A stretch of 64,000 nucleotides of DNA, from NCBI RefSeq assembly GCF_029910535.1, contig NZ_CP069362.1, positions 1,612,001-1,676,000 on the forward strand. The letters run 5' to 3'. Positions 1-64,000 of the stretch are shown in pieces (within the stretch, counting starts at the first letter, position 1; the number at the start of each line of letters is the position of its first letter). The notes below the pieces were generated by a model. It had not been told where the DNA came from. It made no database searches and was given only the letters and a program-made list of their open reading frames with translations. The position numbers were made by a program, and so were the translations under genes. The DNA is from Marinitoga aeolica. Lineage in GTDB: Bacteria; Thermotogota; Thermotogae; Petrotogales; Petrotogaceae.

Positions 1-691
1 TTGAGTTAACAATCTCTTTGGACTCTTCGAAATGTTCCAGGTAATCTATAATCTCCTTATCTTTACCAGTTTGTACAAACAATTCTTTTATATAATAAGG
101 ATTTGGAAGAAACCTTACGTCAAATAGATAATCTAAATCATTTGGTGATGAATATTTAAAACCAAAACTAATTATTTTTATTTTTGTATTATTTTCTTTT
201 TGTTCGTCTAAAATTTCAAATATTTTTTCTCTAAATTTTGAAGGTTCAAGATTTGTTGTATCAACTACAATATCTGATATTTCTTTTATAGGGTTCATCA
301 ATTCAATTTCTTTGTCTATAGATTCATCAAGTGTTAAATTTGAATTTTGTAAAGGATGTCCTCTTCTTGATTTCATAAATCTTATTTTTATTGTTTCTAT
401 AGAAGAATCTAAAAAAATTACTTTGAAAGTAATATCGGTGTATTTAAAACGTTTTCGTATTTTTAGGATTTCTTTTTTTAGTTCTTTTGGATTTTTCCAT
501 CTTATATCACTAACAAACGCAATGTTATCAATATCAGAACTATTTAATAACATTATTAAAAATTCCTCAATCAAATGAGGCGGAATATTATCTATTGTGT
601 AATAATTGATATCTTCTAAAATCTTTAAAATTGTAGTTTTTCCAGCGCCAGATAAACCGGTAATTAACAATATTTTTCTTTTTTTTACCAT
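1..691 (-). CDS. rapZ: RapZ-family nucleotide-binding protein (partial, cut by window start)
   Basis: About 230 N-terminal residues of a RapZ (YvcJ) P-loop protein are present; the C-terminus runs off the window edge. In Enterobacteria RapZ is an RNase adaptor controlling GlmS; in Firmicutes the homologue is a nucleotide-binding protein of less certain role. Seen: a Walker A GLSGAGKTT at residues 12-20, the family motif TIDNIPP near 32-38, and a C-proximal GFKY...DLDYLFDVRFLPNP block. The ATG at 691 overlaps the murI stop, so translation is probably coupled. The role in this phylum is inferred. Confidence 0.9.
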   Translation of the reverse strand, partial: MVKKRKILLITGLSGAGKTTILKILEDINYYTIDNIPPHLIEEFLIMLLNSSDIDNIAFVSDIRWKNPKELKKEILKIRKRFKYTDITFKVIFLDSSIETIKIRFMKSRRGHPLQNSNLTLDESIDKEIELMNPIKEISDIVVDTTNLEPSKFREKIFEILDEQKENNTKIKIISFGFKYSSPNDLDYLFDVRFLPNPYYIKELFVQTGKDKEIIDYLEHFEESKEIVNS

Positions 692-1464
692 AAAACCACT
701 CCGTTTTCCCCAAGGATTAAGGAGGAATATTTTACATTATAATTGTTTCTTCCTAAAATTCTTTCGGAATTATGTATAAACTTGTGTAAATCTCCTGAAA
801 TATAAAATTGGATTTCAGGTGATGAATTTATAATTGGCAAATGTAACTTTAATGATTCAACAATTCCATCAGCAGGATCTATTATTTTTCCTTTGACAAC
901 TTTTTTTATGTGTTTTTCTAATATTGGATAATGTGTACAACCTAAAATTATTTTATCATATTTTCTTTGTTTTTTTAGATAAAAATTTACAATAGATTCA
1001 GCTATAGGGCCATGCCATATTCCTTCTTCGATAAGAGGTACAAACAAAGGACACGCTATTTCAGTTAGTTTTGTATTTTTGGAGATTAATAATTCTCTAT
1101 ATGTACCTGTTTTCACTGTATTTTCAGTAGCTAATAACAATACATTTTCCTTTTCTTTTATTTGGGAAATGGCGTTTTCTAAGATGCTAATATATTTAAA
1201 GTTATATGAACCTATATCTATATAATTTCTTAAAATTATTGAATCAGATGTATTACAGGCCGCAACAACGATGTCTATTCCAATTTCTTCGTAAAATAGG
1301 AATAGATTCTTTAGTATATGTATGATTTTTTTAATTGGTTTTGAACCATAAGGAACATTTAAAGTATCTCCGAAATAAAAATAGTGGTGGCCTTTAAAGG
1401 TATCGACCACCTTTTTTAAAACGGTTAAACCACCTATTCCGGAATCAAAAAAGCCTATTTTCAT
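685..1464 (-). CDS. murI: Glutamate racemase
   Basis: Cytosolic racemase making D-glutamate for peptidoglycan. The two catalytic cysteines are visible as AACNTSDS (near residue 70) and LGCTHYP (near residue 176), with the N-terminal FDSGIGGLTVL signature. I prefer the ATG at 1464; a GTG two codons upstream is too close to the GGTGGTG ribosome binding site. The length (259 aa) is usual. It lies downstream of a ZapA-like gene and overlaps rapZ, giving a cell-envelope/division operon. Confidence 0.95.
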   Translation of the reverse strand: MKIGFFDSGIGGLTVLKKVVDTFKGHHYFYFGDTLNVPYGSKPIKKIIHILKNLFLFYEEIGIDIVVAACNTSDSIILRNYIDIGSYNFKYISILENAISQIKEKENVLLLATENTVKTGTYRELLISKNTKLTEIACPLFVPLIEEGIWHGPIAESIVNFYLKKQRKYDKIILGCTHYPILEKHIKKVVKGKIIDPADGIVESLKLHLPIINSSPEIQFYISGDLHKFIHNSERILGRNNYNVKYSSLILGENGVVLW

Positions 1465-1484
1465 TTTCACACCACCAAATTTCT

Positions 1485-1754
1485 TTATACTTTATTATGG
1501 GAGACAAAAGAGACTTTATCTATTAGTTCTTTTAAGCCATTTTTTAATTCTAATTTTTCCAGATTTTCATTTAAAAGAAGAAATAACAATATATGAACCA
1601 GATCTGGATTGTTCATTTTAGAATATATTTCTTCTACATTCCTTTTTATATTTTCTAAAATTTCACTTACAACTTCTTCTGGTTCATCGGTAATAAAATC
1701 GTATTTTTTTCCAAGTAAATCAAAATATATATGTTTTTGTCTCTTGTCTCCCAT
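1485..1754 (-). CDS. zapA: ZapA-like cell division protein
   Basis: An 89-residue protein. The N-terminal part reads like the ZapA beta-hairpin (IYFDLLGKKYDF), followed by a helix beginning with a conserved-looking EEV stretch and a long C-terminal helix. ZapA proteins bind FtsZ and promote its bundling. The neighbouring coiled-coil gene upstream and murI downstream fit a division role. Similarity is by eye over a short protein, so the family call is moderately firm and FtsZ binding is inferred. Confidence 0.65.
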   Translation of the reverse strand: MGDKRQKHIYFDLLGKKYDFITDEPEEVVSEILENIKRNVEEIYSKMNNPDLVHILLFLLLNENLEKLELKNGLKELIDKVSFVSHNKV

Positions 1755-1783
1755 AATTTCACCGCCTCTATACTATAACTATA

Positions 1784-2125
1784 TTACCATTTAGGCTCTT
1801 CGTGGGAAGTACCCTCTATGTTTGAGGAATCATTTGAAATTGTTTCATCAGGAATATAAGTTTCTGATGTTGCCTCAGAATTTTCTTCTCCTAAAATTTC
1901 TTTCAATTTATAATTGATTTCTTGAATGTATTTTTCCATTTCTTCTTCATTCTTTTTAAATTCATCAATTTGGTTTTTTAACATATCCCTTTCTCTTGTA
2001 AGATTTTCATATTCTGCATAAAGCTCTTCACTTTCTTTTTTTAATGCGTCTCTTTCTTCTTTGACTTTGTTGTATTTTTCTGTAAGGTTGTTTATAATAC
2101 TTTCAAGTTCTTTTAAAAGTTCCAT
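1784..2125 (-). CDS. Small coiled-coil protein, possible ZapB-like partner
   Basis: About 113 residues. Residues 1-80 are a near-continuous charged coiled coil rich in Glu, Lys and Leu heptads; the tail is acidic and Ser/Thr-rich and probably disordered. The ATG at 2125 sits seven bases after AAGGGGG, whereas an upstream in-frame ATG at 2131 lies directly against it. First gene of the operon leading to the ZapA-like gene, with a TATAAT box at 2189-2194 (minus). A ZapB-like or other division-scaffold role is suggested by shape and position only. Confidence 0.55.
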   Translation of the reverse strand: MELLKELESIINNLTEKYNKVKEERDALKKESEELYAEYENLTRERDMLKNQIDEFKKNEEEMEKYIQEINYKLKEILGEENSEATSETYIPDETISNDSSNIEGTSHEEPKW

Positions 2126-2203
2126 TTTCATACCCCCTTGATTGTTTTTCAATCATTTTTTCCACAAAAATGATAAAATTCCCTTTTAATTATATCATAA
2201 AAA

Positions 2204-2233
2204 TTTCCATAAATCACAAATCTGTGTTATAAT
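2204..2233 (+). promoter_or_regulatory. Promoter of yajC-secDF
   Basis: TTTCCA (2204-2209), 18 bases, TATAAT (2228-2233), followed 27 bases later by the GGAGG of yajC. The -10 is perfect, the -35 weak. A TATAAT on the opposite strand (2189-2194) would serve the zapA operon, so the region is a divergent promoter. Confidence 0.55.
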
Positions 2234-2269
2234 ATTCTAAGAAAAAATTAATTTGGAGGTGAAGTTATT

Positions 2270-2653
2270 ATGAATTTTCACAGTATAACAAATTTTTTAT
2301 TTTTTGGCCCACCTGAGTCAGCTGCTCCTCAAACAAGCGCTGGTGCTGCTGCATCAACTTCAGCTACGGGAAGTATTTGGAGTTTATTATTTCCATTTAT
2401 TTTGATTTTTGGGTTAATGTATTTCTTAATTATAATGCCACAAAAAAGGCAGGAAAAAAAGCACAAAGATATGTTATCTAAGCTAAAAAAAGATGATAAA
2501 ATTTTAACTCAATCAGGAATAATAGGAAAAATAGTGAATATAAATAATGATTTTGTTAGAATTAGAACAGCGGATAAAACAGAATTAGATATAACTAAAA
2601 GTTCAATAGTGGCAATTCTTTCTAAATCAAATAAAGAAGAAAATAAAAAGTAA
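2270..2653 (+). CDS. yajC: Preprotein translocase subunit YajC
   Basis: Small single-pass membrane protein of the SecDF-YajC accessory complex. An Ala/Thr/Ser-rich N-terminus (residues 15-35) precedes one membrane segment (about 37-58), then a basic cytoplasmic domain containing the family pattern MPQKRQEKKH and a GIIGKIVNINNDFVRI beta segment. A GGAGGTG ribosome binding site lies ten bases before the ATG. The longer than usual N-terminal extension before the membrane helix is a small oddity. Next genes are secD and secF in the same operon. Confidence 0.93.
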   Translation: MNFHSITNFLFFGPPESAAPQTSAGAAASTSATGSIWSLLFPFILIFGLMYFLIIMPQKRQEKKHKDMLSKLKKDDKILTQSGIIGKIVNINNDFVRIRTADKTELDITKSSIVAILSKSNKEENKK

Positions 2654-2673
2654 TTTTCAAGGGGGTTGGTTTT

Positions 2674-4086
2674 GTGAAGTCACACAAAGTTAGAGTAATC
2701 ATTTCGGTAGTAGTTATACTAACAGCATTATTAATGTTTTTCTGGCCATCAAAAACAGCCAGCGAAAATACAGGAGTTTTTAAGTATTTTTCTAATATTA
2801 AACTTGGATTAGACATTAAAGGCGGAAGTATGTTGGAATATAACATGAAACTGGATGAAGGAACAGATCCAAATGAAATTATTGATAATGTTATTTTGGT
2901 TTTAAGAAAGAGGTTAGATGCTGCAGGATATACAGAAGCTGTTGTATCCAAAGTAGTTAGTGGTAATAAGATAAGAGTTCGTGTTGAAATACCAGGAATT
3001 ACAGATATCGAAACTGCAGAAAAATTGATAGGTAGCAGAGGTAAATTATATTTTGCTGAAGTAATAGATGTACAAACATCTGATACCAAACCAGTAATCA
3101 GAAGAAATAAATATGTAGTTATCAATGGTAAAGAGGAACCCATATATGATTATGTGAGAGATTTATATGATGAAACGACATGGTATAAAGTTCAAAAATA
3201 CTTTACATTTGGAAAAGAACCTTTTGAATTTACAGGAACAGAAGTTGTTGATGCTAATGCCGATATTAATACAAGAAAAAAAGGCTTTTTGGTAAATTTA
3301 AAATTTAGTTCTCAAGGAAGCAAAAAATTTGAATTGATAACTGGAAATTTGGTTGGAAAAAGATTGGCTATTATTTTGGATAATAGAGTTATTATTGCGC
3401 CAGTTGTTAATCAGAAAATTACAAGTAGTTCAGCTGTAATTGAAGGTATCCAAACCATTGAAGAAGCAAGAAATGTAGCAGCTTTGATAAAAGCAGGAAA
3501 TTTACCAGTTGATTTAGTAAAATTCCAGGAAAGAACAACAGGTCCAACATTAGGAAGAGATGTTGTTGAAACAATAGTAAAAGCAGGATTATTAGGTTTA
3601 TTAGTTGTTATGGTTTATATGATAGCTTTTTATGGATGGATGGGTGTTGTTGCAGATATTGCATTGCTATTTAATTCAGTATTATTATTAGGAGTTTTAG
3701 CCGGTACTCATGCTATTTTAACTTTACCTGGTTTAGCAGGTATTATATTAACTTTTGGTACAACTGTTGATGGTAATGTAATTATTTATGAAAGAATAAA
3801 AGAGGAATTAAGACATGGAAGACCTCCTTTGACAGCCGTTAGATTTGGTTTTGACAAAGCATTTTGGACCTTATTTGATGCAAATTTAACTACAGTGTTA
3901 GCAGGTGTTGTATTATATTATTTTGCTACAGGTACTGTAAGAGGATTTGCAATTACATTAATTATTGGTGTTTTAGGTAGTATGTTTACAAACTTAGTTG
4001 TATCAAGAGCAATTCTTGAATCCACAAGTCATCTAATTAATGTGAAAAAATATCAAAGTGCGGCTGTAGAGGAGGGGAAAAGATGA
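2674..4086 (+). CDS. secD: Protein translocase subunit SecD
   Basis: Proton-motive-force-driven component that assists export through SecYEG. It starts with GTG after AAGGGGG. Seen: one N-terminal membrane helix (about 8-25), the LGLDIKGG motif, a periplasmic region, and five C-terminal membrane helices (about 300-455) with the TFGTTVDGNVIIYERIKEE block typical of the RND-like SecD core. At 470 residues it is shorter than the E. coli protein, as in many thermophiles. It overlaps secF by four bases (ATGA). Confidence 0.95.
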   Translation: MKSHKVRVIISVVVILTALLMFFWPSKTASENTGVFKYFSNIKLGLDIKGGSMLEYNMKLDEGTDPNEIIDNVILVLRKRLDAAGYTEAVVSKVVSGNKIRVRVEIPGITDIETAEKLIGSRGKLYFAEVIDVQTSDTKPVIRRNKYVVINGKEEPIYDYVRDLYDETTWYKVQKYFTFGKEPFEFTGTEVVDANADINTRKKGFLVNLKFSSQGSKKFELITGNLVGKRLAIILDNRVIIAPVVNQKITSSSAVIEGIQTIEEARNVAALIKAGNLPVDLVKFQERTTGPTLGRDVVETIVKAGLLGLLVVMVYMIAFYGWMGVVADIALLFNSVLLLGVLAGTHAILTLPGLAGIILTFGTTVDGNVIIYERIKEELRHGRPPLTAVRFGFDKAFWTLFDANLTTVLAGVVLYYFATGTVRGFAITLIIGVLGSMFTNLVVSRAILESTSHLINVKKYQSAAVEEGKR

Positions 4087-4991
4087 TTGATTTTGTTGGG
4101 AAAAGAAAAGTATTTATTCTTTTATCTTTATTATTAGTAATAACAGGTTTAATATTTGTTTTCACCAAAGGTTTTAATTTAGGTGTGGATTTTGCAGGAG
4201 GAACAGAGTTTGTAATCTCCTCTGATAAAGAAGTAAGTATTAACGAAATAAGAAATATATTGAGTTCAATAAAATCAGATTATGCTACAGCAAAAATTGC
4301 TAAATTAAAAAATTTAAATGTTAAAAATTCTGAATTGTTTCAATATTCTGTAGTGTTAAAAGAATCATTATCAGGTTCTACAGCATTAAAAGAAGAATTA
4401 ATAAAATCTATGAAAAGTAAATTTTCAGAAAAAGATATAAAGATTGATTTTTTGGAATTTAACGATGTTTCTGGTTATGCTGCAGAAGAAATTAAATCAT
4501 ATGCATGGTATGCAGTTATTATTTCTTTAGTATTATTATTAGCTTATATAACATTAAGATTTAAATTTTCATTTGGTATAGGTGCAATTATAGCTTTAGC
4601 GCATGATATTATTATTACAATGGGATTTTATTCTATATTTGGTATTGAAATTAATGTTGCTGCAATTGCTGCGTTTTTGACATTAGCAGGTTATTCGCTA
4701 AACGATACTATTGTTGTATATGATAAAATAAGGGAGAATATGAAAAAATTAAGAGGAAAAAAGAGTATTGAAGAAATTGTTAATACAAGTATCAATGAAG
4801 TTATAGTTAGATCAATAAATACATCACTTACAACATTTTTAGTCGTATTGCCAATATTGATTTGGGGTGGAAGAGCAATTGCACCATTTGCTTTTGGATT
4901 AGCAGTAGGTGTTGTTGTTGGTACTTATTCTTCATTGTATATTGCAAGTCCTATTGTTATTGGTTGGATAAAAAAGACAAAAGTACTTTAA
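4083..4991 (+). CDS. secF: Protein translocase subunit SecF
   Basis: Partner of SecD in the inner membrane. Seen: N-terminal helix (about 10-27), the GVDFAGGTEF motif, a short periplasmic domain, and five C-terminal helices with LAGYSLNDTIVVYDKIRE, the family's functional segment. 302 aa is normal. Translation is coupled to secD through the ATGA overlap, and the operon ends in a strong terminator at 4998-5029. Confidence 0.95.
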   Translation: MIDFVGKRKVFILLSLLLVITGLIFVFTKGFNLGVDFAGGTEFVISSDKEVSINEIRNILSSIKSDYATAKIAKLKNLNVKNSELFQYSVVLKESLSGSTALKEELIKSMKSKFSEKDIKIDFLEFNDVSGYAAEEIKSYAWYAVIISLVLLLAYITLRFKFSFGIGAIIALAHDIIITMGFYSIFGIEINVAAIAAFLTLAGYSLNDTIVVYDKIRENMKKLRGKKSIEEIVNTSINEVIVRSINTSLTTFLVVLPILIWGGRAIAPFAFGLAVGVVVGTYSSLYIASPIVIGWIKKTKVL

Positions 4992-4997
4992 TATATC

Positions 4998-5029
4998 AAA
5001 AAACTCCTCCATTTTTGGAGGAGTTTTTT
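4998..5029 (+). terminator. Rho-independent terminator of yajC-secDF
   Basis: Seven-base stem CTCCTCC/GGAGGAG with a six-base loop, flanked by A6 and followed by T6. The flanking A/T runs extend the stem and could make it work in both directions. Confidence 0.85.
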
Positions 5030-5071
5030 GATATGAAATAGAACAAAATATTAATAATAAAAAAGGATAAT

Positions 5072-5098
5072 AAAAAAGGGCGAATCCATTCGCCCTTT
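5072..5098 (-). terminator. Rho-independent terminator of the flagellin gene
   Basis: An 11-base perfect stem (AAAGGGCGAAT paired with ATTCGCCCTTT) with a two-base centre, ten bases after the flagellin stop on the minus strand and followed there by a T run. Confidence 0.85.
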
Positions 5099-5108
5099 AA
5101 TAGAATTA

Positions 5109-6311
5109 TTATCTTAGTAATTGTAATACTTGTTGAGGTAATTGATTAGCTTGAGATAGCATAGCGGTACCAGATTGCATAAGTATCTGTTGTCTTGTAT
5201 ATTCTGCCATAACCTTAGCCATATCAGCATCTCTAATTCTTGATTCAGCAGCTGTTAAGTTTTCAGAAGCAACACCTAAGTTTTTAATAGTATGTTCAAG
5301 TCTATTTTGAGCAGCACCTAATTTAGCTCTAAATGCAGAAACTTTATAAACAGCAGCATCTATAGCACTAACAGCAAATTCAGCACCACTTTGTGAATCG
5401 ATTTTTACACCTGATGTAATTCCAATATCATCAGCTTTCATACTCTCAAAACCAAGATTGATAACTTGTCCTTCATTAGCACCTATATGATAATTTAATG
5501 GATTTACACCGGTTGAACCAGCTGTAACCTGTCCATATACTGCAACTGCTGCACCATCAACTTTTGTTCCAGAAGCCAGTGTTCCACCGTAGTCACTGAT
5601 AGTTGCAATTTGATTTGAATCCCATGTAATTCCGACAGTAGCGGTTCCTCCACTTAATGTAGCAGTAACTCTTGAACCAGATAAAGTTACACTTGTAATT
5701 GTAACTTGTGAAACCCCATTAGAATCAATTCTTGAAATTTTGATATCTAATTGAGAAGTAGCTCCGCCTTTGAATTGACCGACTTCAATAATAAAGTTTC
5801 CGCTTGAAGTAATGTTAGATGAATAAGCACCAACAGCAAAATGAGCTGAACCAGGTGAAACTAATTTTGCTTCTGCATCTCTTGTTTCCTTTAAAGAACC
5901 ATCCAATAGGTTTTTAGTGTTAAATTGTGTTGTTTTAGCAATTCTATCAATTTCATCTCTTAATTCAGAAAACTCATTTTGTAGTTGAACTCTATCAGCA
6001 TCAGTGTTTGTGTCCGTAGATGATTGAACAGCTAATTCTCTCATACGCTTTAATATTGAATGGATTTCATCCATTCCGCCTTCAGCAGTTTGAATCATAG
6101 AAATAGCATCTTGTGCATTTCTTACAGCAGTGTCAAGACCTTTTATTTGGTTTCTCATTTTTTCAGAGATTGCCAATCCAGCTGCATCGTCTGCTGCTCT
6201 GTTAATTCTTAAACCAGAAGAAAGTTTTTCAAGAGATTTACTCATCTCACCTTTAACAGAATTAAGGGTTCTCCATGCGTTTAAAGCTTCCATGTTGTGA
6301 TAAATTCTCAT
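5109..6311 (-). CDS. fliC: Flagellin
   Basis: Structural subunit of the flagellar filament, 400 aa. The conserved N-terminal D0/D1 helices (residues 1-140, with LSSGLRINRAADDAAGLAISE) and C-terminal D1/D0 helices (about 310-400, ending QVLQLLR) flank a variable Gly/Thr/Ser-rich central domain (about 150-290). It stands alone, with its own sigma-28-type promoter at 6358-6384 and a hairpin over its ribosome binding site. CsrA and FliW are encoded elsewhere in this window, so post-transcriptional control is likely. Confidence 0.96.
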   Translation of the reverse strand: MRIYHNMEALNAWRTLNSVKGEMSKSLEKLSSGLRINRAADDAAGLAISEKMRNQIKGLDTAVRNAQDAISMIQTAEGGMDEIHSILKRMRELAVQSSTDTNTDADRVQLQNEFSELRDEIDRIAKTTQFNTKNLLDGSLKETRDAEAKLVSPGSAHFAVGAYSSNITSSGNFIIEVGQFKGGATSQLDIKISRIDSNGVSQVTITSVTLSGSRVTATLSGGTATVGITWDSNQIATISDYGGTLASGTKVDGAAVAVYGQVTAGSTGVNPLNYHIGANEGQVINLGFESMKADDIGITSGVKIDSQSGAEFAVSAIDAAVYKVSAFRAKLGAAQNRLEHTIKNLGVASENLTAAESRIRDADMAKVMAEYTRQQILMQSGTAMLSQANQLPQQVLQLLR

Positions 6312-6312
6312 A

Positions 6313-6332
6313 ATTTCACCTCCGTGTGAAAT
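6313..6332 (-). promoter_or_regulatory. Flagellin leader hairpin, predicted CsrA site over the Shine-Dalgarno
   Basis: In mRNA sense a perfect seven-base stem AUUUCAC/GUGAAAU encloses the six-base loop ACGGAG, one base before the fliC start codon. ANGGA in a hairpin loop overlapping the Shine-Dalgarno is the classical CsrA target design, as at Bacillus hag. The structure is seen in the sequence; binding by the CsrA at 22671 is inferred. Confidence 0.7.
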
Positions 6333-6357
6333 GTAATATATTTTTCAACCGTTATAT

Positions 6358-6384
6358 ATTTCGTCGCTTTTTTTTGAAACTTTA
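6358..6384 (-). promoter_or_regulatory. Sigma-28 (FliA/SigD) type promoter of fliC
   Basis: On the minus strand TAAAGTTT, 11 bases, GACGAAAT. The -35 is identical to the sigma-28 consensus and the -10 matches GCCGATAA at five of eight positions with the usual 11-base spacing. It lies about 45 bases before the flagellin start. Confidence 0.75.
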
Positions 6385-6431
6385 ATAAAAAAATGATAAA
6401 ATTAAAAAAATAAAAATTAAAGGAGGATATT

Positions 6432-7214
6432 ATGTTTTTAGACAATATTCCGGAAGAGATTAAAATAGGTTATGAGAAATCATTTCCTTTATTTTTAAAA
6501 GGTGGAGAAATTGCGGTTTTGCTTATTCATGGATATACAGGAACACCTCATGATATGTATTATTTAGGAAAGAGATTAAATAAAGAAGGCTTTACAGTGT
6601 TTATTCCCCGATTACCTGGTCATGGGACAAATTCAACTGATTTTTTAAACAGTCACTGGAGGGATTGGGTAAGGAGAGTTTTAGATTCTTATATTGAGTT
6701 AAAATCAAAATATAATAAAGTTTATGTTTCTGGATTGTCGATGGGTGGAGTTTTAACTTTGTTGTTAGCAGCACAATTTAATCCGGAAAAAATAGCTTTG
6801 GCAGCTCCTGCTCTCGAAGCTACAGATTGGAGATTAAAGTTAACTCCTATAATAAAAATATTTACTAAAAGAATAAAGAAAAATAAGAAGTTTGAATATG
6901 AGGAAGATGGATTAAATAAATTGGCAAGAGAATATTGGGATTATGATTGGCCATCAAAAGCAGCAGATTTATATAAGTTGCAACGTTTGGCTAAAAAAAG
7001 GCTGAGTAAAATAAAAAGTGACACATTAATAATAGTTTCTAAAAAAGATAAAACAGTTCCTTTAAAGGTTGCGGATGAAATAAAAAATAATATTTCATCA
7101 AAAATAATTAAAACAATAGTTCTTGAAAAAAGTCCACATGTTGTAGTTAATGACATAGAAAAAGAAAAAGTAGCAAATGAAATAATCAAATTTTTTAAAG
7201 GAAATGAGAAATAA
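6432..7214 (+). CDS. Alpha/beta hydrolase (carboxylesterase / monoacylglycerol lipase-like)
   Basis: 260-residue cytosolic serine hydrolase. Catalytic triad candidates: Ser103 in GLSMGG, Asp206 in SKKDKTVP and His236 in KSPHVVV. The oxyanion segment is LIHGYTGTPHD (31-41), and the lid region (about 130-185) is helical. This pattern is closest to Est30/thermostable monoacylglycerol-lipase carboxylesterases. No signal peptide. The RBS AGGAGG lies seven bases before the ATG. It converges with the next gene over a shared terminator. Natural substrate unknown. Confidence 0.85.
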   Translation: MFLDNIPEEIKIGYEKSFPLFLKGGEIAVLLIHGYTGTPHDMYYLGKRLNKEGFTVFIPRLPGHGTNSTDFLNSHWRDWVRRVLDSYIELKSKYNKVYVSGLSMGGVLTLLLAAQFNPEKIALAAPALEATDWRLKLTPIIKIFTKRIKKNKKFEYEEDGLNKLAREYWDYDWPSKAADLYKLQRLAKKRLSKIKSDTLIIVSKKDKTVPLKVADEIKNNISSKIIKTIVLEKSPHVVVNDIEKEKVANEIIKFFKGNEK

Positions 7215-7228
7215 TCTCATTTCCTTTT
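7197..7228. terminator. Shared bidirectional terminator between convergent genes
   Basis: A perfect 13-base stem (AAAGGAAATGAGA / TCTCATTTCCTTT) with loop AATAA spans the stop codons of both the hydrolase and the PfkB-like gene; A/T runs flank it on both sides. Confidence 0.8.
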
Positions 7229-8083
7229 GTAATATTCTTCAAATAGTAAATTTTTAGGTATCATTTTTCCTTTATTTTCTAATGTATACGAATAAGCAAT
7301 ATTTCCTAAAAGTAATGAATCTCTAATATTTTTACCATCAAATAAAGAGTTAATTATTACACTTTTAAATGCACATTTTGCTTCAAATAAATGCTCTTTT
7401 TTATTTGAAAGAGGTTCTATTTCCCAGGAATCCTGCGAAAATTCAAAATTAATATTTCCATTATTTAAAAAAGTCACTTTATATATATACTTAATATTTT
7501 CATTTAGTATAATATTTTCATTGGTGAAGATAAAATCTCCAAATATCTCTTTTTTTTCAGGTATATATATACTTTCTTCAAAGTCTAAGAATAAAAACTT
7601 TCCCATTAATTTTATATTTCTCGCCAATGAGGTATTCCAATTTTGCAAAATCAAATAAACACTTTTTACTTGATTATATATTTCAGATAAATTGTTTATA
7701 GTAAAATTATAATCTAATTTTTCGATGTTTCTATAATCTTTATAAACTTTATAACCATTTTCTTCGAATAATTTCAATACACGTTTTGAACCATATGGCT
7801 GTCTGGCGAAAAACAACATGATTTCATGTTTTTCAAAATATTTAGTAATAAAATCTAAAAATTCATCGTTACCCAAATAATCAAATATTACAGGAGATAA
7901 ACCTAATTTTCTTAAATGAAGGGATAATTTTGTTCCTATTCCATTTATCTCTAAAGATATTTGTGGAATAGATAATATAGATTTTATTAATACTTCTATT
8001 CCTCCAATAATTAGTATATCTTGTTTTTTTTCTATTTCAAACATGGGGAGCATTTTCTCTTTTATCTGGAATTGTATCCTCAT
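7217..8083 (-). CDS. Divergent PfkB/ribokinase-fold protein without the catalytic motif
   Basis: 288 aa. The layout follows PfkB sugar kinases: GG at 27-28, a NGIGTKLSLHLRKLGLSPV segment at 47-65 followed by a GNDEF-like turn, a FIFTNEN strand near 185, and a C-terminal helix where kinases carry GAGDAF. Here that spot reads EAKCAF (234-239), so the catalytic Asp and the anion-hole glycines are missing. It follows RNase E/G by 14 bases. I infer a non-catalytic paralogue that may bind sugar or nucleotide; the function is unknown and the fold call rests on pattern only. Confidence 0.5.
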   Translation of the reverse strand: MRIQFQIKEKMLPMFEIEKKQDILIIGGIEVLIKSILSIPQISLEINGIGTKLSLHLRKLGLSPVIFDYLGNDEFLDFITKYFEKHEIMLFFARQPYGSKRVLKLFEENGYKVYKDYRNIEKLDYNFTINNLSEIYNQVKSVYLILQNWNTSLARNIKLMGKFLFLDFEESIYIPEKKEIFGDFIFTNENIILNENIKYIYKVTFLNNGNINFEFSQDSWEIEPLSNKKEHLFEAKCAFKSVIINSLFDGKNIRDSLLLGNIAYSYTLENKGKMIPKNLLFEEYYKRK

Positions 8084-8097
8084 AATATACTCATCCC

Positions 8098-9510
8098 CTA
8101 TTTTCTATATCTAATATTATAGGAATTTGGATCAGGCCAATTAAAATCTATTTCTAATTTTATATCGAATTTTTTTTCTAATTCTTTCTTTTTTTCTTTT
8201 GTAAAATATCCAGATAAGTTATGGTAAACACTGGTATAAACCTCTTTTATATTATGTTTTTCTTTTAAATCGATTAGAGATTCCTCTAATTCTTTTAAAG
8301 CTCTTCTAAAAACAATTCTCGGAGAAGCTATTTTACCAGTTCCCTGACAAATTGGACATTGTGTAAATAATAATGCATCAATTGAAGGAGTGGTTCTTTT
8401 TCTTGATAATTCAAGTAATCCTAATTTAGTAAATCCAGAAATTGAAATTTTTGCTTTGTCTTTTAAAGTTTCTTCACGAAAAATATTTATAATTTCCTCT
8501 TTATGATAATTATCTTTCATATCTATAAAGTCAATAAGTATTATACCTGCAATATTTCTAAGCCTTAATTGCCTTGCAATTTCTTTTGCAGCTTCTAGAT
8601 TTGTTTTAAAAGATGTGGTTTCGACATCTTTTTCAAGAACGTTACTTGCAGAATCGACATCAAAAACAGTAAGAGCTTCAGTTTTATCTATAGTAATCAT
8701 TCCGCCACTTGGAAGTTCAATTTTTCTAGCAAAAAGATCATCTAATTGCTCATATACTTTTGCCCAACTAAAAGCATCAATATCAACTTTCCTAACTTTT
8801 AAACGTTGATATTGAGATTTTAAATTATTGAAATTTTTAAACAATTCAATATCATCAGTTATTATTTCGTTAGTATTATTATCTAATTTTTCTCGTAAAA
8901 TATATTGGACAAAATTTTCTTCTTCAAATAATAATGTTGGTTTATTGTGTGATTTTGCTTTTTTTAAAATGTTATTCCAAATTAATTTTAAATTATCAAA
9001 TTCGTTTTTTATACTTTCAAAATCAACATTTTCGCTGTTTGTTCTGAAAATTAAACCTTCCCTTTCAGTTTCAATTAGGATTTCACCAATTTCTCTTAAA
9101 CGATCTTTTTCTGATAAAGAGAAAATTTTCTTTGAAATTCCTATACTGTTTTCGCCGTAGGGCATATAAACTATATATCTTCCAGGAATATCTATTCGCA
9201 TTGTTAATTGAGGCCCTTTTCTGGTATTTCCATCTTTTTTTACCTGAACAATAATGAAAGAACCTCTACGTAAAGAATTAGGATCTACCGTAGTATCTTT
9301 AAACCGTAGAAAACCATTTTTTTTAGTCCCAATATTAACAAAAAAAGATTCCAATGCAGGGACAACGTTTTCTATTCTACCAAGAAATATTTTTCCTGAT
9401 AACTTTCCAGCTTCTAAATCTTCGAAAAAAATCTCCATTAATTTATCATTTTCAAGTAAGGCAACACGAATTTCTTCAGAATGTTTGCTAAAAACAAGGG
9501 ATTTTTTCAT
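8098..9510 (-). CDS. rng: Ribonuclease E/G family endoribonuclease
   Basis: 470 aa, similar in size to RNase G. Seen: an S1-type RNA-binding domain (about 36-105), the catalytic metal-binding Asp pair in VFDVDS (near 284) and LIDFID (near 327), and the zinc-link cysteines CPICQGTG (385-392). It probably matures 5S/16S rRNA and decays mRNA. The ATG at 9510 is preceded by AGGTGATA; the longer reading frame from 9537 lacks a ribosome binding site. Followed by the PfkB-like gene. Confidence 0.93.
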   Translation of the reverse strand: MKKSLVFSKHSEEIRVALLENDKLMEIFFEDLEAGKLSGKIFLGRIENVVPALESFFVNIGTKKNGFLRFKDTTVDPNSLRRGSFIIVQVKKDGNTRKGPQLTMRIDIPGRYIVYMPYGENSIGISKKIFSLSEKDRLREIGEILIETEREGLIFRTNSENVDFESIKNEFDNLKLIWNNILKKAKSHNKPTLLFEEENFVQYILREKLDNNTNEIITDDIELFKNFNNLKSQYQRLKVRKVDIDAFSWAKVYEQLDDLFARKIELPSGGMITIDKTEALTVFDVDSASNVLEKDVETTSFKTNLEAAKEIARQLRLRNIAGIILIDFIDMKDNYHKEEIINIFREETLKDKAKISISGFTKLGLLELSRKRTTPSIDALLFTQCPICQGTGKIASPRIVFRRALKELEESLIDLKEKHNIKEVYTSVYHNLSGYFTKEKKKELEKKFDIKLEIDFNWPDPNSYNIRYRK

Positions 9511-9630
9511 ATTATCACCTACATATCTTTTTTTCAATTTATTATATCACAATCTTTTTCAAAATATAAAATTAAATATCTTTAAAATTTGGGCGATAAA
9601 TAATTTAGAATTTCTCAAGGAGGGGATAAA

Positions 9631-10500
9631 ATGAAAAAAGGATTTTTTATTTTATTATTATTACTACCATATTTGATTTTTGCTGAGACATATTATGTTA
9701 TAGGAAATACAGTGTATAAAGGTTCTAAAAATTCTGAAAATGAAAAAAATTATAATGTGGAAATTATATATCCTGAAAAAAATTTAAATGATTATTCAGA
9801 TAAAAAAGTAATTGTTATAAAAGATAATACAAACGAAGTACTAAACGAAATTTATTCTCAAAGTGGAAATATAAATTCTTTACAAATGGATAATATAAAA
9901 TTGGTAGGAAATGTACTTGAAAAGAAAAAAATGAAATTATTTGAAAAATCACATATTTTTTCATATTTTTTACCAAAGGATTATAATTATTGGAAAGTTG
10001 GGGGGAGAAGAGAGGATAAAAATTATATGGATTTAAGTACTCTTGATAATACGATATGGTTTAGAATTCATAAAGAAGGGTATTCTGAAAATAATTTGTA
10101 TAAGGATTTTGAGCTTCCATATGGTGAAAATTCATTTGTTGATTTTTACGTTGAAATTGCAGGATTAGTAAGTAAAAGCAAAGTTTTACCAGAAAATGCA
10201 TATAGTTTAGCAGGTATTATTTTTTCATTTTTAGATGAAAATAAGAAAAGTATTGATAAATTTTCATTCGTTTGGAGTTCATCAGAATATCCTTTTAAAG
10301 AATATGTGTGGATAAATCCTATGCCATTAACGAAATCCAAAGAATTTTCTATAGCTTTTAACGTAAGAGATATTATAGACAATAAAAATGTGAAATATTT
10401 AAGAGTTACTTTTTGGACTTATGGTAATGAACATTATAAAACATTAACTTCTGATTTATGGATTAGGAATATTAAACTAAGTTTATCGAAAGCAAAATAA
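9631..10500 (+). CDS. Exported protein of unknown function
   Basis: 289 aa with a clear signal peptide (residues 1-18, ending LIFAET). The mature part is rich in Tyr, Trp and Lys; residues 105-285 look like an all-beta module with repeated aromatic strands (TIWFRIHKEG, DFYVEIAGLV, LRVTFWTYGN), reminiscent of carbohydrate-binding-type sandwiches. I do not recognise the family. It has its own GGAGGGG ribosome binding site, is divergent from RNase E/G, and is followed by a terminator. A periplasmic or surface location is inferred. Confidence 0.6.
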   Translation: MKKGFFILLLLLPYLIFAETYYVIGNTVYKGSKNSENEKNYNVEIIYPEKNLNDYSDKKVIVIKDNTNEVLNEIYSQSGNINSLQMDNIKLVGNVLEKKKMKLFEKSHIFSYFLPKDYNYWKVGGRREDKNYMDLSTLDNTIWFRIHKEGYSENNLYKDFELPYGENSFVDFYVEIAGLVSKSKVLPENAYSLAGIIFSFLDENKKSIDKFSFVWSSSEYPFKEYVWINPMPLTKSKEFSIAFNVRDIIDNKNVKYLRVTFWTYGNEHYKTLTSDLWIRNIKLSLSKAK

Positions 10501-10535
10501 ATAAGATAAATGAGAAATTAAATAAAATAATTTCG

Positions 10536-10560
10536 CTGAGACTGAAAAGTCTCAGTTTTA
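10536..10560 (+). terminator. Rho-independent terminator
   Basis: Eight-base stem CTGAGACT/AGTCTCAG capped by a GAAA tetraloop and followed by TTTTA, 35 bases after the exported-protein gene. A TATAAT at 10564-10569 just downstream may be the transaldolase -10. Confidence 0.8.
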
Positions 10561-10631
10561 TGATATAATTGTATTATAGAAAATTGTTTAATGTCTTTAA
10601 TTATATAAGCAAAATCAGGAGGCGATATTTT

Positions 10632-11291
10632 ATGAAGATTTTCTTAGATACAGCAAATTTAGAAGAAATAAAAATGGCTAAAAATTGGGGAATTATTGAT
10701 GGTGTAACAACTAATCCAACATTGGTTTCAAAAGAAGGAAATATTGATTTTGAAACGAGAGTAAAAGAAATTTGTGAGGTCGTAAAAGGTCCAGTAAGTG
10801 CAGAAGTAGTTTCCATGGATTATGAAAATATGGTTAAAGAAGCAAGGCATTTAGCATCATTAAGCGAATATGTAGTAGTGAAAATTCCTATGACACAGGA
10901 TGGAATAAAAGCTGTAAAAACATTGTCTTCTGAAGGAATAAAAACAAATGTTACTCTTGTTTTTAGTCCATTGCAGGCATTATTAGCAGCAAAAGCTGGT
11001 GCAACTTATGTAAGTCCATTTATTGGAAGAATAGATGATATAGGTAATCAAGGATTAGAATTAATAGAAGAAATTTTACAGATATATTATAATTATGATT
11101 TTGACACACAAATTATAGCTGCAAGTGTAAGGCATCCATATCATGTTGTTGAAGTAGCTAAAATGGGATGTGATGTAGCAACAATTCCATTTGGAGTTTT
11201 ACAAAAACTTTTCTTTCATCCTTTAACGGATAAAGGAATCGAGAGATTCAATGAAGATTGGAAAAAATATTTAAATTCTATAAAAAAATAA
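10632..11291 (+). CDS. tal: Transaldolase (small, TalC/FSA-like type)
   Basis: 219 aa class I aldolase of the pentose phosphate pathway. The Schiff-base Lys is K84 in [18 protein letters not shown] at the start and GVTTNPTL (24-31) are family signatures. The length fits the single-domain thermophilic transaldolases. The ATG at 10632 is preceded by AGGAGGCG. Transaldolase and the structurally close fructose-6-phosphate aldolase cannot be separated with certainty by eye. Transketolase and Rpe are encoded elsewhere in the window; pcm starts two bases after this stop. Confidence 0.9.
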
Positions 11292-11292
11292 A

Positions 11293-12207
11293 ATGTTAAG
11301 AAAATATCTTGCTGAAATTATTTCAAGGAGAGTAGAAGGATTAAATAACAGAATAATAAAAGCTTTTGAAAAAGTCCCACGTGAAAAATTTGTTTTTAGT
11401 GGGATTTCACTTGATTCAATATATTCTGATCAAGCTATTCCGACTTTTTATGGAAAGGATTTTCTTTCTACTTCAAGTCAACCATCTTTAATGGCTTTAT
11501 TTTATAAAGAAACTATCTTAAAAGAAGGAGATAGAGTTTTAGAAATAGGAACAGGAACAGGATACAATGCTGCAATTATGGCAGAGATAGTGGGGAAAAG
11601 TGGGATTATTGTCACAACAGAGCCAGAAGCAGAGATTTTTCAAAAAGCTAAAGAAAATTTAAGTGAATATGATAATATTAAGGTATTGAATAAAGATGGT
11701 TATTATGGTTATGATGAGGAAAAATTTGATATAATATTTTCAACAATAGCAGTTGATGCAATACCAGTAACATGGATCAATCAATTGAAAGAAAATGGAA
11801 AGATTATATCTCCAATAGTTTTAGGCGATGATTTGACTGATTACACATTTTTAATTGAAAAAAGTAGAAAAGAAATAACAGCAAGATTCTTGATACATAC
11901 TTCTTTTTTGAGGGCATTAGGGAAATTATCATTTAAAAATAAAATAAAATTAGAAAAGCATAATTTTAATATAGAGATGAAGTTAAACATACCAGAAAAG
12001 TTATTCGAATTTTGTGTAACTTATTTTAATCCACAAAATGGAAATATTTCAATAAATTCTGAATATGGATTATACAGAAAAGGTTTGTTAAAATTTAAAG
12101 GTGAAAATTTGTTAAATGTTATTGAGAAATTAAAAAATGTAAATTTGTTTTCTACACGATTTAAAGGTAAAATTATTTATGATTTTTTGAATTTTATTCC
12201 ATACTAA
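11293..12207 (+). CDS. pcm: Protein-L-isoaspartate O-methyltransferase with C-terminal extension
   Basis: Repairs isoaspartyl damage using SAM, which matters at high temperature. Seen: an N-terminal VPREKFV segment, the active-site STSSQPS motif near residue 60, and the SAM-binding VLEIGTGTGYNAA near 78-90. The catalytic domain ends near residue 205; the extra ~100 residues resemble the C-terminal domain known for the Thermotoga maritima enzyme. 304 aa in total. It follows transaldolase with one base between, so it is probably co-transcribed. Confidence 0.92.
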   Translation: MLRKYLAEIISRRVEGLNNRIIKAFEKVPREKFVFSGISLDSIYSDQAIPTFYGKDFLSTSSQPSLMALFYKETILKEGDRVLEIGTGTGYNAAIMAEIVGKSGIIVTTEPEAEIFQKAKENLSEYDNIKVLNKDGYYGYDEEKFDIIFSTIAVDAIPVTWINQLKENGKIISPIVLGDDLTDYTFLIEKSRKEITARFLIHTSFLRALGKLSFKNKIKLEKHNFNIEMKLNIPEKLFEFCVTYFNPQNGNISINSEYGLYRKGLLKFKGENLLNVIEKLKNVNLFSTRFKGKIIYDFLNFIPY

Positions 12208-12220
12208 TGGGGATGGTTAT

Positions 12221-12811
12221 ATGTCTGATATTATGTTTAAAATAACACATTCAAAAATTATGTTTCCAGATGTTGAGATGACTACAGGAGAAAAAGTGGG
12301 AATATATGCAAATAATCCGGATGAACTATTTCATAATTTATTAAAAATAATAATCAAGCCAAAGAAATATACAGAAGAATATGTTTTAGAAGGTATGGAA
12401 GCAGAGAATTTGTCTTATTTTAGTAGAAGGATTTTTCATGTTGTATCTGCAGATTTATGGAATGAAAAAAATATATATAAATTAATAAAAAACAAACCTG
12501 AAAATAGAAAAATAATGATTCTATTAATAAAAGAAAATGAAATCGATTTGAAAAATATAGTAGATATTTCGATATATATAGAGAAGAATTTATCTCAGGA
12601 AAATATTTTAGTAATAACAAATTCAAAAGATTTTCTTGAAGCAGTATGTGATAGAGTAATTGATATAAATGGAAATGCGATAGAGTTAGAAGAAGGAACA
12701 TTTATTAAACGTTTAGATAATATGGAAGAAATTGAGAATATAAATGAGATTGAGGAGAAATATGTTCCACTAATATTAAAAAAGAGAGAATTAAACGTGA
12801 GGGGAATATGA
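12221..12811 (+). CDS. Degenerate ABC-ATPase-like protein lacking Walker A
   Basis: 196 aa. The ends read like an ABC ATPase (GEKVGIY near 24-30 where the P-loop begins; LVITNSKDFLEAVCDRVIDINGNAIELEEG near 140-170, the usual H-loop and D-R-I strand region). The expected GxxGxGKS/T is replaced by ANNPDELF, and no LSGGQ signature or Walker B Glu is visible, so ATP hydrolysis is unlikely. It overlaps the next membrane-protein gene by four bases (ATGA), as ATPase-permease pairs do. A remnant or regulatory ABC module is inferred. Confidence 0.5.
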   Translation: MSDIMFKITHSKIMFPDVEMTTGEKVGIYANNPDELFHNLLKIIIKPKKYTEEYVLEGMEAENLSYFSRRIFHVVSADLWNEKNIYKLIKNKPENRKIMILLIKENEIDLKNIVDISIYIEKNLSQENILVITNSKDFLEAVCDRVIDINGNAIELEEGTFIKRLDNMEEIENINEIEEKYVPLILKKRELNVRGI

Positions 12812-13605
12812 AAGTAAAAAAGATAAGTATATATATATTATTAGTTATATTTTTTTCTATCTTTTTGTCGTTATCTCAAATAATATTCGATTATATATTT
12901 CAAAAGGAGCCATATTTATACTATGGTTCTTTTCCTATTGAAAGTAACAATTTAAAGTTTTCAAAAGAGTTTCCACAACAGGCTAAGGCTGTTCTATCAT
13001 TAGAAGGGAATATATTAAAGGTATATTTACCCAAAAATAGCAAGTATTTTGATTTAATTTTAAAAGATTTAAAAGTATTTTTATATGACACATCTATTAA
13101 ATTAAACAAAATAGTAAAACCATATTTCATTGAAAAAGAAAATTTAAAAACTCCAGAAGTATATAATTATTATATAAAAATAATAGGATTGGTATTTTAT
13201 TTCACAATTTTTATTAGTGGACGAGTATTTACTATATTTGATAAAAATAATTTGATTTTATTTATGTTGCATTATTACAAAGAATTTTTTAAAAGATTTA
13301 TTTTTCTTTTGTTTAATGTTTTTTCGTTTATTGCAATTGCGCTTTTGGTTTTGCATAATATTGATGAATTATATGTATTTTTTATTTATGCATTATTATC
13401 TATGTTAATAGCTTCGGTTTTTGAAAATATTTATTTAAATATATTAATTTCTTTAATTTTTTCAATAATTCCTTTATTTTTGAATGATATTATAATTTCC
13501 TTGTTTGTTTTAATAGTAGGATTTATTATTTGTATTATATATAATTATATATCGATTTTTTATAATAAAATAATTAATGTTAAGGAGGAAAAGAAAGTTG
13601 AATGA
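12808..13605 (+). CDS. Membrane protein, ABC-2 permease-like
   Basis: 265 aa with six predicted membrane segments: one near the N-terminus (about 6-28), a 90-residue probably extracytoplasmic region, then five packed helices (about 123-255). This topology is common in ABC-2 type permeases. It is very Phe/Ile/Leu-rich. It is coupled by overlap to the degenerate ATPase-like gene before it, and its end overlaps the pheS start by eight bases. I do not recognise a named family; a transport role is inferred from topology and pairing. Confidence 0.5.
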   Translation: MKVKKISIYILLVIFFSIFLSLSQIIFDYIFQKEPYLYYGSFPIESNNLKFSKEFPQQAKAVLSLEGNILKVYLPKNSKYFDLILKDLKVFLYDTSIKLNKIVKPYFIEKENLKTPEVYNYYIKIIGLVFYFTIFISGRVFTIFDKNNLILFMLHYYKEFFKRFIFLLFNVFSFIAIALLVLHNIDELYVFFIYALLSMLIASVFENIYLNILISLIFSIIPLFLNDIIISLFVLIVGFIICIIYNYISIFYNKIINVKEEKKVE

Positions 13606-14614
13606 AATAAAAGATAAAATCTTAAAAGAATTAAAAGAGATGGTTAATGAAGCAAAAAATATTCAGGAATTTCAGATTTTAAAATCAAAATTTCTTGGAA
13701 AAAAAGGTGAAATATCAAATTTAATGAAACAAATATCTAAAATTGAAAAAGAAAAAAGAAAAGAATTTGGTGCATTTGTAAATGGGATTAAGAAAGAAGC
13801 AGAAGCAATATTAGATGAAGCCTTTCTAAATTTAAAGAAAAAAATAAAAGAAGAAGAAGAGAAGAAAAATTGGGTTGATATTACTTTACCAGGTGCAAGA
13901 AGAAAAATAGGATATGAACATATATTAAAACAAACAATAAGAGAAGTATATGATATATTCTCAAATATGGGATATAAAATTGTTGAAGGACCTGAAATAG
14001 AGACAACATGGCATAATTTTGATGCTTTAAATACTCCCGAATGGCATCCTGCAAGGGATATGCAGGATACATTTTATATAGAAGATAATATTATATTAAG
14101 AACGCATACATCTCCTGTTCAGGTAAGAACAATGCTGTCCCAGAAACCACCTTTAGCAATAATTTCTCCAGGTAGAGTATATAGAAAAGATGAACCAGAT
14201 GCAACGCATTCACCAGCGTTTAACCAATTTGAGGGTTTATATATAGATAAAAATGTAACTGTAGGTCATTTAAAGGCTACACTTGAAAGGTTTTTAACGA
14301 TGTATTTTGGAGGTTCTAGAAAAGTTTTATTGAGACCTAGTTATTTCCCTTTTGTTGAACCCGGGTATGAAGTTGATGTTGATTGTATGTTCTGTGGAGG
14401 TAAAGGATGTAATGTATGTAAAGGTACTGGATGGATAGAAATTTTAGGTGCAGGGTTAGTTCATCCAAATGTATTAAAGAATGTAGGATATGATCCAGAA
14501 GAATGGCAGGGGTTTGCTTTTGGTACAGGTATCGAAAGGATAGCTATGTTAAAACATGGAATTGCTGATATGAGAGAATTCTATAGAAATGATATGAGAT
14601 TCTTAGGATTATAA
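13598..14614 (+). CDS. pheS: Phenylalanine-tRNA ligase alpha subunit
   Basis: Catalytic alpha subunit of the alpha2beta2 enzyme, 338 aa. An N-terminal coiled coil (about 1-85) is followed by the class II core: motif 2 around ISPGRVYRKDEPDATHSPAFNQ... and motif 3 near FGTGIERIAML. A CMFCGGKGCNVC cysteine cluster (near 263-274), typical of bacterial PheS, is intact. A TTG start at 13598 fits the AAGGAGG nine bases upstream; the frame's earlier ATG lies on top of that site. pheT follows after 13 bases. Confidence 0.96.
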   Translation: MNEIKDKILKELKEMVNEAKNIQEFQILKSKFLGKKGEISNLMKQISKIEKEKRKEFGAFVNGIKKEAEAILDEAFLNLKKKIKEEEEKKNWVDITLPGARRKIGYEHILKQTIREVYDIFSNMGYKIVEGPEIETTWHNFDALNTPEWHPARDMQDTFYIEDNIILRTHTSPVQVRTMLSQKPPLAIISPGRVYRKDEPDATHSPAFNQFEGLYIDKNVTVGHLKATLERFLTMYFGGSRKVLLRPSYFPFVEPGYEVDVDCMFCGGKGCNVCKGTGWIEILGAGLVHPNVLKNVGYDPEEWQGFAFGTGIERIAMLKHGIADMREFYRNDMRFLGL

Positions 14615-14627
14615 AGGAGGAATAGTA

Positions 14628-16988
14628 GTGAATATATCAAAAAATTGGCTTTCTGAATATATAGATTTAAAAGTTGATACAGATGAATTGGTTAATAAAA
14701 TAAAATTACATTCTACAAATGTTGAAGGCGTAGAGAAATTAGGTGAAAACATAAAGGGAGTAATAGTTGGAAAAGTTTTAGAAATTACGAATCATCCAAA
14801 TGCAGATAAAATAATTATTTGTAAAGTTGATGCTGGAGATAAAGTACTACAAATTTTAACTGCGGATAGGACGGTTAAAGTTAATGATCTTGTTCCTGTT
14901 GCGATAGATGGTGCAGTTTTAGCAGGAAATTTTAAAATAAAGTCAAGAAAGATGAGAGGTATAATGTCTGAAGGGATGATGTGTTCATTAGAAGAATTAG
15001 GGTTGGAAGAAAAATCAGAATATGTATATAGAATACCCGAAGATATTAAACCAGGGACAGATTTTATTGAATATTTGAAATTAAAAGATGACATTATTGA
15101 TATAGAAATATTTCCAAATAGGCCAGATTTACTCTCTTATTTAGGTGTAGCAAGAGAATTTGTAGCTATTGAAGCTGCAGAAAATTTAGGATATCCAGAG
15201 ATTATTAAGGTGGAAAAAGGTAAAGGATTTCCTGTATATATTGAATACGAAGGATGTAAACGATATTCAGCATTAGTAATAGAAGATGTTGAAGTAAAAC
15301 CATCACCATCATGGTTAGTAAAAAAGTTGGCTACAGCAGGTATAAGAAGCATAAATAATATTGTTGATATAACAAATTATGTGTTATTGGAGACAGGACA
15401 TCCCGTTCATGCTTTTGATATGGATTTAATTGGAGATAAGATTGTTGTTAGAAAAGCTGAAAAAGGAGAAAAAGTTGTATTATTAGATGAAAAAGAGTAT
15501 GAAATGAATGGTACAGAAACATTGATTACTGATGGAGAAAAAATATTAGCTCTTGGTGGCATAATGGGAGGTCAGGATTCTGGAATAAATGAAAAAACTA
15601 AAAGAGTGCTATTAGAAGTTGCTTATTTCGATCCTGTAAATATAAGAAAAAGTGCTCGATACCATAAAATATCATCAGATTCTTCATATAGATTTGAAAG
15701 AGGCGTAGATCCTAATGATACAGAGTTTGTAATGGGAAGATTAGCATATTTAATTGAGAAATTAGCAAATGGTAAAGTATCTTCTGTTATGACTGATGTT
15801 TATCCTGAATATATTAAACCGAAAAATATTTTTGTTAGAAATAGGTATATAAGCGAGAGATTGGGAATAATTATTGAAGATAATAAAATAGAAGAAATTC
15901 TAAATAGATTGGGTTTTGAAAATAAAAAGGTAGAAAATGGATTCGAAGTTACAATTCCAACACAAAGGCCAGATATAGTTGAAGAAATTGATCTTGTTGA
16001 AGAAATTGGAAGAATATATGGATATCATAATATACCATCGGTTTTACCTATGAATAATTTAGTAGGAGAAATTTCAGATTATATAAAATTTAGGGAAAAA
16101 GTTTCAGAGGTTATGAGATTAAATGGTTATAATGAGGCATTTACATTTGCTTTTATGGATAACTCAAGAATGTGGTTGAAAAAAGGTGAAGTATTTTTAT
16201 CAAATCCAATATCTTCAGAGCTTGAAACAATGAGACCATTATTAGTTTATGGGATTTTAGAATCAGCTTCATATAATTTCAGAAATCAAAGTAGGAATAT
16301 AAAGTTATTTGAAATTGGAAAGAGTTTTTTAAAAGACAATTCATCAGAAACAAAAGTGAAAGAAATCGAGAAATTGGCTTTTGTTGGTGTTGGTGAAGAA
16401 AATCCATATGATTATACAGATAAAAGAAATATAAATTTTTATACATTTAAAGGTGTGTTAGATAATTTATTAAATTATTTTGGGATTGAAGCAGAGTTAA
16501 AAAGAGATGAAATAGAAGGTTTATCCTATGCTCAAAGTGCTAAAATTTTTATAAATAATGAAGAAGTTGGTTTTATTGGAAAAGTAGATAATGATGTAGC
16601 AAAAGAAATTTATGATATTAATCAACCGGTATACATTGCTGAACTCGATATAGAAAAGATGTATAAATTTAAAAATGATAAGAAGAAAAAAATGTTATCT
16701 ATGGATTTTCCATCAATGAGAAGGGATTATTCCATGTTAATAGATGACAAAATTACATTTTTAGATATAAAGAATGTAATACTAAAAGCGGGCAAAAAAC
16801 TTGTAGAAGAAATTAAAATATTTGATGTATATAAAGGTAAAAACATTGAAGAAGGTAAAACAAGCATTACAATAACAGTTACATATAGAGCTAAAGATAG
16901 AACATTAACAGACGATGAAATAAATAGAGTATCTGAAAAAACAATTGATATGTTGAGAAATGAATTAGGAATAGAAGTAAGAAAGTAA
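14628..16988 (+). CDS. pheT: Phenylalanine-tRNA ligase beta subunit
   Basis: 786 aa, the normal length. Domains in order: N-terminal tRNA-binding (EMAP-like) domain (about 40-150, with NHPNADKI), B3/B4 editing region (about 200-380, with RYSALVIEDV), B5 domain (about 395-465), class II-like core (about 470-670) and C-terminal anticodon-binding FDX-ACB domain (about 695-786). GTG start after AAAGGAGGAA. Forms a heterotetramer with PheS. Confidence 0.97.
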   Translation: MNISKNWLSEYIDLKVDTDELVNKIKLHSTNVEGVEKLGENIKGVIVGKVLEITNHPNADKIIICKVDAGDKVLQILTADRTVKVNDLVPVAIDGAVLAGNFKIKSRKMRGIMSEGMMCSLEELGLEEKSEYVYRIPEDIKPGTDFIEYLKLKDDIIDIEIFPNRPDLLSYLGVAREFVAIEAAENLGYPEIIKVEKGKGFPVYIEYEGCKRYSALVIEDVEVKPSPSWLVKKLATAGIRSINNIVDITNYVLLETGHPVHAFDMDLIGDKIVVRKAEKGEKVVLLDEKEYEMNGTETLITDGEKILALGGIMGGQDSGINEKTKRVLLEVAYFDPVNIRKSARYHKISSDSSYRFERGVDPNDTEFVMGRLAYLIEKLANGKVSSVMTDVYPEYIKPKNIFVRNRYISERLGIIIEDNKIEEILNRLGFENKKVENGFEVTIPTQRPDIVEEIDLVEEIGRIYGYHNIPSVLPMNNLVGEISDYIKFREKVSEVMRLNGYNEAFTFAFMDNSRMWLKKGEVFLSNPISSELETMRPLLVYGILESASYNFRNQSRNIKLFEIGKSFLKDNSSETKVKEIEKLAFVGVGEENPYDYTDKRNINFYTFKGVLDNLLNYFGIEAELKRDEIEGLSYAQSAKIFINNEEVGFIGKVDNDVAKEIYDINQPVYIAELDIEKMYKFKNDKKKKMLSMDFPSMRRDYSMLIDDKITFLDIKNVILKAGKKLVEEIKIFDVYKGKNIEEGKTSITITVTYRAKDRTLTDDEINRVSEKTIDMLRNELGIEVRK

Positions 16989-17002
16989 AAAAGAAAAAAT
17001 AT

Positions 17003-17029
17003 TAATATCTGGCAAAAAATAGTCGATAT
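17003..17029 (+). promoter_or_regulatory. Sigma-28 type promoter of the flgM operon
   Basis: TAATATCT, 11 bases, GTCGATAT: five of eight matches to TAAAGTTT and six of eight to GCCGATAA, with the same 11-base spacing as the better fliC promoter. It lies 35 bases before the flgM start, in the short gap after pheT. Confidence 0.55.
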
Positions 17030-17063
17030 GTATTATGATAGGAATTTTATGGAGGTGCTTGAT

Positions 17064-17354
17064 ATGGATATAAATAAATTGAATAGGGTATATCAACAAT
17101 ATGTAAAAAATGAAACGTTAAAAAAAGAAAATAAAATAGGGAAAACCTCCAGTGAAGATAGAATAATTAAACAGGATAATTCTCCTGTAAAAGTTTCTGT
17201 TGACGGTTCTTCAAAAAAATATATAGAAATGGCCAGGAATGAAATCCCTGAAATAAGGGAAAACCTCGTGGAAGAGTTGCGCCAGGCCATTGAGCAAGGG
17301 TTATATAAAATAGATGCGGATAAAATAGCTGAAAAAATGCTTGGAGGTTTCTAA
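17064..17354 (+). CDS. flgM: Anti-sigma-28 factor FlgM
   Basis: 96 aa. The C-terminal half has the FlgM pattern (EIRENLVEELRQAIEQGLYKID, then DKIAEKML), which binds sigma-28 and holds it inactive until FlgM is exported through the finished hook. The N-terminus is polar and probably disordered, as in known FlgM. The ATG at 17064 follows TGGAGGTGCTTGAT. First gene of flgMNKL-fliW-csrA. The segment coding LVE uses rare CTC-GTG codons that could pair with the start of flgN. Confidence 0.9.
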   Translation: MDINKLNRVYQQYVKNETLKKENKIGKTSSEDRIIKQDNSPVKVSVDGSSKKYIEMARNEIPEIRENLVEELRQAIEQGLYKIDADKIAEKMLGGF

Positions 17355-17419
17355 TATGCCAGATATTAATATAAAATCAATAATCCACGAGGAGTTAAAT
17401 ATCCTCGTGGATCTTTTTT
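17264..17419 (+). promoter_or_regulatory. Possible attenuator spanning the flgM end and flgN start
   Basis: Segment A CCTCGTGGA (17264-17272, in flgM) and segment C TCCTCGTGGAT (17402-17412, in flgN) can both pair with segment B ATCCACGAGGA (17383-17393). B-C makes an 11-base hairpin followed by CTTTTTT (a terminator shape, inside flgN codons 10-22); A-B would prevent it. The segments are seen directly; regulation is inferred. Confidence 0.45.
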
Positions 17420-17838
17420 ATTTTATGGAAAAATTAAGAAAAGGAATTTTAAATAGTGATGATGTAAAATCATTAAATTTTGTTGTATCAAAAATAAGTG
17501 AAAATGCTTTGAAATTATCCCGTATTGAAAAACAAAGAATTGAACTTTTTGAAAAAATTGCGATTGAGAGCAAAATAAAAAATACATTAAAAGATTTTAT
17601 AAAGTATTTCTCATCTGTAGATAATGAGTTTGTTGATATGTTAAGAGAATTAGAAAAAAAATTAGTAGAAGTATCTTCTCTAAATAATATTTTAAAGGAT
17701 TTATTAAAGGCAAAATTAGAATACAACGATATATTAATAAAGTTATTTATTGAACCAAAAAATAACGTGCCAGTTTATAATAAAAATGGATTATATAATA
17801 AACCAATTGAACAGGGTAAAACAAATTGGCGGGGTTGA
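17356..17838 (+). CDS. flgN: FlgN-like flagellar export chaperone
   Basis: 160 aa, almost entirely helical with long amphipathic stretches (residues 10-125) and a polar tail (about 135-160) ending NKPIEQGKTNWRG, as in FlgN-family chaperones for FlgK and FlgL. Position between flgM and flgK is the usual one. The ATG at 17356 is one base after the flgM stop and eight bases after GGAGG. Sequence identity in this family is low, so the call leans on synteny and helical pattern. Confidence 0.75.
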   Translation: MPDINIKSIIHEELNILVDLFYFMEKLRKGILNSDDVKSLNFVVSKISENALKLSRIEKQRIELFEKIAIESKIKNTLKDFIKYFSSVDNEFVDMLRELEKKLVEVSSLNNILKDLLKAKLEYNDILIKLFIEPKNNVPVYNKNGLYNKPIEQGKTNWRG

Positions 17839-17847
17839 GGTGGTAAA

Positions 17848-20772
17848 ATGTCATTATTTAATACGTTACATACGGGTGTTTCTGGTATTTTTACAAATAA
17901 AATGGCAATGAATGCAGTATCCCAAAATATTGCAAATGCAAATAACACTGATTATTCAAGAAGACAGATAAATATGACAACGAATAACACCATAAATTAT
18001 GGTGGTTTTGAATTGGGAACTGGATCTAAAATTGAATCAATAGAAAGGGTTAGAGATAAATTTTTGGATATACAATATAGAAAATATAATAGTAATTATG
18101 GTTATTGGAAAACAATGAATTCTAATTTAAACTATATCCAATCACTTTATGGCGAACCATCAGAAGATGGTTTTAGAAGGTCATTTGATGATTTTTGGGG
18201 ATCAATACATAAAATTTTATCTGAACCTACAGTTCCTGAAAATAAGAGAGAGCTTGTTTATAAAGCACAGGAACTTTCGAATAAAATGAATAGTTTATAT
18301 TCAGATATTGAAAGTGTTCAGGAAAACTTAAACAACGATGTAGAAAAAAATGTAAAAGATATAAATTCTAAATTAAGTGAATTAGCAGAATTAAACAAAC
18401 AGATAAAAGAATTAAAAGCACAAAATATAGATGCTAATGATTTATTGGATAAAAGAGATAAAATTTTAGATGAATTATCTGAAAAAATGGATTTTACAAC
18501 TAATGAGAAAAAAGATGGGCAAATAAGCATAATATTAAAAAATCATGAAATCTTAAATGGAGAAATATATAAAAAATTAAGTGTAAAAGAGGTAAATAAT
18601 AAAAATTATGTATTTGTAGATAATGGAATGTTGGATATAAAAAAAGGTTCTTTAGGAGCAACTATAGAATTAAGAGATAATATAATAAAGGATCATTTGA
18701 ATAGATTAAATGAACTGGCAGCTACATTTTACGATACATTAAATTTAATTCATGAAGAAGGATATGATGTAACAGGAACAATAAGAGGGATGAATTTTTT
18801 TAATGAACTAGAATCGGGTAATTTAGAAACAGATAAATTGAGAAGGATTTCTGGAAATATTTTATTGAGCGGGGAACCGAAAAATTATGTTGATAGTTAT
18901 ATAAAATTTAATCAAAATACAATAAGCGATATAAAAGTTAATTTTGACATAAATTCTGGTGAATTAATCAATATTGAAGATGGTTTTGAAGATAATAGTA
19001 ATTATACCGCAACAATAAACTCTGGTGAAACACTTGATAATTTAAATGTAGGAAATAAATTTAGAGGTAACTTTAATTATAAATATAGTACCCAAAATGG
19101 TGGATTACTGACGTTTGATAACGAAGGTGGAGCTTCGCTTGATAATCGATTAATTATAGACTTTAACAGGAATATTTTCAAACAATTAGGAATGCCAACG
19201 AAAGATATTAATGCATTAAAATGGACAGATGTTCCTCCAACAACAATGCAGGGAATAATGACATTTAAAGGTCCTGGAAACTATTCGGAAACTCTAAATT
19301 TACAGGGAGTTACTACATTAAACGAAATTGCGCAGAGAATTAATACCGATGCAGATGGTGATGGGAATAATGATGGAGGATTAAAATTAGTAAGAGCTTT
19401 TGTAAGGGATAATGAATTATATATAGTTCCAACTGATAAATCTTATTTAGATATGAAAAATGTAATAATAGACGACCCAAATGGTATGCTTCATGAAATG
19501 AATTCTAATACAGTAAGTTTATCTGTACTTGACCCTTCACAAAATTCTTTAAAAAATTCATTTGGGTTATATGCTTATAAAACTAAGAGTTTTGATTTAT
19601 CCTCTTATTCTGCAACGGATAATGTAAATATAACAATAAATTATAAAGATAGTACTCCACAATACACCGCAACAATAGCAAAGTCAGGTTTAAATGGAAG
19701 CACAATAGGAACTAATAATGAATTTCAAATTGTACAAAATGGAGAAGAGTTTGAGGTTTTGCCAGGTGCTGATGGAAATACATTTAGTTGGGATAACGTT
19801 GATAATATTGAAATAAAAGTTGGAACCGACACAATAAAATTGGAGAATTTTTATTATGATGAATCATCTGCTTCGACCAAACTTGTTAATCAAGGATGGG
19901 CTATTGATACACAGAGTGCAAAATTGAAACTAAAATCTGATCAGGATTTAAAATGGAGAATGGATTTTCTTGATTTTGGATCATTTATTTCAATTCAAGG
20001 TAAGAAAGTTCAAATAGATTTTCACAGAGATACTTTAGAAAGTTTAGCGGAAAAGATTAATCAAACAAATACAGGTGTTTTATCATATTTCACCCCTGGT
20101 GGAAGGTTTGTACTGAAGGCGGATAAAACGCTTAATTATGATTTAAAAAATGCTGAAATTAAAGGCCCTGAGAGATTATTTGAAATGCTTGGATTATGGA
20201 AACATGAGGATTCTACACAAGCATATTCTGAAAACTTTACACTATTAAACCCGGATTATGACGCAGCAACATTAGAAAATAAATTAAAATACACCTCAAA
20301 ATTTATATTATCAGATAATGTAAAAGTTGCAAAAAATTTAAGAGTAAAAGATTTTCTTTTAAACAATCCAGATATGCTTGCTATGGATATAGGAAAAAAA
20401 GTTGATACTGATAATGATGGAGATGTGGATACAATTCTTCCAACTGGAGAACATTCATCTTCATTGTGGGAAGAAGGGTATTTATTAAAAAGTGCTAAAA
20501 TTTTTTCAGATGGAAGACATGATTTTGAAGATTATATTTCAGATATGATTACTGATGTTGGTTTATCAGGAGAAAAAGCAAAAAGAATGGAAATCAATAC
20601 AGATAGTTTAAGAACAGAGTATCTTAACCAGCGAGAAAGTGTAAAAGGAGTTTCATTAGATGAAGAAATGGCAAATATGATAAAATATCAACAAGCATTT
20701 AATGCAGCAGCAAAAGTAATCAATGTAGTGGATGGAATGCTTGATAGGATAATTAATGGATTGATGAGGTGA
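17848..20772 (+). CDS. flgK: Flagellar hook-associated protein 1 (FlgK)
   Basis: 974 aa, much longer than the E. coli protein (547). The N-terminal rod/hook motif (SLFNTLHTGVSGI...NAVSQNIANANNTDYSRRQ) and C-terminal helix (GVSLDEEMANMIKYQQAFNAAAKVINVVDGMLDRI) are complete, so the extra length is in the middle, surface-exposed domains. Two calcium-loop-like motifs, DADGDGNND (near 500) and DTDNDGDVD (near 853), occur in the insert. Forms the hook-filament junction with FlgL. Confidence 0.93.
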   Translation: MSLFNTLHTGVSGIFTNKMAMNAVSQNIANANNTDYSRRQINMTTNNTINYGGFELGTGSKIESIERVRDKFLDIQYRKYNSNYGYWKTMNSNLNYIQSLYGEPSEDGFRRSFDDFWGSIHKILSEPTVPENKRELVYKAQELSNKMNSLYSDIESVQENLNNDVEKNVKDINSKLSELAELNKQIKELKAQNIDANDLLDKRDKILDELSEKMDFTTNEKKDGQISIILKNHEILNGEIYKKLSVKEVNNKNYVFVDNGMLDIKKGSLGATIELRDNIIKDHLNRLNELAATFYDTLNLIHEEGYDVTGTIRGMNFFNELESGNLETDKLRRISGNILLSGEPKNYVDSYIKFNQNTISDIKVNFDINSGELINIEDGFEDNSNYTATINSGETLDNLNVGNKFRGNFNYKYSTQNGGLLTFDNEGGASLDNRLIIDFNRNIFKQLGMPTKDINALKWTDVPPTTMQGIMTFKGPGNYSETLNLQGVTTLNEIAQRINTDADGDGNNDGGLKLVRAFVRDNELYIVPTDKSYLDMKNVIIDDPNGMLHEMNSNTVSLSVLDPSQNSLKNSFGLYAYKTKSFDLSSYSATDNVNITINYKDSTPQYTATIAKSGLNGSTIGTNNEFQIVQNGEEFEVLPGADGNTFSWDNVDNIEIKVGTDTIKLENFYYDESSASTKLVNQGWAIDTQSAKLKLKSDQDLKWRMDFLDFGSFISIQGKKVQIDFHRDTLESLAEKINQTNTGVLSYFTPGGRFVLKADKTLNYDLKNAEIKGPERLFEMLGLWKHEDSTQAYSENFTLLNPDYDAATLENKLKYTSKFILSDNVKVAKNLRVKDFLLNNPDMLAMDIGKKVDTDNDGDVDTILPTGEHSSSLWEEGYLLKSAKIFSDGRHDFEDYISDMITDVGLSGEKAKRMEINTDSLRTEYLNQRESVKGVSLDEEMANMIKYQQAFNAAAKVINVVDGMLDRIINGLMR

Positions 20773-20777
20773 TTAAT

Positions 20778-21674
20778 ATGAGAGTTACTCAAAGCATGAT
20801 AGCAAATAATGCTATAAATAATATTAGGAATTCAATGTTGAGGAGAGAAGAATTGAGTGAAGAGATATCAACAGGTAAAAGGATTACTAAACCTTCAGAT
20901 GATCCTGTTAATGCAGGAAAATCCAGTTATTTAATGAGTAGAAATAGATTATTGAATGGATATATAGAAGATATAAAAAACACAAGATCAGTGCTTGTTT
21001 ATTATGATACAGCATTACAGGAAATGCAAAATGTTAACCACAGAATAAAGGAATTAACAGTTCAAGCGGCTAATGATACGCAAACAGTTGAAGATAGACA
21101 TCATATTGCTCTTGAACTTAAGCAATTAAAAGAACATTTGTATAAATTAGCCAATACGCAAATTGGTGGTAAATATATTTTTGGTGGTGCAAAAACCAAT
21201 GTCCCACCAGTTAGAAAAGAAAATGAAACAGTTATAATTAATACCCCTCAGGAAGCAAATATAAGGGCTAAACTTCCTATAGAACATATAGACATTGAAT
21301 ATGGAGTAACAGTATATGATGTATTTAAAACAGATTCTGGAGAAACAGTTTTTGGAATATTAGATAGACTTATTAATTCTGCTGAAAGTGGGAATGATAA
21401 TGATATTGAAAGGGATTTAGGTTCTTTAGATAGTATTTTAAACAAAGTTAATGCAAATCTGGCAAGAGTGGGAAGTGTTGATAATATGCTTGAATCAATG
21501 GAAAAAAGGTTTGAAAAAGTTGTAGACAATAATACAAATATTATCAACGATTTAGTGGGGGCAGATTTGCCAAAAGCATTGAGTGATTTGTCTCTTGAAC
21601 AAACAACATTACAAGCGGCATTAAAAACAACTGCTCAGATATTACCACAATCCCTTGTGGATTTTATTAGATAG
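20778..21674 (+). CDS. flgL: Flagellar hook-associated protein 3 (FlgL)
   Basis: 298 aa, flagellin-like. The N-terminus RVTQSMIANNAINNIRNSM with TGKRITKPSDDPVNAGKSSYL is the FlgL counterpart of the flagellin D0/D1 domain; the C-terminus is coiled (LSLEQTTLQAALKTTAQILPQSLVDFI). The ATG at 20778 follows GAGGTGATTAAT, which itself contains the flgK stop. Joins hook-associated FlgK to the filament. Confidence 0.93.
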   Translation: MRVTQSMIANNAINNIRNSMLRREELSEEISTGKRITKPSDDPVNAGKSSYLMSRNRLLNGYIEDIKNTRSVLVYYDTALQEMQNVNHRIKELTVQAANDTQTVEDRHHIALELKQLKEHLYKLANTQIGGKYIFGGAKTNVPPVRKENETVIINTPQEANIRAKLPIEHIDIEYGVTVYDVFKTDSGETVFGILDRLINSAESGNDNDIERDLGSLDSILNKVNANLARVGSVDNMLESMEKRFEKVVDNNTNIINDLVGADLPKALSDLSLEQTTLQAALKTTAQILPQSLVDFIR

Positions 21675-21688
21675 GGAGGAGATTGAAA

Positions 21689-22669
21689 GTGGCACTGAAA
21701 AGCTATAAAACAAGAGTAGGAGAAATAGAAGTAGATGATAATGAGATCATTATTTTTGAAGAAGGGATTCCTGGATTTGAACATTTAAGAAAATTTGTTA
21801 TTCTCACGCTTGAAGAAACATATCCAATAATGTGGTTATTATCATTAGAAGATGAACTTGTTTCATTACCTATTATAGAGCCAAAGTTAATAAAAGTAGA
21901 TTATCAATTTAAATTTCCAGAAAAAATTGCGAATACTCTTGGTATAGAAAATGTAGATGATGCGGCTGTATTTGCGATAATGACAATACCACATGAAAAT
22001 CCTGAAGATGCAACTGTGAACTTAAAAGCGCCTTTAATAGTTTCCAAAAAAACCAATAAAGGAATTCAATATATATTAGATGACGAAAATTTATCAATAA
22101 AGCATAATATAAGAGATGAAATAATAGTTAGCCAACATATATTGGAAAAACAAATTAAAGAGGTTTCAAAATTATCTCAAAATAAGAAAAAATATGAAAC
22201 TAAATTTGGAGAAATAGAAATTGCGGATAGTGAAATAATAACATTTGAAAACGGAATTCCTGGATTTGAATATTTAAAGAAATTCTATATTTATTTTTCT
22301 AAAGAAACATTTCCAATTCAATGGCTATTATCTTTAGAAAATCCCGAAATTAGTTTTCCTGTAATTGATCCATTGCTTGTAAGAGTGGATTATGCATTTG
22401 AACTTTCAAAAGATATAGTTGAATATCTTTCAATTGAAAAGCCAGAGGATGTAAAGATATTTACAATAATGACAATACCACACGGTGATCCTGATAATAT
22501 TACAGTAAATTTAAAAGCTCCTCTTGTAATTTCAAAAGTGAATAATAAAGGGATTCAAATAATTTTGGAAAACGAAAAATATCATTTAAAGCATAATGTA
22601 AAAGAAGAAATTAAAAGAAGTGATGAAATATTAAAAAAGCAAGCACCTGAAAAAGAAAGGGGTGCATGA
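21689..22669 (+). CDS. fliW: Tandem (two-domain) FliW flagellar assembly factor
   Basis: 326 aa, about twice the usual FliW length. Two full FliW domains are visible: residues 1-150 and about 165-315. Each carries FGEIE/VGEIEV, a GIPGFE-LKKF/LRKF motif, PI-WLLSLE, an IMTIPH stretch and NLKAPLVIS/NLKAPLIVS, then IKHN/LKHN. FliW is known to bind flagellin and, when free, to inhibit CsrA. The GTG at 21689 is nine bases after GGAGG. The fusion of two divergent copies is unusual; csrA follows directly. Confidence 0.9.
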   Translation: MALKSYKTRVGEIEVDDNEIIIFEEGIPGFEHLRKFVILTLEETYPIMWLLSLEDELVSLPIIEPKLIKVDYQFKFPEKIANTLGIENVDDAAVFAIMTIPHENPEDATVNLKAPLIVSKKTNKGIQYILDDENLSIKHNIRDEIIVSQHILEKQIKEVSKLSQNKKKYETKFGEIEIADSEIITFENGIPGFEYLKKFYIYFSKETFPIQWLLSLENPEISFPVIDPLLVRVDYAFELSKDIVEYLSIEKPEDVKIFTIMTIPHGDPDNITVNLKAPLVISKVNNKGIQIILENEKYHLKHNVKEEIKRSDEILKKQAPEKERGA

Positions 22670-22670
22670 T

Positions 22671-22904
22671 ATGTTAGTACTTTCAAGAAAAAATGATGAA
22701 GGTATAACAATAATGATTGAAGATAAAATATTAAAAATAAAGGTTTTATCCATAGAAGGTAATGCAGTAAAAATTGGATTTGAAGGTCCAAAAGATTTTA
22801 AAATATATAGAGAAGAAGTTTATGAAAGTATAATGAAGGAAAATATTTCAGCAACTAAAGTAGAAGATATTTCACATGTGAAAAAGTTATTTGAAAAAAA
22901 ATAG
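22671..22904 (+). CDS. csrA: Carbon storage/translational regulator CsrA
   Basis: 77 aa RNA-binding homodimer. MLVLSRKNDEGITI at the start and the IYREEVY strand containing the RNA-contacting Arg are intact. The ATG at 22671 follows AGGGGTGCATGAT, and the fliW stop is one base upstream. The predicted target in this window is the fliC leader hairpin at 6313-6332. It ends the operon before a bidirectional terminator. Confidence 0.95.
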   Translation: MLVLSRKNDEGITIMIEDKILKIKVLSIEGNAVKIGFEGPKDFKIYREEVYESIMKENISATKVEDISHVKKLFEKK

Positions 22905-22921
22905 CCCTCAGGGCTATTTTT
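22896..22921. terminator. Bidirectional terminator between csrA and tsaB
   Basis: Stem ATAGCCC/GGGCTAT with loop TCA, flanked by A7 and T5, lying across the csrA stop and ending at the tsaB stop on the other strand. Confidence 0.85.
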
Positions 22922-23597
22922 AATTATATACGTCTTTATCTATTTTTATATTGTTTTTTTTCTCAAAGTTTTCAACTGCTAAGGGTTTTTGAAGATATAA
23001 AATCTTAAGATCTTTTGCCGGTATAGCTTTATCTTTATTTTTTTCAATATATTCGATAAACGATTTTACCGAATAATCAACAGGTAATATTTTATTTTTT
23101 AAATCCAACTTTTCTTTAAAATAAAGGCTTTCTTCACCAAGTAAATATGAATCTTGAATAACATCTTTTAAATTGTTAATAGAAATTAAATTAGGTGAAA
23201 ATATAGTTTTTTCATTTTCAAAAATATGTACATAAGCAGCATCAACACGAGCACGTTTTAATATAGCTATTTTTTCCTTTTTAAAAGGGCCATTATAACT
23301 ATCAAATAGTATCTCAGTAGAAATGACAGGAACAACTGTTTTAGTTTTGTTAAAAAGCATTCCCTGCAAAGAAGCAATGGAAATTCTAATTCCTGTAAAA
23401 GACCCAGGCCCTATGGTACAACCGAATAGATCAATATCCTCTATATTTATATTATTATTTTTTAAAAGTTTATTTATTAAAGAAACAATATAACTTCCTG
23501 AATTTTTTTCGAAGTTGTTTTCATAATAAATAGAATTATCTTTTTTTAAAGCTATTAAAAGTCCTTTATTAGAAGCATCTATACCCAAAATATTCAA
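22920..23597 (-). CDS. tsaB: tRNA threonylcarbamoyladenosine biosynthesis protein TsaB
   Basis: 225 aa ASKHA-fold partner of TsaD in making t6A37 on ANN-decoding tRNAs. Seen: N-terminal ILGIDASNKG and the family motif GPGSFTGIRI near residue 75. A TTG at 23597 after AGGTGGTGATA is the best start; upstream sequence in frame would run into that ribosome binding site. It is divergent from the next gene with only 28 bases between start codons, so at least one promoter must lie inside a coding region. Confidence 0.85.
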   Translation of the reverse strand: MNILGIDASNKGLLIALKKDNSIYYENNFEKNSGSYIVSLINKLLKNNNINIEDIDLFGCTIGPGSFTGIRISIASLQGMLFNKTKTVVPVISTEILFDSYNGPFKKEKIAILKRARVDAAYVHIFENEKTIFSPNLISINNLKDVIQDSYLLGEESLYFKEKLDLKNKILPVDYSVKSFIEYIEKNKDKAIPAKDLKILYLQKPLAVENFEKKNNIKIDKDVYN

Positions 23598-23625
23598 AAT
23601 ATCACCACCTGAAAGGAGAATGTAT

Positions 23626-24165
23626 ATGCCCAATTTTAAAACACATATAATAACGGGAATATTATTTTATCCTACATATTTTTTATTATATTCATTTATT
23701 ATGGATATGATAAATATAAAATTTTATCCAGATGAATCACTTATATTACTTTCATTTTTTTTCTTTGTTTTGGGATCTGATTTACCAGATGTAGATCATA
23801 ATTTTTCTTTAATAAATAAGTTTTTTCGAATACTATTAGTTGGTCTTGGTATATATTCTATATTTAAATTAAAAATGTATTATGATTTTCTTTCGTTTTT
23901 ACCACTGAAAGCTTATATTTTAAAAACATTATATATAATAATAGGTATTGTGGTAGGCGGAATTATAGGATTTTTATTTAATTATATAACAAAACATAGA
24001 GGGAGATGGCATAGCCCTTTAACAGGTTTTTTACTCGGCATAATCACGTACTATTTAAAATCAAATAATTACTATTTATTTGATAGTGAAGCTTTATTTT
24101 TAGCTTTATCTTTGACAATAGGATTTTATGTTCATTTATTTCTTGATTTTCATTTTAAATCCTGA
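23626..24165 (+). CDS. YdjM-type (DUF457-like) membrane-bound metal-dependent hydrolase family protein
   Basis: 179 aa with about four hydrophobic segments. Family-like metal-binding motifs: N-terminal KTHIITG, GSDLPDVDH (near 52-60), HRGRWHSPLTG (near 125-135) and a C-terminal HLFLDFHF. These His/Asp motifs are typical of the YdjM/DUF457 group, whose biochemical activity is poorly defined. AAGGAG lies seven bases before the ATG. It converges on and overlaps the end of the next minus-strand gene by 16 bases. Confidence 0.75.
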   Translation: MPNFKTHIITGILFYPTYFLLYSFIMDMINIKFYPDESLILLSFFFFVLGSDLPDVDHNFSLINKFFRILLVGLGIYSIFKLKMYYDFLSFLPLKAYILKTLYIIIGIVVGGIIGFLFNYITKHRGRWHSPLTGFLLGIITYYLKSNNYYLFDSEALFLALSLTIGFYVHLFLDFHFKS

Positions 24166-25532
24166 GATTGTCTTTTTTTATGTGCCGTTTTATATGCCAT
24201 CATAGCTTGTTCAACTTCATTTAATTCTTCTAAAATACGTGCCATTAAGATATATGTCTTATAATCATCTGGATCTTTAACCAAAATCTTTTCTGTTAGT
24301 TTTAATGCAGGTTTATACAGTTTTAAATTCATATAAAATTCTACACTTTTACGAGTAGGAACAAAATAAGGAATAAAGAATATAATTAATATTGAAAAAA
24401 TCAGTAACCCTATAATATAAAATATCAAATTATTATTTTTTGAATTTTTTTGTGTTGTAGCAATATTATTTGATGTTGTACTTTTTGATGAACTGCTTTG
24501 ATTATTTTTGGAATTTGATTTTAAAGATGATTCGAAAATGGTATTTTTCAGTTTTAATAATTCTTCTTTTAATGGTTCAGGTGATTTGTCTATTAAAGTT
24601 GTAAGTTTGGCTGGTACACTTTTAAATATGATTTTATTAGAACTTTCAATTCTAATATTAATAGTTTTTATTATACCTGCAAGTAGAGTATATAAAGTAC
24701 CTTTTTCTATACCTAAATTTAATGTTTGGTCAGTAATATTCAAGATATTTAATGTAAAGCTTTCTAATTTTTCTGGTTCGATTATATATATATTTGAAGA
24801 AAGTTCTCCGATTTCTGTTTTAAGATCAAAATATTTTTTTAATAAAGAATAAGTTTGTAATTCCTCTGTATTAATAATTCCTAGACGTTTTAAAAAATCT
24901 AAAAGTTTATATGCCCCAAGATAGTTGTTTTCATCTAAAAAATAAGTGGAATTGTTTAAAATGGTATTAATTTCATTAATTTTTGATTTTGGTACAAACT
25001 TAGTAACAAAATTTTCCATATCTTTATCCAGGAACACAGGTGATTTAATAGATTTGTCTACAAATATTTGCAAAAATCCTTGATATGAAAAAGGGGATAC
25101 ATATTTCTCCAGACCATTTAGTTTATAAAGGTATTTATATGAGTTTAATTCAATAATTCCAGTTTCAAGTGTTCTTTTTACAACTAAAGGAATTTGAGGA
25201 AAAATTTTAAGAATTAATTGAGTTTCGTTCTCACTTAAAGTGCTATTATATAATCCAAGAGAATTACAAAATTTATTAAAATTTTCCTGAATTAATGGTT
25301 CAAAAAAGGGTGCATTTTTATAATTTTCATAAAAATACTTTTTTGCAGATAGAATTTCACCTAAAATACCAATAGAAGGATTATTAGGGTTTTCAGCAAT
25401 AAACTTTACAAACTCACCCCATGATTGGTTTAATGTATTTGGCATTTTTGAAAGGTTTCTAATATCATCTATAGTCATTGAAAATGACAGAATAGTGATT
25501 ATTAAACTAATGAAAACAAAAAATCTTTTCAT
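24150..25532 (-). CDS. Unknown exported, C-terminally membrane-anchored protein with TPR-like tail
   Basis: 460 aa. Signal peptide (residues 1-19), a large helical region (20-325), a Ser/Asn/Thr-rich linker (about 330-365), one membrane helix (about 368-390) and a 65-residue C-terminal tail that reads like one to two TPR units (YKPALKLTEKILVKDPDDYKTYILMARILEELNEVEQA in two halves). No family recognised. GAGGAGTTAAG precedes the ATG at 25532. Last gene of the rsmB-ansA-AI-2E run, overlapping its upstream neighbour's end by a few bases or nearly so. Confidence 0.6.
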   Translation of the reverse strand: MKRFFVFISLIITILSFSMTIDDIRNLSKMPNTLNQSWGEFVKFIAENPNNPSIGILGEILSAKKYFYENYKNAPFFEPLIQENFNKFCNSLGLYNSTLSENETQLILKIFPQIPLVVKRTLETGIIELNSYKYLYKLNGLEKYVSPFSYQGFLQIFVDKSIKSPVFLDKDMENFVTKFVPKSKINEINTILNNSTYFLDENNYLGAYKLLDFLKRLGIINTEELQTYSLLKKYFDLKTEIGELSSNIYIIEPEKLESFTLNILNITDQTLNLGIEKGTLYTLLAGIIKTINIRIESSNKIIFKSVPAKLTTLIDKSPEPLKEELLKLKNTIFESSLKSNSKNNQSSSSKSTTSNNIATTQKNSKNNNLIFYIIGLLIFSILIIFFIPYFVPTRKSVEFYMNLKLYKPALKLTEKILVKDPDDYKTYILMARILEELNEVEQAMMAYKTAHKKRQSQDLK

Positions 25533-25533
25533 C

Positions 25534-26547
25534 TTAACTCCTCTCAAGTTCTGGTTTTATATATATTTGCCAGAATACTTTTATAATCATTGCAGTTGGA
25601 ACAGCAATTAATGCACCAGTTAAACTTATAATAGAGCCAAGAATTAAAAGAGAAAATATAGTAATTACAGGGTTAATTCTTCCATAATCTTTCATTATTG
25701 ATATAAATATAATAAAAGCTATTCCATGTATTATAGACATAATAAGTAAAAAAAGAAGCATTGTGGTCAACCCGCTCGAAATTCCTACTACAATCATAGG
25801 AATAAATTCAAGAACAACACCAATTACTGGAATAAAATTAGTGACAGCAGCCCAAAAACTCAACAACAACTGATATTTTATTCCTAAAAAAGACATAGCT
25901 AAAAAGGCAGAAACTCCAACAAATGCTGAAGCAAATAATGTTGCAACGACATAATGTTCTATTTGATTAAAAGATTCATCATAAAAGATCTTTGCCGAAT
26001 TACGTAAAGATTTAGGATACAAATATTGTAATTTCTCTTTAAATTGTTCAAAGTAAAAACTCAAATAAATAGACCCAATTGTTAAAAAGAATAAAAAGGT
26101 GAAAGCTTTTTGTCCATATGATGGAATTAACTCAATAAAATTAGAAAGCATTTCTATTAATTTAGGTTGTAGTGAATTCATAAAATTTTCTATATTATTA
26201 ACAATATTCTCAGGTTGATTTTTCAACAAAATTTTCCATGAGCCTTTTTGGAAGAAATCATTAAGGAAAACAACGAAATTGCTGATTTCTCTTATTACAG
26301 TTGGTATTAATAATACTAATAATAAGTATAAGAAAAATAATGAACTAATTAAAGAAAATATAGTAGCAATTTTCATTGGGATTTTTAGTTTGTTTAATCC
26401 TTTAGCGATTAAATTAATTGCTAAGACAAATCCTATTGTGAATATAATTATAGTAAAGACATCTCGTGAAATGAAAGTAATACTTATGAAAAGTAAAAAA
26501 TATAAAGCGGAAAATAAAGCGCCTTTTAAATTAGGGCTTAATTTCAT
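25534..26547 (-). CDS. AI-2E family (UPF0118/PerM) transporter
   Basis: 337 aa polytopic membrane protein with about eight segments and the family-typical order: N-terminal pair of helices, a central amphipathic region (about 95-150), then a C-terminal bundle with FIPVIGVVLEFIPM and GALIAVPTAMIIKV. The family includes the proposed AI-2 exporter TqsA and the Na+/H+ antiporter-type members; substrate unknown here. The ATG at 26547 is one base beyond the ansA stop, whose codons overlap the GGAG ribosome binding site. Confidence 0.85.
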   Translation of the reverse strand: MKLSPNLKGALFSALYFLLFISITFISRDVFTIIIFTIGFVLAINLIAKGLNKLKIPMKIATIFSLISSLFFLYLLLVLLIPTVIREISNFVVFLNDFFQKGSWKILLKNQPENIVNNIENFMNSLQPKLIEMLSNFIELIPSYGQKAFTFLFFLTIGSIYLSFYFEQFKEKLQYLYPKSLRNSAKIFYDESFNQIEHYVVATLFASAFVGVSAFLAMSFLGIKYQLLLSFWAAVTNFIPVIGVVLEFIPMIVVGISSGLTTMLLFLLIMSIIHGIAFIIFISIMKDYGRINPVITIFSLLILGSIISLTGALIAVPTAMIIKVFWQIYIKPELERS

Positions 26548-26548
26548 T

Positions 26549-27535
26549 TTAATCAACTCCATTAAATTCAAAATATTTTCTTAACTCATCAATTTTATTT
26601 GTAACTCCTAAAGCTACAGTTAACTTGATTCTTGCCTTTTGCCCTGAAACTTCATTTCCAAGAATAGCCCCTTTGTTTTTTAGATCAGCTCCACCACCAT
26701 GATAACCATATACACCTAAAACTCTTCCCTTAAAGCATCTTGAAACAACAATAACAGGTAATTTTTTCTCTTTAACAAGCCATTCAATTTTATCAGCAAC
26801 CTTTGGTGGAACATTTCCACGTCCAAAACCTTCAACAACGACACCTTTAAATCCTAAATCTGGCAGAACACCCAAGATAGAACCATCATCACCAGTATAC
26901 GTCTTTATTAGAGCAACTTTATCTTCAACATCTGCTGCATCAATGTGCATTCTTAACAGTGATTCCCTATAAAATATTATAGCATCTTCGTCAACAATAC
27001 CCAATGGTCCATATCCAGGGGAGTCAAAAGTAGCAACATTACTTGTATATGTTTTGGTAACTTCTCTAGCTGAATGAATTTCATCATTTAAACACACGAG
27101 AACACCTTTATTAATAGCTTTTTTAGAAGACGCAACCCTTACGGATGAAATTAAATTAGCAGGGCCATCAGTGCTTGGTTCATTCCAATTTCTCATAGCT
27201 GCAGTTAGAACAATAGGTTTTTTTTCATTTAAAACAAGTTCTAGAAAATATGCAGTTTCTTCTAAAGTATCGGTTCCATGTGTAATTACAACACCATCGA
27301 TATCATCTCTTGAAATAACTTTTTTAACAAATTTTGAAAGTTCAAACATAATTTTTGGAGTCATATGTGGGCTTGGAATATTGGTAAATTCAATTAATTC
27401 AGTTTCTGCAATATTTCGTAATTCTGGAATATCGTTTAAATGTTTGTTTCGCTCCTCAGAAGGGATAACACCAAGTAAAGGATCGTGAACCATTGCTATA
27501 GTGCCGCCTGTTGTGATGATTGCTATCTTTCCCAT
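26549..27535 (-). CDS. ansA: L-asparaginase
   Basis: 328 aa, hydrolyses asparagine to aspartate and ammonia. Catalytic motifs: TTGGTIA (8-14, Thr12 nucleophile candidate) and THGTDTLEETA (86-96, with Thr89-Asp90). No signal peptide, so cytosolic (type I-like location). Embedded between rsmB and the AI-2E protein with very short gaps, so co-transcribed. Confidence 0.93.
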   Translation of the reverse strand: MGKIAIITTGGTIAMVHDPLLGVIPSEERNKHLNDIPELRNIAETELIEFTNIPSPHMTPKIMFELSKFVKKVISRDDIDGVVITHGTDTLEETAYFLELVLNEKKPIVLTAAMRNWNEPSTDGPANLISSVRVASSKKAINKGVLVCLNDEIHSAREVTKTYTSNVATFDSPGYGPLGIVDEDAIIFYRESLLRMHIDAADVEDKVALIKTYTGDDGSILGVLPDLGFKGVVVEGFGRGNVPPKVADKIEWLVKEKKLPVIVVSRCFKGRVLGVYGYHGGGADLKNKGAILGNEVSGQKARIKLTVALGVTNKIDELRKYFEFNGVD

Positions 27536-27552
27536 ATTTATCCCCTTTCTTT

Positions 27553-28824
27553 TTAATTAATTTTTATTTTTGCCACATAAAAAGGAATTAACGTTTCATC
27601 AGGATAAAAATAATATCCAAAACCATCAAAGTAACTTTTAATTCCAAATTTTCCTAAATCTATTTCTTCAAACTCAACGTTTGAATATTTTTCAGAAATA
27701 TGCTTCATATTTAAGGTATTTTCTTCTCTGGAAATAGTACATGTAGAATAGACAATAGTTCCATTCTCTTTTATTAAATTATTAATAGCATTATCTAATA
27801 ATTGTTTCTGAATATCAGAGTAAGTATTAAAATCTTTTTTAGATACTCTATGCAATACTTCAGGGTGTATTGATGATGTTCCTAATGATGTGCAAGGGGC
27901 ATCAATTAGTATTTTATCATATTTTTCGTCATTATATTCAATTCCAGAAATTAATTTTGTTTGTATAATATTTATTCCCAATCTTTTAGCGTTATTTTTT
28001 ACTAATTCCAATCTATCGATATCTATATCCAGAGCCATAATTTCTCCACTATTTTTCATTATTTGGGCTAATTCAGTGGTCTTCCCACCAGGTGCAGAAC
28101 ACATATCCAAAACCTTTTCTCCAGGATCAGGATTTAAAATTAAAGGAATTATCTGAGAACTTTCATGTTGTATATAAAATAATCCACTTTTATAAAACTC
28201 ACTAACTTCTATAGGAGATTTTGGATTTTTTACAATAATTCCTAAAGGAGAATGTGATGAAAGTTCTACATCGTAATCGTCATTTAGTTTCTCAAACAAC
28301 TCTTCTCTTGTGATTTTTAATGTATTTGTTCTTAAAGTGAGAGGATTAATTGAATAACTTTTTTTCATAAAATCTTTAACATAATCTTCTGGAAAAACTT
28401 CAATCATATAATCATATAACCATTTTGGTATAGAATATTCGATCCACTCAGGTAAATTAATCTCATCTTTTTTCATTAAAAGATTTTTCAAAGTAGCATT
28501 AACAAAACCTCTAACTTTTCTGTTTTTTGCTACTTTCACGGTTTCATTGACAGCAACATAAGGTTTAAAGTCATTAAGAATTTGATAAGCTCCCAATCTG
28601 AGAATCCATTTTGAAGCAGGAGGAGTATTTTTATAATTTTTAATTAATTTTTTTAAATAAAAATCTATTTTTACTAGGTTTCTAATAGTTCCCCATACCA
28701 AATTTTTTAATAAAGCCATATCCTGATTAGAATATATTTCATTAAAATATTCGAATGATTTTTGAGGAATATAATGTTTCTTATCAAATTCTCTTAACAA
28801 CAAATAAGCATCTTTCCTTACCAT
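27553..28824 (-). CDS. rsmB: 16S rRNA m5C967 methyltransferase RsmB
   Basis: 423 aa. An N-terminal NusB-like RNA-binding domain (about 1-130) precedes a Rossmann methyltransferase domain: SAM motif VLDMCSAPGGKTTELA, motif IV IDAPCTSLGT and the catalytic Cys in VYSTCTISREEN. This two-Cys arrangement is typical of m5C enzymes. The ATG at 28824 follows GAGGTGATTTCT. First gene of a four-gene minus-strand run. Confidence 0.93.
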   Translation of the reverse strand: MVRKDAYLLLREFDKKHYIPQKSFEYFNEIYSNQDMALLKNLVWGTIRNLVKIDFYLKKLIKNYKNTPPASKWILRLGAYQILNDFKPYVAVNETVKVAKNRKVRGFVNATLKNLLMKKDEINLPEWIEYSIPKWLYDYMIEVFPEDYVKDFMKKSYSINPLTLRTNTLKITREELFEKLNDDYDVELSSHSPLGIIVKNPKSPIEVSEFYKSGLFYIQHESSQIIPLILNPDPGEKVLDMCSAPGGKTTELAQIMKNSGEIMALDIDIDRLELVKNNAKRLGINIIQTKLISGIEYNDEKYDKILIDAPCTSLGTSSIHPEVLHRVSKKDFNTYSDIQKQLLDNAINNLIKENGTIVYSTCTISREENTLNMKHISEKYSNVEFEEIDLGKFGIKSYFDGFGYYFYPDETLIPFYVAKIKIN

Positions 28825-29055
28825 AGAAATCACCTCTTTTTCTTATTATATCAGAGGTATATTACAAGAATTCTATAATGTTCAAATAAATAAAAACTCC
28901 TTTCGCTTTGCGAAAATTTAAAAATTATATTTTAATGAAGACTTTTAATAAAAATCTTTTTATTTATTATTAATGTATATTATTCGTATCGCGAAAGAAT
29001 AAATACAAAAAATAAAAATCTTTATTTTTAAATATTTAGTTTGTCTACAAACTAA
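28825..29055. other. AT-rich intergenic stretch with small palindromes
   Basis: No open frame or RNA gene seen. It contains TTTCGCTTTGCGAAA (28901-28915), TTCGTATCGCGAA (28982-28994), and a nine-base-stem hairpin TTTAGTTTG/CAAACTAAA (29035-29056). The first resembles two elements at 59759 and 59880. Confidence 0.5.
28896..28935. repeat. Dispersed palindromic element, divergent copy
   Basis: AACTCCTTTCGCTTTGCGAA then an A/T tail with ATTTAAAAATTATATTTTAA; the same core palindrome as the copies at 59759 and 59880, with a one-base change in the loop. Confidence 0.4.
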
Positions 29056-29079
29056 AGCTCCCGGAAAAGTCCGGGAGCT
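29056..29079 (-). terminator. Terminator of the PLP decarboxylase gene
   Basis: Ten-base stem AGCTCCCGGA/TCCGGGAGCT with a four-base loop, 24 bases after the decarboxylase stop; the downstream T run is interrupted, but a second hairpin (29035-29056) abuts it. Confidence 0.75.
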
Positions 29080-29102
29080 GATAAGTGTTTCTATTAAATT
29101 TT

Positions 29103-30251
29103 TTAATCATTATAATTTAAAATTTCTTTTAATTCATCCATAGTATATACCTTTGGAGGTTCTATACCGTTGAAATGAGCTGCATATTCAACCGTATATG
29201 CACCAGCATTAATAAAATAAACAATATCATTATAATCAATATCAGCAGGCAAAATATGGTCTTCATAAATAGTATCAACGCTATCACATGTTGGACCTGC
29301 TAAAGTAAAAACATCAGTATTATCATAATTTTTTCCTTCAACTTGAATTTCATATTGAAAATTCTCTATTGTTTCCATTAAACCATGGAACACACCAACG
29401 TCCAGATAAATCCATTTTTTTGATCCTTTACGGCTTTTTAAAATAACCTTTGAAACGAGTATCCCGGCATCTCCAACCATAGATCTTCCTGGTTCTGTAA
29501 CAATCATTAAGTTTTTATGTTTCCATAGATATTCTTTAATAGAATCATCTACTACTTTTCCAATTTCTTCAACGGTTGGAATTGGTTTGGTGTGTTGGAC
29601 AGGTATTCCTCCTCCAAGATTGAGCATTTTTAATTCAATACCGTTCTTTGAAAGTTTATTAAACACAACACTTGCTTCAAGAATAGCTTGTTGCCATTTA
29701 TATTTATTATATGATTGCGATCCAACATGAAAACTTACTCCATAAGGTTTTAAACCGTGTCTATTTGCCCAATTTAAAATAGTTATAACATGATCTATGT
29801 CAGTTCCAAATTTTCCAGATAAAGGCCAGTCACTATCAGACGAACTGGTGGCTATTCTTGCATATACTTTTGAGCCGGGAGCATTTCTTGCAACTTTTTC
29901 AACTTCCATTTCACTGTCTACAGAAAAATACTCAATACCAACATCCCATGCATAAGCTATATCTTTTTCTTTTTTTATTGGATTACCAAAGCTCATTTTT
30001 TTAGGGCTAACTCCTAAAGATAATAATTTATTAATTTCCCCAACAGAAGCTACGTCAAAAGATGACCCTAAATCTATTAATGCTTTTAAAATTTCAATAT
30101 GAGAATTAGCTTTTACAGCATAAAAAATCTCAACATTTTTCATCGATTCTTTCAATCTGATATAATTTTTTTTGACCTGATCAATATCCAATACTAAAAA
30201 TGGAGTTTCTAATTTTTGAGCGGCTTTCCTAATTAAATCATTAACTTCCAT
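29103..30251 (-). CDS. Ornithine/lysine-type decarboxylase, fold III PLP enzyme
   Basis: 382 aa. Alanine-racemase-type barrel with the PLP Lys in FYAVKANS (K47), the phosphate-binding GGG (GGGIP), the EPGR motif and the C-terminal PTCDSVD containing the active-site Cys of eukaryotic-like ornithine decarboxylases. The expected product is a diamine for polyamine synthesis, which thermophiles need; exact substrate (ornithine, lysine or both) cannot be read off. ATG at 30251 follows GGGAGGGAGAAAG. Monocistronic, terminator at 29056. Confidence 0.85.
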   Translation of the reverse strand: MEVNDLIRKAAQKLETPFLVLDIDQVKKNYIRLKESMKNVEIFYAVKANSHIEILKALIDLGSSFDVASVGEINKLLSLGVSPKKMSFGNPIKKEKDIAYAWDVGIEYFSVDSEMEVEKVARNAPGSKVYARIATSSSDSDWPLSGKFGTDIDHVITILNWANRHGLKPYGVSFHVGSQSYNKYKWQQAILEASVVFNKLSKNGIELKMLNLGGGIPVQHTKPIPTVEEIGKVVDDSIKEYLWKHKNLMIVTEPGRSMVGDAGILVSKVILKSRKGSKKWIYLDVGVFHGLMETIENFQYEIQVEGKNYDNTDVFTLAGPTCDSVDTIYEDHILPADIDYNDIVYFINAGAYTVEYAAHFNGIEPPKVYTMDELKEILNYND

Positions 30252-30356
30252 CTTTCTCCCTCCCAATAAAGGTTAATTATTATGAAAGTATGATAAACTA
30301 TAAATGTTACTAATACTAACATTTTTGTTTAACAAAAAAAGCATTTTATATTAAAA

Positions 30357-30383
30357 TAAAAAATCCCGTTTAAAACGGGATTT
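30357..30383 (-). terminator. Terminator of the rsmG-lplA transcript
   Basis: Stem AAATCCCGTTT/AAACGGGATTT overlapping the lplA stop codon and followed on the minus strand by T-rich sequence. Confidence 0.8.
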
Positions 30384-31173
30384 ATAAGTTTTCAATATCA
30401 ATATCAAATTTTTCAACAATTTTCTTTGTTAAATCATATTCTGAATCAGAAAGTTCTCCAATAACAACTTCTTCATTAAAAACTTCATAAAAACCAACTT
30501 TTAATGCTTCAGCCAATTCTTCGAAAGAAATTGTTCTATTTAAAACAGATTTTATATCAATAACTTTATTTTTAAGATGATTAAATAATTTTTCTTTTTT
30601 ATCTTTGTCTAATTTGAAGCTATTAACATAATTTTTTAGCGGGAACTCTATTGGTATAGCACCATGTTGCAAAATATAATATTCATTTCTATATTGGGCA
30701 CTTCCAATAAACTTTTTTTTGTCTATTGTAATTTCATATATAGACGGTGCATCATAGCATGCAGGAGTGTTTAAATGCTTATTTTTATTCTTTTCCACAT
30801 CACATTGAATATTTAGATAATTCAGACTTTTTATTAATGCTTCAGCAATAACTTTATAACTTCCAATTACGCTTTTGGGAAGTAATGGATGATTTGTAGA
30901 TGCAGAAAATAAATACGTAATTTCTTTATGATGTAATACAGCTCTTCCTCCAGTAGGCCTTCTGACTATATCAATGTTGTTATTTCTTAAAAAATCTAAA
31001 TCGATGTCTTCCATTTTTTGAAATCTTCCTAAAGACAATGTTGGTAAACTCCATCCATATAATCTAATAGTAGTTGGTTGATATCCCTTTCCAACATGCT
31101 TTGCTATTGCTAAATCACATGCCATATTCCATGATCCCATATGATATGTATCAACAATTAGACGTATCATCAA
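30382..31173 (-). CDS. lplA: Lipoate-protein ligase A family protein
   Basis: 263 aa. Biotin/lipoate ligase fold with the RRPTGGRAVLH motif near residue 65-75, PTLSLGRFQ upstream of it and a FIGSAQYRN segment. It attaches lipoate (or octanoate) to E2 or GcvH proteins. Members of this family also include octanoyltransferases (LipM-like), which I cannot exclude. Its ATG overlaps the rsmG end by four bases. Confidence 0.85.
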   Translation of the reverse strand: MMIRLIVDTYHMGSWNMACDLAIAKHVGKGYQPTTIRLYGWSLPTLSLGRFQKMEDIDLDFLRNNNIDIVRRPTGGRAVLHHKEITYLFSASTNHPLLPKSVIGSYKVIAEALIKSLNYLNIQCDVEKNKNKHLNTPACYDAPSIYEITIDKKKFIGSAQYRNEYYILQHGAIPIEFPLKNYVNSFKLDKDKKEKLFNHLKNKVIDIKSVLNRTISFEELAEALKVGFYEVFNEEVVIGELSDSEYDLTKKIVEKFDIDIENL

Positions 31174-31874
31174 ATACCTCCCAATGGTTTTTTTAAAGCC
31201 ATTCCAACTTTTCTTGGAAAACTTGAAGGAGTTTTTCCAGTTTTCTTTAATACAATAAAATGTCTTTCTTTTCCAAATAGTTCATAATAATGTTCTTCGA
31301 TGATTTCAAAATAGATTTTTTCCATAGCTTTTTTTAAGTACTCTCTTTCTTCTGAACGATAAGTAGGACCTTTATATAAAAACAATAGACCGTTTATCTT
31401 CAATAATGGAGCAGCATATTCTAATAATACATCACTTCTCGAAACTGCTTTTGCAGTAACATAATCAAACTGTTCTAAATTTTTCTTTGAAAAAATTTCT
31501 ACCCGCTCATTAACTGGAATAACATTTTTTAAGCCTAATTCTTTTAAGAAAAAATTAACAGCTTTTATTTTTTTTTCAATGCTATCTAATAGAGTAAAAT
31601 TTACTTCAGGAAAAATAATTGATAAAGGTATTCCTGGTATACCACCACCAGTCCCAATATCTAAAAAACTTGCATTATTTTTTAAATTTATGAATTTCAT
31701 AAATGGATAAATACTATCTATAACCAGGGATTTTGAAGCTTCTTCAAAATCTTTTATTGCTGTTAAGTTAACTGGGTAATTTATTATTAACTCAATAAAT
31801 CTATTTAATTGATTATATGAATTTTCGTTCAAAAAAAATTCATATTTTTCAAGAAGTCTCAATAAAAAATTCAT
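31170..31874 (-). CDS. rsmG: 16S rRNA m7G527 methyltransferase RsmG
   Basis: 234 aa SAM-dependent methyltransferase. Motif I is FLDIGTGGGIPGIPL and the family's VTAKAVSR segment follows. The ATG at 31874 is nine bases after AGGAGG; a TTG at 31880 would be too close. The start codon sits on the -35 box of the oppositely oriented tRNA-Ser promoter (31874-31902). Confidence 0.92.
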   Translation of the reverse strand: MNFLLRLLEKYEFFLNENSYNQLNRFIELIINYPVNLTAIKDFEEASKSLVIDSIYPFMKFINLKNNASFLDIGTGGGIPGIPLSIIFPEVNFTLLDSIEKKIKAVNFFLKELGLKNVIPVNERVEIFSKKNLEQFDYVTAKAVSRSDVLLEYAAPLLKINGLLFLYKGPTYRSEEREYLKKAMEKIYFEIIEEHYYELFGKERHFIVLKKTGKTPSSFPRKVGMALKKPLGGI

Positions 31875-31902
31875 TGACAAGTACCTCCTAATATGATATA
31901 AT
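31874..31902 (+). promoter_or_regulatory. Consensus promoter of tRNA-Ser(UGA)
   Basis: TTGACA (31874-31879), exactly 17 bases, TATAAT (31897-31902), seven bases before the mature tRNA 5' end. Both hexamers are perfect. It overlaps the rsmG start and ribosome binding site on the other strand. Confidence 0.9.
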
Positions 31903-31909
31903 ACTCCTC

Positions 31910-31998
31910 GGAGACGTAGCCTAATTGGCTAAGGCGTCGGTCTTGAAAACCGATGGGGTTGACGCCCCGTGTGGGTTCGAGTCCCACCGTCTCCGCCA
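31910..31998 (+). tRNA. tRNA-Ser (anticodon UGA)
   Basis: 89 nt with encoded CCA. Acceptor GGAGACG/CGTCTCC, anticodon loop CTTGAAA, a long class II variable arm (GGGG...CCCC type) and T-loop GTTCGAG. Followed by a strong terminator. Confidence 0.97.
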
Positions 31999-32004
31999 AT
32001 ATTT

Positions 32005-32033
32005 AAACCGCCCGATTTAAGGGCGGTTTTTGG
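32005..32033. terminator. Terminator of tRNA-Ser, also at the lepB end
   Basis: Nine-base stem AAACCGCCC/GGGCGGTTT, seven-base loop, followed by TT on plus and flanked by A/T on both sides. It lies between the tRNA 3' end and the lepB stop and may serve both. Confidence 0.85.
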
Positions 32034-32034
32034 T

Positions 32035-32967
32035 TTATTTTACAGAACCGAATCTGTTATATGGCCAAATTCTTAAAAATGGTCTTCCTATAATATTTCT
32101 TTCAGGGACAATACCAAAATATCTACTATCAAAACTTTCAGTAGTATTATCACCCATAAAGAAGTAGAATCCTTTAGGCAAAACAATCTTTACTCTTCCA
32201 TTTTCTTCTATAAAAATTTTATCCACATCAAGTTTTGCTAAATATTTTTCATAATATTTTGTATAGTCGAGATTTTTATTATAATATCTAAAAGCCCCTA
32301 AATCAAACATAGGTTTTCTAATTTCATTATAAGTTCTATAAATATCACTGCTATATTTTTCTGGATAAGCCATAAACTTATAATAGTCTTTTGAAGCAAA
32401 TATCCCATCAATATAATAATACTTATCTTCAAATCCTTTAGGAATTTTTCCGTTTACATAAAGTTGAGCTACGGAATTCTTTACACTAGAAGGTAACTTA
32501 TCAACATCACCATAATAGTCTATTACTTTTTGAAGCCAATATGGTGTTTTGAAATTTTTATCATTTTTAATTCTATCCCAAATTTTGCTATCTGGTATTA
32601 ATTCTAGAGTATCTCCTGGAGTACCAACCAATCTTTTTACATATTTTACATGTCCATCAAATTCTTTTGGTGCAAATAAATCCATAAATTTATCAAATGC
32701 CCCAAGCTGTTTTTGGGCAGTTTTATCAACAAAAGGTGTCCAAAATACTATTATATCTCCTACTTTTGGTTTATTGTAATCATATGTTATTTTTTCAATG
32801 AACAAACGGTCCAACACCTGTATGGTAGGCACCATTGAAGGTGTTGGAACCATCATTGTTTCGAAAACAAAAAGCCTTATTATAGTACCAAATATAACAG
32901 CATATATAAGGGCGTTGATCCATTCGTAAGTTTCTTTTTTTATTTTGTTTTTTAGGTTATTAGACAA
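32035..32967 (-). CDS. lepB: Signal peptidase I
   Basis: 310 aa membrane-bound protease removing signal peptides. One N-terminal membrane helix (about 17-36); catalytic Ser44 in PTPSMVPT and Lys111 in YVKRLVGTPGD; box E as GDNTTESFDSRYFG near the C-terminus. It is longer than Gram-positive types because of about 120 residues between the Lys motif and the GDN motif. Last gene of the ffh-rplS operon. Confidence 0.94.
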   Translation of the reverse strand: MSNNLKNKIKKETYEWINALIYAVIFGTIIRLFVFETMMVPTPSMVPTIQVLDRLFIEKITYDYNKPKVGDIIVFWTPFVDKTAQKQLGAFDKFMDLFAPKEFDGHVKYVKRLVGTPGDTLELIPDSKIWDRIKNDKNFKTPYWLQKVIDYYGDVDKLPSSVKNSVAQLYVNGKIPKGFEDKYYYIDGIFASKDYYKFMAYPEKYSSDIYRTYNEIRKPMFDLGAFRYYNKNLDYTKYYEKYLAKLDVDKIFIEENGRVKIVLPKGFYFFMGDNTTESFDSRYFGIVPERNIIGRPFLRIWPYNRFGSVK

Positions 32968-32973
32968 AAAGGA

Positions 32974-33321
32974 TCAGTCCCTTCTCTCCTTGATCTTAAT
33001 TTTACCTCTTACATTTCTTAAATAGTAAAGTTTAGCTCTTCTTACTTTACCTTTTCTAACAACCTGGATTTTTTCAATAGATGGTGAGTGTACAGGGAAT
33101 ATTCTTTCAACACCTATACCATTAGCTCCAATTCTTCTAACTGTAAAAGTTTTTCCTAATCCACCACCTCTTATTTTTATAACGATACCTTCATAAGCTT
33201 GTACTCTTTCTCTTCCACCTTCAACAACTTTAACATAAACTCTTACTGTATCACCAGGTCTAAATTCTGGAATGTCTTCTCTCATATACTCTTTTTCAAT
33301 GGCTCTAATGTATTGATCCAT
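32974..33321 (-). CDS. rplS: 50S ribosomal protein L19
   Basis: 115 aa. The family core [16 protein letters not shown] and the [18 protein letters not shown]...[10 protein letters not shown]-terminal block are complete. Sits between the TM1570-type gene and lepB in the usual trmD-rplS order. Confidence 0.98.
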
Positions 33322-33352
33322 GTTAAACCCTCCTTGAGAATATTTTTATTTA

Positions 33353-34641
<1,289 letters not shown>

Positions 34642-34670
<29 letters not shown>

Positions 34671-35208
34671 ACCATTCCAATCTCTTAACAACTATGTCTT
34701 CTTCTTCTTTATTAAACTTAATAATATTTTCTTTTATAAGAGGATAAAGAATTTCAGATTTATTAAATCTATCTATTTCTTTTTCGATGATTAATACATC
34801 GTTTGATCCTGTTTCTAAAATATCTACTATTTTTCCAATGTATGTACCATCCTCATAGAAAACCTTTTTTTCCAGTAATTGAAAATAATAGAATTCTGAA
34901 TTATCTAATTCTGGAAGAACATCTTTTGATACATAAACAACAAAATCTTTATATCTTTGTGCGGAGGATATGTTTTCAACACCGTATATTTTTACAATAT
35001 ATATTTTATTTGCTTTTCTTATAGAATCAAATTTAGCATATAAGAATCTTTTTGTTTTAGGATTATAAAGCAATACATCTATTAAATTATTAAAAACTTT
35101 TTTTTCGTTTGTAAAAGGAAAAAGTTTCAATTCTCCATTTAAACCATGAGTATTAGAAATTTTCCCTATCGCTACTCTATCTTTCAAGAGGTCATCTAAC
35201 CTCTTCAT
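34642..35208 (-). CDS. rimM: Ribosome maturation factor RimM
   Basis: 188 aa. The N-terminal RimM domain (IGKISNTHGLNGELKLFPFT) is followed by a PRC-barrel domain (about 100-180). RimM binds S19 and helps 30S head assembly. Between khpA and trmD in the conserved operon. Confidence 0.93.
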
Positions 35209-35212
35209 TCTA

Positions 35213-35443
35213 TCACCTGATTACCTTTAATAAAAATTTTGTATTCTCATCTTTTTTAGCTGCGGTTAATAGTGTGTTTATTGATTTAATTGTTCTTCCA
35301 TCTTTTCCTATTATTTGCCCTACATCATGTGGATCAACATGAATTTCAAAAACAATCTCATCATCATTTGTGTATTCTACAATTTTTACTAAATCAGGAT
35401 TTTTAACAATTCCTTTAATAATGTTCTCTAATAATTCTTTCAT
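35213..35443 (-). CDS. khpA: KH-domain RNA-binding protein KhpA
   Basis: 76 aa, one KH domain with the GxxG loop as IGKDGRTIKSINTLL. KhpA (YlqC) works with KhpB/Jag, which is also encoded in this window at 52129-52779. Lies between rpsP and rimM as in many bacteria. Confidence 0.92.
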   Translation of the reverse strand: MKELLENIIKGIVKNPDLVKIVEYTNDDEIVFEIHVDPHDVGQIIGKDGRTIKSINTLLTAAKKDENTKFLLKVIR

Positions 35444-35460
35444 TCATATGCCTCCTGGCA

Positions 35461-35736
35461 TTAAGCTTTCTTTTCAAATTTTATTTCATGAACTCTTTTC
35501 ATAACTCCAGCTTTGGATAAAATTGTTCTTGCAGTTTCTGTTGGTTGAGCGCCTTTTAAGATCCATTCTACAGCTTTTTCAATATTTACCTGGAATGTAT
35601 CATTTTCTCTTAGTGGATCATAAAAACCTAATGATTCTATGTATTTACCACTTCTCTTTTCTCTTGAATCAACTACTACAATCCTGTAAAAAGGTCTGTG
35701 TCTTCTTCCCATTCTGTTTAATCTGATTTTAACCAT
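35461..35736 (-). CDS. rpsP: 30S ribosomal protein S16
   Basis: 91 aa. [25 protein letters not shown] is the diagnostic N-terminus and LGFYDPL follows. Directly downstream of ffh. Confidence 0.98.
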
Positions 35737-35785
35737 GCTAATAATACACCTCCTAAGATTTTTAGTTTTTTATATAATGTTTTTA

Positions 35786-37114
35786 TTAAAATCCAAACGG
35801 CATTTTTCCAAATAACGATTTTTTATTTTTCATCTTTTTCACTTGTTTCATCATTTTTTTCATTTGTTCATATGACTTGATCAATTTATTTATATCTTGC
35901 AAAGTAGTTCCACTACCTTTAGCGATTCTTTGTTTTCTTGAATAATTTAATATTCTTGGTTTTTTTCTTTCATCTTTTGTCATCGAATTAATTATAGCTT
36001 CTATTTTTTTCAATTCTGCTTCACTTTTGTTTACATCTATACCCTCTTTTGGAACACCTGGTATCATTTCTAAAATTTTAGATAAAGGACCAAGTTTCCT
36101 AATTTGTTTAATTTGTTCGAGAAAATCATTAAGATCAAATTTTCCTTCTAAAAACTTATTTGCTGATTCTTCAGCTTTTTCTTTGTCGATTTCAGATTCG
36201 ACTTTTTCGATAAGTGATAGAACATCGCCCATTCCTAATATTCTACTTGCGTATCTTTCAGGATAGAATAACTCTAAATCATTAACCTTTTCTCCAATAC
36301 CAACGAATTTGACAGGTTTTTGGGTAATTTGCCTGATCGATATGATAACTCCACCACGAGCATCACCATCAAGTTTTGTGACAATAAAACCATCTAGTTC
36401 AAGCCTATTATTAAATTCTTTAGCAGAATTAACAGCATCCTGACCAATCATTGCGTCTACAACCATTAAAATTTCTTCTGGTTGAGCTATCTTTTTAATT
36501 TCTTCCAATTCTTGCATCATTTGTTCATCTATATGTAGTCTTCCTGCGGTATCTAATATAACAATATCATGTAAAAGTTTTTCGGCATAGTTCATAGCTT
36601 CTTTAACTATTTTGACAGCATTTTTTCTATCACCAGTAAATACTGGAACTCCTATTTGATCACCTAATTGAACTAGTTGGTCAATAGCTGCAGGTCTGTA
36701 TGTGTCTGCTGCAACCAATAAAGGAGCTTTACCCTGTTTTTTGAAATAATTAGCTAATTTAGCAGCGTGAGTGGTTTTACCGCTTCCCTGCAACCCAACT
36801 AACATAATATAACCAGGTCTTTTTGAAATATTTAATTTAGGTTTTTCATTACCACCCATCAATTCAATTAACTCATCTCTAACAATTCTAATAAATTCTT
36901 GGTCTGGTGTTAAACTTTCTAAAACCTCTTTTCCAAGCGCTTTTTCCCTTACTTTTTCGATAAATTCTTTAACAACTTTATAGTTTACATCTGCTTCTAA
37001 TAAGGACATTTTAACAGTTCTAACTGCGTCTTTTATATTTTTTTCAGATAATTTTCCTTGCCCTTTTAATGATTTAAAAGCTTTTGCCAATTTTTTTTGG
37101 ATATTGTCAAACAT
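35786..37114 (-). CDS. ffh: Signal recognition particle protein Ffh (SRP54)
   Basis: 442 aa. N domain (1-85), GTPase G domain with GLQGSGKTTHAAKLA (G1), DTAGRLH (G3) and TKLDGDARGG (G4), then the Met-rich M domain (about 300-442) that binds signal sequences and 4.5S RNA. The ATG at 37114 is seven bases after CGGAGGTG. That ribosome binding site is the edge of a nine-copy 65-bp repeat array, so the operon's leader is very unusual. Confidence 0.97.
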   Translation of the reverse strand: MFDNIQKKLAKAFKSLKGQGKLSEKNIKDAVRTVKMSLLEADVNYKVVKEFIEKVREKALGKEVLESLTPDQEFIRIVRDELIELMGGNEKPKLNISKRPGYIMLVGLQGSGKTTHAAKLANYFKKQGKAPLLVAADTYRPAAIDQLVQLGDQIGVPVFTGDRKNAVKIVKEAMNYAEKLLHDIVILDTAGRLHIDEQMMQELEEIKKIAQPEEILMVVDAMIGQDAVNSAKEFNNRLELDGFIVTKLDGDARGGVIISIRQITQKPVKFVGIGEKVNDLELFYPERYASRILGMGDVLSLIEKVESEIDKEKAEESANKFLEGKFDLNDFLEQIKQIRKLGPLSKILEMIPGVPKEGIDVNKSEAELKKIEAIINSMTKDERKKPRILNYSRKQRIAKGSGTTLQDINKLIKSYEQMKKMMKQVKKMKNKKSLFGKMPFGF

Positions 37115-37120
37115 GTACAC

Positions 37121-37728
37121 ACCTCCGGTGAGGAATAAAGAAAATTGAAATCAAAACTAAAGATAAATAAACAACAAGTTGTTTAACCTCCGGTGAGGAA
37201 TAAAGAAAATTGAAATCAAAACTAAAGATAAATAAACAACAAGTTGTTTAACCTCCGGTGAGGAATAAAGAAAATTGAAATCAAAACTAAAGATAAATAA
37301 ACAACAAGTTGTTTAACCTCCGGTGAGGAATAAAGAAAATTGAAATCAAAACTAAAGATAAATAAACAACAAGTTGTTTAACCTCCGGTGAGGAATAAAG
37401 AAAATTGAAATCAAAACTAAAGATAAATAAACAACAAGTTGTTTAACCTCCGGTGAGGAATAAAGAAAATTGAAATCAAAACTAAAGATAAATAAACAAC
37501 AAGTTGTTTAACCTCCGGTGAGGAATAAAGAAAATTGAAATCAAAACTAAAGATAAATAAACAACAAGTTGTTTAACCTCCGGTGAGGAATAAAGAAAAT
37601 TGAAATCAAAACTAAAGATAAATAAACAACAAGTTGTTTAACCTCCGGTGAGGAATAAAGAAAATTGAAATCAAAACTAAAGATAAATAAACAACAAGTT
37701 GTTTAACCTCCGGTGAGGAATAAAGAAA
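37121..37728. repeat. Nine perfect 65-bp tandem repeats plus a 23-bp partial copy
   Basis: Units begin at 37121, 37186, 37251, 37316, 37381, 37446, 37511, 37576 and 37641; the tenth begins at 37706 and breaks after 23 bases. All full copies are identical. Each has the dyad TAAACAACAAGTTGTTTA and the small hairpin CCTCCGGTGAGG, which on the minus strand gives a GGAGG Shine-Dalgarno. The copy nearest ffh supplies the ffh ribosome binding site, so the array probably lies in the ffh leader. 65 is not a multiple of three and no long frame crosses it. Confidence 0.97.
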
Positions 37729-38019
37729 TTTATAGAATATTAGATAAAAAACAAAATATACTCAGATTATAGTAATCTGTATTTTACTACAATCTGTAGA
37801 TATTACTTCTATTCATCAATGTTTAATGAATTAACATAAAAATACAAGTCTAGTATACTATAAAAATTCTTTTTTTTCATGAATTCTATTGAACAAAATG
37901 TGAGAAGGTGGAAAATTTAAAGTTACAATTTAATTACGGTAATAGAAAGAAAAATTTAATTCATTCTCAAAGAAGAATTTACATTGAAAGGGTGTATAAT
38001 TAAAATGGGGGGTGAAATT
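37729..38019. other. Intergenic region upstream of the array
   Basis: No gene seen. Contains a minus-strand TATAAT (37766-37771) inside the dyad CAGATTA-TAG-TAATCTG (37763-37779), with a TTGTAG-like -35 at a short 15-base spacing and a further AATCTGT half-site at 37790-37796; this is my best candidate for the ffh operon promoter. On the plus strand TATAAT at 37995-38000 may serve the next gene. Confidence 0.35.
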
Positions 38020-38442
38020 ATGCCGTTTTTATTTCTATTTTCTATATTTATTGTATCTATATTGATATCCTGGATCATTGCAAAGGTTTTTAATTCACCA
38101 ATAAAAAAGATTCTTGAAAAAATTATAAATGATCCAATTAGTGACGCATGGAGAAAATATTTAATATTTGCAATCTACATTACAGGAATATCTTCTGGTG
38201 TAAGAATTTGGGAAATAGAAAGATATTTTGGAGTTTCAGAAGTAGCAAGAGAAGGTGGAGAAATAATACAAAAAGCCATCTCTCTGACGCCAGAAAGATG
38301 GACTCTTGAAATTTTAAGAACCATTATAGAAGCTCTACAGGGTATTTCGGTAATGCTATTAATATTCTTTATATTTGCTTTAATTGCTTTTGTAATAATG
38401 AAAGCTATTGAAAGCAAGCATTCAGAAAAAAAGAATGTATAA
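38020..38442 (+). CDS. Small membrane protein of unknown function
   Basis: 140 aa with three hydrophobic segments (about 2-20, 45-65 and 108-132). The central part carries a soluble helix pair with WEIERYFGVSEVAREGGEIIQ. No family recognised. GGGGGGTG lies six bases before the ATG at 38020. It converges with, and overlaps by 21 bases, the next minus-strand gene. Confidence 0.6.
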   Translation: MPFLFLFSIFIVSILISWIIAKVFNSPIKKILEKIINDPISDAWRKYLIFAIYITGISSGVRIWEIERYFGVSEVAREGGEIIQKAISLTPERWTLEILRTIIEALQGISVMLLIFFIFALIAFVIMKAIESKHSEKKNV

Positions 38443-39570
38443 TAAATGAGTTATAAATCCAGCAATAATACCTGCAACTGTGTGGGAAAGAATGGCTTTA
38501 CTTGCTAATTTCCTGGCCTTTAAAGAATCCATCATGGCAATATGAGTGGATAAATAACCACTCCATGTCATCCCAATTGCAGTTAAAACAGCTATATCAT
38601 TAGGAGTAATAGATTTAGTTTCTATAAATTTAGGAATTAAGGCTAATGCAGCACCAGTTGATCCTAAAGAAGTTAATGGAAATGCAATTAACTTTGGAGA
38701 TTTAAAACCAAAAAGAAAGTTTAATATAAAATCTAGTTTTGCACCTATCCATTGTAAAATTGGAACACCTTCATATGGAAGTCCTTGATAACCTATTGAA
38801 GGATCTTTTGGACCGTTTGTAAACATCATAACTATTGTACTTATAATTAAAACACCTGGTATAATGGATAATCCTAAATCAACACCAATCTTTCCACCTT
38901 CTAATAATCCATCGATTAATCTGGAAATAACACTACCTTTCGTAGCATTCCAGTATTCTATATCTTCTGGGTGATCAACATGTTTTATATTCTTATAATG
39001 TTTTTTAGTATAATATGAAAATATTCTAACGCTAATAATACTTCCGATAACGGCTCCGAAATTTCCAAGTAAAACAGGAAAAAATAGATTTTCTCCCATT
39101 GCAGATGATTGAGCTATCATAAATGTTGTAACAATTAATCCCATTCCGAAGGATGTTCCTAAATTACATAATAATGGGATTTGCCATTTTTCAAAATATT
39201 TTGTGAATTGTTTATCTTGTGCCAAAGATAAAATAGCAGGATTATCTGATAAATAGGTAGTTAATATTCCAAGAGCAGAAGCTCCGGGTAAGTTATATAA
39301 TGGTTTCATTAATTTTGAAAGAAGTTTGTTTAATAAGTAGACAACACCAAATTCTGAAAGAACATTACCAAATGCACTTGTTAAAACAGCCACAGCCATA
39401 ATAAAAAACACAGTATTTAATAACAAATCATGAGCTGTAGACATTAATGTTTTAAAAAAATTACTAACCCCCATATAATTCATTACAGGTAAAAATATTG
39501 CTGATGAAAGAATTAAAAAAAGGAGAGGTTCTCTAATTTTATTTTTTTTAACAATTTCTTTTTCTTCCAT
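38422..39570 (-). CDS. Nucleoside-recognition (Gate) domain membrane protein, CD0519/CD1768-like
   Basis: 382 aa, about ten membrane segments. Gate-domain-like stretches occur twice (LTSAFGNVLSEFGVVYLLNKLLSKLMKPLYNLPGASALGI and the C-terminal LGSTGAALALIPKF), as in spore-maturation-A/B-like and CNT-related proteins. The transported solute is unknown. The ATG at 39570 follows GGAGGTATATT. Confidence 0.7.
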   Translation of the reverse strand: MEEKEIVKKNKIREPLLFLILSSAIFLPVMNYMGVSNFFKTLMSTAHDLLLNTVFFIMAVAVLTSAFGNVLSEFGVVYLLNKLLSKLMKPLYNLPGASALGILTTYLSDNPAILSLAQDKQFTKYFEKWQIPLLCNLGTSFGMGLIVTTFMIAQSSAMGENLFFPVLLGNFGAVIGSIISVRIFSYYTKKHYKNIKHVDHPEDIEYWNATKGSVISRLIDGLLEGGKIGVDLGLSIIPGVLIISTIVMMFTNGPKDPSIGYQGLPYEGVPILQWIGAKLDFILNFLFGFKSPKLIAFPLTSLGSTGAALALIPKFIETKSITPNDIAVLTAIGMTWSGYLSTHIAMMDSLKARKLASKAILSHTVAGIIAGFITHLLYILFF

Positions 39571-39761
39571 AATATACCTCCAGGATATTGAAATATTAAA
39601 CAAAATATATTATAATAAATATGAAAAAAATTTCAAACATTAAATTAAGTGATTTTTGGTTTTTGAAGTCAAATAAATATGTTTTTAGATAAATATGCTT
39701 TTAAATTTAATTAAAGCTTCAAAATTAAATAACTTACTTTTGTTAAAATATATTTACAAAC

Positions 39762-39852
39762 GGAGGCGTGTTCCGAATTGGCTAAGGAGCCGGTCTCGAA
39801 AACCGGTGAGGGTTACACCCTCGTGTGGGTTCGAGTCCCACCGCCTCCGCCA
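39762..39852 (+). tRNA. tRNA-Ser (anticodon CGA)
   Basis: 91 nt with encoded CCA. Acceptor GGAGGCG/CGCCTCC, anticodon loop CTCGAAA, long variable arm with GAGGG/CCCTC pairing, T-loop GTTCGAG. No terminator separates it from the maltosyltransferase gene 30 bases downstream. Confidence 0.97.
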
Positions 39853-39882
39853 TTTTTATATATTCTGGTGGGAGGGTTTTTA

Positions 39883-41913
39883 ATGAAAAATTTAAAAAAT
39901 GTATACGAACATTTAAAAAAGAATGTTGAAAAGGGGAAAACAAATTATGCCGTTCCAAAAAGATGGATGCCGGATGATTATGAGGGAACTGTAAGATTAA
40001 AGGGAAGAACATTTGTTGTTAATCCCTATGAATATTTTACAAAGATAGTAGAAGGCATTATGAAAAACAATGATGAAACAAATGATTATTCAAAGCCACT
40101 ATCTTTTACAACCAATGAAAAAACAACAGAATGGTTAAAAAAATCAATTATATATAGCGCTCATGTAAGAATGACAGCAGCTTATCAACACGATGTAAAT
40201 GCTGCTTATTTTAAACCAGATGACGATTTAGGCTATAGAGAGAGTGGAACGTTTTTAAAAATGATCGCACTATTGCCTTATTTAAAAAAATTCAATGTAA
40301 ATGCTATTTATTTACTTCCTATTACTCAATCAAGCAATAAATTTAAAAAAGGTGAAGTAGGTTCACCATATGCAGTAAAAAGTTTTCACCATGTGGAAAA
40401 GGATTATCACGATCCATTATTAGAAGGATTTAATGCAGATCAAGAATTTTCAGCGTTTGTAGAAGCTGCGCATATGATGGGAATGAGAGTTATCTTAGAC
40501 TTTATTCCAAGAACAGCGTCAAGAGATAACAATTTAATATTAGAACATCCTGATTGGTTCTATTGGATTGATATAAATGAATTATCATCATATAAACCAC
40601 CAAAAATAGAAGAATTGGATTTTGAACAACCATCAACAGAAAATTTGCCTATACTGTATTCAAATCCAGAAGTAAAAAAACATTTGAAAAAATTTAGATG
40701 GGCACCTAATATTACAGATCCTCAAAAATGGGAAAACTTTGTAAAGAAAAATAAAAACAATCCAGATTTCTTAGAAGAAATAGTAAAGGAATTTAAAATA
40801 ATTACAGTTCCAGGATTTTCCGATTGGATTAACGATCCACAACCAACATGGGATGATGTAACTTTCTTAAGATTATTCTTAAGCCATCCAATGGAATCAG
40901 AAAAATATTTAGAAAACCCCGAAGAACAACCACCATATGTATTATATGATGTCGTTAAATCAAGTAATTTCCCTGGTAAAGTAAAAAATGAAGAATTATG
41001 GAGTATGATAGCAAATATAATGCCTTATTTCCAAAAAAATTATGGAATTGATGGTGCAAGATTAGATATGGGTCATGCTTTACCAAAAGAATTGGAACAT
41101 AGAATAATATCTAACGCTAAAAATTATGATCCATCATTTGCTATTATTGCTGAAGAGCTTTCTATGGATAATCATAAAAAGGCGAAATTGAGCGGATATG
41201 ATGCAATTTTAGGTAATACATGGTGGGCAGAGCCAAGACATAAAGAAAGTTGGTTTATAAAAACAGTTAGAGATATAATGCCAAAATTGGAAGTTCCATC
41301 AATGGCTACTGCAGAAACTCCAGACTCACCAAGAGCAGTAACAAGAGATGGTGGAGAAGTATTTGCAAAACTTTCAGCAGTTGTGAATACATTTATGCCA
41401 AATGGTTTAACCGTAATCAACTCAGGAAGTGAAATATTTGAAAAGCAACCAATGAATTTAGGACTTGATTTTGAAAAACCAGAAGAAGAAAGATATAAAT
41501 ATTTAAAACCTACAGATCAATTCTATGGTAAATTAGCATTTTTTGATTATTACGCATTACATTGGGATGTAGACAAACATATGGTAAAACTATTAACAGT
41601 ATTAGGGAAAATAAAAAAGGAATATGTAGATTTGATAAGCAATATCAGTCATTATAGATATACAGAACATATGGATAAAGTATTTTCTATTTTCTATTGG
41701 AATGGTGAAAAAGGACTATTAATTCCAGTAAATTTGAATTTCGATAAAGCTGTAAATTTTGGATTTGATCTTGGTTATCATACATGGAGAGGCCATCATA
41801 AGATAAGTTTATTGCTTGAAAATTATAGAAGATGTGATTTTAAATGGGATGAAGGAGCATGGTTAAATATAAATCTAAATCCTGGAGAAGCAAAAATATA
41901 TCTTGTAGAATAA
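39883..41913 (+). CDS. mmtA: Maltosyltransferase / GH13-family alpha-glucan transferase
   Basis: 676 aa. It matches my memory of the Thermotoga maritima maltosyltransferase over its whole length: YAVPKRWMP near the start, FIPRTASRD, FSDWINDPQPTWDDVTFLR, then the GH13 catalytic motifs DGARLDMGHALPKE (nucleophile Asp), IIAEEL (acid/base Glu) and AETPDSPRA (third Asp). The enzyme moves maltosyl units between alpha-1,4-glucans. No signal peptide. The ATG at 39883 follows GGTGGGAGGG; the frame open upstream only reads through tRNA-Ser(CGA). Terminator at 41916. Confidence 0.92.
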   Translation: MKNLKNVYEHLKKNVEKGKTNYAVPKRWMPDDYEGTVRLKGRTFVVNPYEYFTKIVEGIMKNNDETNDYSKPLSFTTNEKTTEWLKKSIIYSAHVRMTAAYQHDVNAAYFKPDDDLGYRESGTFLKMIALLPYLKKFNVNAIYLLPITQSSNKFKKGEVGSPYAVKSFHHVEKDYHDPLLEGFNADQEFSAFVEAAHMMGMRVILDFIPRTASRDNNLILEHPDWFYWIDINELSSYKPPKIEELDFEQPSTENLPILYSNPEVKKHLKKFRWAPNITDPQKWENFVKKNKNNPDFLEEIVKEFKIITVPGFSDWINDPQPTWDDVTFLRLFLSHPMESEKYLENPEEQPPYVLYDVVKSSNFPGKVKNEELWSMIANIMPYFQKNYGIDGARLDMGHALPKELEHRIISNAKNYDPSFAIIAEELSMDNHKKAKLSGYDAILGNTWWAEPRHKESWFIKTVRDIMPKLEVPSMATAETPDSPRAVTRDGGEVFAKLSAVVNTFMPNGLTVINSGSEIFEKQPMNLGLDFEKPEEERYKYLKPTDQFYGKLAFFDYYALHWDVDKHMVKLLTVLGKIKKEYVDLISNISHYRYTEHMDKVFSIFYWNGEKGLLIPVNLNFDKAVNFGFDLGYHTWRGHHKISLLLENYRRCDFKWDEGAWLNINLNPGEAKIYLVE

Positions 41914-41915
41914 AT

Positions 41916-41946
41916 AAGAAGCTGGCTGTAATTAGCCAGCTTCTTT
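41916..41946 (+). terminator. Terminator of the maltosyltransferase gene
   Basis: Stem AAGAAGCTGGCT/AGCCAGCTTCTT with a six-base loop, starting three bases after the stop codon and followed by TATTG. Confidence 0.85.
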
Positions 41947-42000
41947 ATTGTAAACATAAAAATCTATCAAAGTAATAAGATAAAGTAATAAGATATAAAC

Positions 42001-42031
42001 AAAAAACTCCCCGAAAAACCGGGGAGTTTTT
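42001..42031 (-). terminator. Terminator of the Glu-Val-Phe tRNA operon
   Basis: ACTCCCCG/CGGGGAGT stem with an A-rich loop and T-runs; on the minus strand it follows the tRNA-Phe CCA by one base. Confidence 0.9.
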
Positions 42032-42032
42032 G

Positions 42033-42108
42033 TGGTGGCCAGGGACAGAATCGAACTGTCGACACCTGGATTTTCAGTCCAGTGCTCTACCAACTGAGCT
42101 ACCTGGCC
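42033..42108 (-). tRNA. tRNA-Phe (anticodon GAA)
   Basis: 76 nt with encoded CCA. Acceptor GGCCAGG/CCTGGCC, anticodon loop CTGAAAA, T-loop GTTCGAT. Confidence 0.97.
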
Positions 42109-42119
42109 ATCTAATAAAA

Positions 42120-42195
42120 TGGTGGGTGCTGCAGGGATCGAACCTACGACCTTCTGCTTGTAAGGCAGACGCTCTCCCAGCTGAGCTAAGCACCC
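42120..42195 (-). tRNA. tRNA-Val (anticodon UAC)
   Basis: 76 nt with encoded CCA. Acceptor GGGTGCT/AGCACCC, anticodon loop CTTACAA, T-loop GTTCGAT. Confidence 0.97.
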
Positions 42196-42204
42196 ACTCG
42201 TTTC

Positions 42205-42280
42205 TGGCGCCCCCAACGGGATTTGAACCCGTGCCTTTGGCGTGAAAGGCCAATGTCCTAGGCCGCTAGACGATGGGGGC
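42205..42280 (-). tRNA. tRNA-Glu (anticodon UUC)
   Basis: 76 nt with encoded CCA. Acceptor GCCCCCA/TGGGGGC, anticodon loop CTTTCAC, T-loop GTTCAAA. First gene of the three-tRNA transcript. Confidence 0.97.
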
Positions 42281-42315
42281 AAATTTGGTCACATTTCCCT
42301 TCGCAACCGAAATAT

Positions 42316-42344
42316 ATATTACCAGAAAAATCATTAAAAGTCAA
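42316..42344 (-). promoter_or_regulatory. Promoter of the Glu-Val-Phe tRNA operon
   Basis: On the minus strand TTGACT, 17 bases, TAATAT, about 36 bases before the tRNA-Glu 5' end. Confidence 0.75.
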
Positions 42345-42365
42345 GAAAACAATAAGTTAAAAACT

Positions 42366-42971
42366 TTAAGAAATGATTTCTAATTTCGGAATATTGAGCA
42401 ATATAGAAAAAAGTTTTTGAAAAGCACGTTTTCTATGACTAATTGTGTTTTTAACTTCTTTTCCTAATTGCCCAAATGTTAGAGTTTCACCTTCAGGGAT
42501 AAATATAGGATCATAGCCAAAGCCATGTTTTCCGAGTATTGAATATGCTATTTTCCCTTTTACTTCACCTTCAACGGAAAAAAGTATATTATTTTTAGGA
42601 TCGTAATATGTTGCTGCACATACAAAACGTGCATTTCTTTTTTCAAAAGGGACATTTTCTAATTTTTTCAATATGTATTTCATTTTTTCTATATATGTTT
42701 TATTTTCCATAAATCGAGCAGAATATACTCCTGGGAATCCATTTAATATCTCTATTTCAAGTCCAGAATCATCAGCGATTACAGGAGTTCTTAAAACTCG
42801 AGCAGTTTCAATGGCTTTTTTTATAGAATTTTCTATAAATGTTTTCCCATCTTCGTTAACTTCAAAATTTTTTAATATTTCAAACATCCCTTTGATTTCA
42901 AATTTATCCGGTTTAATTTCAGTAACTTCTTTTAATTTATGCTTATTATTTGTCGCCAGATATATCGTCAT
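42366..42971 (-). CDS. rdgB: XTP/dITP diphosphatase (RdgB/HAM1 family)
   Basis: 201 aa house-cleaning pyrophosphatase for non-canonical purine nucleotides. Seen: ATNNKHKLKE at the start, ADDSGLEI, and the C-terminal SHRKRAFQKL, all family hallmarks. Last gene of the long yaaR-to-rdgB run; its ATG overlaps the rpe stop by four bases. Confidence 0.95.
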   Translation of the reverse strand: MTIYLATNNKHKLKEVTEIKPDKFEIKGMFEILKNFEVNEDGKTFIENSIKKAIETARVLRTPVIADDSGLEIEILNGFPGVYSARFMENKTYIEKMKYILKKLENVPFEKRNARFVCAATYYDPKNNILFSVEGEVKGKIAYSILGKHGFGYDPIFIPEGETLTFGQLGKEVKNTISHRKRAFQKLFSILLNIPKLEIIS

Positions 42972-43627
42972 ATTCCCAAACCAACCTCTTTTAATTTTTT
43001 TGCTGCTTCTGAAGGATTTTCCTGATGAAACACACCAGCACCTACAACAAATTCAGTTGCACCAGAATTATATAAGTCTCTAATGTTTTTTAATCCAACA
43101 CCACCATCAACTTCAATAGCTACATTTACTCCTTTTTCATCAATCATATTTTTTAGTTTTTTAATTTTATTTAATGTTTCTGGAATAAATTTTTGACCTG
43201 TAAAACCGGGATTAACACTCATTATCAGAATTCTATCAACGAATGGCAATATTTCTTCCAGTAGAAATACAGGTGTATGTGGATTTAAAGAAACTCCAGC
43301 ATCACATCCCATATCTTTTATTTTTGAAATTGTTCTGTGTAAGTGTGTAACAGCTTCATAATGAACAGTAATTCCATTTACACCCATTTTAGCGTAATCT
43401 TCAATATATCTATCAGGATCTATAATCATTAAATGTGCATCGAGGTATTTTTCAGTTATATTTCTAACAGATTTTATTATAGGTGTTCCAAAAGAAATAT
43501 TTGGAACAAAAAGCCCATCCATGATATCTAAATGAATACCTTCTATATTATTTTCTACATTTTTAATCTCTTCTCCTAATTTTGAAAAATCAGCAGCTAA
43601 AATTGAAGGATAAATTTTCATTTCCAT
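42968..43627 (-). CDS. rpe: Ribulose-phosphate 3-epimerase
   Basis: 219 aa TIM barrel of the pentose phosphate pathway. SILAADFSKLGEEI, HLDIMDG, MSVNPGFTGQKF and EVDGGV are the family motifs carrying metal and catalytic residues. The start overlaps the rsgA stop. Transketolase lies in the same run. Confidence 0.96.
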   Translation of the reverse strand: MEMKIYPSILAADFSKLGEEIKNVENNIEGIHLDIMDGLFVPNISFGTPIIKSVRNITEKYLDAHLMIIDPDRYIEDYAKMGVNGITVHYEAVTHLHRTISKIKDMGCDAGVSLNPHTPVFLLEEILPFVDRILIMSVNPGFTGQKFIPETLNKIKKLKNMIDEKGVNVAIEVDGGVGLKNIRDLYNSGATEFVVGAGVFHQENPSEAAKKLKEVGLGI

Positions 43628-44517
43628 CTTTTCCTCCTTGTCTTTTTTTGATATTCGCTTACCTCATTATATATCTTCAAATAATTTTTATATCTAATTT
43701 CTGAAATTTCTCCATTTTCAACGGCGTCTTTAACTCCGCAATGTGGTTCATTGATATGAACACAATCATTAAAAGCACAATACATAGAATGTTCATGGAA
43801 TTCAACAAAGAAATTTTGAAGTTTATCGGGTTCAAAATCATAAACTTCAAATGCAGCGAAACCTGGTGTATCAGCTACAAATCCTCCAAAATCAAATTTC
43901 AATAATTCTGTATAGGTTGTAGTATGTTTTCCTCTCTGAAGTTTTTCAGAGATTTCTCCAACTCTTAATTTAAGCCCAGGATTAATAGCATTTAATAGAG
44001 AAGATTTTCCAACACCAGACATTCCGGCAAATGTGGAAATCTTATTTTTCAGATAAGGTTTAATTTCTTCTATTCCAATCTTCTTTTTAGCACTTGTTAA
44101 AACAACAGGGTATAAAGGAGAATATATTTTTAAAAACTCGTCAATTTCATCTTTTTCCAATAAATCTACTTTATTTAATACTATAACACAATCCAGATTA
44201 TTTTTTTCAACTTGAACAAGAAATTTGTCTATTATTAAATAATCCACTTTAGGGCTTTTTAAACATGTAACTAAAACAGTTTGATCTACATTTGCTATTT
44301 TTGGCCTATATAGCAAATTTTTTCTTGGCAGGATATTTTCTATTTTTGCGGTGCCATTTTCTATTGAATATTCTACATAATCACCAACTATTGGAGTTAT
44401 TTTTTGTAATTTAAATTTTCCTCTTAAAAAAGCAGTAATTTTTTCTCTGGTATTCAGGTCTATTAATTCCAACGTATTTGAATGAAATCGAGTCACTATT
44501 CCTTTTTCTATCTTCAC
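43618..44517 (-). CDS. rsgA: Ribosome small-subunit biogenesis GTPase RsgA
   Basis: 299 aa circularly permuted GTPase. OB domain (1-70), then the G4 motif VLNKVD before the G1 motif GMSGVGKSSLLNAI, and a C-terminal zinc knuckle (CAFNDCVHINEPHCGV). Acts late in 30S maturation. Overlaps the PASTA gene end by four bases. Confidence 0.95.
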   Translation of the reverse strand: MKIEKGIVTRFHSNTLELIDLNTREKITAFLRGKFKLQKITPIVGDYVEYSIENGTAKIENILPRKNLLYRPKIANVDQTVLVTCLKSPKVDYLIIDKFLVQVEKNNLDCVIVLNKVDLLEKDEIDEFLKIYSPLYPVVLTSAKKKIGIEEIKPYLKNKISTFAGMSGVGKSSLLNAINPGLKLRVGEISEKLQRGKHTTTYTELLKFDFGGFVADTPGFAAFEVYDFEPDKLQNFFVEFHEHSMYCAFNDCVHINEPHCGVKDAVENGEISEIRYKNYLKIYNEVSEYQKKTRRKRWK

Positions 44518-45026
44518 TTATTCACCTCCGAAGATGATATTTTTAATAATATTGTATCTCTTTTTTCAACAATAGTTCCAGGTTTTGGATCCATGTCTAT
44601 GACTGTTTCGATTTTTTCATCAGAGTTATAAATTTTTATTATTTTATAATTTAAATTATAAGAAGTGAGGAATTGTTCAGCAACTTCCACAGGAACGCCA
44701 ATTAAATCAGGAACCTTGAGCGACTCTATCTTTCCCAATTGAACAAAAATATGTCGTCCCTTTTTTACCCGTTCCCCTGCAGAAGGTTCTGTGTATAGTA
44801 CTTTATTTCCAATTCCTTGAATTAAGGGGATTAATCCAATTTCTTTTAAAGCTTTAATAGCAGTATCTTTGCTTTCTCCTTTAACTTCAGGTACAATAAC
44901 ATATGAAGAGCTATTTACAAAAACAAACACAGATAGGAGCAAAATTAATCCTCCTGAAATTGCTCCTAAAATAAACATAATTGTATTGTAAGTCAGCTTT
45001 TTCATTATTTTCTTTAAATCTTTCAT
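44514..45026 (-). CDS. Membrane-anchored PASTA-domain protein
   Basis: 170 aa. One membrane helix (about 16-40) then two PASTA domains (about 45-105 and 106-168; VPEVKGESKDTAIKALKEIGL and VPDLIGVPVEVAEQFL in pieces). It looks like the extracellular half of a PASTA Ser/Thr kinase, but no kinase domain is present. It sits beside rsgA, the place where stk/prp genes lie in Firmicutes. The ATG at 45026 overlaps the rlmN stop (ATGA). Peptidoglycan binding is inferred. Confidence 0.85.
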   Translation of the reverse strand: MKDLKKIMKKLTYNTIMFILGAISGGLILLLSVFVFVNSSSYVIVPEVKGESKDTAIKALKEIGLIPLIQGIGNKVLYTEPSAGERVKKGRHIFVQLGKIESLKVPDLIGVPVEVAEQFLTSYNLNYKIIKIYNSDEKIETVIDMDPKPGTIVEKRDTILLKISSSEVNK

Positions 45027-46063
45027 TTTAATTTTATACCCTTTTTCCTTAACTTTAATTGTCCACATGCTGCATCAATATCAGTACCCTTTTCAACACG
45101 TAAGGTAGCTTCAATTCCAAGTTCTTTTAGTTTATTCACGAAATTTGTTAAAAATCTCTTTGATGGTCTTTCGTAACCTGCAGGATTTGGGTTTACTGGT
45201 ATAATATTAACCATAACCTTTAATCCTTTCAACAATTCTGCTAACTCTTCAGCATGCTTTTCTTCATCATTTAAACCTTTTATTGCAATATATTCAATAG
45301 TAACCCTGTTTTTGGTTTTCTCTTGGTAAATTTTACAAGATTGAATAACTTCTTCTATTGGATATTTTGCATTGATAGGCATTATTTGGTCTCTTATATA
45401 ATTGTTTGGTGCATGTAAAGAAACAGAAAGTCTTATATCCATATCAAAATTTGCCAATTCTTCGATCTTATCTGCAATGCCAGCTGTTGAAATTGTAATT
45501 CTTCTTGCACCAAGGTTTTTCATCTTTTTATTATTCCAATTTCTAATAGCTTTTAAAACATTGTCATAATTTAATAATGGTTCTCCCATCCCCATTAAAA
45601 CAATATTGTTTATATTTACATCTTTTAATTTTTCTATAGCTAAAACCTGAGCGACTATTTCACCAGCACTAAGATTTCTTTCAAAGCCACTTGCACCTGT
45701 AGAACAAAATTTACACTTTAGAGCACAACCTACTTGCGTTGAAATACATGATGAAACTCTATTTGGATAGAAAAGTAATACTGATTCAATAGTTTTTCCA
45801 TCTTCTAATTTCCAGAGAAATTTAGTAGTACCATCTTTCTTTGATTCCTGAATATCTATTGGTTCGGGAATATAGATATAAAAATGTTCATCTAATAATT
45901 CTCTCTGAGATTTAGAAAGATTTGTCATTTCAAAAAAATCAAAAACATGTTTCTTGAATATCCAGTCTAATACCTGATCTACTCTAAATTTTTGTAATTT
46001 TATATTTTTGAATTCTTCAATTAATTCATCATAACTAAAATCTAAAATATTCTTTTTAACCAT
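45023..46063 (-). CDS. rlmN: Dual-specificity RNA methyltransferase RlmN
   Basis: 346 aa radical SAM enzyme methylating A2503 of 23S rRNA and A37 of some tRNAs. The cluster motif is CALKCKFCSTG (C-x3-C-x2-C); MGMGEPLLNYDNV and a C-terminal Cys region (DIDAACGQL) supplying the methyl-carrying Cys are present. Confidence 0.96.
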   Translation of the reverse strand: MVKKNILDFSYDELIEEFKNIKLQKFRVDQVLDWIFKKHVFDFFEMTNLSKSQRELLDEHFYIYIPEPIDIQESKKDGTTKFLWKLEDGKTIESVLLFYPNRVSSCISTQVGCALKCKFCSTGASGFERNLSAGEIVAQVLAIEKLKDVNINNIVLMGMGEPLLNYDNVLKAIRNWNNKKMKNLGARRITISTAGIADKIEELANFDMDIRLSVSLHAPNNYIRDQIMPINAKYPIEEVIQSCKIYQEKTKNRVTIEYIAIKGLNDEEKHAEELAELLKGLKVMVNIIPVNPNPAGYERPSKRFLTNFVNKLKELGIEATLRVEKGTDIDAACGQLKLRKKGIKLK

Positions 46064-46075
46064 TTCAATTACCTC

Positions 46076-46885
46076 CTAAAACACGCAACATTCATAGCTC
46101 CATGTTATTTCAAAATTTAAATTTTCTGCCAAATCAACAGTGTGTTTAACAGGTTGAACTATTTTATCACTTATAAATAATAGTTTTTCCTGTAAATCTT
46201 TTCTATATTTTCCCTTTGGATGCATACAACCGAGAGTGAGTTTAATATGAGGGAATTTATCTTTTGTATATTTGAAGATATTATATACTTCATCAATTGA
46301 TGGTGGAGATTCGTTTTCAAAATATGATCCTTTTGTAGGAATAAAAACCAGGAAAATAATCTCATCTATATTATCGTAACTTTTTAGTTTGTTTATAGCA
46401 TCATATTCATGGGTTAATTTACCGCCGTTAAGTCCAATAGTAATATGCGGTTTAACGTTAAATTTCAGTTCAAGTAATGTATGGAATGTTTTCCACATTT
46501 CATCAAATTTATCAATACCATAGACATATAACATAGTTTCTCTATTTCCAACTAAATCAAAAGAAATAGCATCACTTATATCTTTAATTTTTAATAGTTC
46601 ATCATAATTCATAAAGCCTGTATGAAGATTATACTTGAATTTATATCTTTCCTTATAGGCTTTTAATTTCTCAACAAATTTATATACAGGAACTTTTATT
46701 TCACTATTCATTCCGCCACTTAATAGTAAAGAAGTCTTATCAGATAAAGAATCTATATCATTAATTGTTGCCATGTTTTCAAGATAATGTTTATTGCAAT
46801 GCTTACAATTAAGATAACAATAATTACCAGTTAAAGATATAGATTTAGTATCTCTCATTTTTACGAAATGTATCTTATTTTTCAT
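46076..46885 (-). CDS. Uncharacterised radical SAM protein
   Basis: 269 aa. The iron-sulfur motif CYLNCKHC (Cys23, 27, 30) starts a partial TIM-barrel radical SAM core, with LSGGM as the likely GGE-like SAM contact and GLNGG later. The C-terminus ends YECCVF, a vicinal Cys pair close to the last residue; CMHPKGKYRKDL lies about 45 residues before the end. No family name recognised. Overlaps rnc by 11 bases and precedes rlmN. Confidence 0.75.
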   Translation of the reverse strand: MKNKIHFVKMRDTKSISLTGNYCYLNCKHCNKHYLENMATINDIDSLSDKTSLLLSGGMNSEIKVPVYKFVEKLKAYKERYKFKYNLHTGFMNYDELLKIKDISDAISFDLVGNRETMLYVYGIDKFDEMWKTFHTLLELKFNVKPHITIGLNGGKLTHEYDAINKLKSYDNIDEIIFLVFIPTKGSYFENESPPSIDEVYNIFKYTKDKFPHIKLTLGCMHPKGKYRKDLQEKLLFISDKIVQPVKHTVDLAENLNFEITWSYECCVF

Positions 46886-47597
46886 TCATCTCACCACTAA
46901 ATCTTTCGCATGCTTCTCTTGCAGCAAGCTGTTCTGCTATTTTTTTAGATTTCCCTATGCCTCTTCCATATGTTTTTCCATTTATTTTAGCTTCAATTAT
47001 AAATGTTCTATTGTGTGGCGGCCCTTCTTGCCTTATTAATTTATATTCAGGCCTTATTTTAAGATCTTTCTGGGTTAATTCTTGAAGTCGTGTTTTATAA
47101 TCTAGGAATAATTTTCCAGCTATTGCTTCTTTTATATAAGGATTTAAATTTTTTAATGCAAAATCTTTTGCTTTCTCAAAACCCAAGGATAAGTATATTG
47201 CACCCAATATCGCTTCAAAAAGATCTGATATTATCGAATGTTTTTCTCTTCCACCAAATCTTTCCTCGTTTTTACTGAGTAAAATATAATTACCCAAATT
47301 TAATTTTTTAGCTGCTTCAAATAATATTAACTCACTACCAACAGTTGCACGAACTCTGGCCATATCTCCTTCATTCAAATTATAATTTAAAAATAAATGT
47401 TCGGCAATTATTAAATTTAATACAGAATCCCCAAGAAATTCAAGTCTTTCATTAGAATTTATTTTTCGTCCTTTAGAAGTATAATCATTTGAATAAGAAG
47501 AATGACAAAGAGCTTCAAAAAGAAGCTCTTCATCGATATTATCAATACCAATAATTTTTTTAACCTTTTTTACAATTTTTCTCTCATAATCATTCAT
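46875..47597 (-). CDS. rnc: Ribonuclease III
   Basis: 240 aa. Signature NERLEFLGDSVLNLI (about 47-61) and the second metal-site region SDLFEAILGAIYL, then a dsRNA-binding domain (about 160-235). Processes rRNA precursors. Start overlaps the tkt end by eight bases. Confidence 0.96.
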   Translation of the reverse strand: MNDYERKIVKKVKKIIGIDNIDEELLFEALCHSSYSNDYTSKGRKINSNERLEFLGDSVLNLIIAEHLFLNYNLNEGDMARVRATVGSELILFEAAKKLNLGNYILLSKNEERFGGREKHSIISDLFEAILGAIYLSLGFEKAKDFALKNLNPYIKEAIAGKLFLDYKTRLQELTQKDLKIRPEYKLIRQEGPPHNRTFIIEAKINGKTYGRGIGKSKKIAEQLAAREACERFSGEMNEK

Positions 47598-49482
47598 TTA
47601 TTTTCTCCTTAACAATTGAATATAACGATTCTTCATCTAATTTAAAGATTTTAAATAATGAAGCATTATTTCCAGATGGTGAGTAATTATCTACACCTAG
47701 TGATTCAACAGTTAGAGGATTTAATTTATTTTTTACTACTGATTTTGAAAATTCTACTATTAAACCGTTATATTTGTTATGGTCTTCATATATGATTACA
47801 TGTGAGTTATCTATATATTCGCTTATTTTTGCAGCATTAAATTCTAATGGAGCAGAAACGTTAATAACTGTGATGTTTATACCTTCTTCTTTTAATTTGT
47901 CTGCAACCTTAACAGCCTTATATGCTACACTTCCATGAGTTAAAATAGTTACTTTTTCACCTTTTCTGAGGACATCCATTTTTCCATATTCAAATTCGTA
48001 ATTTTCGCCAAAGAATGGATTTCCATTTTCATCTAATATTACAGGGATTTTTGATCTACCCATAGCAATTACAACATTTCCCAATGTTGATGCTGCAAAT
48101 CTAACGGCTTTATCTGTTTGGTTTGGATCTGCAGGTACTATTAATTTTGTGTCGAAGAAGCTTCTTACGATGCCAATATAATTAATTTCATGATGAGTTT
48201 TTCCATCTTCACCAATATCAATTCCACAATGTGTAACTGCTGTTTTTAGATTTGTATGATTAATATCGTTTAATCTTTGTTGGTTAAATGTTTCATCGAG
48301 TCCAAATACACCAAAATCTGCAAAGAAAGGAACGACGCCACAAACAGACATAGCACCTGCAATAGTAGCTGCGTTGTGTTCTTGAATGCCGATCTGTACA
48401 TATGTTTCTGGGCTTACTTTTTCAAATTTTCCTAATTTAACAGAAGGCTTTAAATCACAATCAACTGCTACAATAGGAACTTTTCCTTTGTTAACTTTAG
48501 CGAGATCAGCAATAGCATTTCCAAAAGCGCCTCTGTTATCAATTTTATCATCTTTTGTATAAACAATAGGAGTACCTGGTTCAGCAGTAACCACATAATC
48601 TTCAAAATTTAATTTTTCCCTTAATAATGGTAAATTTTTTCTCATTTCTTTATATTTTTCTATATCGTTTTCTAATCCTAATTCTTTTAAGGCTTTATCT
48701 AATTCATCTTCTTTTAATGGAGCACCATGATATTCATGTCTATTTTCCATAAATGAAACGCCTTTACCAATAATTGTTTTAGCGATAATAACAGTTGGGC
48801 CTAATTTATAATTTTTTGCTTCTTCAATAGCATTAAATAATTGTTCATAATCGTGGCCATCAACTTCAATAATATTCCAGCCAGCAGATTCATATTCTTT
48901 AACAATATCAACATACAAAACATCTCTTGCTCTACCAGAAATTTGTATATCGTTATAATCTACTAATACAGTTAAATTGTTTAAATTTTCTTTTTTAGCA
49001 GTTCTTCGTGCTTCAGCAATTTGACCTTTTGGAGATTCTCCATCACTATGTAAAACAAATACATGATAATTATCTCCTGTTATTTTGGCAGCTAAAGCCA
49101 TTCCAACGCCTGCAGATAAACCCTGTCCTAAATTACCTGTTGTCCATTCAACACCTGGAATTCCTCTGGTTATATGTCCTTCAAAAATTGAACCAGCATG
49201 TCTAAAACCTGCTATTAATTCATCAACATTGAAAAAACCAAGTCTTGCTAAAGCAGAATAAACACCAGGTGAAGTATGGCCATGGCTGATAACAACCCTA
49301 TCTCTTTTAGGATCAAATGGATTTTCTGGATCTATATTTGCCATATTAAAGACACTTAAATACATATCAATTGAAGACATTGATCCACCGGGATGACCAG
49401 ATTTTGCAACAGTAGTCATTTTCAAAATATCGCCTCTACATAATCTTCCGAGTTCTTTTAATTCGTTTAATGATTTCTTCAT
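47590..49482 (-). CDS. tkt: Transketolase
   Basis: 630 aa, a full-length single-chain enzyme of the pentose phosphate pathway. TPP-binding GHTSPG...TGNLGQGLSAGVGMA, HSDGESPKGQIAEARR in the first half; Pyr domain from about residue 305 with GIQEHNAATIAGAM; C-terminal domain from about 500. Preceded by GGAGGAGGAG. Confidence 0.95.
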   Translation of the reverse strand: MKKSLNELKELGRLCRGDILKMTTVAKSGHPGGSMSSIDMYLSVFNMANIDPENPFDPKRDRVVISHGHTSPGVYSALARLGFFNVDELIAGFRHAGSIFEGHITRGIPGVEWTTGNLGQGLSAGVGMALAAKITGDNYHVFVLHSDGESPKGQIAEARRTAKKENLNNLTVLVDYNDIQISGRARDVLYVDIVKEYESAGWNIIEVDGHDYEQLFNAIEEAKNYKLGPTVIIAKTIIGKGVSFMENRHEYHGAPLKEDELDKALKELGLENDIEKYKEMRKNLPLLREKLNFEDYVVTAEPGTPIVYTKDDKIDNRGAFGNAIADLAKVNKGKVPIVAVDCDLKPSVKLGKFEKVSPETYVQIGIQEHNAATIAGAMSVCGVVPFFADFGVFGLDETFNQQRLNDINHTNLKTAVTHCGIDIGEDGKTHHEINYIGIVRSFFDTKLIVPADPNQTDKAVRFAASTLGNVVIAMGRSKIPVILDENGNPFFGENYEFEYGKMDVLRKGEKVTILTHGSVAYKAVKVADKLKEEGINITVINVSAPLEFNAAKISEYIDNSHVIIYEDHNKYNGLIVEFSKSVVKNKLNPLTVESLGVDNYSPSGNNASLFKIFKLDEESLYSIVKEKINE

Positions 49483-49521
49483 CTAAACTCCTCCTCCTTC
49501 TGTATTCTTATCATAAAAAAA

Positions 49522-49743
49522 TTATTTTATTTTTCTTATAATTAATATAATCACGTTTAGTATAACACTAATTAATATAGCTGATGTTAAAGGAAAATAA
49601 AAAGTAAAATTTTCTTTTTTTATTAAAATATCTCCTGGTAGTCTTCCAATTTTAAAAGGAATTTTATCAAATAAATATATTAATAATCCAATAATAATTA
49701 AAACAATACCAATGGAAATTATATATTTCCCCAATTCCTGCAT
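49522..49743 (-). CDS. DUF2905-family small membrane protein
   Basis: 73 aa with two membrane helices (about 4-24 and 46-70) joined by the family's KIGRLPGDILIKKENFTFYFPL loop. Function unknown. The ATG at 49743 is one base past the ricT stop, after AGGTGATTAAT. Confidence 0.85.
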   Translation of the reverse strand: MQELGKYIISIGIVLIIIGLLIYLFDKIPFKIGRLPGDILIKKENFTFYFPLTSAILISVILNVIILIIRKIK

Positions 49744-49744
49744 A

Positions 49745-50578
49745 TTAATCACCTAAAGGGCAATTTTTTTTGAAATATTCAAAAGGTAATTTAACCATTA
49801 CAGGTTGATTATTTTCTATAATTTGTAAAGTTACTTGTTTTAAAAAAGCATTAACTGTTATAACTCTTGCAGGAACATTTTCGTATTCAATAGTTGAACC
49901 TTCATTTGGAATACATTTCAATTCATTTTCATAAAACTCATTTTCATATGCCAGACAACACATTAAACGGCCGCATCTTCCTGAGATTTTTGCTGTATTT
50001 ATAAGCATTTGTTGTGTTTTAGCCATTTCCATTTTTATAGAATCAAATTTTCTTAAGAATCTGGAACAACAGGTAATCTGACCGCATAATCCAATAGCTC
50101 CAATCATTTTCACTTCATCTCTAATGCCAATTTGACGCAACTCTATTCTTGCCTTAAATTCTTTTGCCAGACCTTTAACCAGTTCTCTGAAATCAACTCT
50201 TGTATCAGAACCAAAATAAACAATAATTTTAGATCTATCAAAAACAAATCTTGCTGATAAAATTCTCATAGGTAAACCTAACTCTTTAGCTTTGATTTCA
50301 GTTACCTCTTTAGCTTTGCGAGCCATTTTTTTATTTTCTTCATATTTTTTTAAATCGTCATCATCTAACTTTCTTAAAATAGAAGTTACTTCATATCCAA
50401 TTTCTTCGAAAGTTAATTCCTTTGGTCCAATTACAACCTTCCCTACATCTAATCCCATATCCGTATTTACCAATACTAAATCCCCTATTTTAATATCTTC
50501 TCCATTTCCTGCATAATATAGTATAGGAGATAATTTAGTAATTTCTACTCCATATACTAAAGCTTTTAAATTAATCAT
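49745..50578 (-). CDS. ricT: RicT/YaaT-type PSP1 domain protein
   Basis: 277 aa. PSP1 C-terminal domain with the Cys-rich segment GLCGQITCCSRFL...GRCGRLMCCLAYE, known in Bacillus RicT to help hold iron-sulfur clusters in the RicAFT complex that stimulates RNase Y. No ricA or ricF seen here. The order yaaR-holB-ricT is the same as in Bacillus. Confidence 0.9.
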   Translation of the reverse strand: MINLKALVYGVEITKLSPILYYAGNGEDIKIGDLVLVNTDMGLDVGKVVIGPKELTFEEIGYEVTSILRKLDDDDLKKYEENKKMARKAKEVTEIKAKELGLPMRILSARFVFDRSKIIVYFGSDTRVDFRELVKGLAKEFKARIELRQIGIRDEVKMIGAIGLCGQITCCSRFLRKFDSIKMEMAKTQQMLINTAKISGRCGRLMCCLAYENEFYENELKCIPNEGSTIEYENVPARVITVNAFLKQVTLQIIENNQPVMVKLPFEYFKKNCPLGD

Positions 50579-50580
50579 GT

Positions 50581-51582
50581 TTATTCCTCCTTATTTTTGA
50601 AAAAAGCCTGGATAAACCTTAAAAACATAGTTTGAATTGTCAAATCAAAATTAAAATTAGAAATAGAACTCTTTGAAATTTTTTCACACCATTGAATATT
50701 TTCATATATTTTCTGAAAATTCAATTCAAAATCAGCCAAACCAAAAAACTTAACCATATTTAAAGAATAAAATTCTTTCCAATAACTTGTTAGGCCAAAA
50801 ATGAAAGCATCATGATATAATGCCAGAAATAATTTTGAAAATAACTTTAAAAGCTGAAGTTTATTGTTTATTTTATTTTTATACGATAATATTTTATCAA
50901 TTATATTTTGAATTTCTATTAAATTTAGTTTTTCAAATCTTTTTATTAATTCAAAAAACGCTTCATATTTAAAAAATTTATTTTCTATATCTTTGTTCTC
51001 ATTCATTAAATATTTTATAAGAGTTGAAGTGTTCATTTCTGGAAAACGCTTTATAGTATCTAATATAATTTTTGAAGCATCAGGATTTTCAAGAATATAG
51101 TATGCACATTCAAAATCTGTTTTTATTGAAAAAGATAAATATATGTAATATTCTAAATACTCATTTTTTATTTTATCAATTAAATTAGGATTTGGCAATA
51201 AAAATTTATATAGTCTACTTCTTATAGTGGGTAAAAGATGATACCATCTTGTAGTTGTTCCTATAATGATAGCAAATGATGGAGGTTCTTCAAGAATTTT
51301 TAAAGCGGCATTGGCAGCTTGAATATTCATTTTATCAATTTCATGTATAATCACCAGTTTATAATCAGAAAAGTTGGGTTTATACATTAAAAATTCTTGC
51401 ATATCTCTGATATCTGAAATCTTAATATTACCATCTTTTGGCAATATTTCCAGGATATCGTTGATATTAATATTTTTTTTCAATGTATTTATTGTATTAT
51501 AAAGTAAATATGTGTCTTGATTGACAAGACATATGGAATTTCCTTTAAAATTTGAAATTTTATCCAGTAAAATCTTAATCAC
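50581..51582 (-). CDS. holB: DNA polymerase III delta-prime-like subunit
   Basis: About 333 aa. AAA+ clamp-loader core: KLVIIHEIDKMNIQAANAALKILEEPP and TIRSR are the delta-prime/gamma signatures. No Walker A is visible at the N-terminus, as expected for the ATP-independent delta-prime. The start is uncertain; GTG at 51582 lies close behind a GATGG sequence and four bases after the yaaR stop. Confidence 0.85.
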   Translation of the reverse strand: MIKILLDKISNFKGNSICLVNQDTYLLYNTINTLKKNININDILEILPKDGNIKISDIRDMQEFLMYKPNFSDYKLVIIHEIDKMNIQAANAALKILEEPPSFAIIIGTTTRWYHLLPTIRSRLYKFLLPNPNLIDKIKNEYLEYYIYLSFSIKTDFECAYYILENPDASKIILDTIKRFPEMNTSTLIKYLMNENKDIENKFFKYEAFFELIKRFEKLNLIEIQNIIDKILSYKNKINNKLQLLKLFSKLFLALYHDAFIFGLTSYWKEFYSLNMVKFFGLADFELNFQKIYENIQWCEKISKSSISNFNFDLTIQTMFLRFIQAFFKNKEE

Positions 51583-51586
51583 CCCA

Positions 51587-52057
51587 TCATTTATATAGAT
51601 CAAGAAGTAAACCATTTATAGAATCAATTTTTTTAGCATAAATAAATGCTCCAGCTTCATTCTTTAATAAATCATCAGTTAAGGACTTAAGTTCATTATT
51701 AATTTTTTCAGCAACGATATAAAAATTTTTTTCTTTGAAATTCATTTTAGAATTTAATTTATATAAGTTTTTTTCAATTTTTTTTAGAAAGCTCTTCACA
51801 CTCTTTTTATACTTTTCTAAATTTCTTTCTATAGGCGATCTTTTAAATTCTGCCCCATATTCTTCGATTTTTTCAAGGAGTTTATTTAAATCTTTTTTGA
51901 TGATTTCTATTTCATTTAAATCCATGATTTCTGTAAAAGAATTTTTTTTTCTATGAATAGATTTATGTGATTTAGAAGATTTTTTATTTTTTACTTTTTT
52001 CTCTTCTGGTTTTTGAGAAGAGTTTCCAGATAAAGGGTTAATAAACACATTACTCAC
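51587..52057 (-). CDS. yaaR: YaaR (DUF327) family protein
   Basis: 156 aa. A basic Lys/Ser-rich N-terminal third, then a helical DUF327 domain (about 45-156) ending GLLLDLYK. Function unknown; in Bacillus the gene lies next to holB too. The start is enclosed by a CTCACC-GGA-GGTGAG hairpin carrying its ribosome binding site (52054-52070), and a minus-strand TATAAT lies at 52091-52096. Confidence 0.85.
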   Translation of the reverse strand: MSNVFINPLSGNSSQKPEEKKVKNKKSSKSHKSIHRKKNSFTEIMDLNEIEIIKKDLNKLLEKIEEYGAEFKRSPIERNLEKYKKSVKSFLKKIEKNLYKLNSKMNFKEKNFYIVAEKINNELKSLTDDLLKNEAGAFIYAKKIDSINGLLLDLYK

Positions 52058-52070
52058 CTCCGGTGAGAAA
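52054..52070 (-). promoter_or_regulatory. Hairpin around the yaaR Shine-Dalgarno
   Basis: In mRNA sense CTCACC-GGA-GGTGAG, five to six pairs closing on the GGAGG, three bases before the ATG. The CACCGGAGGTG core is shared with the ffh leader repeat. Confidence 0.5.
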
Positions 52071-52108
52071 TTTATACACCTCTTACTTTTATTATACTAC
52101 AAAAAAGA

Positions 52109-52130
52109 AAAAAGGGGATATCCCCTTTTT
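52109..52130 (-). terminator. Terminator after jag
   Basis: Perfect palindrome A5-GGGGATATCCCC-T5 overlapping the jag stop; separates rpmH-jag from the yaaR run. Confidence 0.85.
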
Positions 52131-52779
52131 ATGCTTTTATGTGAGATTTGGTTAATTTTATTATAACTTTTCTATATGGTTCTAAGCCAATAGATTCAGT
52201 TTCTAAATGAGGATATTGCCTTCTTACATATTCATGAACAATTCTTCTTTCATAGGAAAACATAGGAGCTAATTCAATTTTTTCGGTTTCTTCGTTTAAT
52301 CTTCTAATAGCATTATCTACAATTTCATATATTTTTTCTTTTTTCTTTCTTCTGTATTCTCCTACATCAAGATTGACATCTATTTTGGTGCTTGAAAGTC
52401 TATTAATAAAAATTGATAAAATATGTTGCATTGCGCCAATTGTTCTTCCATATTTTCCAATTAGTTTTCCTAATCCGTCTCCTTCCATTCTAATCAATAC
52501 GTTTTTACCCTGAAAATTTATAGAGTAGTTGAAATCTCCATCAAAATGTTCTAAAATAGAGTTTAAGAATTCGTTTAACTTATTCATTAAATATTTCTCA
52601 TTTAAAAAAGCACTAATTATAGCAGATTTGTTACCGATCCCCAAAAATCCCTTTTTAGGTTGCTGAATAACTTCGAAATTAATTTCTTCAGGTGAAACAC
52701 CATAGTATTTAACCGCTTCTTCGAATGCCAGGTCAATACTTTTTCCTTCAAATTGTTTTTCTCGAATCTTAATGTTCAT
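52129..52779 (-). CDS. khpB: RNA-binding protein Jag (KhpB)
   Basis: 216 aa. Jag-N domain (1-55, with FEGKSIDLAFEEAVKYYGV and GFLGIGNKSA), KH domain (about 85-150, with IGKYGRTIGAMQHILSI) and R3H domain (about 150-212). Partner of KhpA. Last gene after yidC. Confidence 0.94.
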   Translation of the reverse strand: MNIKIREKQFEGKSIDLAFEEAVKYYGVSPEEINFEVIQQPKKGFLGIGNKSAIISAFLNEKYLMNKLNEFLNSILEHFDGDFNYSINFQGKNVLIRMEGDGLGKLIGKYGRTIGAMQHILSIFINRLSSTKIDVNLDVGEYRRKKKEKIYEIVDNAIRRLNEETEKIELAPMFSYERRIVHEYVRRQYPHLETESIGLEPYRKVIIKLTKSHIKA

Positions 52780-52799
52780 TTGAACACCTCCTAATGCGA

Positions 52800-54143
52800 C
52801 TATTTTGATGTTTTATAGGGTTTTGGACCCAAGCCTAAAAATTCTCTTAATGTTAAACCTTTTACGTTGTTTTTCTTATTAACATAATAAGTAATGAATA
52901 TTTGTAAAACTGCGTTAGTTACCCAATAAATAAATATTCCGGTAGGTAATCCTATGAATAAAAATGGGAAAACAACCATCATAATAGATGTATTCCATGC
53001 TGTTTTTCTATCAGTTGCTGATTGTAAAGCGTTGTATAGATATGCTAAAACACTTAATAGTACTAAAACAATATTTTGGCTAAAACCACCTTGAGATAAA
53101 TCTGACCATATTAAAAATTGTGGATTATAAGCAAAAGTTCCTTGATAATAGTTAATTGCACCATATAAAACCCAGAAAATTGGTAATTGAATAAAAGCGG
53201 TTAAACAACCACCGGCAGGATTAATTTTATGTTCTTTGTATAATTCCATTAAAGCTTGTTGTTGTCTTTGAGGATCTTTATATTTTTTCTTTATTTTTTC
53301 TATTTCTGGTTGTAATTTTCTCATTTCTATCATTGATTTTGTTTGTTTATGATATAGAGGATATAATATTAATCTTATAACAACAGTAAATATCATTATA
53401 GCCCATCCAAAATTACCCGTAAATCTATATAGCCACCACAAGAAAGTTACAAAACCATAGTTTATATACCATAGCCAGTTTATTGCTCCAACTGATTTTG
53501 CCAATGTTTTTATTCGTTCATATTTTTCAGGGAATATTTGTTTTATAAAAATAAATTTTGAAGGTCCCATATAAGCTTTAAACGAAATATCTTTAGAAAT
53601 AGTAATACTTTGATTTTCGATTTTTAGATTTCCTGCATCAAAAACGAACATTGATTTAATGGGATTATTTAGATAAGAGATTAGTAATTCATTATCAGTT
53701 GAAACTGTATTTGGGTAAGAAATAGTAGGAATTACAACTTTTCCGCTTAAGTTTTTAAAAGAAATGTCAAAGTTGTAGTATGGATCATTATAAAATCTAT
53801 AACTTTTTATTCCACCATTATCAAAATAATATTTTATTTCAATAAAATTATTAGCATGATCTTCTGAAATATCAAAAGATGTTGGTAAAATTTCATTACC
53901 ATTTTCATCATATAAATCAAAGCTATCATTATAATAACTATAGATTTTAATAAATAGTGTATTGCTTCTGTTTTGTAAAATTTCAAAACTTTTCATATGT
54001 CCATAATTATCCAATGAGACTTTATACAATCTCATATGTAAATCTATTTCTGTTGATGATGATGTAATGTTATATTCTGGAGTTTGAGAGAAAACAAAAA
54101 CCCCTAGGACAATCAGTCCTATAATTAAAATTAACTTTTTCAA
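52800..54143 (-). CDS. yidC: Membrane protein insertase YidC
   Basis: 447 aa. Signal-like first helix, a periplasmic beta-rich domain (about 25-210), then the insertase core of five helices (about 235-430) with the basic hairpin [30 protein letters not shown] in two halves. Inserts membrane proteins alone or with Sec. Overlaps yidD by four bases. Confidence 0.96.
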
Positions 54144-54403
54144 TTTTTTACACCCCTTTGTTTATTTTTTGTAGATGGTATGAATACAAATTTTTCTGGG
54201 ACTGGATCGATACCACCTTGATGAAAAGGATTGCACCTTAAAATTCTCAATATGCCTAAATACAGACCTCTTAAAACACCAAACTTTTCTATAGCCTCAT
54301 AAGTATAGGTGGAACAAGTAGGATAATAAATACATTTTGAAGGTTTATAAGGCGAAATAAATCTTTTATAAATTTTGATAAGTCCCAAAAATATTTTTTT
54401 CAT
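54140..54403 (-). CDS. yidD: Membrane protein insertion efficiency factor YidD
   Basis: 87 aa. Family motifs [19 protein letters not shown] and [13 protein letters not shown] complete. Overlaps rnpA and yidC by four bases each. Confidence 0.96.
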
Positions 54404-54750
54404 TCTAAGCGCTCCGATATATTTAAAATAATATTTTTAACATCTTCAAAAGACATATTATCAAAATCCTTTGAAAGTTTTTTTCGAGGCAAAAAAACTA
54501 TATCATAATCTTGTGGAAAGAGACCTTTGTTTCTTCTATATATTTCTCGGATATAGCGTTTTAATTTATTTCTTTTATGAGCTTTTCCGAATTTTCTTTT
54601 TATTGTAATACCTATTCTTGAAAAATTAAGATTATTTTTAGTATATACAACTACAAAATAATCGTTAATGTGTCTCTTTCCACAAGAAAAAACTCTGTCA
54701 AAATCATTTTTAAAATGAATTCTTTCTCTTTTCTTTAAAGTTTCCCTCAT
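54400..54750 (-). CDS. rnpA: Ribonuclease P protein component
   Basis: 116 aa. The RNR region [17 protein letters not shown] and the N-terminal [16 protein letters not shown] are typical. Starts one base after the rpmH stop. Confidence 0.96.
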
Positions 54751-54751
54751 A

Positions 54752-54886
54752 TTAAACAGCTAATCTTTTTCTTCCTTTAGCTCTTCTTCTTCTTAATACA
54801 GCTCTTCCACCTGGAGTTTTAGTTCTTGCTAAAAATCCATGTGTTCTTCTTCTCTTAGTTCTGGAAGGTTGGTATGTTCTTTTCAT
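54752..54886 (-). CDS. rpmH: 50S ribosomal protein L34
   Basis: 44 aa, below the length at which frames are usually listed. [20 protein letters not shown] and a C-terminal [12 protein letters not shown] identify L34. AAAGGAGGAATTTTA precedes the ATG. First gene of rpmH-rnpA-yidD-yidC-jag. No dnaA seen nearby, so an adjacent origin cannot be claimed. Confidence 0.98.
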
Positions 54887-54930
54887 TAAAATTCCTCCTT
54901 TTTCAAATTTTTCTATATATACCTTCACCT

Positions 54931-54960
54931 ATTATACCCTTAAAATATTTTTTATGTCAA
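54931..54960 (-). promoter_or_regulatory. Consensus promoter of rpmH
   Basis: On the minus strand TTGACA, 18 bases, TATAAT, 45 bases before the rpmH start. Both hexamers are perfect. Confidence 0.85.
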
Positions 54961-54994
54961 TAAGAAAAGTTACAATTATTTTTTTTTTAAGAAA

Positions 54995-55016
54995 AAATTC
55001 GGGGAATCCCGAATTT
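54995..55016 (-). terminator. Terminator of the HD-GYP-like gene
   Basis: Nine-base stem AAATTCGGG/CCCGAATTT with a four-base loop overlapping the stop codon, followed on minus by T6. Confidence 0.85.
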
Positions 55017-56691
55017 AACGTAACGTTTTTAATTGTTCTTTTCTTAAATTTATGATTTGAATTAATTTTGTATATTCATCATTTGTAATTTCGCCTATTT
55101 TAAAATCGCAATGATAATATCCTCTGAATATTTCCTCTTTATATATAATCTCACCAATCAGATTAATTTTTAAATTCATGGCTTCAAAAGTAATTAAGAG
55201 CTTCGTATCAGCCATATTATTTATTTTATCTTTCAAAGCATAGAAAATAATATTTTTATTTGAAATACTCTCAATGTTTAATTTAAAAGCTTTTTCATTA
55301 TCGAGACGCCATACGTATTTATTTACAAAAACAACTCTTTTTAGAGGCACTCCTATTCCATTTAAATTCCATTTTACAGAAGTCATCTCATTTTCATTTA
55401 TTTCCTTATTTACTTTTAATATATATCCCATCTTGTTTTTTCCCATAATAGTACAACTTTTATTAAATGAATTGTTGTTTGAATAATATTCAATAGAAAT
55501 AGTATTTCCAAGTTTTAAGAATTTCTCGCAAATATTGATTACTTTTCCATTAATTTCAACGCTCTTTTGTGGAATAAAAATATTAATATAATCTCTTTTT
55601 GAGTTAAGAACTTTTGCTTCTACTCTAACTATTTTTTCATTAATATTAAAATTAATAAATACATCATTGTATTTCATTAAAGTATTTTGTAAAAGCCCAC
55701 CATAAAATTCTGGTATGATTTTGATTACAGCATCGACAATAGTTTTATCCAGTTTACCATTTTCAACCATTTTTAGTAATATTTTTGGAGCATCTTCTAT
55801 TTTAAGAGCTTTTCTCCATGGCCTATTTGAGAGCAAAGCGTCTGTAACTTCTGCTACTGCTAAAATCCTTGATAGTAATGACAAATCGTATTTATTTTTA
55901 CCAGAATACCCACTGCCATCTAAGTATTCATGATGATACTTAGCTATTTCAACATATTCGGAAAAATAATCATTTCCAGCAAATAAGAATTCTAATTTGC
56001 TAGTATGTTGTTTTATTTGTTCTAACTCCACGGGAGTCAATTTTTCTGATTTTTGAAGTATATCTTTTGAAATCCATATTTCTCCTAAATCATGTATTAA
56101 AGCAGCGTAATATAATTTTTCTATTTTATCCTGATTTAATTCCAATTTTTCTGCAATGAGTACAGAAAGATCAGCAATTCTTAAGGAATGATAATAAGTA
56201 TATGCGTCATGAGCTTTTAATATGTAAAATAATGAATTTATAGTTTGTTCAATAGCATATTCCCTTAAAACAGAATCTTTTACGTCAAGAATTATAGTTA
56301 AAAAATTTTTTAAATGTTCATAAAAGAGTTCTTTTAAAGTATTAATATTATCATATTTTGTTGTTTTATCCATTAGAATATAAATAAAACCTACAACTTC
56401 ATTTCTAAAAATAATGTTTTGTCCCAAAGCAAAATAATCTTCTATTCCATCAAAAAAATGCTTATTAATTGATTCCTCATATAACACAGAATCGAAATTA
56501 TTAATACGAAATTTATCTTCTACGGAAAAATACATATCATTCATTGAAAGATCAAAATCCATTTTTTCAGAATCGAAGTAAGATATAATTCTGAAAAGAT
56601 TATCGGAAATTTTAATACCTAATATTAATCTGAAATTGGTAACTGGTATATTGGCAATTATAGAATTTATAGAATTATAGTGTTTATTCAT
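55015..56691 (-). CDS. HD-GYP-like protein with altered GYP motif
   Basis: 558 aa. N-terminal GAF-like region (1-140), HD-GYP domain (about 150-320) with His200-Asp201 (IHDLGE), KYHHEYLDGSGYSG (251-264) and RILAVAEVTDAL; residues GYP of the c-di-GMP phosphodiesterase signature are GYS here. The C-terminal 220 residues look like a beta-rich, PilZ-like region, but no RxxxR is visible. Metal ligands appear kept, so phosphodiesterase activity is possible but not certain. Overlaps the LysM gene end by eight bases. Confidence 0.75.
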   Translation of the reverse strand: MNKHYNSINSIIANIPVTNFRLILGIKISDNLFRIISYFDSEKMDFDLSMNDMYFSVEDKFRINNFDSVLYEESINKHFFDGIEDYFALGQNIIFRNEVVGFIYILMDKTTKYDNINTLKELFYEHLKNFLTIILDVKDSVLREYAIEQTINSLFYILKAHDAYTYYHSLRIADLSVLIAEKLELNQDKIEKLYYAALIHDLGEIWISKDILQKSEKLTPVELEQIKQHTSKLEFLFAGNDYFSEYVEIAKYHHEYLDGSGYSGKNKYDLSLLSRILAVAEVTDALLSNRPWRKALKIEDAPKILLKMVENGKLDKTIVDAVIKIIPEFYGGLLQNTLMKYNDVFINFNINEKIVRVEAKVLNSKRDYINIFIPQKSVEINGKVINICEKFLKLGNTISIEYYSNNNSFNKSCTIMGKNKMGYILKVNKEINENEMTSVKWNLNGIGVPLKRVVFVNKYVWRLDNEKAFKLNIESISNKNIIFYALKDKINNMADTKLLITFEAMNLKINLIGEIIYKEEIFRGYYHCDFKIGEITNDEYTKLIQIINLRKEQLKTLR

Positions 56692-57400
56692 TTATGTCAC
56701 CTTTACTTTTGAAATTTTTTGAGGTTCCAATAATTAAATACATTCCATCTTTTAATAATTCAGGTGATTTAATGTTGTTGATTTTTAATAAATATTCAAC
56801 GGAAACTCCAAAAATTCTGGAAATGTTATATAAAGTATCGCCGTTTTTTACCTTATAATATATGTAATTATCTTTTTTAGGTTCCTCTCTATAAAATTTT
56901 TCAAAAACAGAATTATCCAGAGAATATATTTCCCTTGGAAGGGTATCTTCTATTACAAGGGAAAAATTATTTACATTTAAATTAGTACCTTCCTGACTAA
57001 CCTTTATGCCATGGATAGAAACATTTTTATATAAAATTAATATGGATATATTTGCATTTTTGATTTCATTGGAGTATTTTTTTATAACCTCATTGGTGTT
57101 TAATACTTTGAAATCATTACCGGAATAATCATCATATCTTTCAATTAAACCAATTACAAAAATTTCATTATTATTATATAAATATTTTGTGTAAGGCATA
57201 TAATAATCTTTTCCTTTATATTCTATATTAGCCAATAAGAAAGGAGTGTTTATATCAAAAAGATTTTTATTTAATTTAAATTCTAAAAAAGGTTTATATG
57301 CAGGAATTTCATAATACCCGCTATTGCTTTTAGAAAAATTTGTTGAAAAAGCCAATATTCCGTATATAAAAATAGAAATTATAATTATAATTTTCTTCAT
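56684..57400 (-). CDS. Exported LysM-domain protein
   Basis: 238 aa. Signal peptide (1-18), an unknown beta-rich middle region (about 25-175), and a C-terminal LysM domain (about 185-230: YKVKNGDTLYNISRIFGVS, INNI, MYLIIG). Probably binds peptidoglycan. GGAGGGATTATT precedes the ATG. Confidence 0.85.
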   Translation of the reverse strand: MKKIIIIISIFIYGILAFSTNFSKSNSGYYEIPAYKPFLEFKLNKNLFDINTPFLLANIEYKGKDYYMPYTKYLYNNNEIFVIGLIERYDDYSGNDFKVLNTNEVIKKYSNEIKNANISILILYKNVSIHGIKVSQEGTNLNVNNFSLVIEDTLPREIYSLDNSVFEKFYREEPKKDNYIYYKVKNGDTLYNISRIFGVSVEYLLKINNIKSPELLKDGMYLIIGTSKNFKSKGDINE

Positions 57401-57444
57401 AATAATCCCTCCTGATTTCTCAGGATAATTATATCATAAAATGA

Positions 57445-58179
57445 TTAAATTTCATTATAAATATCAATAAAAATAGTTTCTAAATCGAAATTTTTTTCTA
57501 ATAATTTAGAAATAGCTTTTACACCAAAAGTTTCTGTAACATAATGTCCAGCGTTAATATAAGTTATTCCCATTTCTTCAGAGATATTTCTGATGTGTTC
57601 TTTTATCTCACCAGTAATAAAAGTATCTACTTTTCCCTCTAAAGATTCCAGTGCATACGAAGCACCGCCAGAAATAATAGCAACTTTTTTAACATAATCA
57701 TTATTTTTATATATTAATAAGTCTTTCCTCTGAAAAACATCATATAAAATATTTTTAAATTCATCAAAAGGTTTTGGATCAATGTATTCGCCAATATATC
57801 CAACATCAAAAGGTTCTGTTATTTTCAAATTTAGTTTTTTTGCAATTTGAGCGTTATTCCCATATTCATTATGAGCATCAAGAGGTAAATGATATCCCAT
57901 TAATGTAATATCATTTTTTATAAGATTTTCTATGCGCTTTTTAAAATATCCTCTTATTTTAAAAAAGTCTTTTCCAAAAATCCCATGGTGTACAAAGAGC
58001 ATATCAACATTATTTTTTAAAGCTTCATCAAGGAATTTTTTGTTAAATGACACTCCAATAGCAACTTTTTTCACTTCATGTTTTCCTTCTATTTGAATTC
58101 CGTTAAAACAAAAATCATTAAATTTATCAACTTCTAACAAATCATTTAAAAATTTCTCTATTTCAAAAATATTAGCCAT
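57445..58179 (-). CDS. Nif3-like dinuclear metal centre protein
   Basis: 244 aa NIF3/YbgI family. Metal-ligand motifs: FVHHGIFG (His64-His65), GYHLPLDAHNEYGNN and the C-terminal NAGHYVTE. Proposed GTP cyclohydrolase I type 2-like or hydrolase; true role unsettled. Confidence 0.9.
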   Translation of the reverse strand: MANIFEIEKFLNDLLEVDKFNDFCFNGIQIEGKHEVKKVAIGVSFNKKFLDEALKNNVDMLFVHHGIFGKDFFKIRGYFKKRIENLIKNDITLMGYHLPLDAHNEYGNNAQIAKKLNLKITEPFDVGYIGEYIDPKPFDEFKNILYDVFQRKDLLIYKNNDYVKKVAIISGGASYALESLEGKVDTFITGEIKEHIRNISEEMGITYINAGHYVTETFGVKAISKLLEKNFDLETIFIDIYNEI

Positions 58180-58207
58180 AATTCCACCTCCACTTTTATT
58201 ATAGCAT

Positions 58208-58236
58208 AAAAAAAGGTCTCCATAATCGGAGACCTC
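58208..58236 (-). terminator. Terminator of the ABC ATPase gene
   Basis: Stem AGGTCTCC/GGAGACCT with a six-base loop, followed on minus by T7; four bases past the stop. Confidence 0.85.
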
Positions 58237-58240
58237 ATTT

Positions 58241-59344
58241 TTATATAATTGCTAATTCTGTTTCTTTATCAAATACATGCATTGTTTCCATTTCTAAAAT
58301 TAATTCTACTTCTGTTCCTTCGCGTGCGGTTGTAGTAGGATCAACCTTTGCAACTAAATATTGTCCTCCAATTGTAACATGTAATAACGTTTCACTACCA
58401 AGAGGTTCTGCAACATCTACTTTTCCTTTAACAATATCGTTTGTATGTTCTCCTTTATAAATTGATTTATCGTGAATATTTTCTGGCCTAATGCCAAATA
58501 TTATATCTTTATCTATATAAGCATCTAATTTTTCTTCAAATTCTTTAGGTACTTTAACTTTTAATTCTTCAGCAGAAATCCATAAACCGCCTTCACCTCT
58601 AACAATCTTTGCTTCTAAGAAATTCATAGGAGGTGTTCCAATAAATCCAGCAACAAATTTGTTTGTAGGTTTGAAATAAACATCATATGGGCTTCCTATT
58701 TGTTGAATAACCCCATCTTTCATAATAACAATTTTATCTGCCATAGTCATAGCTTCAACCTGATCGTGAGTAACGTAAACTATTGTAGCGTTTAATCTAT
58801 GGTGTAATTTTTTTAATTCAGATCTCATTTGAACCCTTAATTTAGCATCTAAGTTTGATAAAGGTTCATCAAATAAGAAAACTTTTGGGTCCCTAACAAT
58901 TGCCCTACCAACTGCAACCCTTTGTCTTTGACCACCGGATAATTGTTTAGGTTTTCTATCCAACAAATGAGCAATATCAAGGATTTTAGCAGCATTTTTA
59001 ACTCTTTGATCAATTTCTTCTTTTGGAAATTTTCTTAATTTTAAACCAAAAGCCATATTATCATATACAGTCATGTGTGGATAAAGAGCATAGTTTTGGA
59101 AAACAAAAGCAATGTCTCTATCTTTAGGTTCAACATCATTAACTACTTTTCCATCGATCTTTAAAGTTCCTTTAGAAATTTCTTCTAATCCTGCAATCAT
59201 TCTCAATGTTGTAGTTTTACCACAACCTGAAGGACCTAATAAAACACAAAATTCTTTGTCTTCAATAGTAAAACTTGCACTTTTTACAGCATGAAATCCA
59301 TTAGGGTAAATTTTATCAATATTTTCCAATACAACTTGTGCCAT
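58241..59344 (-). CDS. ugpC: Sugar ABC transporter ATPase, MsmK/UgpC/MalK type
   Basis: 367 aa. Walker [10 protein letters not shown] (about 37-45), Q-loop, signature LSGGQRQR, Walker [15 protein letters not shown]-loop VTHDQ, then the C-terminal MalK-like OB regulatory domain (about 235-367). No permease or binding-protein genes nearby, so it may energise several sugar transporters, as MsmK does. It follows the antitoxin-like gene by 14 bases. Confidence 0.92.
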
Positions 59345-59358
59345 TTAATACACCTCCA

Positions 59359-59622
59359 TTAATCTTCGAGATTTTCTATTTCTTTAAATATATCTTTAAT
59401 TTCATTATATTTGGATGGGTCACCTATTTCCATTAGATATAAATCTCTAATTTCATCTATAAAATTCATTAATTTTTTGAATTTATCAAACCCTATTAAC
59501 ACGAATTCTGGTTTTCCGTTTTTTGTGATAACTACAAATTTATTTTTTGATTCTTCAGTAACCTGTGAAAATTTTGCTTTAGCTTCAGCAACACTATAGA
59601 ATTTTAAGTTTTCAATATCCAT
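59359..59622 (-). CDS. Phd/YefM-family antitoxin without adjacent toxin
   Basis: 87 aa. The N-terminal YSVAEAKAKFSQVTEES and VVITKNGKPEFVLIGFDKF match the Phd/YefM DNA-binding fold; the C-terminal acidic part is the usual toxin-binding region. No RelE/Doc-like frame is next to it; the next gene is the sugar ATPase. A perfect 18-base palindrome covers its -10 (59636-59653). Confidence 0.85.
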   Translation of the reverse strand: MDIENLKFYSVAEAKAKFSQVTEESKNKFVVITKNGKPEFVLIGFDKFKKLMNFIDEIRDLYLMEIGDPSKYNEIKDIFKEIENLED

Positions 59623-59635
59623 TCAATTTCCTCCT

Positions 59636-59653
59636 TGACTATAATTATAGTCA
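59636..59653 (-). promoter_or_regulatory. Palindromic operator/-10 of the Phd/YefM gene
   Basis: Perfect palindrome TGACTATAATTATAGTCA, containing TATAAT on both strands, directly before the AGGAGG of the antitoxin. Typical of autorepression by this family; the binding is inferred. Confidence 0.6.
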
Positions 59654-59758
59654 TATTAATAAAAATAAAAAAGTCTGAATACACATAACTATATAAAAAT
59701 AATAAGTAATATAAATAATTATGCTATAAATTCTCTTGTTTTTATACAAATGAATTAT

Positions 59759-59797
59759 AACTTTCGCTTCGCGAAGATTAAATATTATAAACTAAAA
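59759..59797. repeat. Dispersed palindromic element, copy 1
   Basis: Begins AACTTTCGCTTCGCGAAG and continues with an A/T tail ATTAAATATTATAAACTAAA. Compare copy 2 at 59880. Confidence 0.55.
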
Positions 59798-59879
59798 TAA
59801 TTGCTTTATTTATAACATATATTAATTATTATATTTTTTTAATATATAAACCTTTATTTATTTTTAATGCTTCGCATTA

Positions 59880-59918
59880 AACTTTCGCTTCGCGAAATTT
59901 TAAACATTATAAATTAAA
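59880..59918. repeat. Dispersed palindromic element, copy 2
   Basis: Begins AACTTTCGCTTCGCGAAA and its tail TTTAAACATTATAAATTAAA differs from copy 1 at only a few positions. It abuts the GCTTCGC hairpin before it. Confidence 0.55.
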
Positions 59919-60030
59919 TATATCATAATAAAAGTTTTTATCTATTTTTAGCACATATAATTAAAAATATGCCTATGAGAGAATATTATTTTTGAGTATT
60001 TTTAATACTTTGTCTGTAAATATAATTAAA

Positions 60031-60055
60031 AATCTCCCTGAAAATCAGGGAGATT
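60031..60055 (-). terminator. Terminator of the fliE/cupin transcript
   Basis: Eleven-base stem AATCTCCCTGA/TCAGGGAGATT with loop AAA, five bases after the cupin stop, followed on minus by TTTTTAATT. Confidence 0.85.
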
Positions 60056-60060
60056 CTTAA

Positions 60061-60534
60061 TTATATGTCTATTCCAAAATTATAATGTTTTTTAATGTCC
60101 TTTAAAATTTCCCATTTACATGAAAGTCCTTTTTTAAACCTTACAAGATCGCCTTTTTTAATTTTGTATTTATGATTTTTAGTATGAACAACCACTTCAC
60201 CTTCAAGAATATAACATACCTCTGAATCGTCGTAATACCAATCGAATGTTGAAGCTTCTTTTTCCCAAATTGGCCATTTTTCAACATCTAATTTTTTTAA
60301 TAAATCTTCTGAAGGATTTTCGATAATTTTAACTTCAGGTTCATTATCTAAAAGAGTTCCCATAGGATCTCTTAAACCTCCTTCAGCACTTAAAATAGCT
60401 TCGCCCAACATCCCAAAGTATTCTTCAACATCTTCTTTTTTAAAATTATCATAAAGAAATAACTCCAGAGTTTCAAAATCAGCCTCTGGATGTTTTTCGA
60501 AAAACTCATCTACAGCTTTAATAATTTCTTCCAT
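60061..60534 (-). CDS. Cupin protein (TM1112-like) with N-terminal extension
   Basis: 157 aa. Residues about 78-157 match the single-domain cupin TM1112 of Thermotoga (VEKWPIWEKEASTFDWYYDDSEVCYILEGEV in two halves, GDLVRF-KGLSCKW). An extra 70-residue helical N-terminus is added (FFEKHPEADFETLELFLYDN). Metal ligands of classic cupins are only partly present. Ligand unknown. It follows fliE by 14 bases. Confidence 0.8.
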   Translation of the reverse strand: MEEIIKAVDEFFEKHPEADFETLELFLYDNFKKEDVEEYFGMLGEAILSAEGGLRDPMGTLLDNEPEVKIIENPSEDLLKKLDVEKWPIWEKEASTFDWYYDDSEVCYILEGEVVVHTKNHKYKIKKGDLVRFKKGLSCKWEILKDIKKHYNFGIDI

Positions 60535-60548
60535 TATCTTACCTCACT

Positions 60549-60857
60549 TTAAATTTGCATTCTCATGATTTCTTTATAAGCTTGAACAATCTTATTTGTT
60601 ACTTCTGTGGTTAATTTTAAAGATAAAGATGCCTTTTCTGCAGAAATAATGACATTATGAATATTATCAATTTTTCCTGCAGCATAATCAGCACTCATCT
60701 GTTGGGAAATTTTTTGAGTTTTATTAACATCATCAATTGCATTTCTTAAAATATCAGCGAAATTAAGATTTTTCGATGATGTTTTATTGTTTTTTTGCGT
60801 CCTTGCTATATTATTAACTCCATTTATTCCTGATACTCCAGGGATTTTCTCAATCAT
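60549..60857 (-). CDS. fliE: Flagellar hook-basal body protein FliE
   Basis: 102 aa. FADILRNAIDDVNKTQKISQQMSADYAAG and the C-terminal KIVQAYKEIMRMQI are FliE-typical. Joins the MS ring to the rod. Operon flgB-flgC-fliE. Confidence 0.95.
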   Translation of the reverse strand: MIEKIPGVSGINGVNNIARTQKNNKTSSKNLNFADILRNAIDDVNKTQKISQQMSADYAAGKIDNIHNVIISAEKASLSLKLTTEVTNKIVQAYKEIMRMQI

Positions 60858-60869
60858 AATCTACACCTC

Positions 60870-61301
60870 CTAAGCTCCACGACCTATAGATAACGCAGAA
60901 TTAAACATTGTTTTTGCAGAGTTGACTACAGCAACATTAGCTTCATAAGCTCTTTGGGCAGTAATTAAATCGACCATTTCTCTGAGAGGATTAACGTTTG
61001 GATATTTTACATAACCGTTTTTATCAGCATCTGGGTGTCCTGGATCATAAACCAGCCTAAAGGGACTTTTGTCTTCTTCAAGTTTTGCTACCTTTACACC
61101 AGATAATTGCTCATCTTCTGAATTAAATTGTTTATTTAAAACTTCTTTAAAAGTAACGATTTTTCTTCTATAAGGTCCTCCATTTTCTGTTCTCGTTGTA
61201 TTTGCATTTGCAAGGTTATTTGATATAACTTCTGATCTAAATCGCTCTGCAGTCATGCCACTTGCAGCAATATCCATTATCTTAAATGCATTTAAATTCA
61301 T
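60870..61301 (-). CDS. flgC: Flagellar basal-body rod protein FlgC
   Basis: 143 aa. IAASGMTAERFRSEVISNNLANANTTRT at the start and VDLITAQRAYEANVAVVNSAKTMF at the end are the conserved rod helices. The start overlaps the flgB stop by one base. Confidence 0.96.
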   Translation of the reverse strand: MNLNAFKIMDIAASGMTAERFRSEVISNNLANANTTRTENGGPYRRKIVTFKEVLNKQFNSEDEQLSGVKVAKLEEDKSPFRLVYDPGHPDADKNGYVKYPNVNPLREMVDLITAQRAYEANVAVVNSAKTMFNSALSIGRGA

Positions 61302-61705
61302 TATCTAATTCCTCCTATAGCTGTTTTATAATCTGAAAATCTATAATTAATTAGTCTCGTCAAAGCATTGTATTGTAAAGTGTTTTCCATCATTTTCACC
61401 ATTTCAACATCAATATCAACGTTGTTTCCATCTTCTCTATTAGATCTTGAATTATCTTCAATAATTTTATAATTAACTTCATTTATAGAAGGAATATTTT
61501 TTAAATGTTTACTGTTGTTCGTTTTTAATTTAATTTCATCAGAGTCGCCCATAGCTTTTCTTAATTCTTGTTCGAAAGTAACATCTTTTCTTTTATAACC
61601 AGGTGTGTTATAATTAGCTATATTATGTGAATAAATTTTTTGTCTTGTTTCTACAGCATCTAAAGCTTTTGGTATAATATTTATTGCAAGATCTTTTATA
61701 AACAT
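61301..61705 (-). CDS. flgB: Flagellar basal-body rod protein FlgB
   Basis: 134 aa. IIPKALDAVETRQKIYSHNIANYNTPGYKRKDVTFE and a C-terminal VDIDVEMVKMMENTLQYNAL are FlgB-typical. CAGGAGGCGG precedes the ATG. Divergent from csaB with 62 bases between starts. Confidence 0.95.
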   Translation of the reverse strand: MFIKDLAINIIPKALDAVETRQKIYSHNIANYNTPGYKRKDVTFEQELRKAMGDSDEIKLKTNNSKHLKNIPSINEVNYKIIEDNSRSNREDGNNVDIDVEMVKMMENTLQYNALTRLINYRFSDYKTAIGGIR

Positions 61706-61767
61706 TTTATCCGCCTCCTGAGTTATAATTCTATATGTTAGGACAAAAAACCTAAGGAGTTGAAAAA

Positions 61768-62787
61768 ATGAAAAAAATATTTCTTATTGGATATTACGGT
61801 TATGCGAATTTTGGTGATGAAATGCTTTTTGAATCGATATTAGAAGTATTTAAAGAAATCAATTTTGATGGAAAAATCTATACAATTTCAGATAAAATAA
61901 AATTAAATAAAAAATATGAATTTAAGATTATAGGAATAGATAAATATGATTTTCCAAAAATTATAAGCACAATAAAAGAAATAGATTTATTAATTTATGG
62001 AGGAGGAAATCTTTTTCAAACAGAAACATCATTAAGGAGTTTCTTGTATTATGATTTTTTATTTAATGTAGCAAAACATTATAAAAAGAATGTACTATTT
62101 TTATCTCAAGGATTTGGACATTTTAAACATAAATATGCTACAGCTAGGTTAAAAAAAATATTGAAATATAAAAATTTATATGGAATATTAAGAGATGAGA
62201 CAAGCTTTAAATTTGCCAAAATGTGTTCTGATAATTTTGATCTTGGAACAGATATAGGAATGCTTAAATATAAAAATATTATCTTTGAAAAAGATCCTCA
62301 AAAATGTCATATTTCATTAATCATAAAAAATAGAAAAAACTGGGATAAAATAATATACATATTAAAACAAGTTAATATTTCAAGAATAACTCCTATTGTT
62401 TTTAATAAATCTCAAGATTCAATTTTTGCATATGAATTTTTTGAAAAATATAAAGGCAAAATAAATATTTCTTTTCCAGTTTCGGAGGAGAATAAGATAA
62501 TAAATGAAATATTAAAATCGCAGTTTATTATTTCAGATAGATTGCATGGCGGTATATTATCCTTATATTTGGGTGTTCCGGTTATAATGTATAAAAATCA
62601 TAAGAATTATAGAGTTTTTAAAACAATAGACAAAGAATATGATTTATTTTTTAGATCTGAAGATGATATGATAAATTCTTTATCAAAATTAAATAGCTTT
62701 GAATTTGAAAAAATGCAAAAAAAGTATATAACTAAATTAAATGAAACACATGAAAAAATTGTAGGAATGGTCAAAACCTTCTTATAA
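61768..62787 (+). CDS. csaB: CsaB-family polysaccharide pyruvyl transferase
   Basis: 339 aa. The N-terminal GYYGYANFGDEML and the C-terminal SQFIISDRLHGGILSLYLGVPVI are the family motifs. CsaB pyruvylates a cell-wall polymer, which anchors SLH-domain proteins such as the Thermotogota outer sheath; the anchor role here is inferred. AAGGAG lies eight bases before the ATG. Converges with and overlaps the next gene by 17 bases. Confidence 0.9.
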   Translation: MKKIFLIGYYGYANFGDEMLFESILEVFKEINFDGKIYTISDKIKLNKKYEFKIIGIDKYDFPKIISTIKEIDLLIYGGGNLFQTETSLRSFLYYDFLFNVAKHYKKNVLFLSQGFGHFKHKYATARLKKILKYKNLYGILRDETSFKFAKMCSDNFDLGTDIGMLKYKNIIFEKDPQKCHISLIIKNRKNWDKIIYILKQVNISRITPIVFNKSQDSIFAYEFFEKYKGKINISFPVSEENKIINEILKSQFIISDRLHGGILSLYLGVPVIMYKNHKNYRVFKTIDKEYDLFFRSEDDMINSLSKLNSFEFEKMQKKYITKLNETHEKIVGMVKTFL

Positions 62788-63823
62788 TATTTAATGTTTT
62801 TCCATCAGTACAGAGTACCAAAATAATATCATCTGTAGGAACTTCGACATCTATAGGATAATCATCTAATTTTAAAGTTTCATAAATTTGAAAATTTTTA
62901 TCAATAACAAAAAACTCTCCGGTTATATGGGATATAGCGAACAAAAAATCATTTTTAGAATTATATGCAAAATCAGTAATGGGAATATTCTTCAAAATAA
63001 CTTTTGTTGTTTTATCTTTTAAAGAATAAATATATAAACCACCAAAAAGAGAATTTCCTATGATATTGTCATTAAAAATACCTATGTTAATTAACATTTT
63101 CCCAAATTGTGCAATTTTCTTCTGATAATTATCCCAAAATTCATATATTCCTCCATCAAAATATTCTCCTAAATAATATTTATCTTTGTATTTTTCTATA
63201 TCTATAGGAAATACAATTCTTTTTAAATTCATAATAAATTTTTTATCACTTACTCTGAATAAAAGTTTATATGTATTTAATATGTTATCTTTTTCGTTTT
63301 CATACATTGGAATTAATACGTCATTATTTATAATTGAAATAAAAGGTGTTTTTACTGGAAATTCGTAAAATTTTTCTATTTTTAAAGATTTTTTTTCCAC
63401 AATATATAAACCATATGGATTGGTAGTAGTTATATAAAATTTATCATTTAACACTTTCATATTTATTGGTCTGGCTTTTAATCTTAATTTTCTGCTTAAA
63501 TTGCCCCATTTGTTTATAACTTTAACGGATGGATCACCGTTATCTATAACATATAAGTAATTATTTATATAATAACCAGCCATTGGGCGAGAAATAATAC
63601 CATTATCAACGTATAATGTAACATCTCCGTTAACATAATCGATTACCTTTACTGTCCCACTGTAATTACATATTGTGGCATAATTTCCATAAATATCAAT
63701 ATGAAAAGTCCTTTCGCCAACAGGAATCCTATCGACAATCTGGAAAGTATCAGGTGAAGCAAAAGATAATCCAGATATTAAAATAAATAAATATAGAATG
63801 ATTTTTAAATTTGTTTTTAGCAT
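62771..63823 (-). CDS. Exported beta-propeller-like protein
   Basis: 350 aa with a signal peptide (1-22, ending LSFAS). The mature part consists of repeated blades of 40-45 residues (patterns such as NYLYVIDNG, DKFYITTTN, DDIILVLCTDG) as in YVTN/NHL or WD-type propellers. No enzyme motif seen. Probably periplasmic; function unknown. GGAGGTATTAT precedes the ATG. Confidence 0.7.
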   Translation of the reverse strand: MLKTNLKIILYLFILISGLSFASPDTFQIVDRIPVGERTFHIDIYGNYATICNYSGTVKVIDYVNGDVTLYVDNGIISRPMAGYYINNYLYVIDNGDPSVKVINKWGNLSRKLRLKARPINMKVLNDKFYITTTNPYGLYIVEKKSLKIEKFYEFPVKTPFISIINNDVLIPMYENEKDNILNTYKLLFRVSDKKFIMNLKRIVFPIDIEKYKDKYYLGEYFDGGIYEFWDNYQKKIAQFGKMLINIGIFNDNIIGNSLFGGLYIYSLKDKTTKVILKNIPITDFAYNSKNDFLFAISHITGEFFVIDKNFQIYETLKLDDYPIDVEVPTDDIILVLCTDGKTLNIIRRF

Positions 63824-64000
63824 ATAATACCTCCAGCAATTCTTTATTTCAATTTTCGTTTATTACCACAATTCTTAAGTAATTATACATCAAAAATATT
63901 AAAAACTCAAAAAAGTAATTTTTAAAAATTTTGTTATCCATTATTATAAGTATAGCGTTATAATTAATTATACTTGACATAAAAAATCCTAATTAGGAGG
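63824..64000. other. Upstream region of a gene beginning outside the window
   Basis: Plus-strand TATAAT at 63959-63964 and an AGGAGG at the last six bases suggest that a plus-strand gene starts just past the window end. The small palindrome CCTAATTAGG precedes that site. Nothing else seen. Confidence 0.4.

Follow-up and report, generated by a model that had tools for sequence, protein, structure and literature searches.

How did the ribosome-binding site of ffh, the first gene of an essential operon in Marinitoga aeolica (genome G000), come to be multiplied in an array of identical 65-nt units, and does the number of units matter to the genes downstream? The array lies in the window analysed here, a stretch of 64,000 nucleotides to which all coordinates without a locus number refer. 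According to a 2015 paper, tandem repeats situated between a promoter and its start codon had been studied experimentally in only two bacterial cases, both at phase-variable surface proteins (PMC4679880). At the Marinitoga locus, the multiplication of a ribosome-binding site before an essential operon can be followed clearly through stages of one, two and ten copies, and a conserved promoter lies upstream. If copy number mattered, the idea of promoter-to-start tandem repeats would extend to a housekeeping operon; if not, the locus shows how long an untranslated leader an essential mRNA tolerates, and how many idle Shine-Dalgarno (SD) sequences.

Structure of the array and its place in the genome

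The TRF program reports, at 37121-37728, a repeat of period 65 with 9.4 copies, 100% matches and a score of 1216. Direct comparison shows that nine 65-bp units are letter-for-letter identical and are followed distally by a 23-nt partial copy, TTTCTTTATTCCTCACCGGAGGT, which is probably the end of the ancestral leader. Every unit contains, in the ffh sense, the perfect 18-nt dyad TAAACAACTTGTTGTTTA together with CCTCACCGGAGG. On the side of ffh the array ends in the gene's own Shine-Dalgarno sequence, in the arrangement GGAGGT-GTGTAC-ATG, with the ATG at 37114 on the minus strand, and the last unit continues into GTGTACATG, the start of ffh; the leader holds ten SD copies. NCBIfam assignments give the operon order as ffh, rpsP, a KH-domain protein, rimM, trmD, an ORF without assignment, rplS and lepB. 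A sequence-only reading of the window had described the nine repeats and the truncated copy running outward from the ffh ribosome-binding site, the 18-base dyad in each unit, and the position of the array in the leader of this operon; all of this agrees with the TRF, direct and NCBIfam results. The features are collected in Table 1.

Table 1. Features of the ffh locus, in window coordinates
Feature	Position	Strand	Basis and remarks
Nine identical 65-nt units, ffh sense TAAACAACTTGTTGTTTATTTATCTTTAGTTTTGATTTCAATTTTCTTTATTCCTCACCGGAGGT	37121..37705	-	TRF and direct comparison; unit n at 37121+65(n-1)
Distal 23-nt partial copy TTTCTTTATTCCTCACCGGAGGT	37706..37728	-	Direct check; alignment with congeners
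Functional ffh Shine-Dalgarno inside CCTCACCGGAGGT	37121..37133	-	6 nt 5' of ATG; comparison with congeners
First of nine 18-nt perfect dyads TAAACAACTTGTTGTTTA	37168..37185	-	Repeats every 65 nt to 37688-37705
ffh, signal recognition particle protein (TIGR00959)	35786..37114	-	NCBIfam
Rest of operon: rpsP, KH protein, rimM, trmD, unassigned ORF, rplS, lepB	32035..35736	-	NCBIfam
Probable ffh promoter, ATGAAA-17-TATACT in conserved GTATACT motif	37852..37880	-	Motif conservation across family
Genus-conserved leader hairpin CAGATTGTAG...CTATAATCTG, between promoter and array	37763..37796	-	Conservation and folding prediction

Neither the 65-nt unit nor the dyad has copies outside the array in the whole 2.44-Mb genome. 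The repeat background was assessed by scanning with TRF a 464-kb sample of the genome (19%), taken as stretches. The ffh array is the sole non-CRISPR, non-coding multi-copy array with near-perfect units in this sample, in which the only other near-perfect multi-copy array beyond the CRISPR-like loci is a 204-bp repeat in a coding gene. The array is far beyond chance, and because the unit is unique in the genome and similar arrays are nearly absent from the 464-kb sample, the finding is real and unusual for this genome. Use of the dyad as an operator elsewhere in the genome was considered and rejected, the one other site having 2 mismatches and lying at chance level.

A passage in PMC6868369 names tandem arrays as a known source of assembly errors, and the copy number might accordingly be an artefact or have been misjudged by the assembler. 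We find this highly improbable: the genome is assembled as one contig of 2,444,241 bases with 100% completeness, the flanks of the array are unique, and the sister species (G003, see below) is independently duplicated at the same junction.

As to its class, the array has the head-to-tail, high-identity units of roughly 10-100 bp that define minisatellites or VNTR loci (65 bp x 9.4, 100%), and its SD segment differs in copy number between related genomes (10, 2 and 1), these being separate species. It shares with bacterial minisatellites perfect units of tens of bp, a lineage-specific copy number and confinement to one locus; unlike the usual minisatellite, it includes a functional SD, copied exactly, and stands immediately next to the region where an essential gene starts. 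There are no unique spacers of the CRISPR kind, since the whole 65-nt period is identical. Dispersed repeats (MITE, REP, mobile element) do not fit either, in that the unit has no copies elsewhere in the genome and no plasmid match.

Copies of the SD segment in related species

The comparison within the genus covered seven genomes, that of M. aeolica included, with one genome per species. Among them the 65-nt unit is confined to M. aeolica, and the 13-mer CCTCACCGGAGGT precedes ffh in identical form in G001, G003, G004 and G005 and in near-identical form in G006 and G002. The segment ending in the ffh Shine-Dalgarno is found in one copy in five congeners, in two copies in G003 and in ten in M. 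aeolica. Comparison of the locus in relatives had been proposed as a check in the sequence-only reading; run across the congener species, it gives one or two SD copies, and the array is therefore lineage-specific. No array abuts ffh among the 80 ffh loci listed from other bacteria, which represent distant phyla and no congener.

The nearest congener, G003, has ffh DNA 89% identical to that of M. aeolica, with 73% identity at third positions (first 700 nt). Its leader contains two copies of CCTCACCGGAGGT, exact in both and 71 nt apart; the duplicated part is exact over at least 25 nt and then continues with mismatches. The insertion junction, GGAGGT|TAA, is common to the two species. The G003 assembly is 87% complete and its ffh frame is interrupted, probably by an indel error, so that homopolymer lengths in it should be read with caution.

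Directly after the first SD of G003 there is a dyad, TAATTATA-TTTA-TATAATTA; at the matching place M. aeolica has TAAACAA-CTTG-TTGTTTA, a sequence unlike the G003 dyad. Each of the two is matched by 5/2000 dinucleotide shuffles (~0.25%), and the five other congeners, with one SD, have no dyad at this place. That symmetry was kept while sequence changed could reflect selection on structure, or a mutational process that makes or perfects palindromes. Folded as single RNA hairpins, both dyads have hardly any predicted stability at 55-65 C; neighbouring dyad copies in M. aeolica are able to pair with one another too.

These observations bear on the possibility that selection has kept the extra SD and its dyad in two species as a regulatory device, such as a standby or decoy site for ribosomes ahead of the real start, of which the nine-copy array would be an exaggerated form. 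Two SD copies at the same junction in both species despite 27% third-position divergence, the exact CCTCACCGGAGGT in both G003 copies, and dyads at equal offset with different sequences and arms of 7 and 8 nt would all agree with such selection. The persistence of two SD copies over this divergence, and a significant dyad of different sequence at the same place in each species, also count against a neutral minisatellite; were the duplication purely neutral, slippage should have removed it or its symmetry should have decayed. However, only two species are involved, the other congeners do well with one copy, and the isolated hairpins are predicted to be almost without stability at 55-65 C. Template switching, moreover, can make and repair palindromes without selection. 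We regard a selected module as unlikely, and as quite unlikely the proposal that selection holds the SD-plus-dyad module at two or more copies, with symmetry conserved while sequence changes, and that this standby or decoy device, growing by tandem expansion, would act as a translational rheostat for the operon of SRP and ribosomal-protein genes.

The units might also be tandem upstream mini-ORFs, that is, nine six-residue leader peptides which load or stall ribosomes. In every M. aeolica unit, GGAGGT is followed by 8 nt and then by TTG TTG TTT ATT TAT CTT TAG, so that each unit combines a good SD with appropriate spacing, a TTG that could serve as start, and a stop codon in frame. In G003, however, none of the codons ATG, GTG and TTG follows the extra SD at a distance that could be used; the mini-ORF is therefore not conserved, and this explanation was rejected as having very little probability.

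The probable promoter and the conserved leader

The motif GTATACT, found in the window at 37852-37858 as the -10 of ATGAAA-17-TATACT, precedes ffh in all members of the family that were examined and in most of the order; at loci L012-L035 it lies 23-75 nt 5' of the gene. Because of this conservation it looks like an ancient conserved ffh promoter. Outside the genus, the approximately 23-75 nt from the end of the motif to the start codon contain no array; within the genus the distance rises to 127-152 nt in five congeners and to 217 nt in G003, and reaches 737 nt in M. aeolica.

Strong conservation at the genus level extends over about 130 nt upstream of the -10 motif and over the stretch from there down to the leader hairpin. 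The leader from promoter to hairpin is 95% identical between M. aeolica and G003, as against 73% at ffh third positions, and the region upstream of the array is therefore constrained. The hairpin is predicted to be stable at 55-65 C. Its arms, AGATTRTAG and CTATAATCT, are found in 7/7 genus genomes, with G-U, A-U, U-A and C-G pairs at variable positions and with loops that vary in length and sequence. The conserved block upstream of the -10 box and the hairpin together occupy 37763-37990, with motifs that include TTGAGAATGAATTAAATTTTTC and ATGTTAATTCATTAAA, a pattern suggestive of a cis-regulatory region, so far undescribed, for the ffh operon. In G005 (L007) a different gene is located upstream of this region, and the synteny break falls just beyond the conserved block.

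No promoter-like site was found within the array on the ffh strand, and a promoter inside the array was rejected on these grounds. The array lies downstream of the conserved motif and hairpin, and this conservation indicates that it is almost certainly transcribed, as a 5' UTR; its assignment to the operon leader in the sequence-only reading is in line with the promoter motif upstream and the lack of a promoter-like site inside. In this respect the array resembles the Moraxella catarrhalis repeats (AGAT)n of uspA2 and (G)n of uspA1, 5'-UTR tandem repeats which are located between promoter and start codon in a transcribed leader and have been shown to affect expression (PMC4679880); for ffh, both the position and the transcription are deduced from the family-wide GTATACT upstream and the absence of anything promoter-like within. 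The uspA repeats have units of 1-4 nt and serve phase-variable surface proteins, with a demonstrated effect on expression, whereas the ffh unit is 65 nt long, carries the SD itself and belongs to an essential operon. The TAACTGA direct repeats of Beggiatoaceae are likewise tandem repeats near start codons, for which a translational role is suspected (PMC4679880), but their units are of 7 nt, at many loci and mostly without an SD, in contrast to the single ffh locus with its SD-containing 65-nt unit.

The ffh RNA motif of Alphaproteobacteria (PMC2704228) is a further comparison, in that a hairpin is present in the ffh leader there and a conserved leader hairpin in the genus studied here. Unlike that motif, the M. 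aeolica leader matches no Rfam covariance model, that of the ffh RNA motif included, even at E <= 10, evident chance matches aside; the repeat as a known RNA family was rejected for the same reason.

Origin, age and consequences of the expansion

The repeat had been thought to derive from the ffh leader itself. This stands for the last 23 nt of the unit (23/65), over which similarity to the leader can be demonstrated, and fails for the remaining 42 nt, the 5' part that includes the dyad, where similarity to the leader is not significant (127/1000 shuffles). Nor are these 42 nt significantly similar to the 5' part of the G003 unit. A plasmid search with the unit gave no match, and phage matches were only short, partial and AT-rich, to Acinetobacter phages; with nothing informative from plasmids or phages, an origin from a mobile element or phage was rejected.

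Zero differences among nine units, set against 27% third-position divergence from G003, imply that the expansion is very recent, as the sequence-only reading had supposed. By this comparison, the time since expansion or last homogenisation is a small fraction of that since the two species split. The duplication would be much older than the expansion, if it is common to both species.

We think it rather probable that the array is a young 5'-UTR minisatellite of the ffh operon, which grew from an older SD duplication and is tolerated in the leader. The SD-containing leader segment, and with it a short dyad lying just 3' of the SD, would have been duplicated before the split of M. aeolica and G003; alternatively, the duplication may have arisen twice at the same spot, once per species. 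In M. aeolica the 65-nt unit would then have been expanded and homogenised, very recently, by slippage or unequal recombination, the dyads and the long identical units favouring misalignment. RNA polymerase presumably starts at the conserved promoter near 37852, so that the leader hairpin and the whole array would be transcribed, and ffh translation would begin from the last SD, whose sequence is unchanged and for which the predicted accessibility is independent of copy number. The additional SDs are probably tolerated; any effects, through binding of 30S at non-productive sites or through mRNA stability, would be modest at most.

The sequence-only reading had also raised the possibility that the number of units adjusts how strongly ffh and the ribosomal genes are expressed, in the manner of the AGAT repeats of uspA2, whose copy number in the 5' UTR affects expression (PMC4679880). 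The array indeed lies between promoter and start codon, and its identical units are expected to be mutable. On the other hand, known phase-variable 5'-UTR repeats belong to surface proteins and not to essential operons. When leaders of 0 to 12 units were folded at 37, 55 and 65 C, the predicted unpaired probability of the final SD was 0.19-0.32 and flat after the first unit (1-12 copies) at all three temperatures, and accessibility of the start codon was likewise flat. Prediction thus gives no folding-based reason for tuning; an RNA-folding rheostat was rejected, and tuning by copy number, left unsupported, appears very doubtful to us.

Other repeats in the same genome include two CRISPR-like arrays (L149 16277-19911 and L150 18448-19865), with different repeats, GTTTCCATACCTCATAGGTAGATTAAAAAC and ATTTACATTCCAATATGGATGATTAAAAAC, neither of which is the 65-nt unit. 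In L149, repeat-plus-spacer blocks are themselves duplicated, giving 100% identical periods of 67, 68 and 204 bp. At L163 11115-14813, a 1232-aa ORF resembling a polysaccharide-export-type protein contains an in-frame 204-bp repeat with 5.1 copies of 98% identity; this is a further case of recent tandem expansion in the genome, here within coding DNA.
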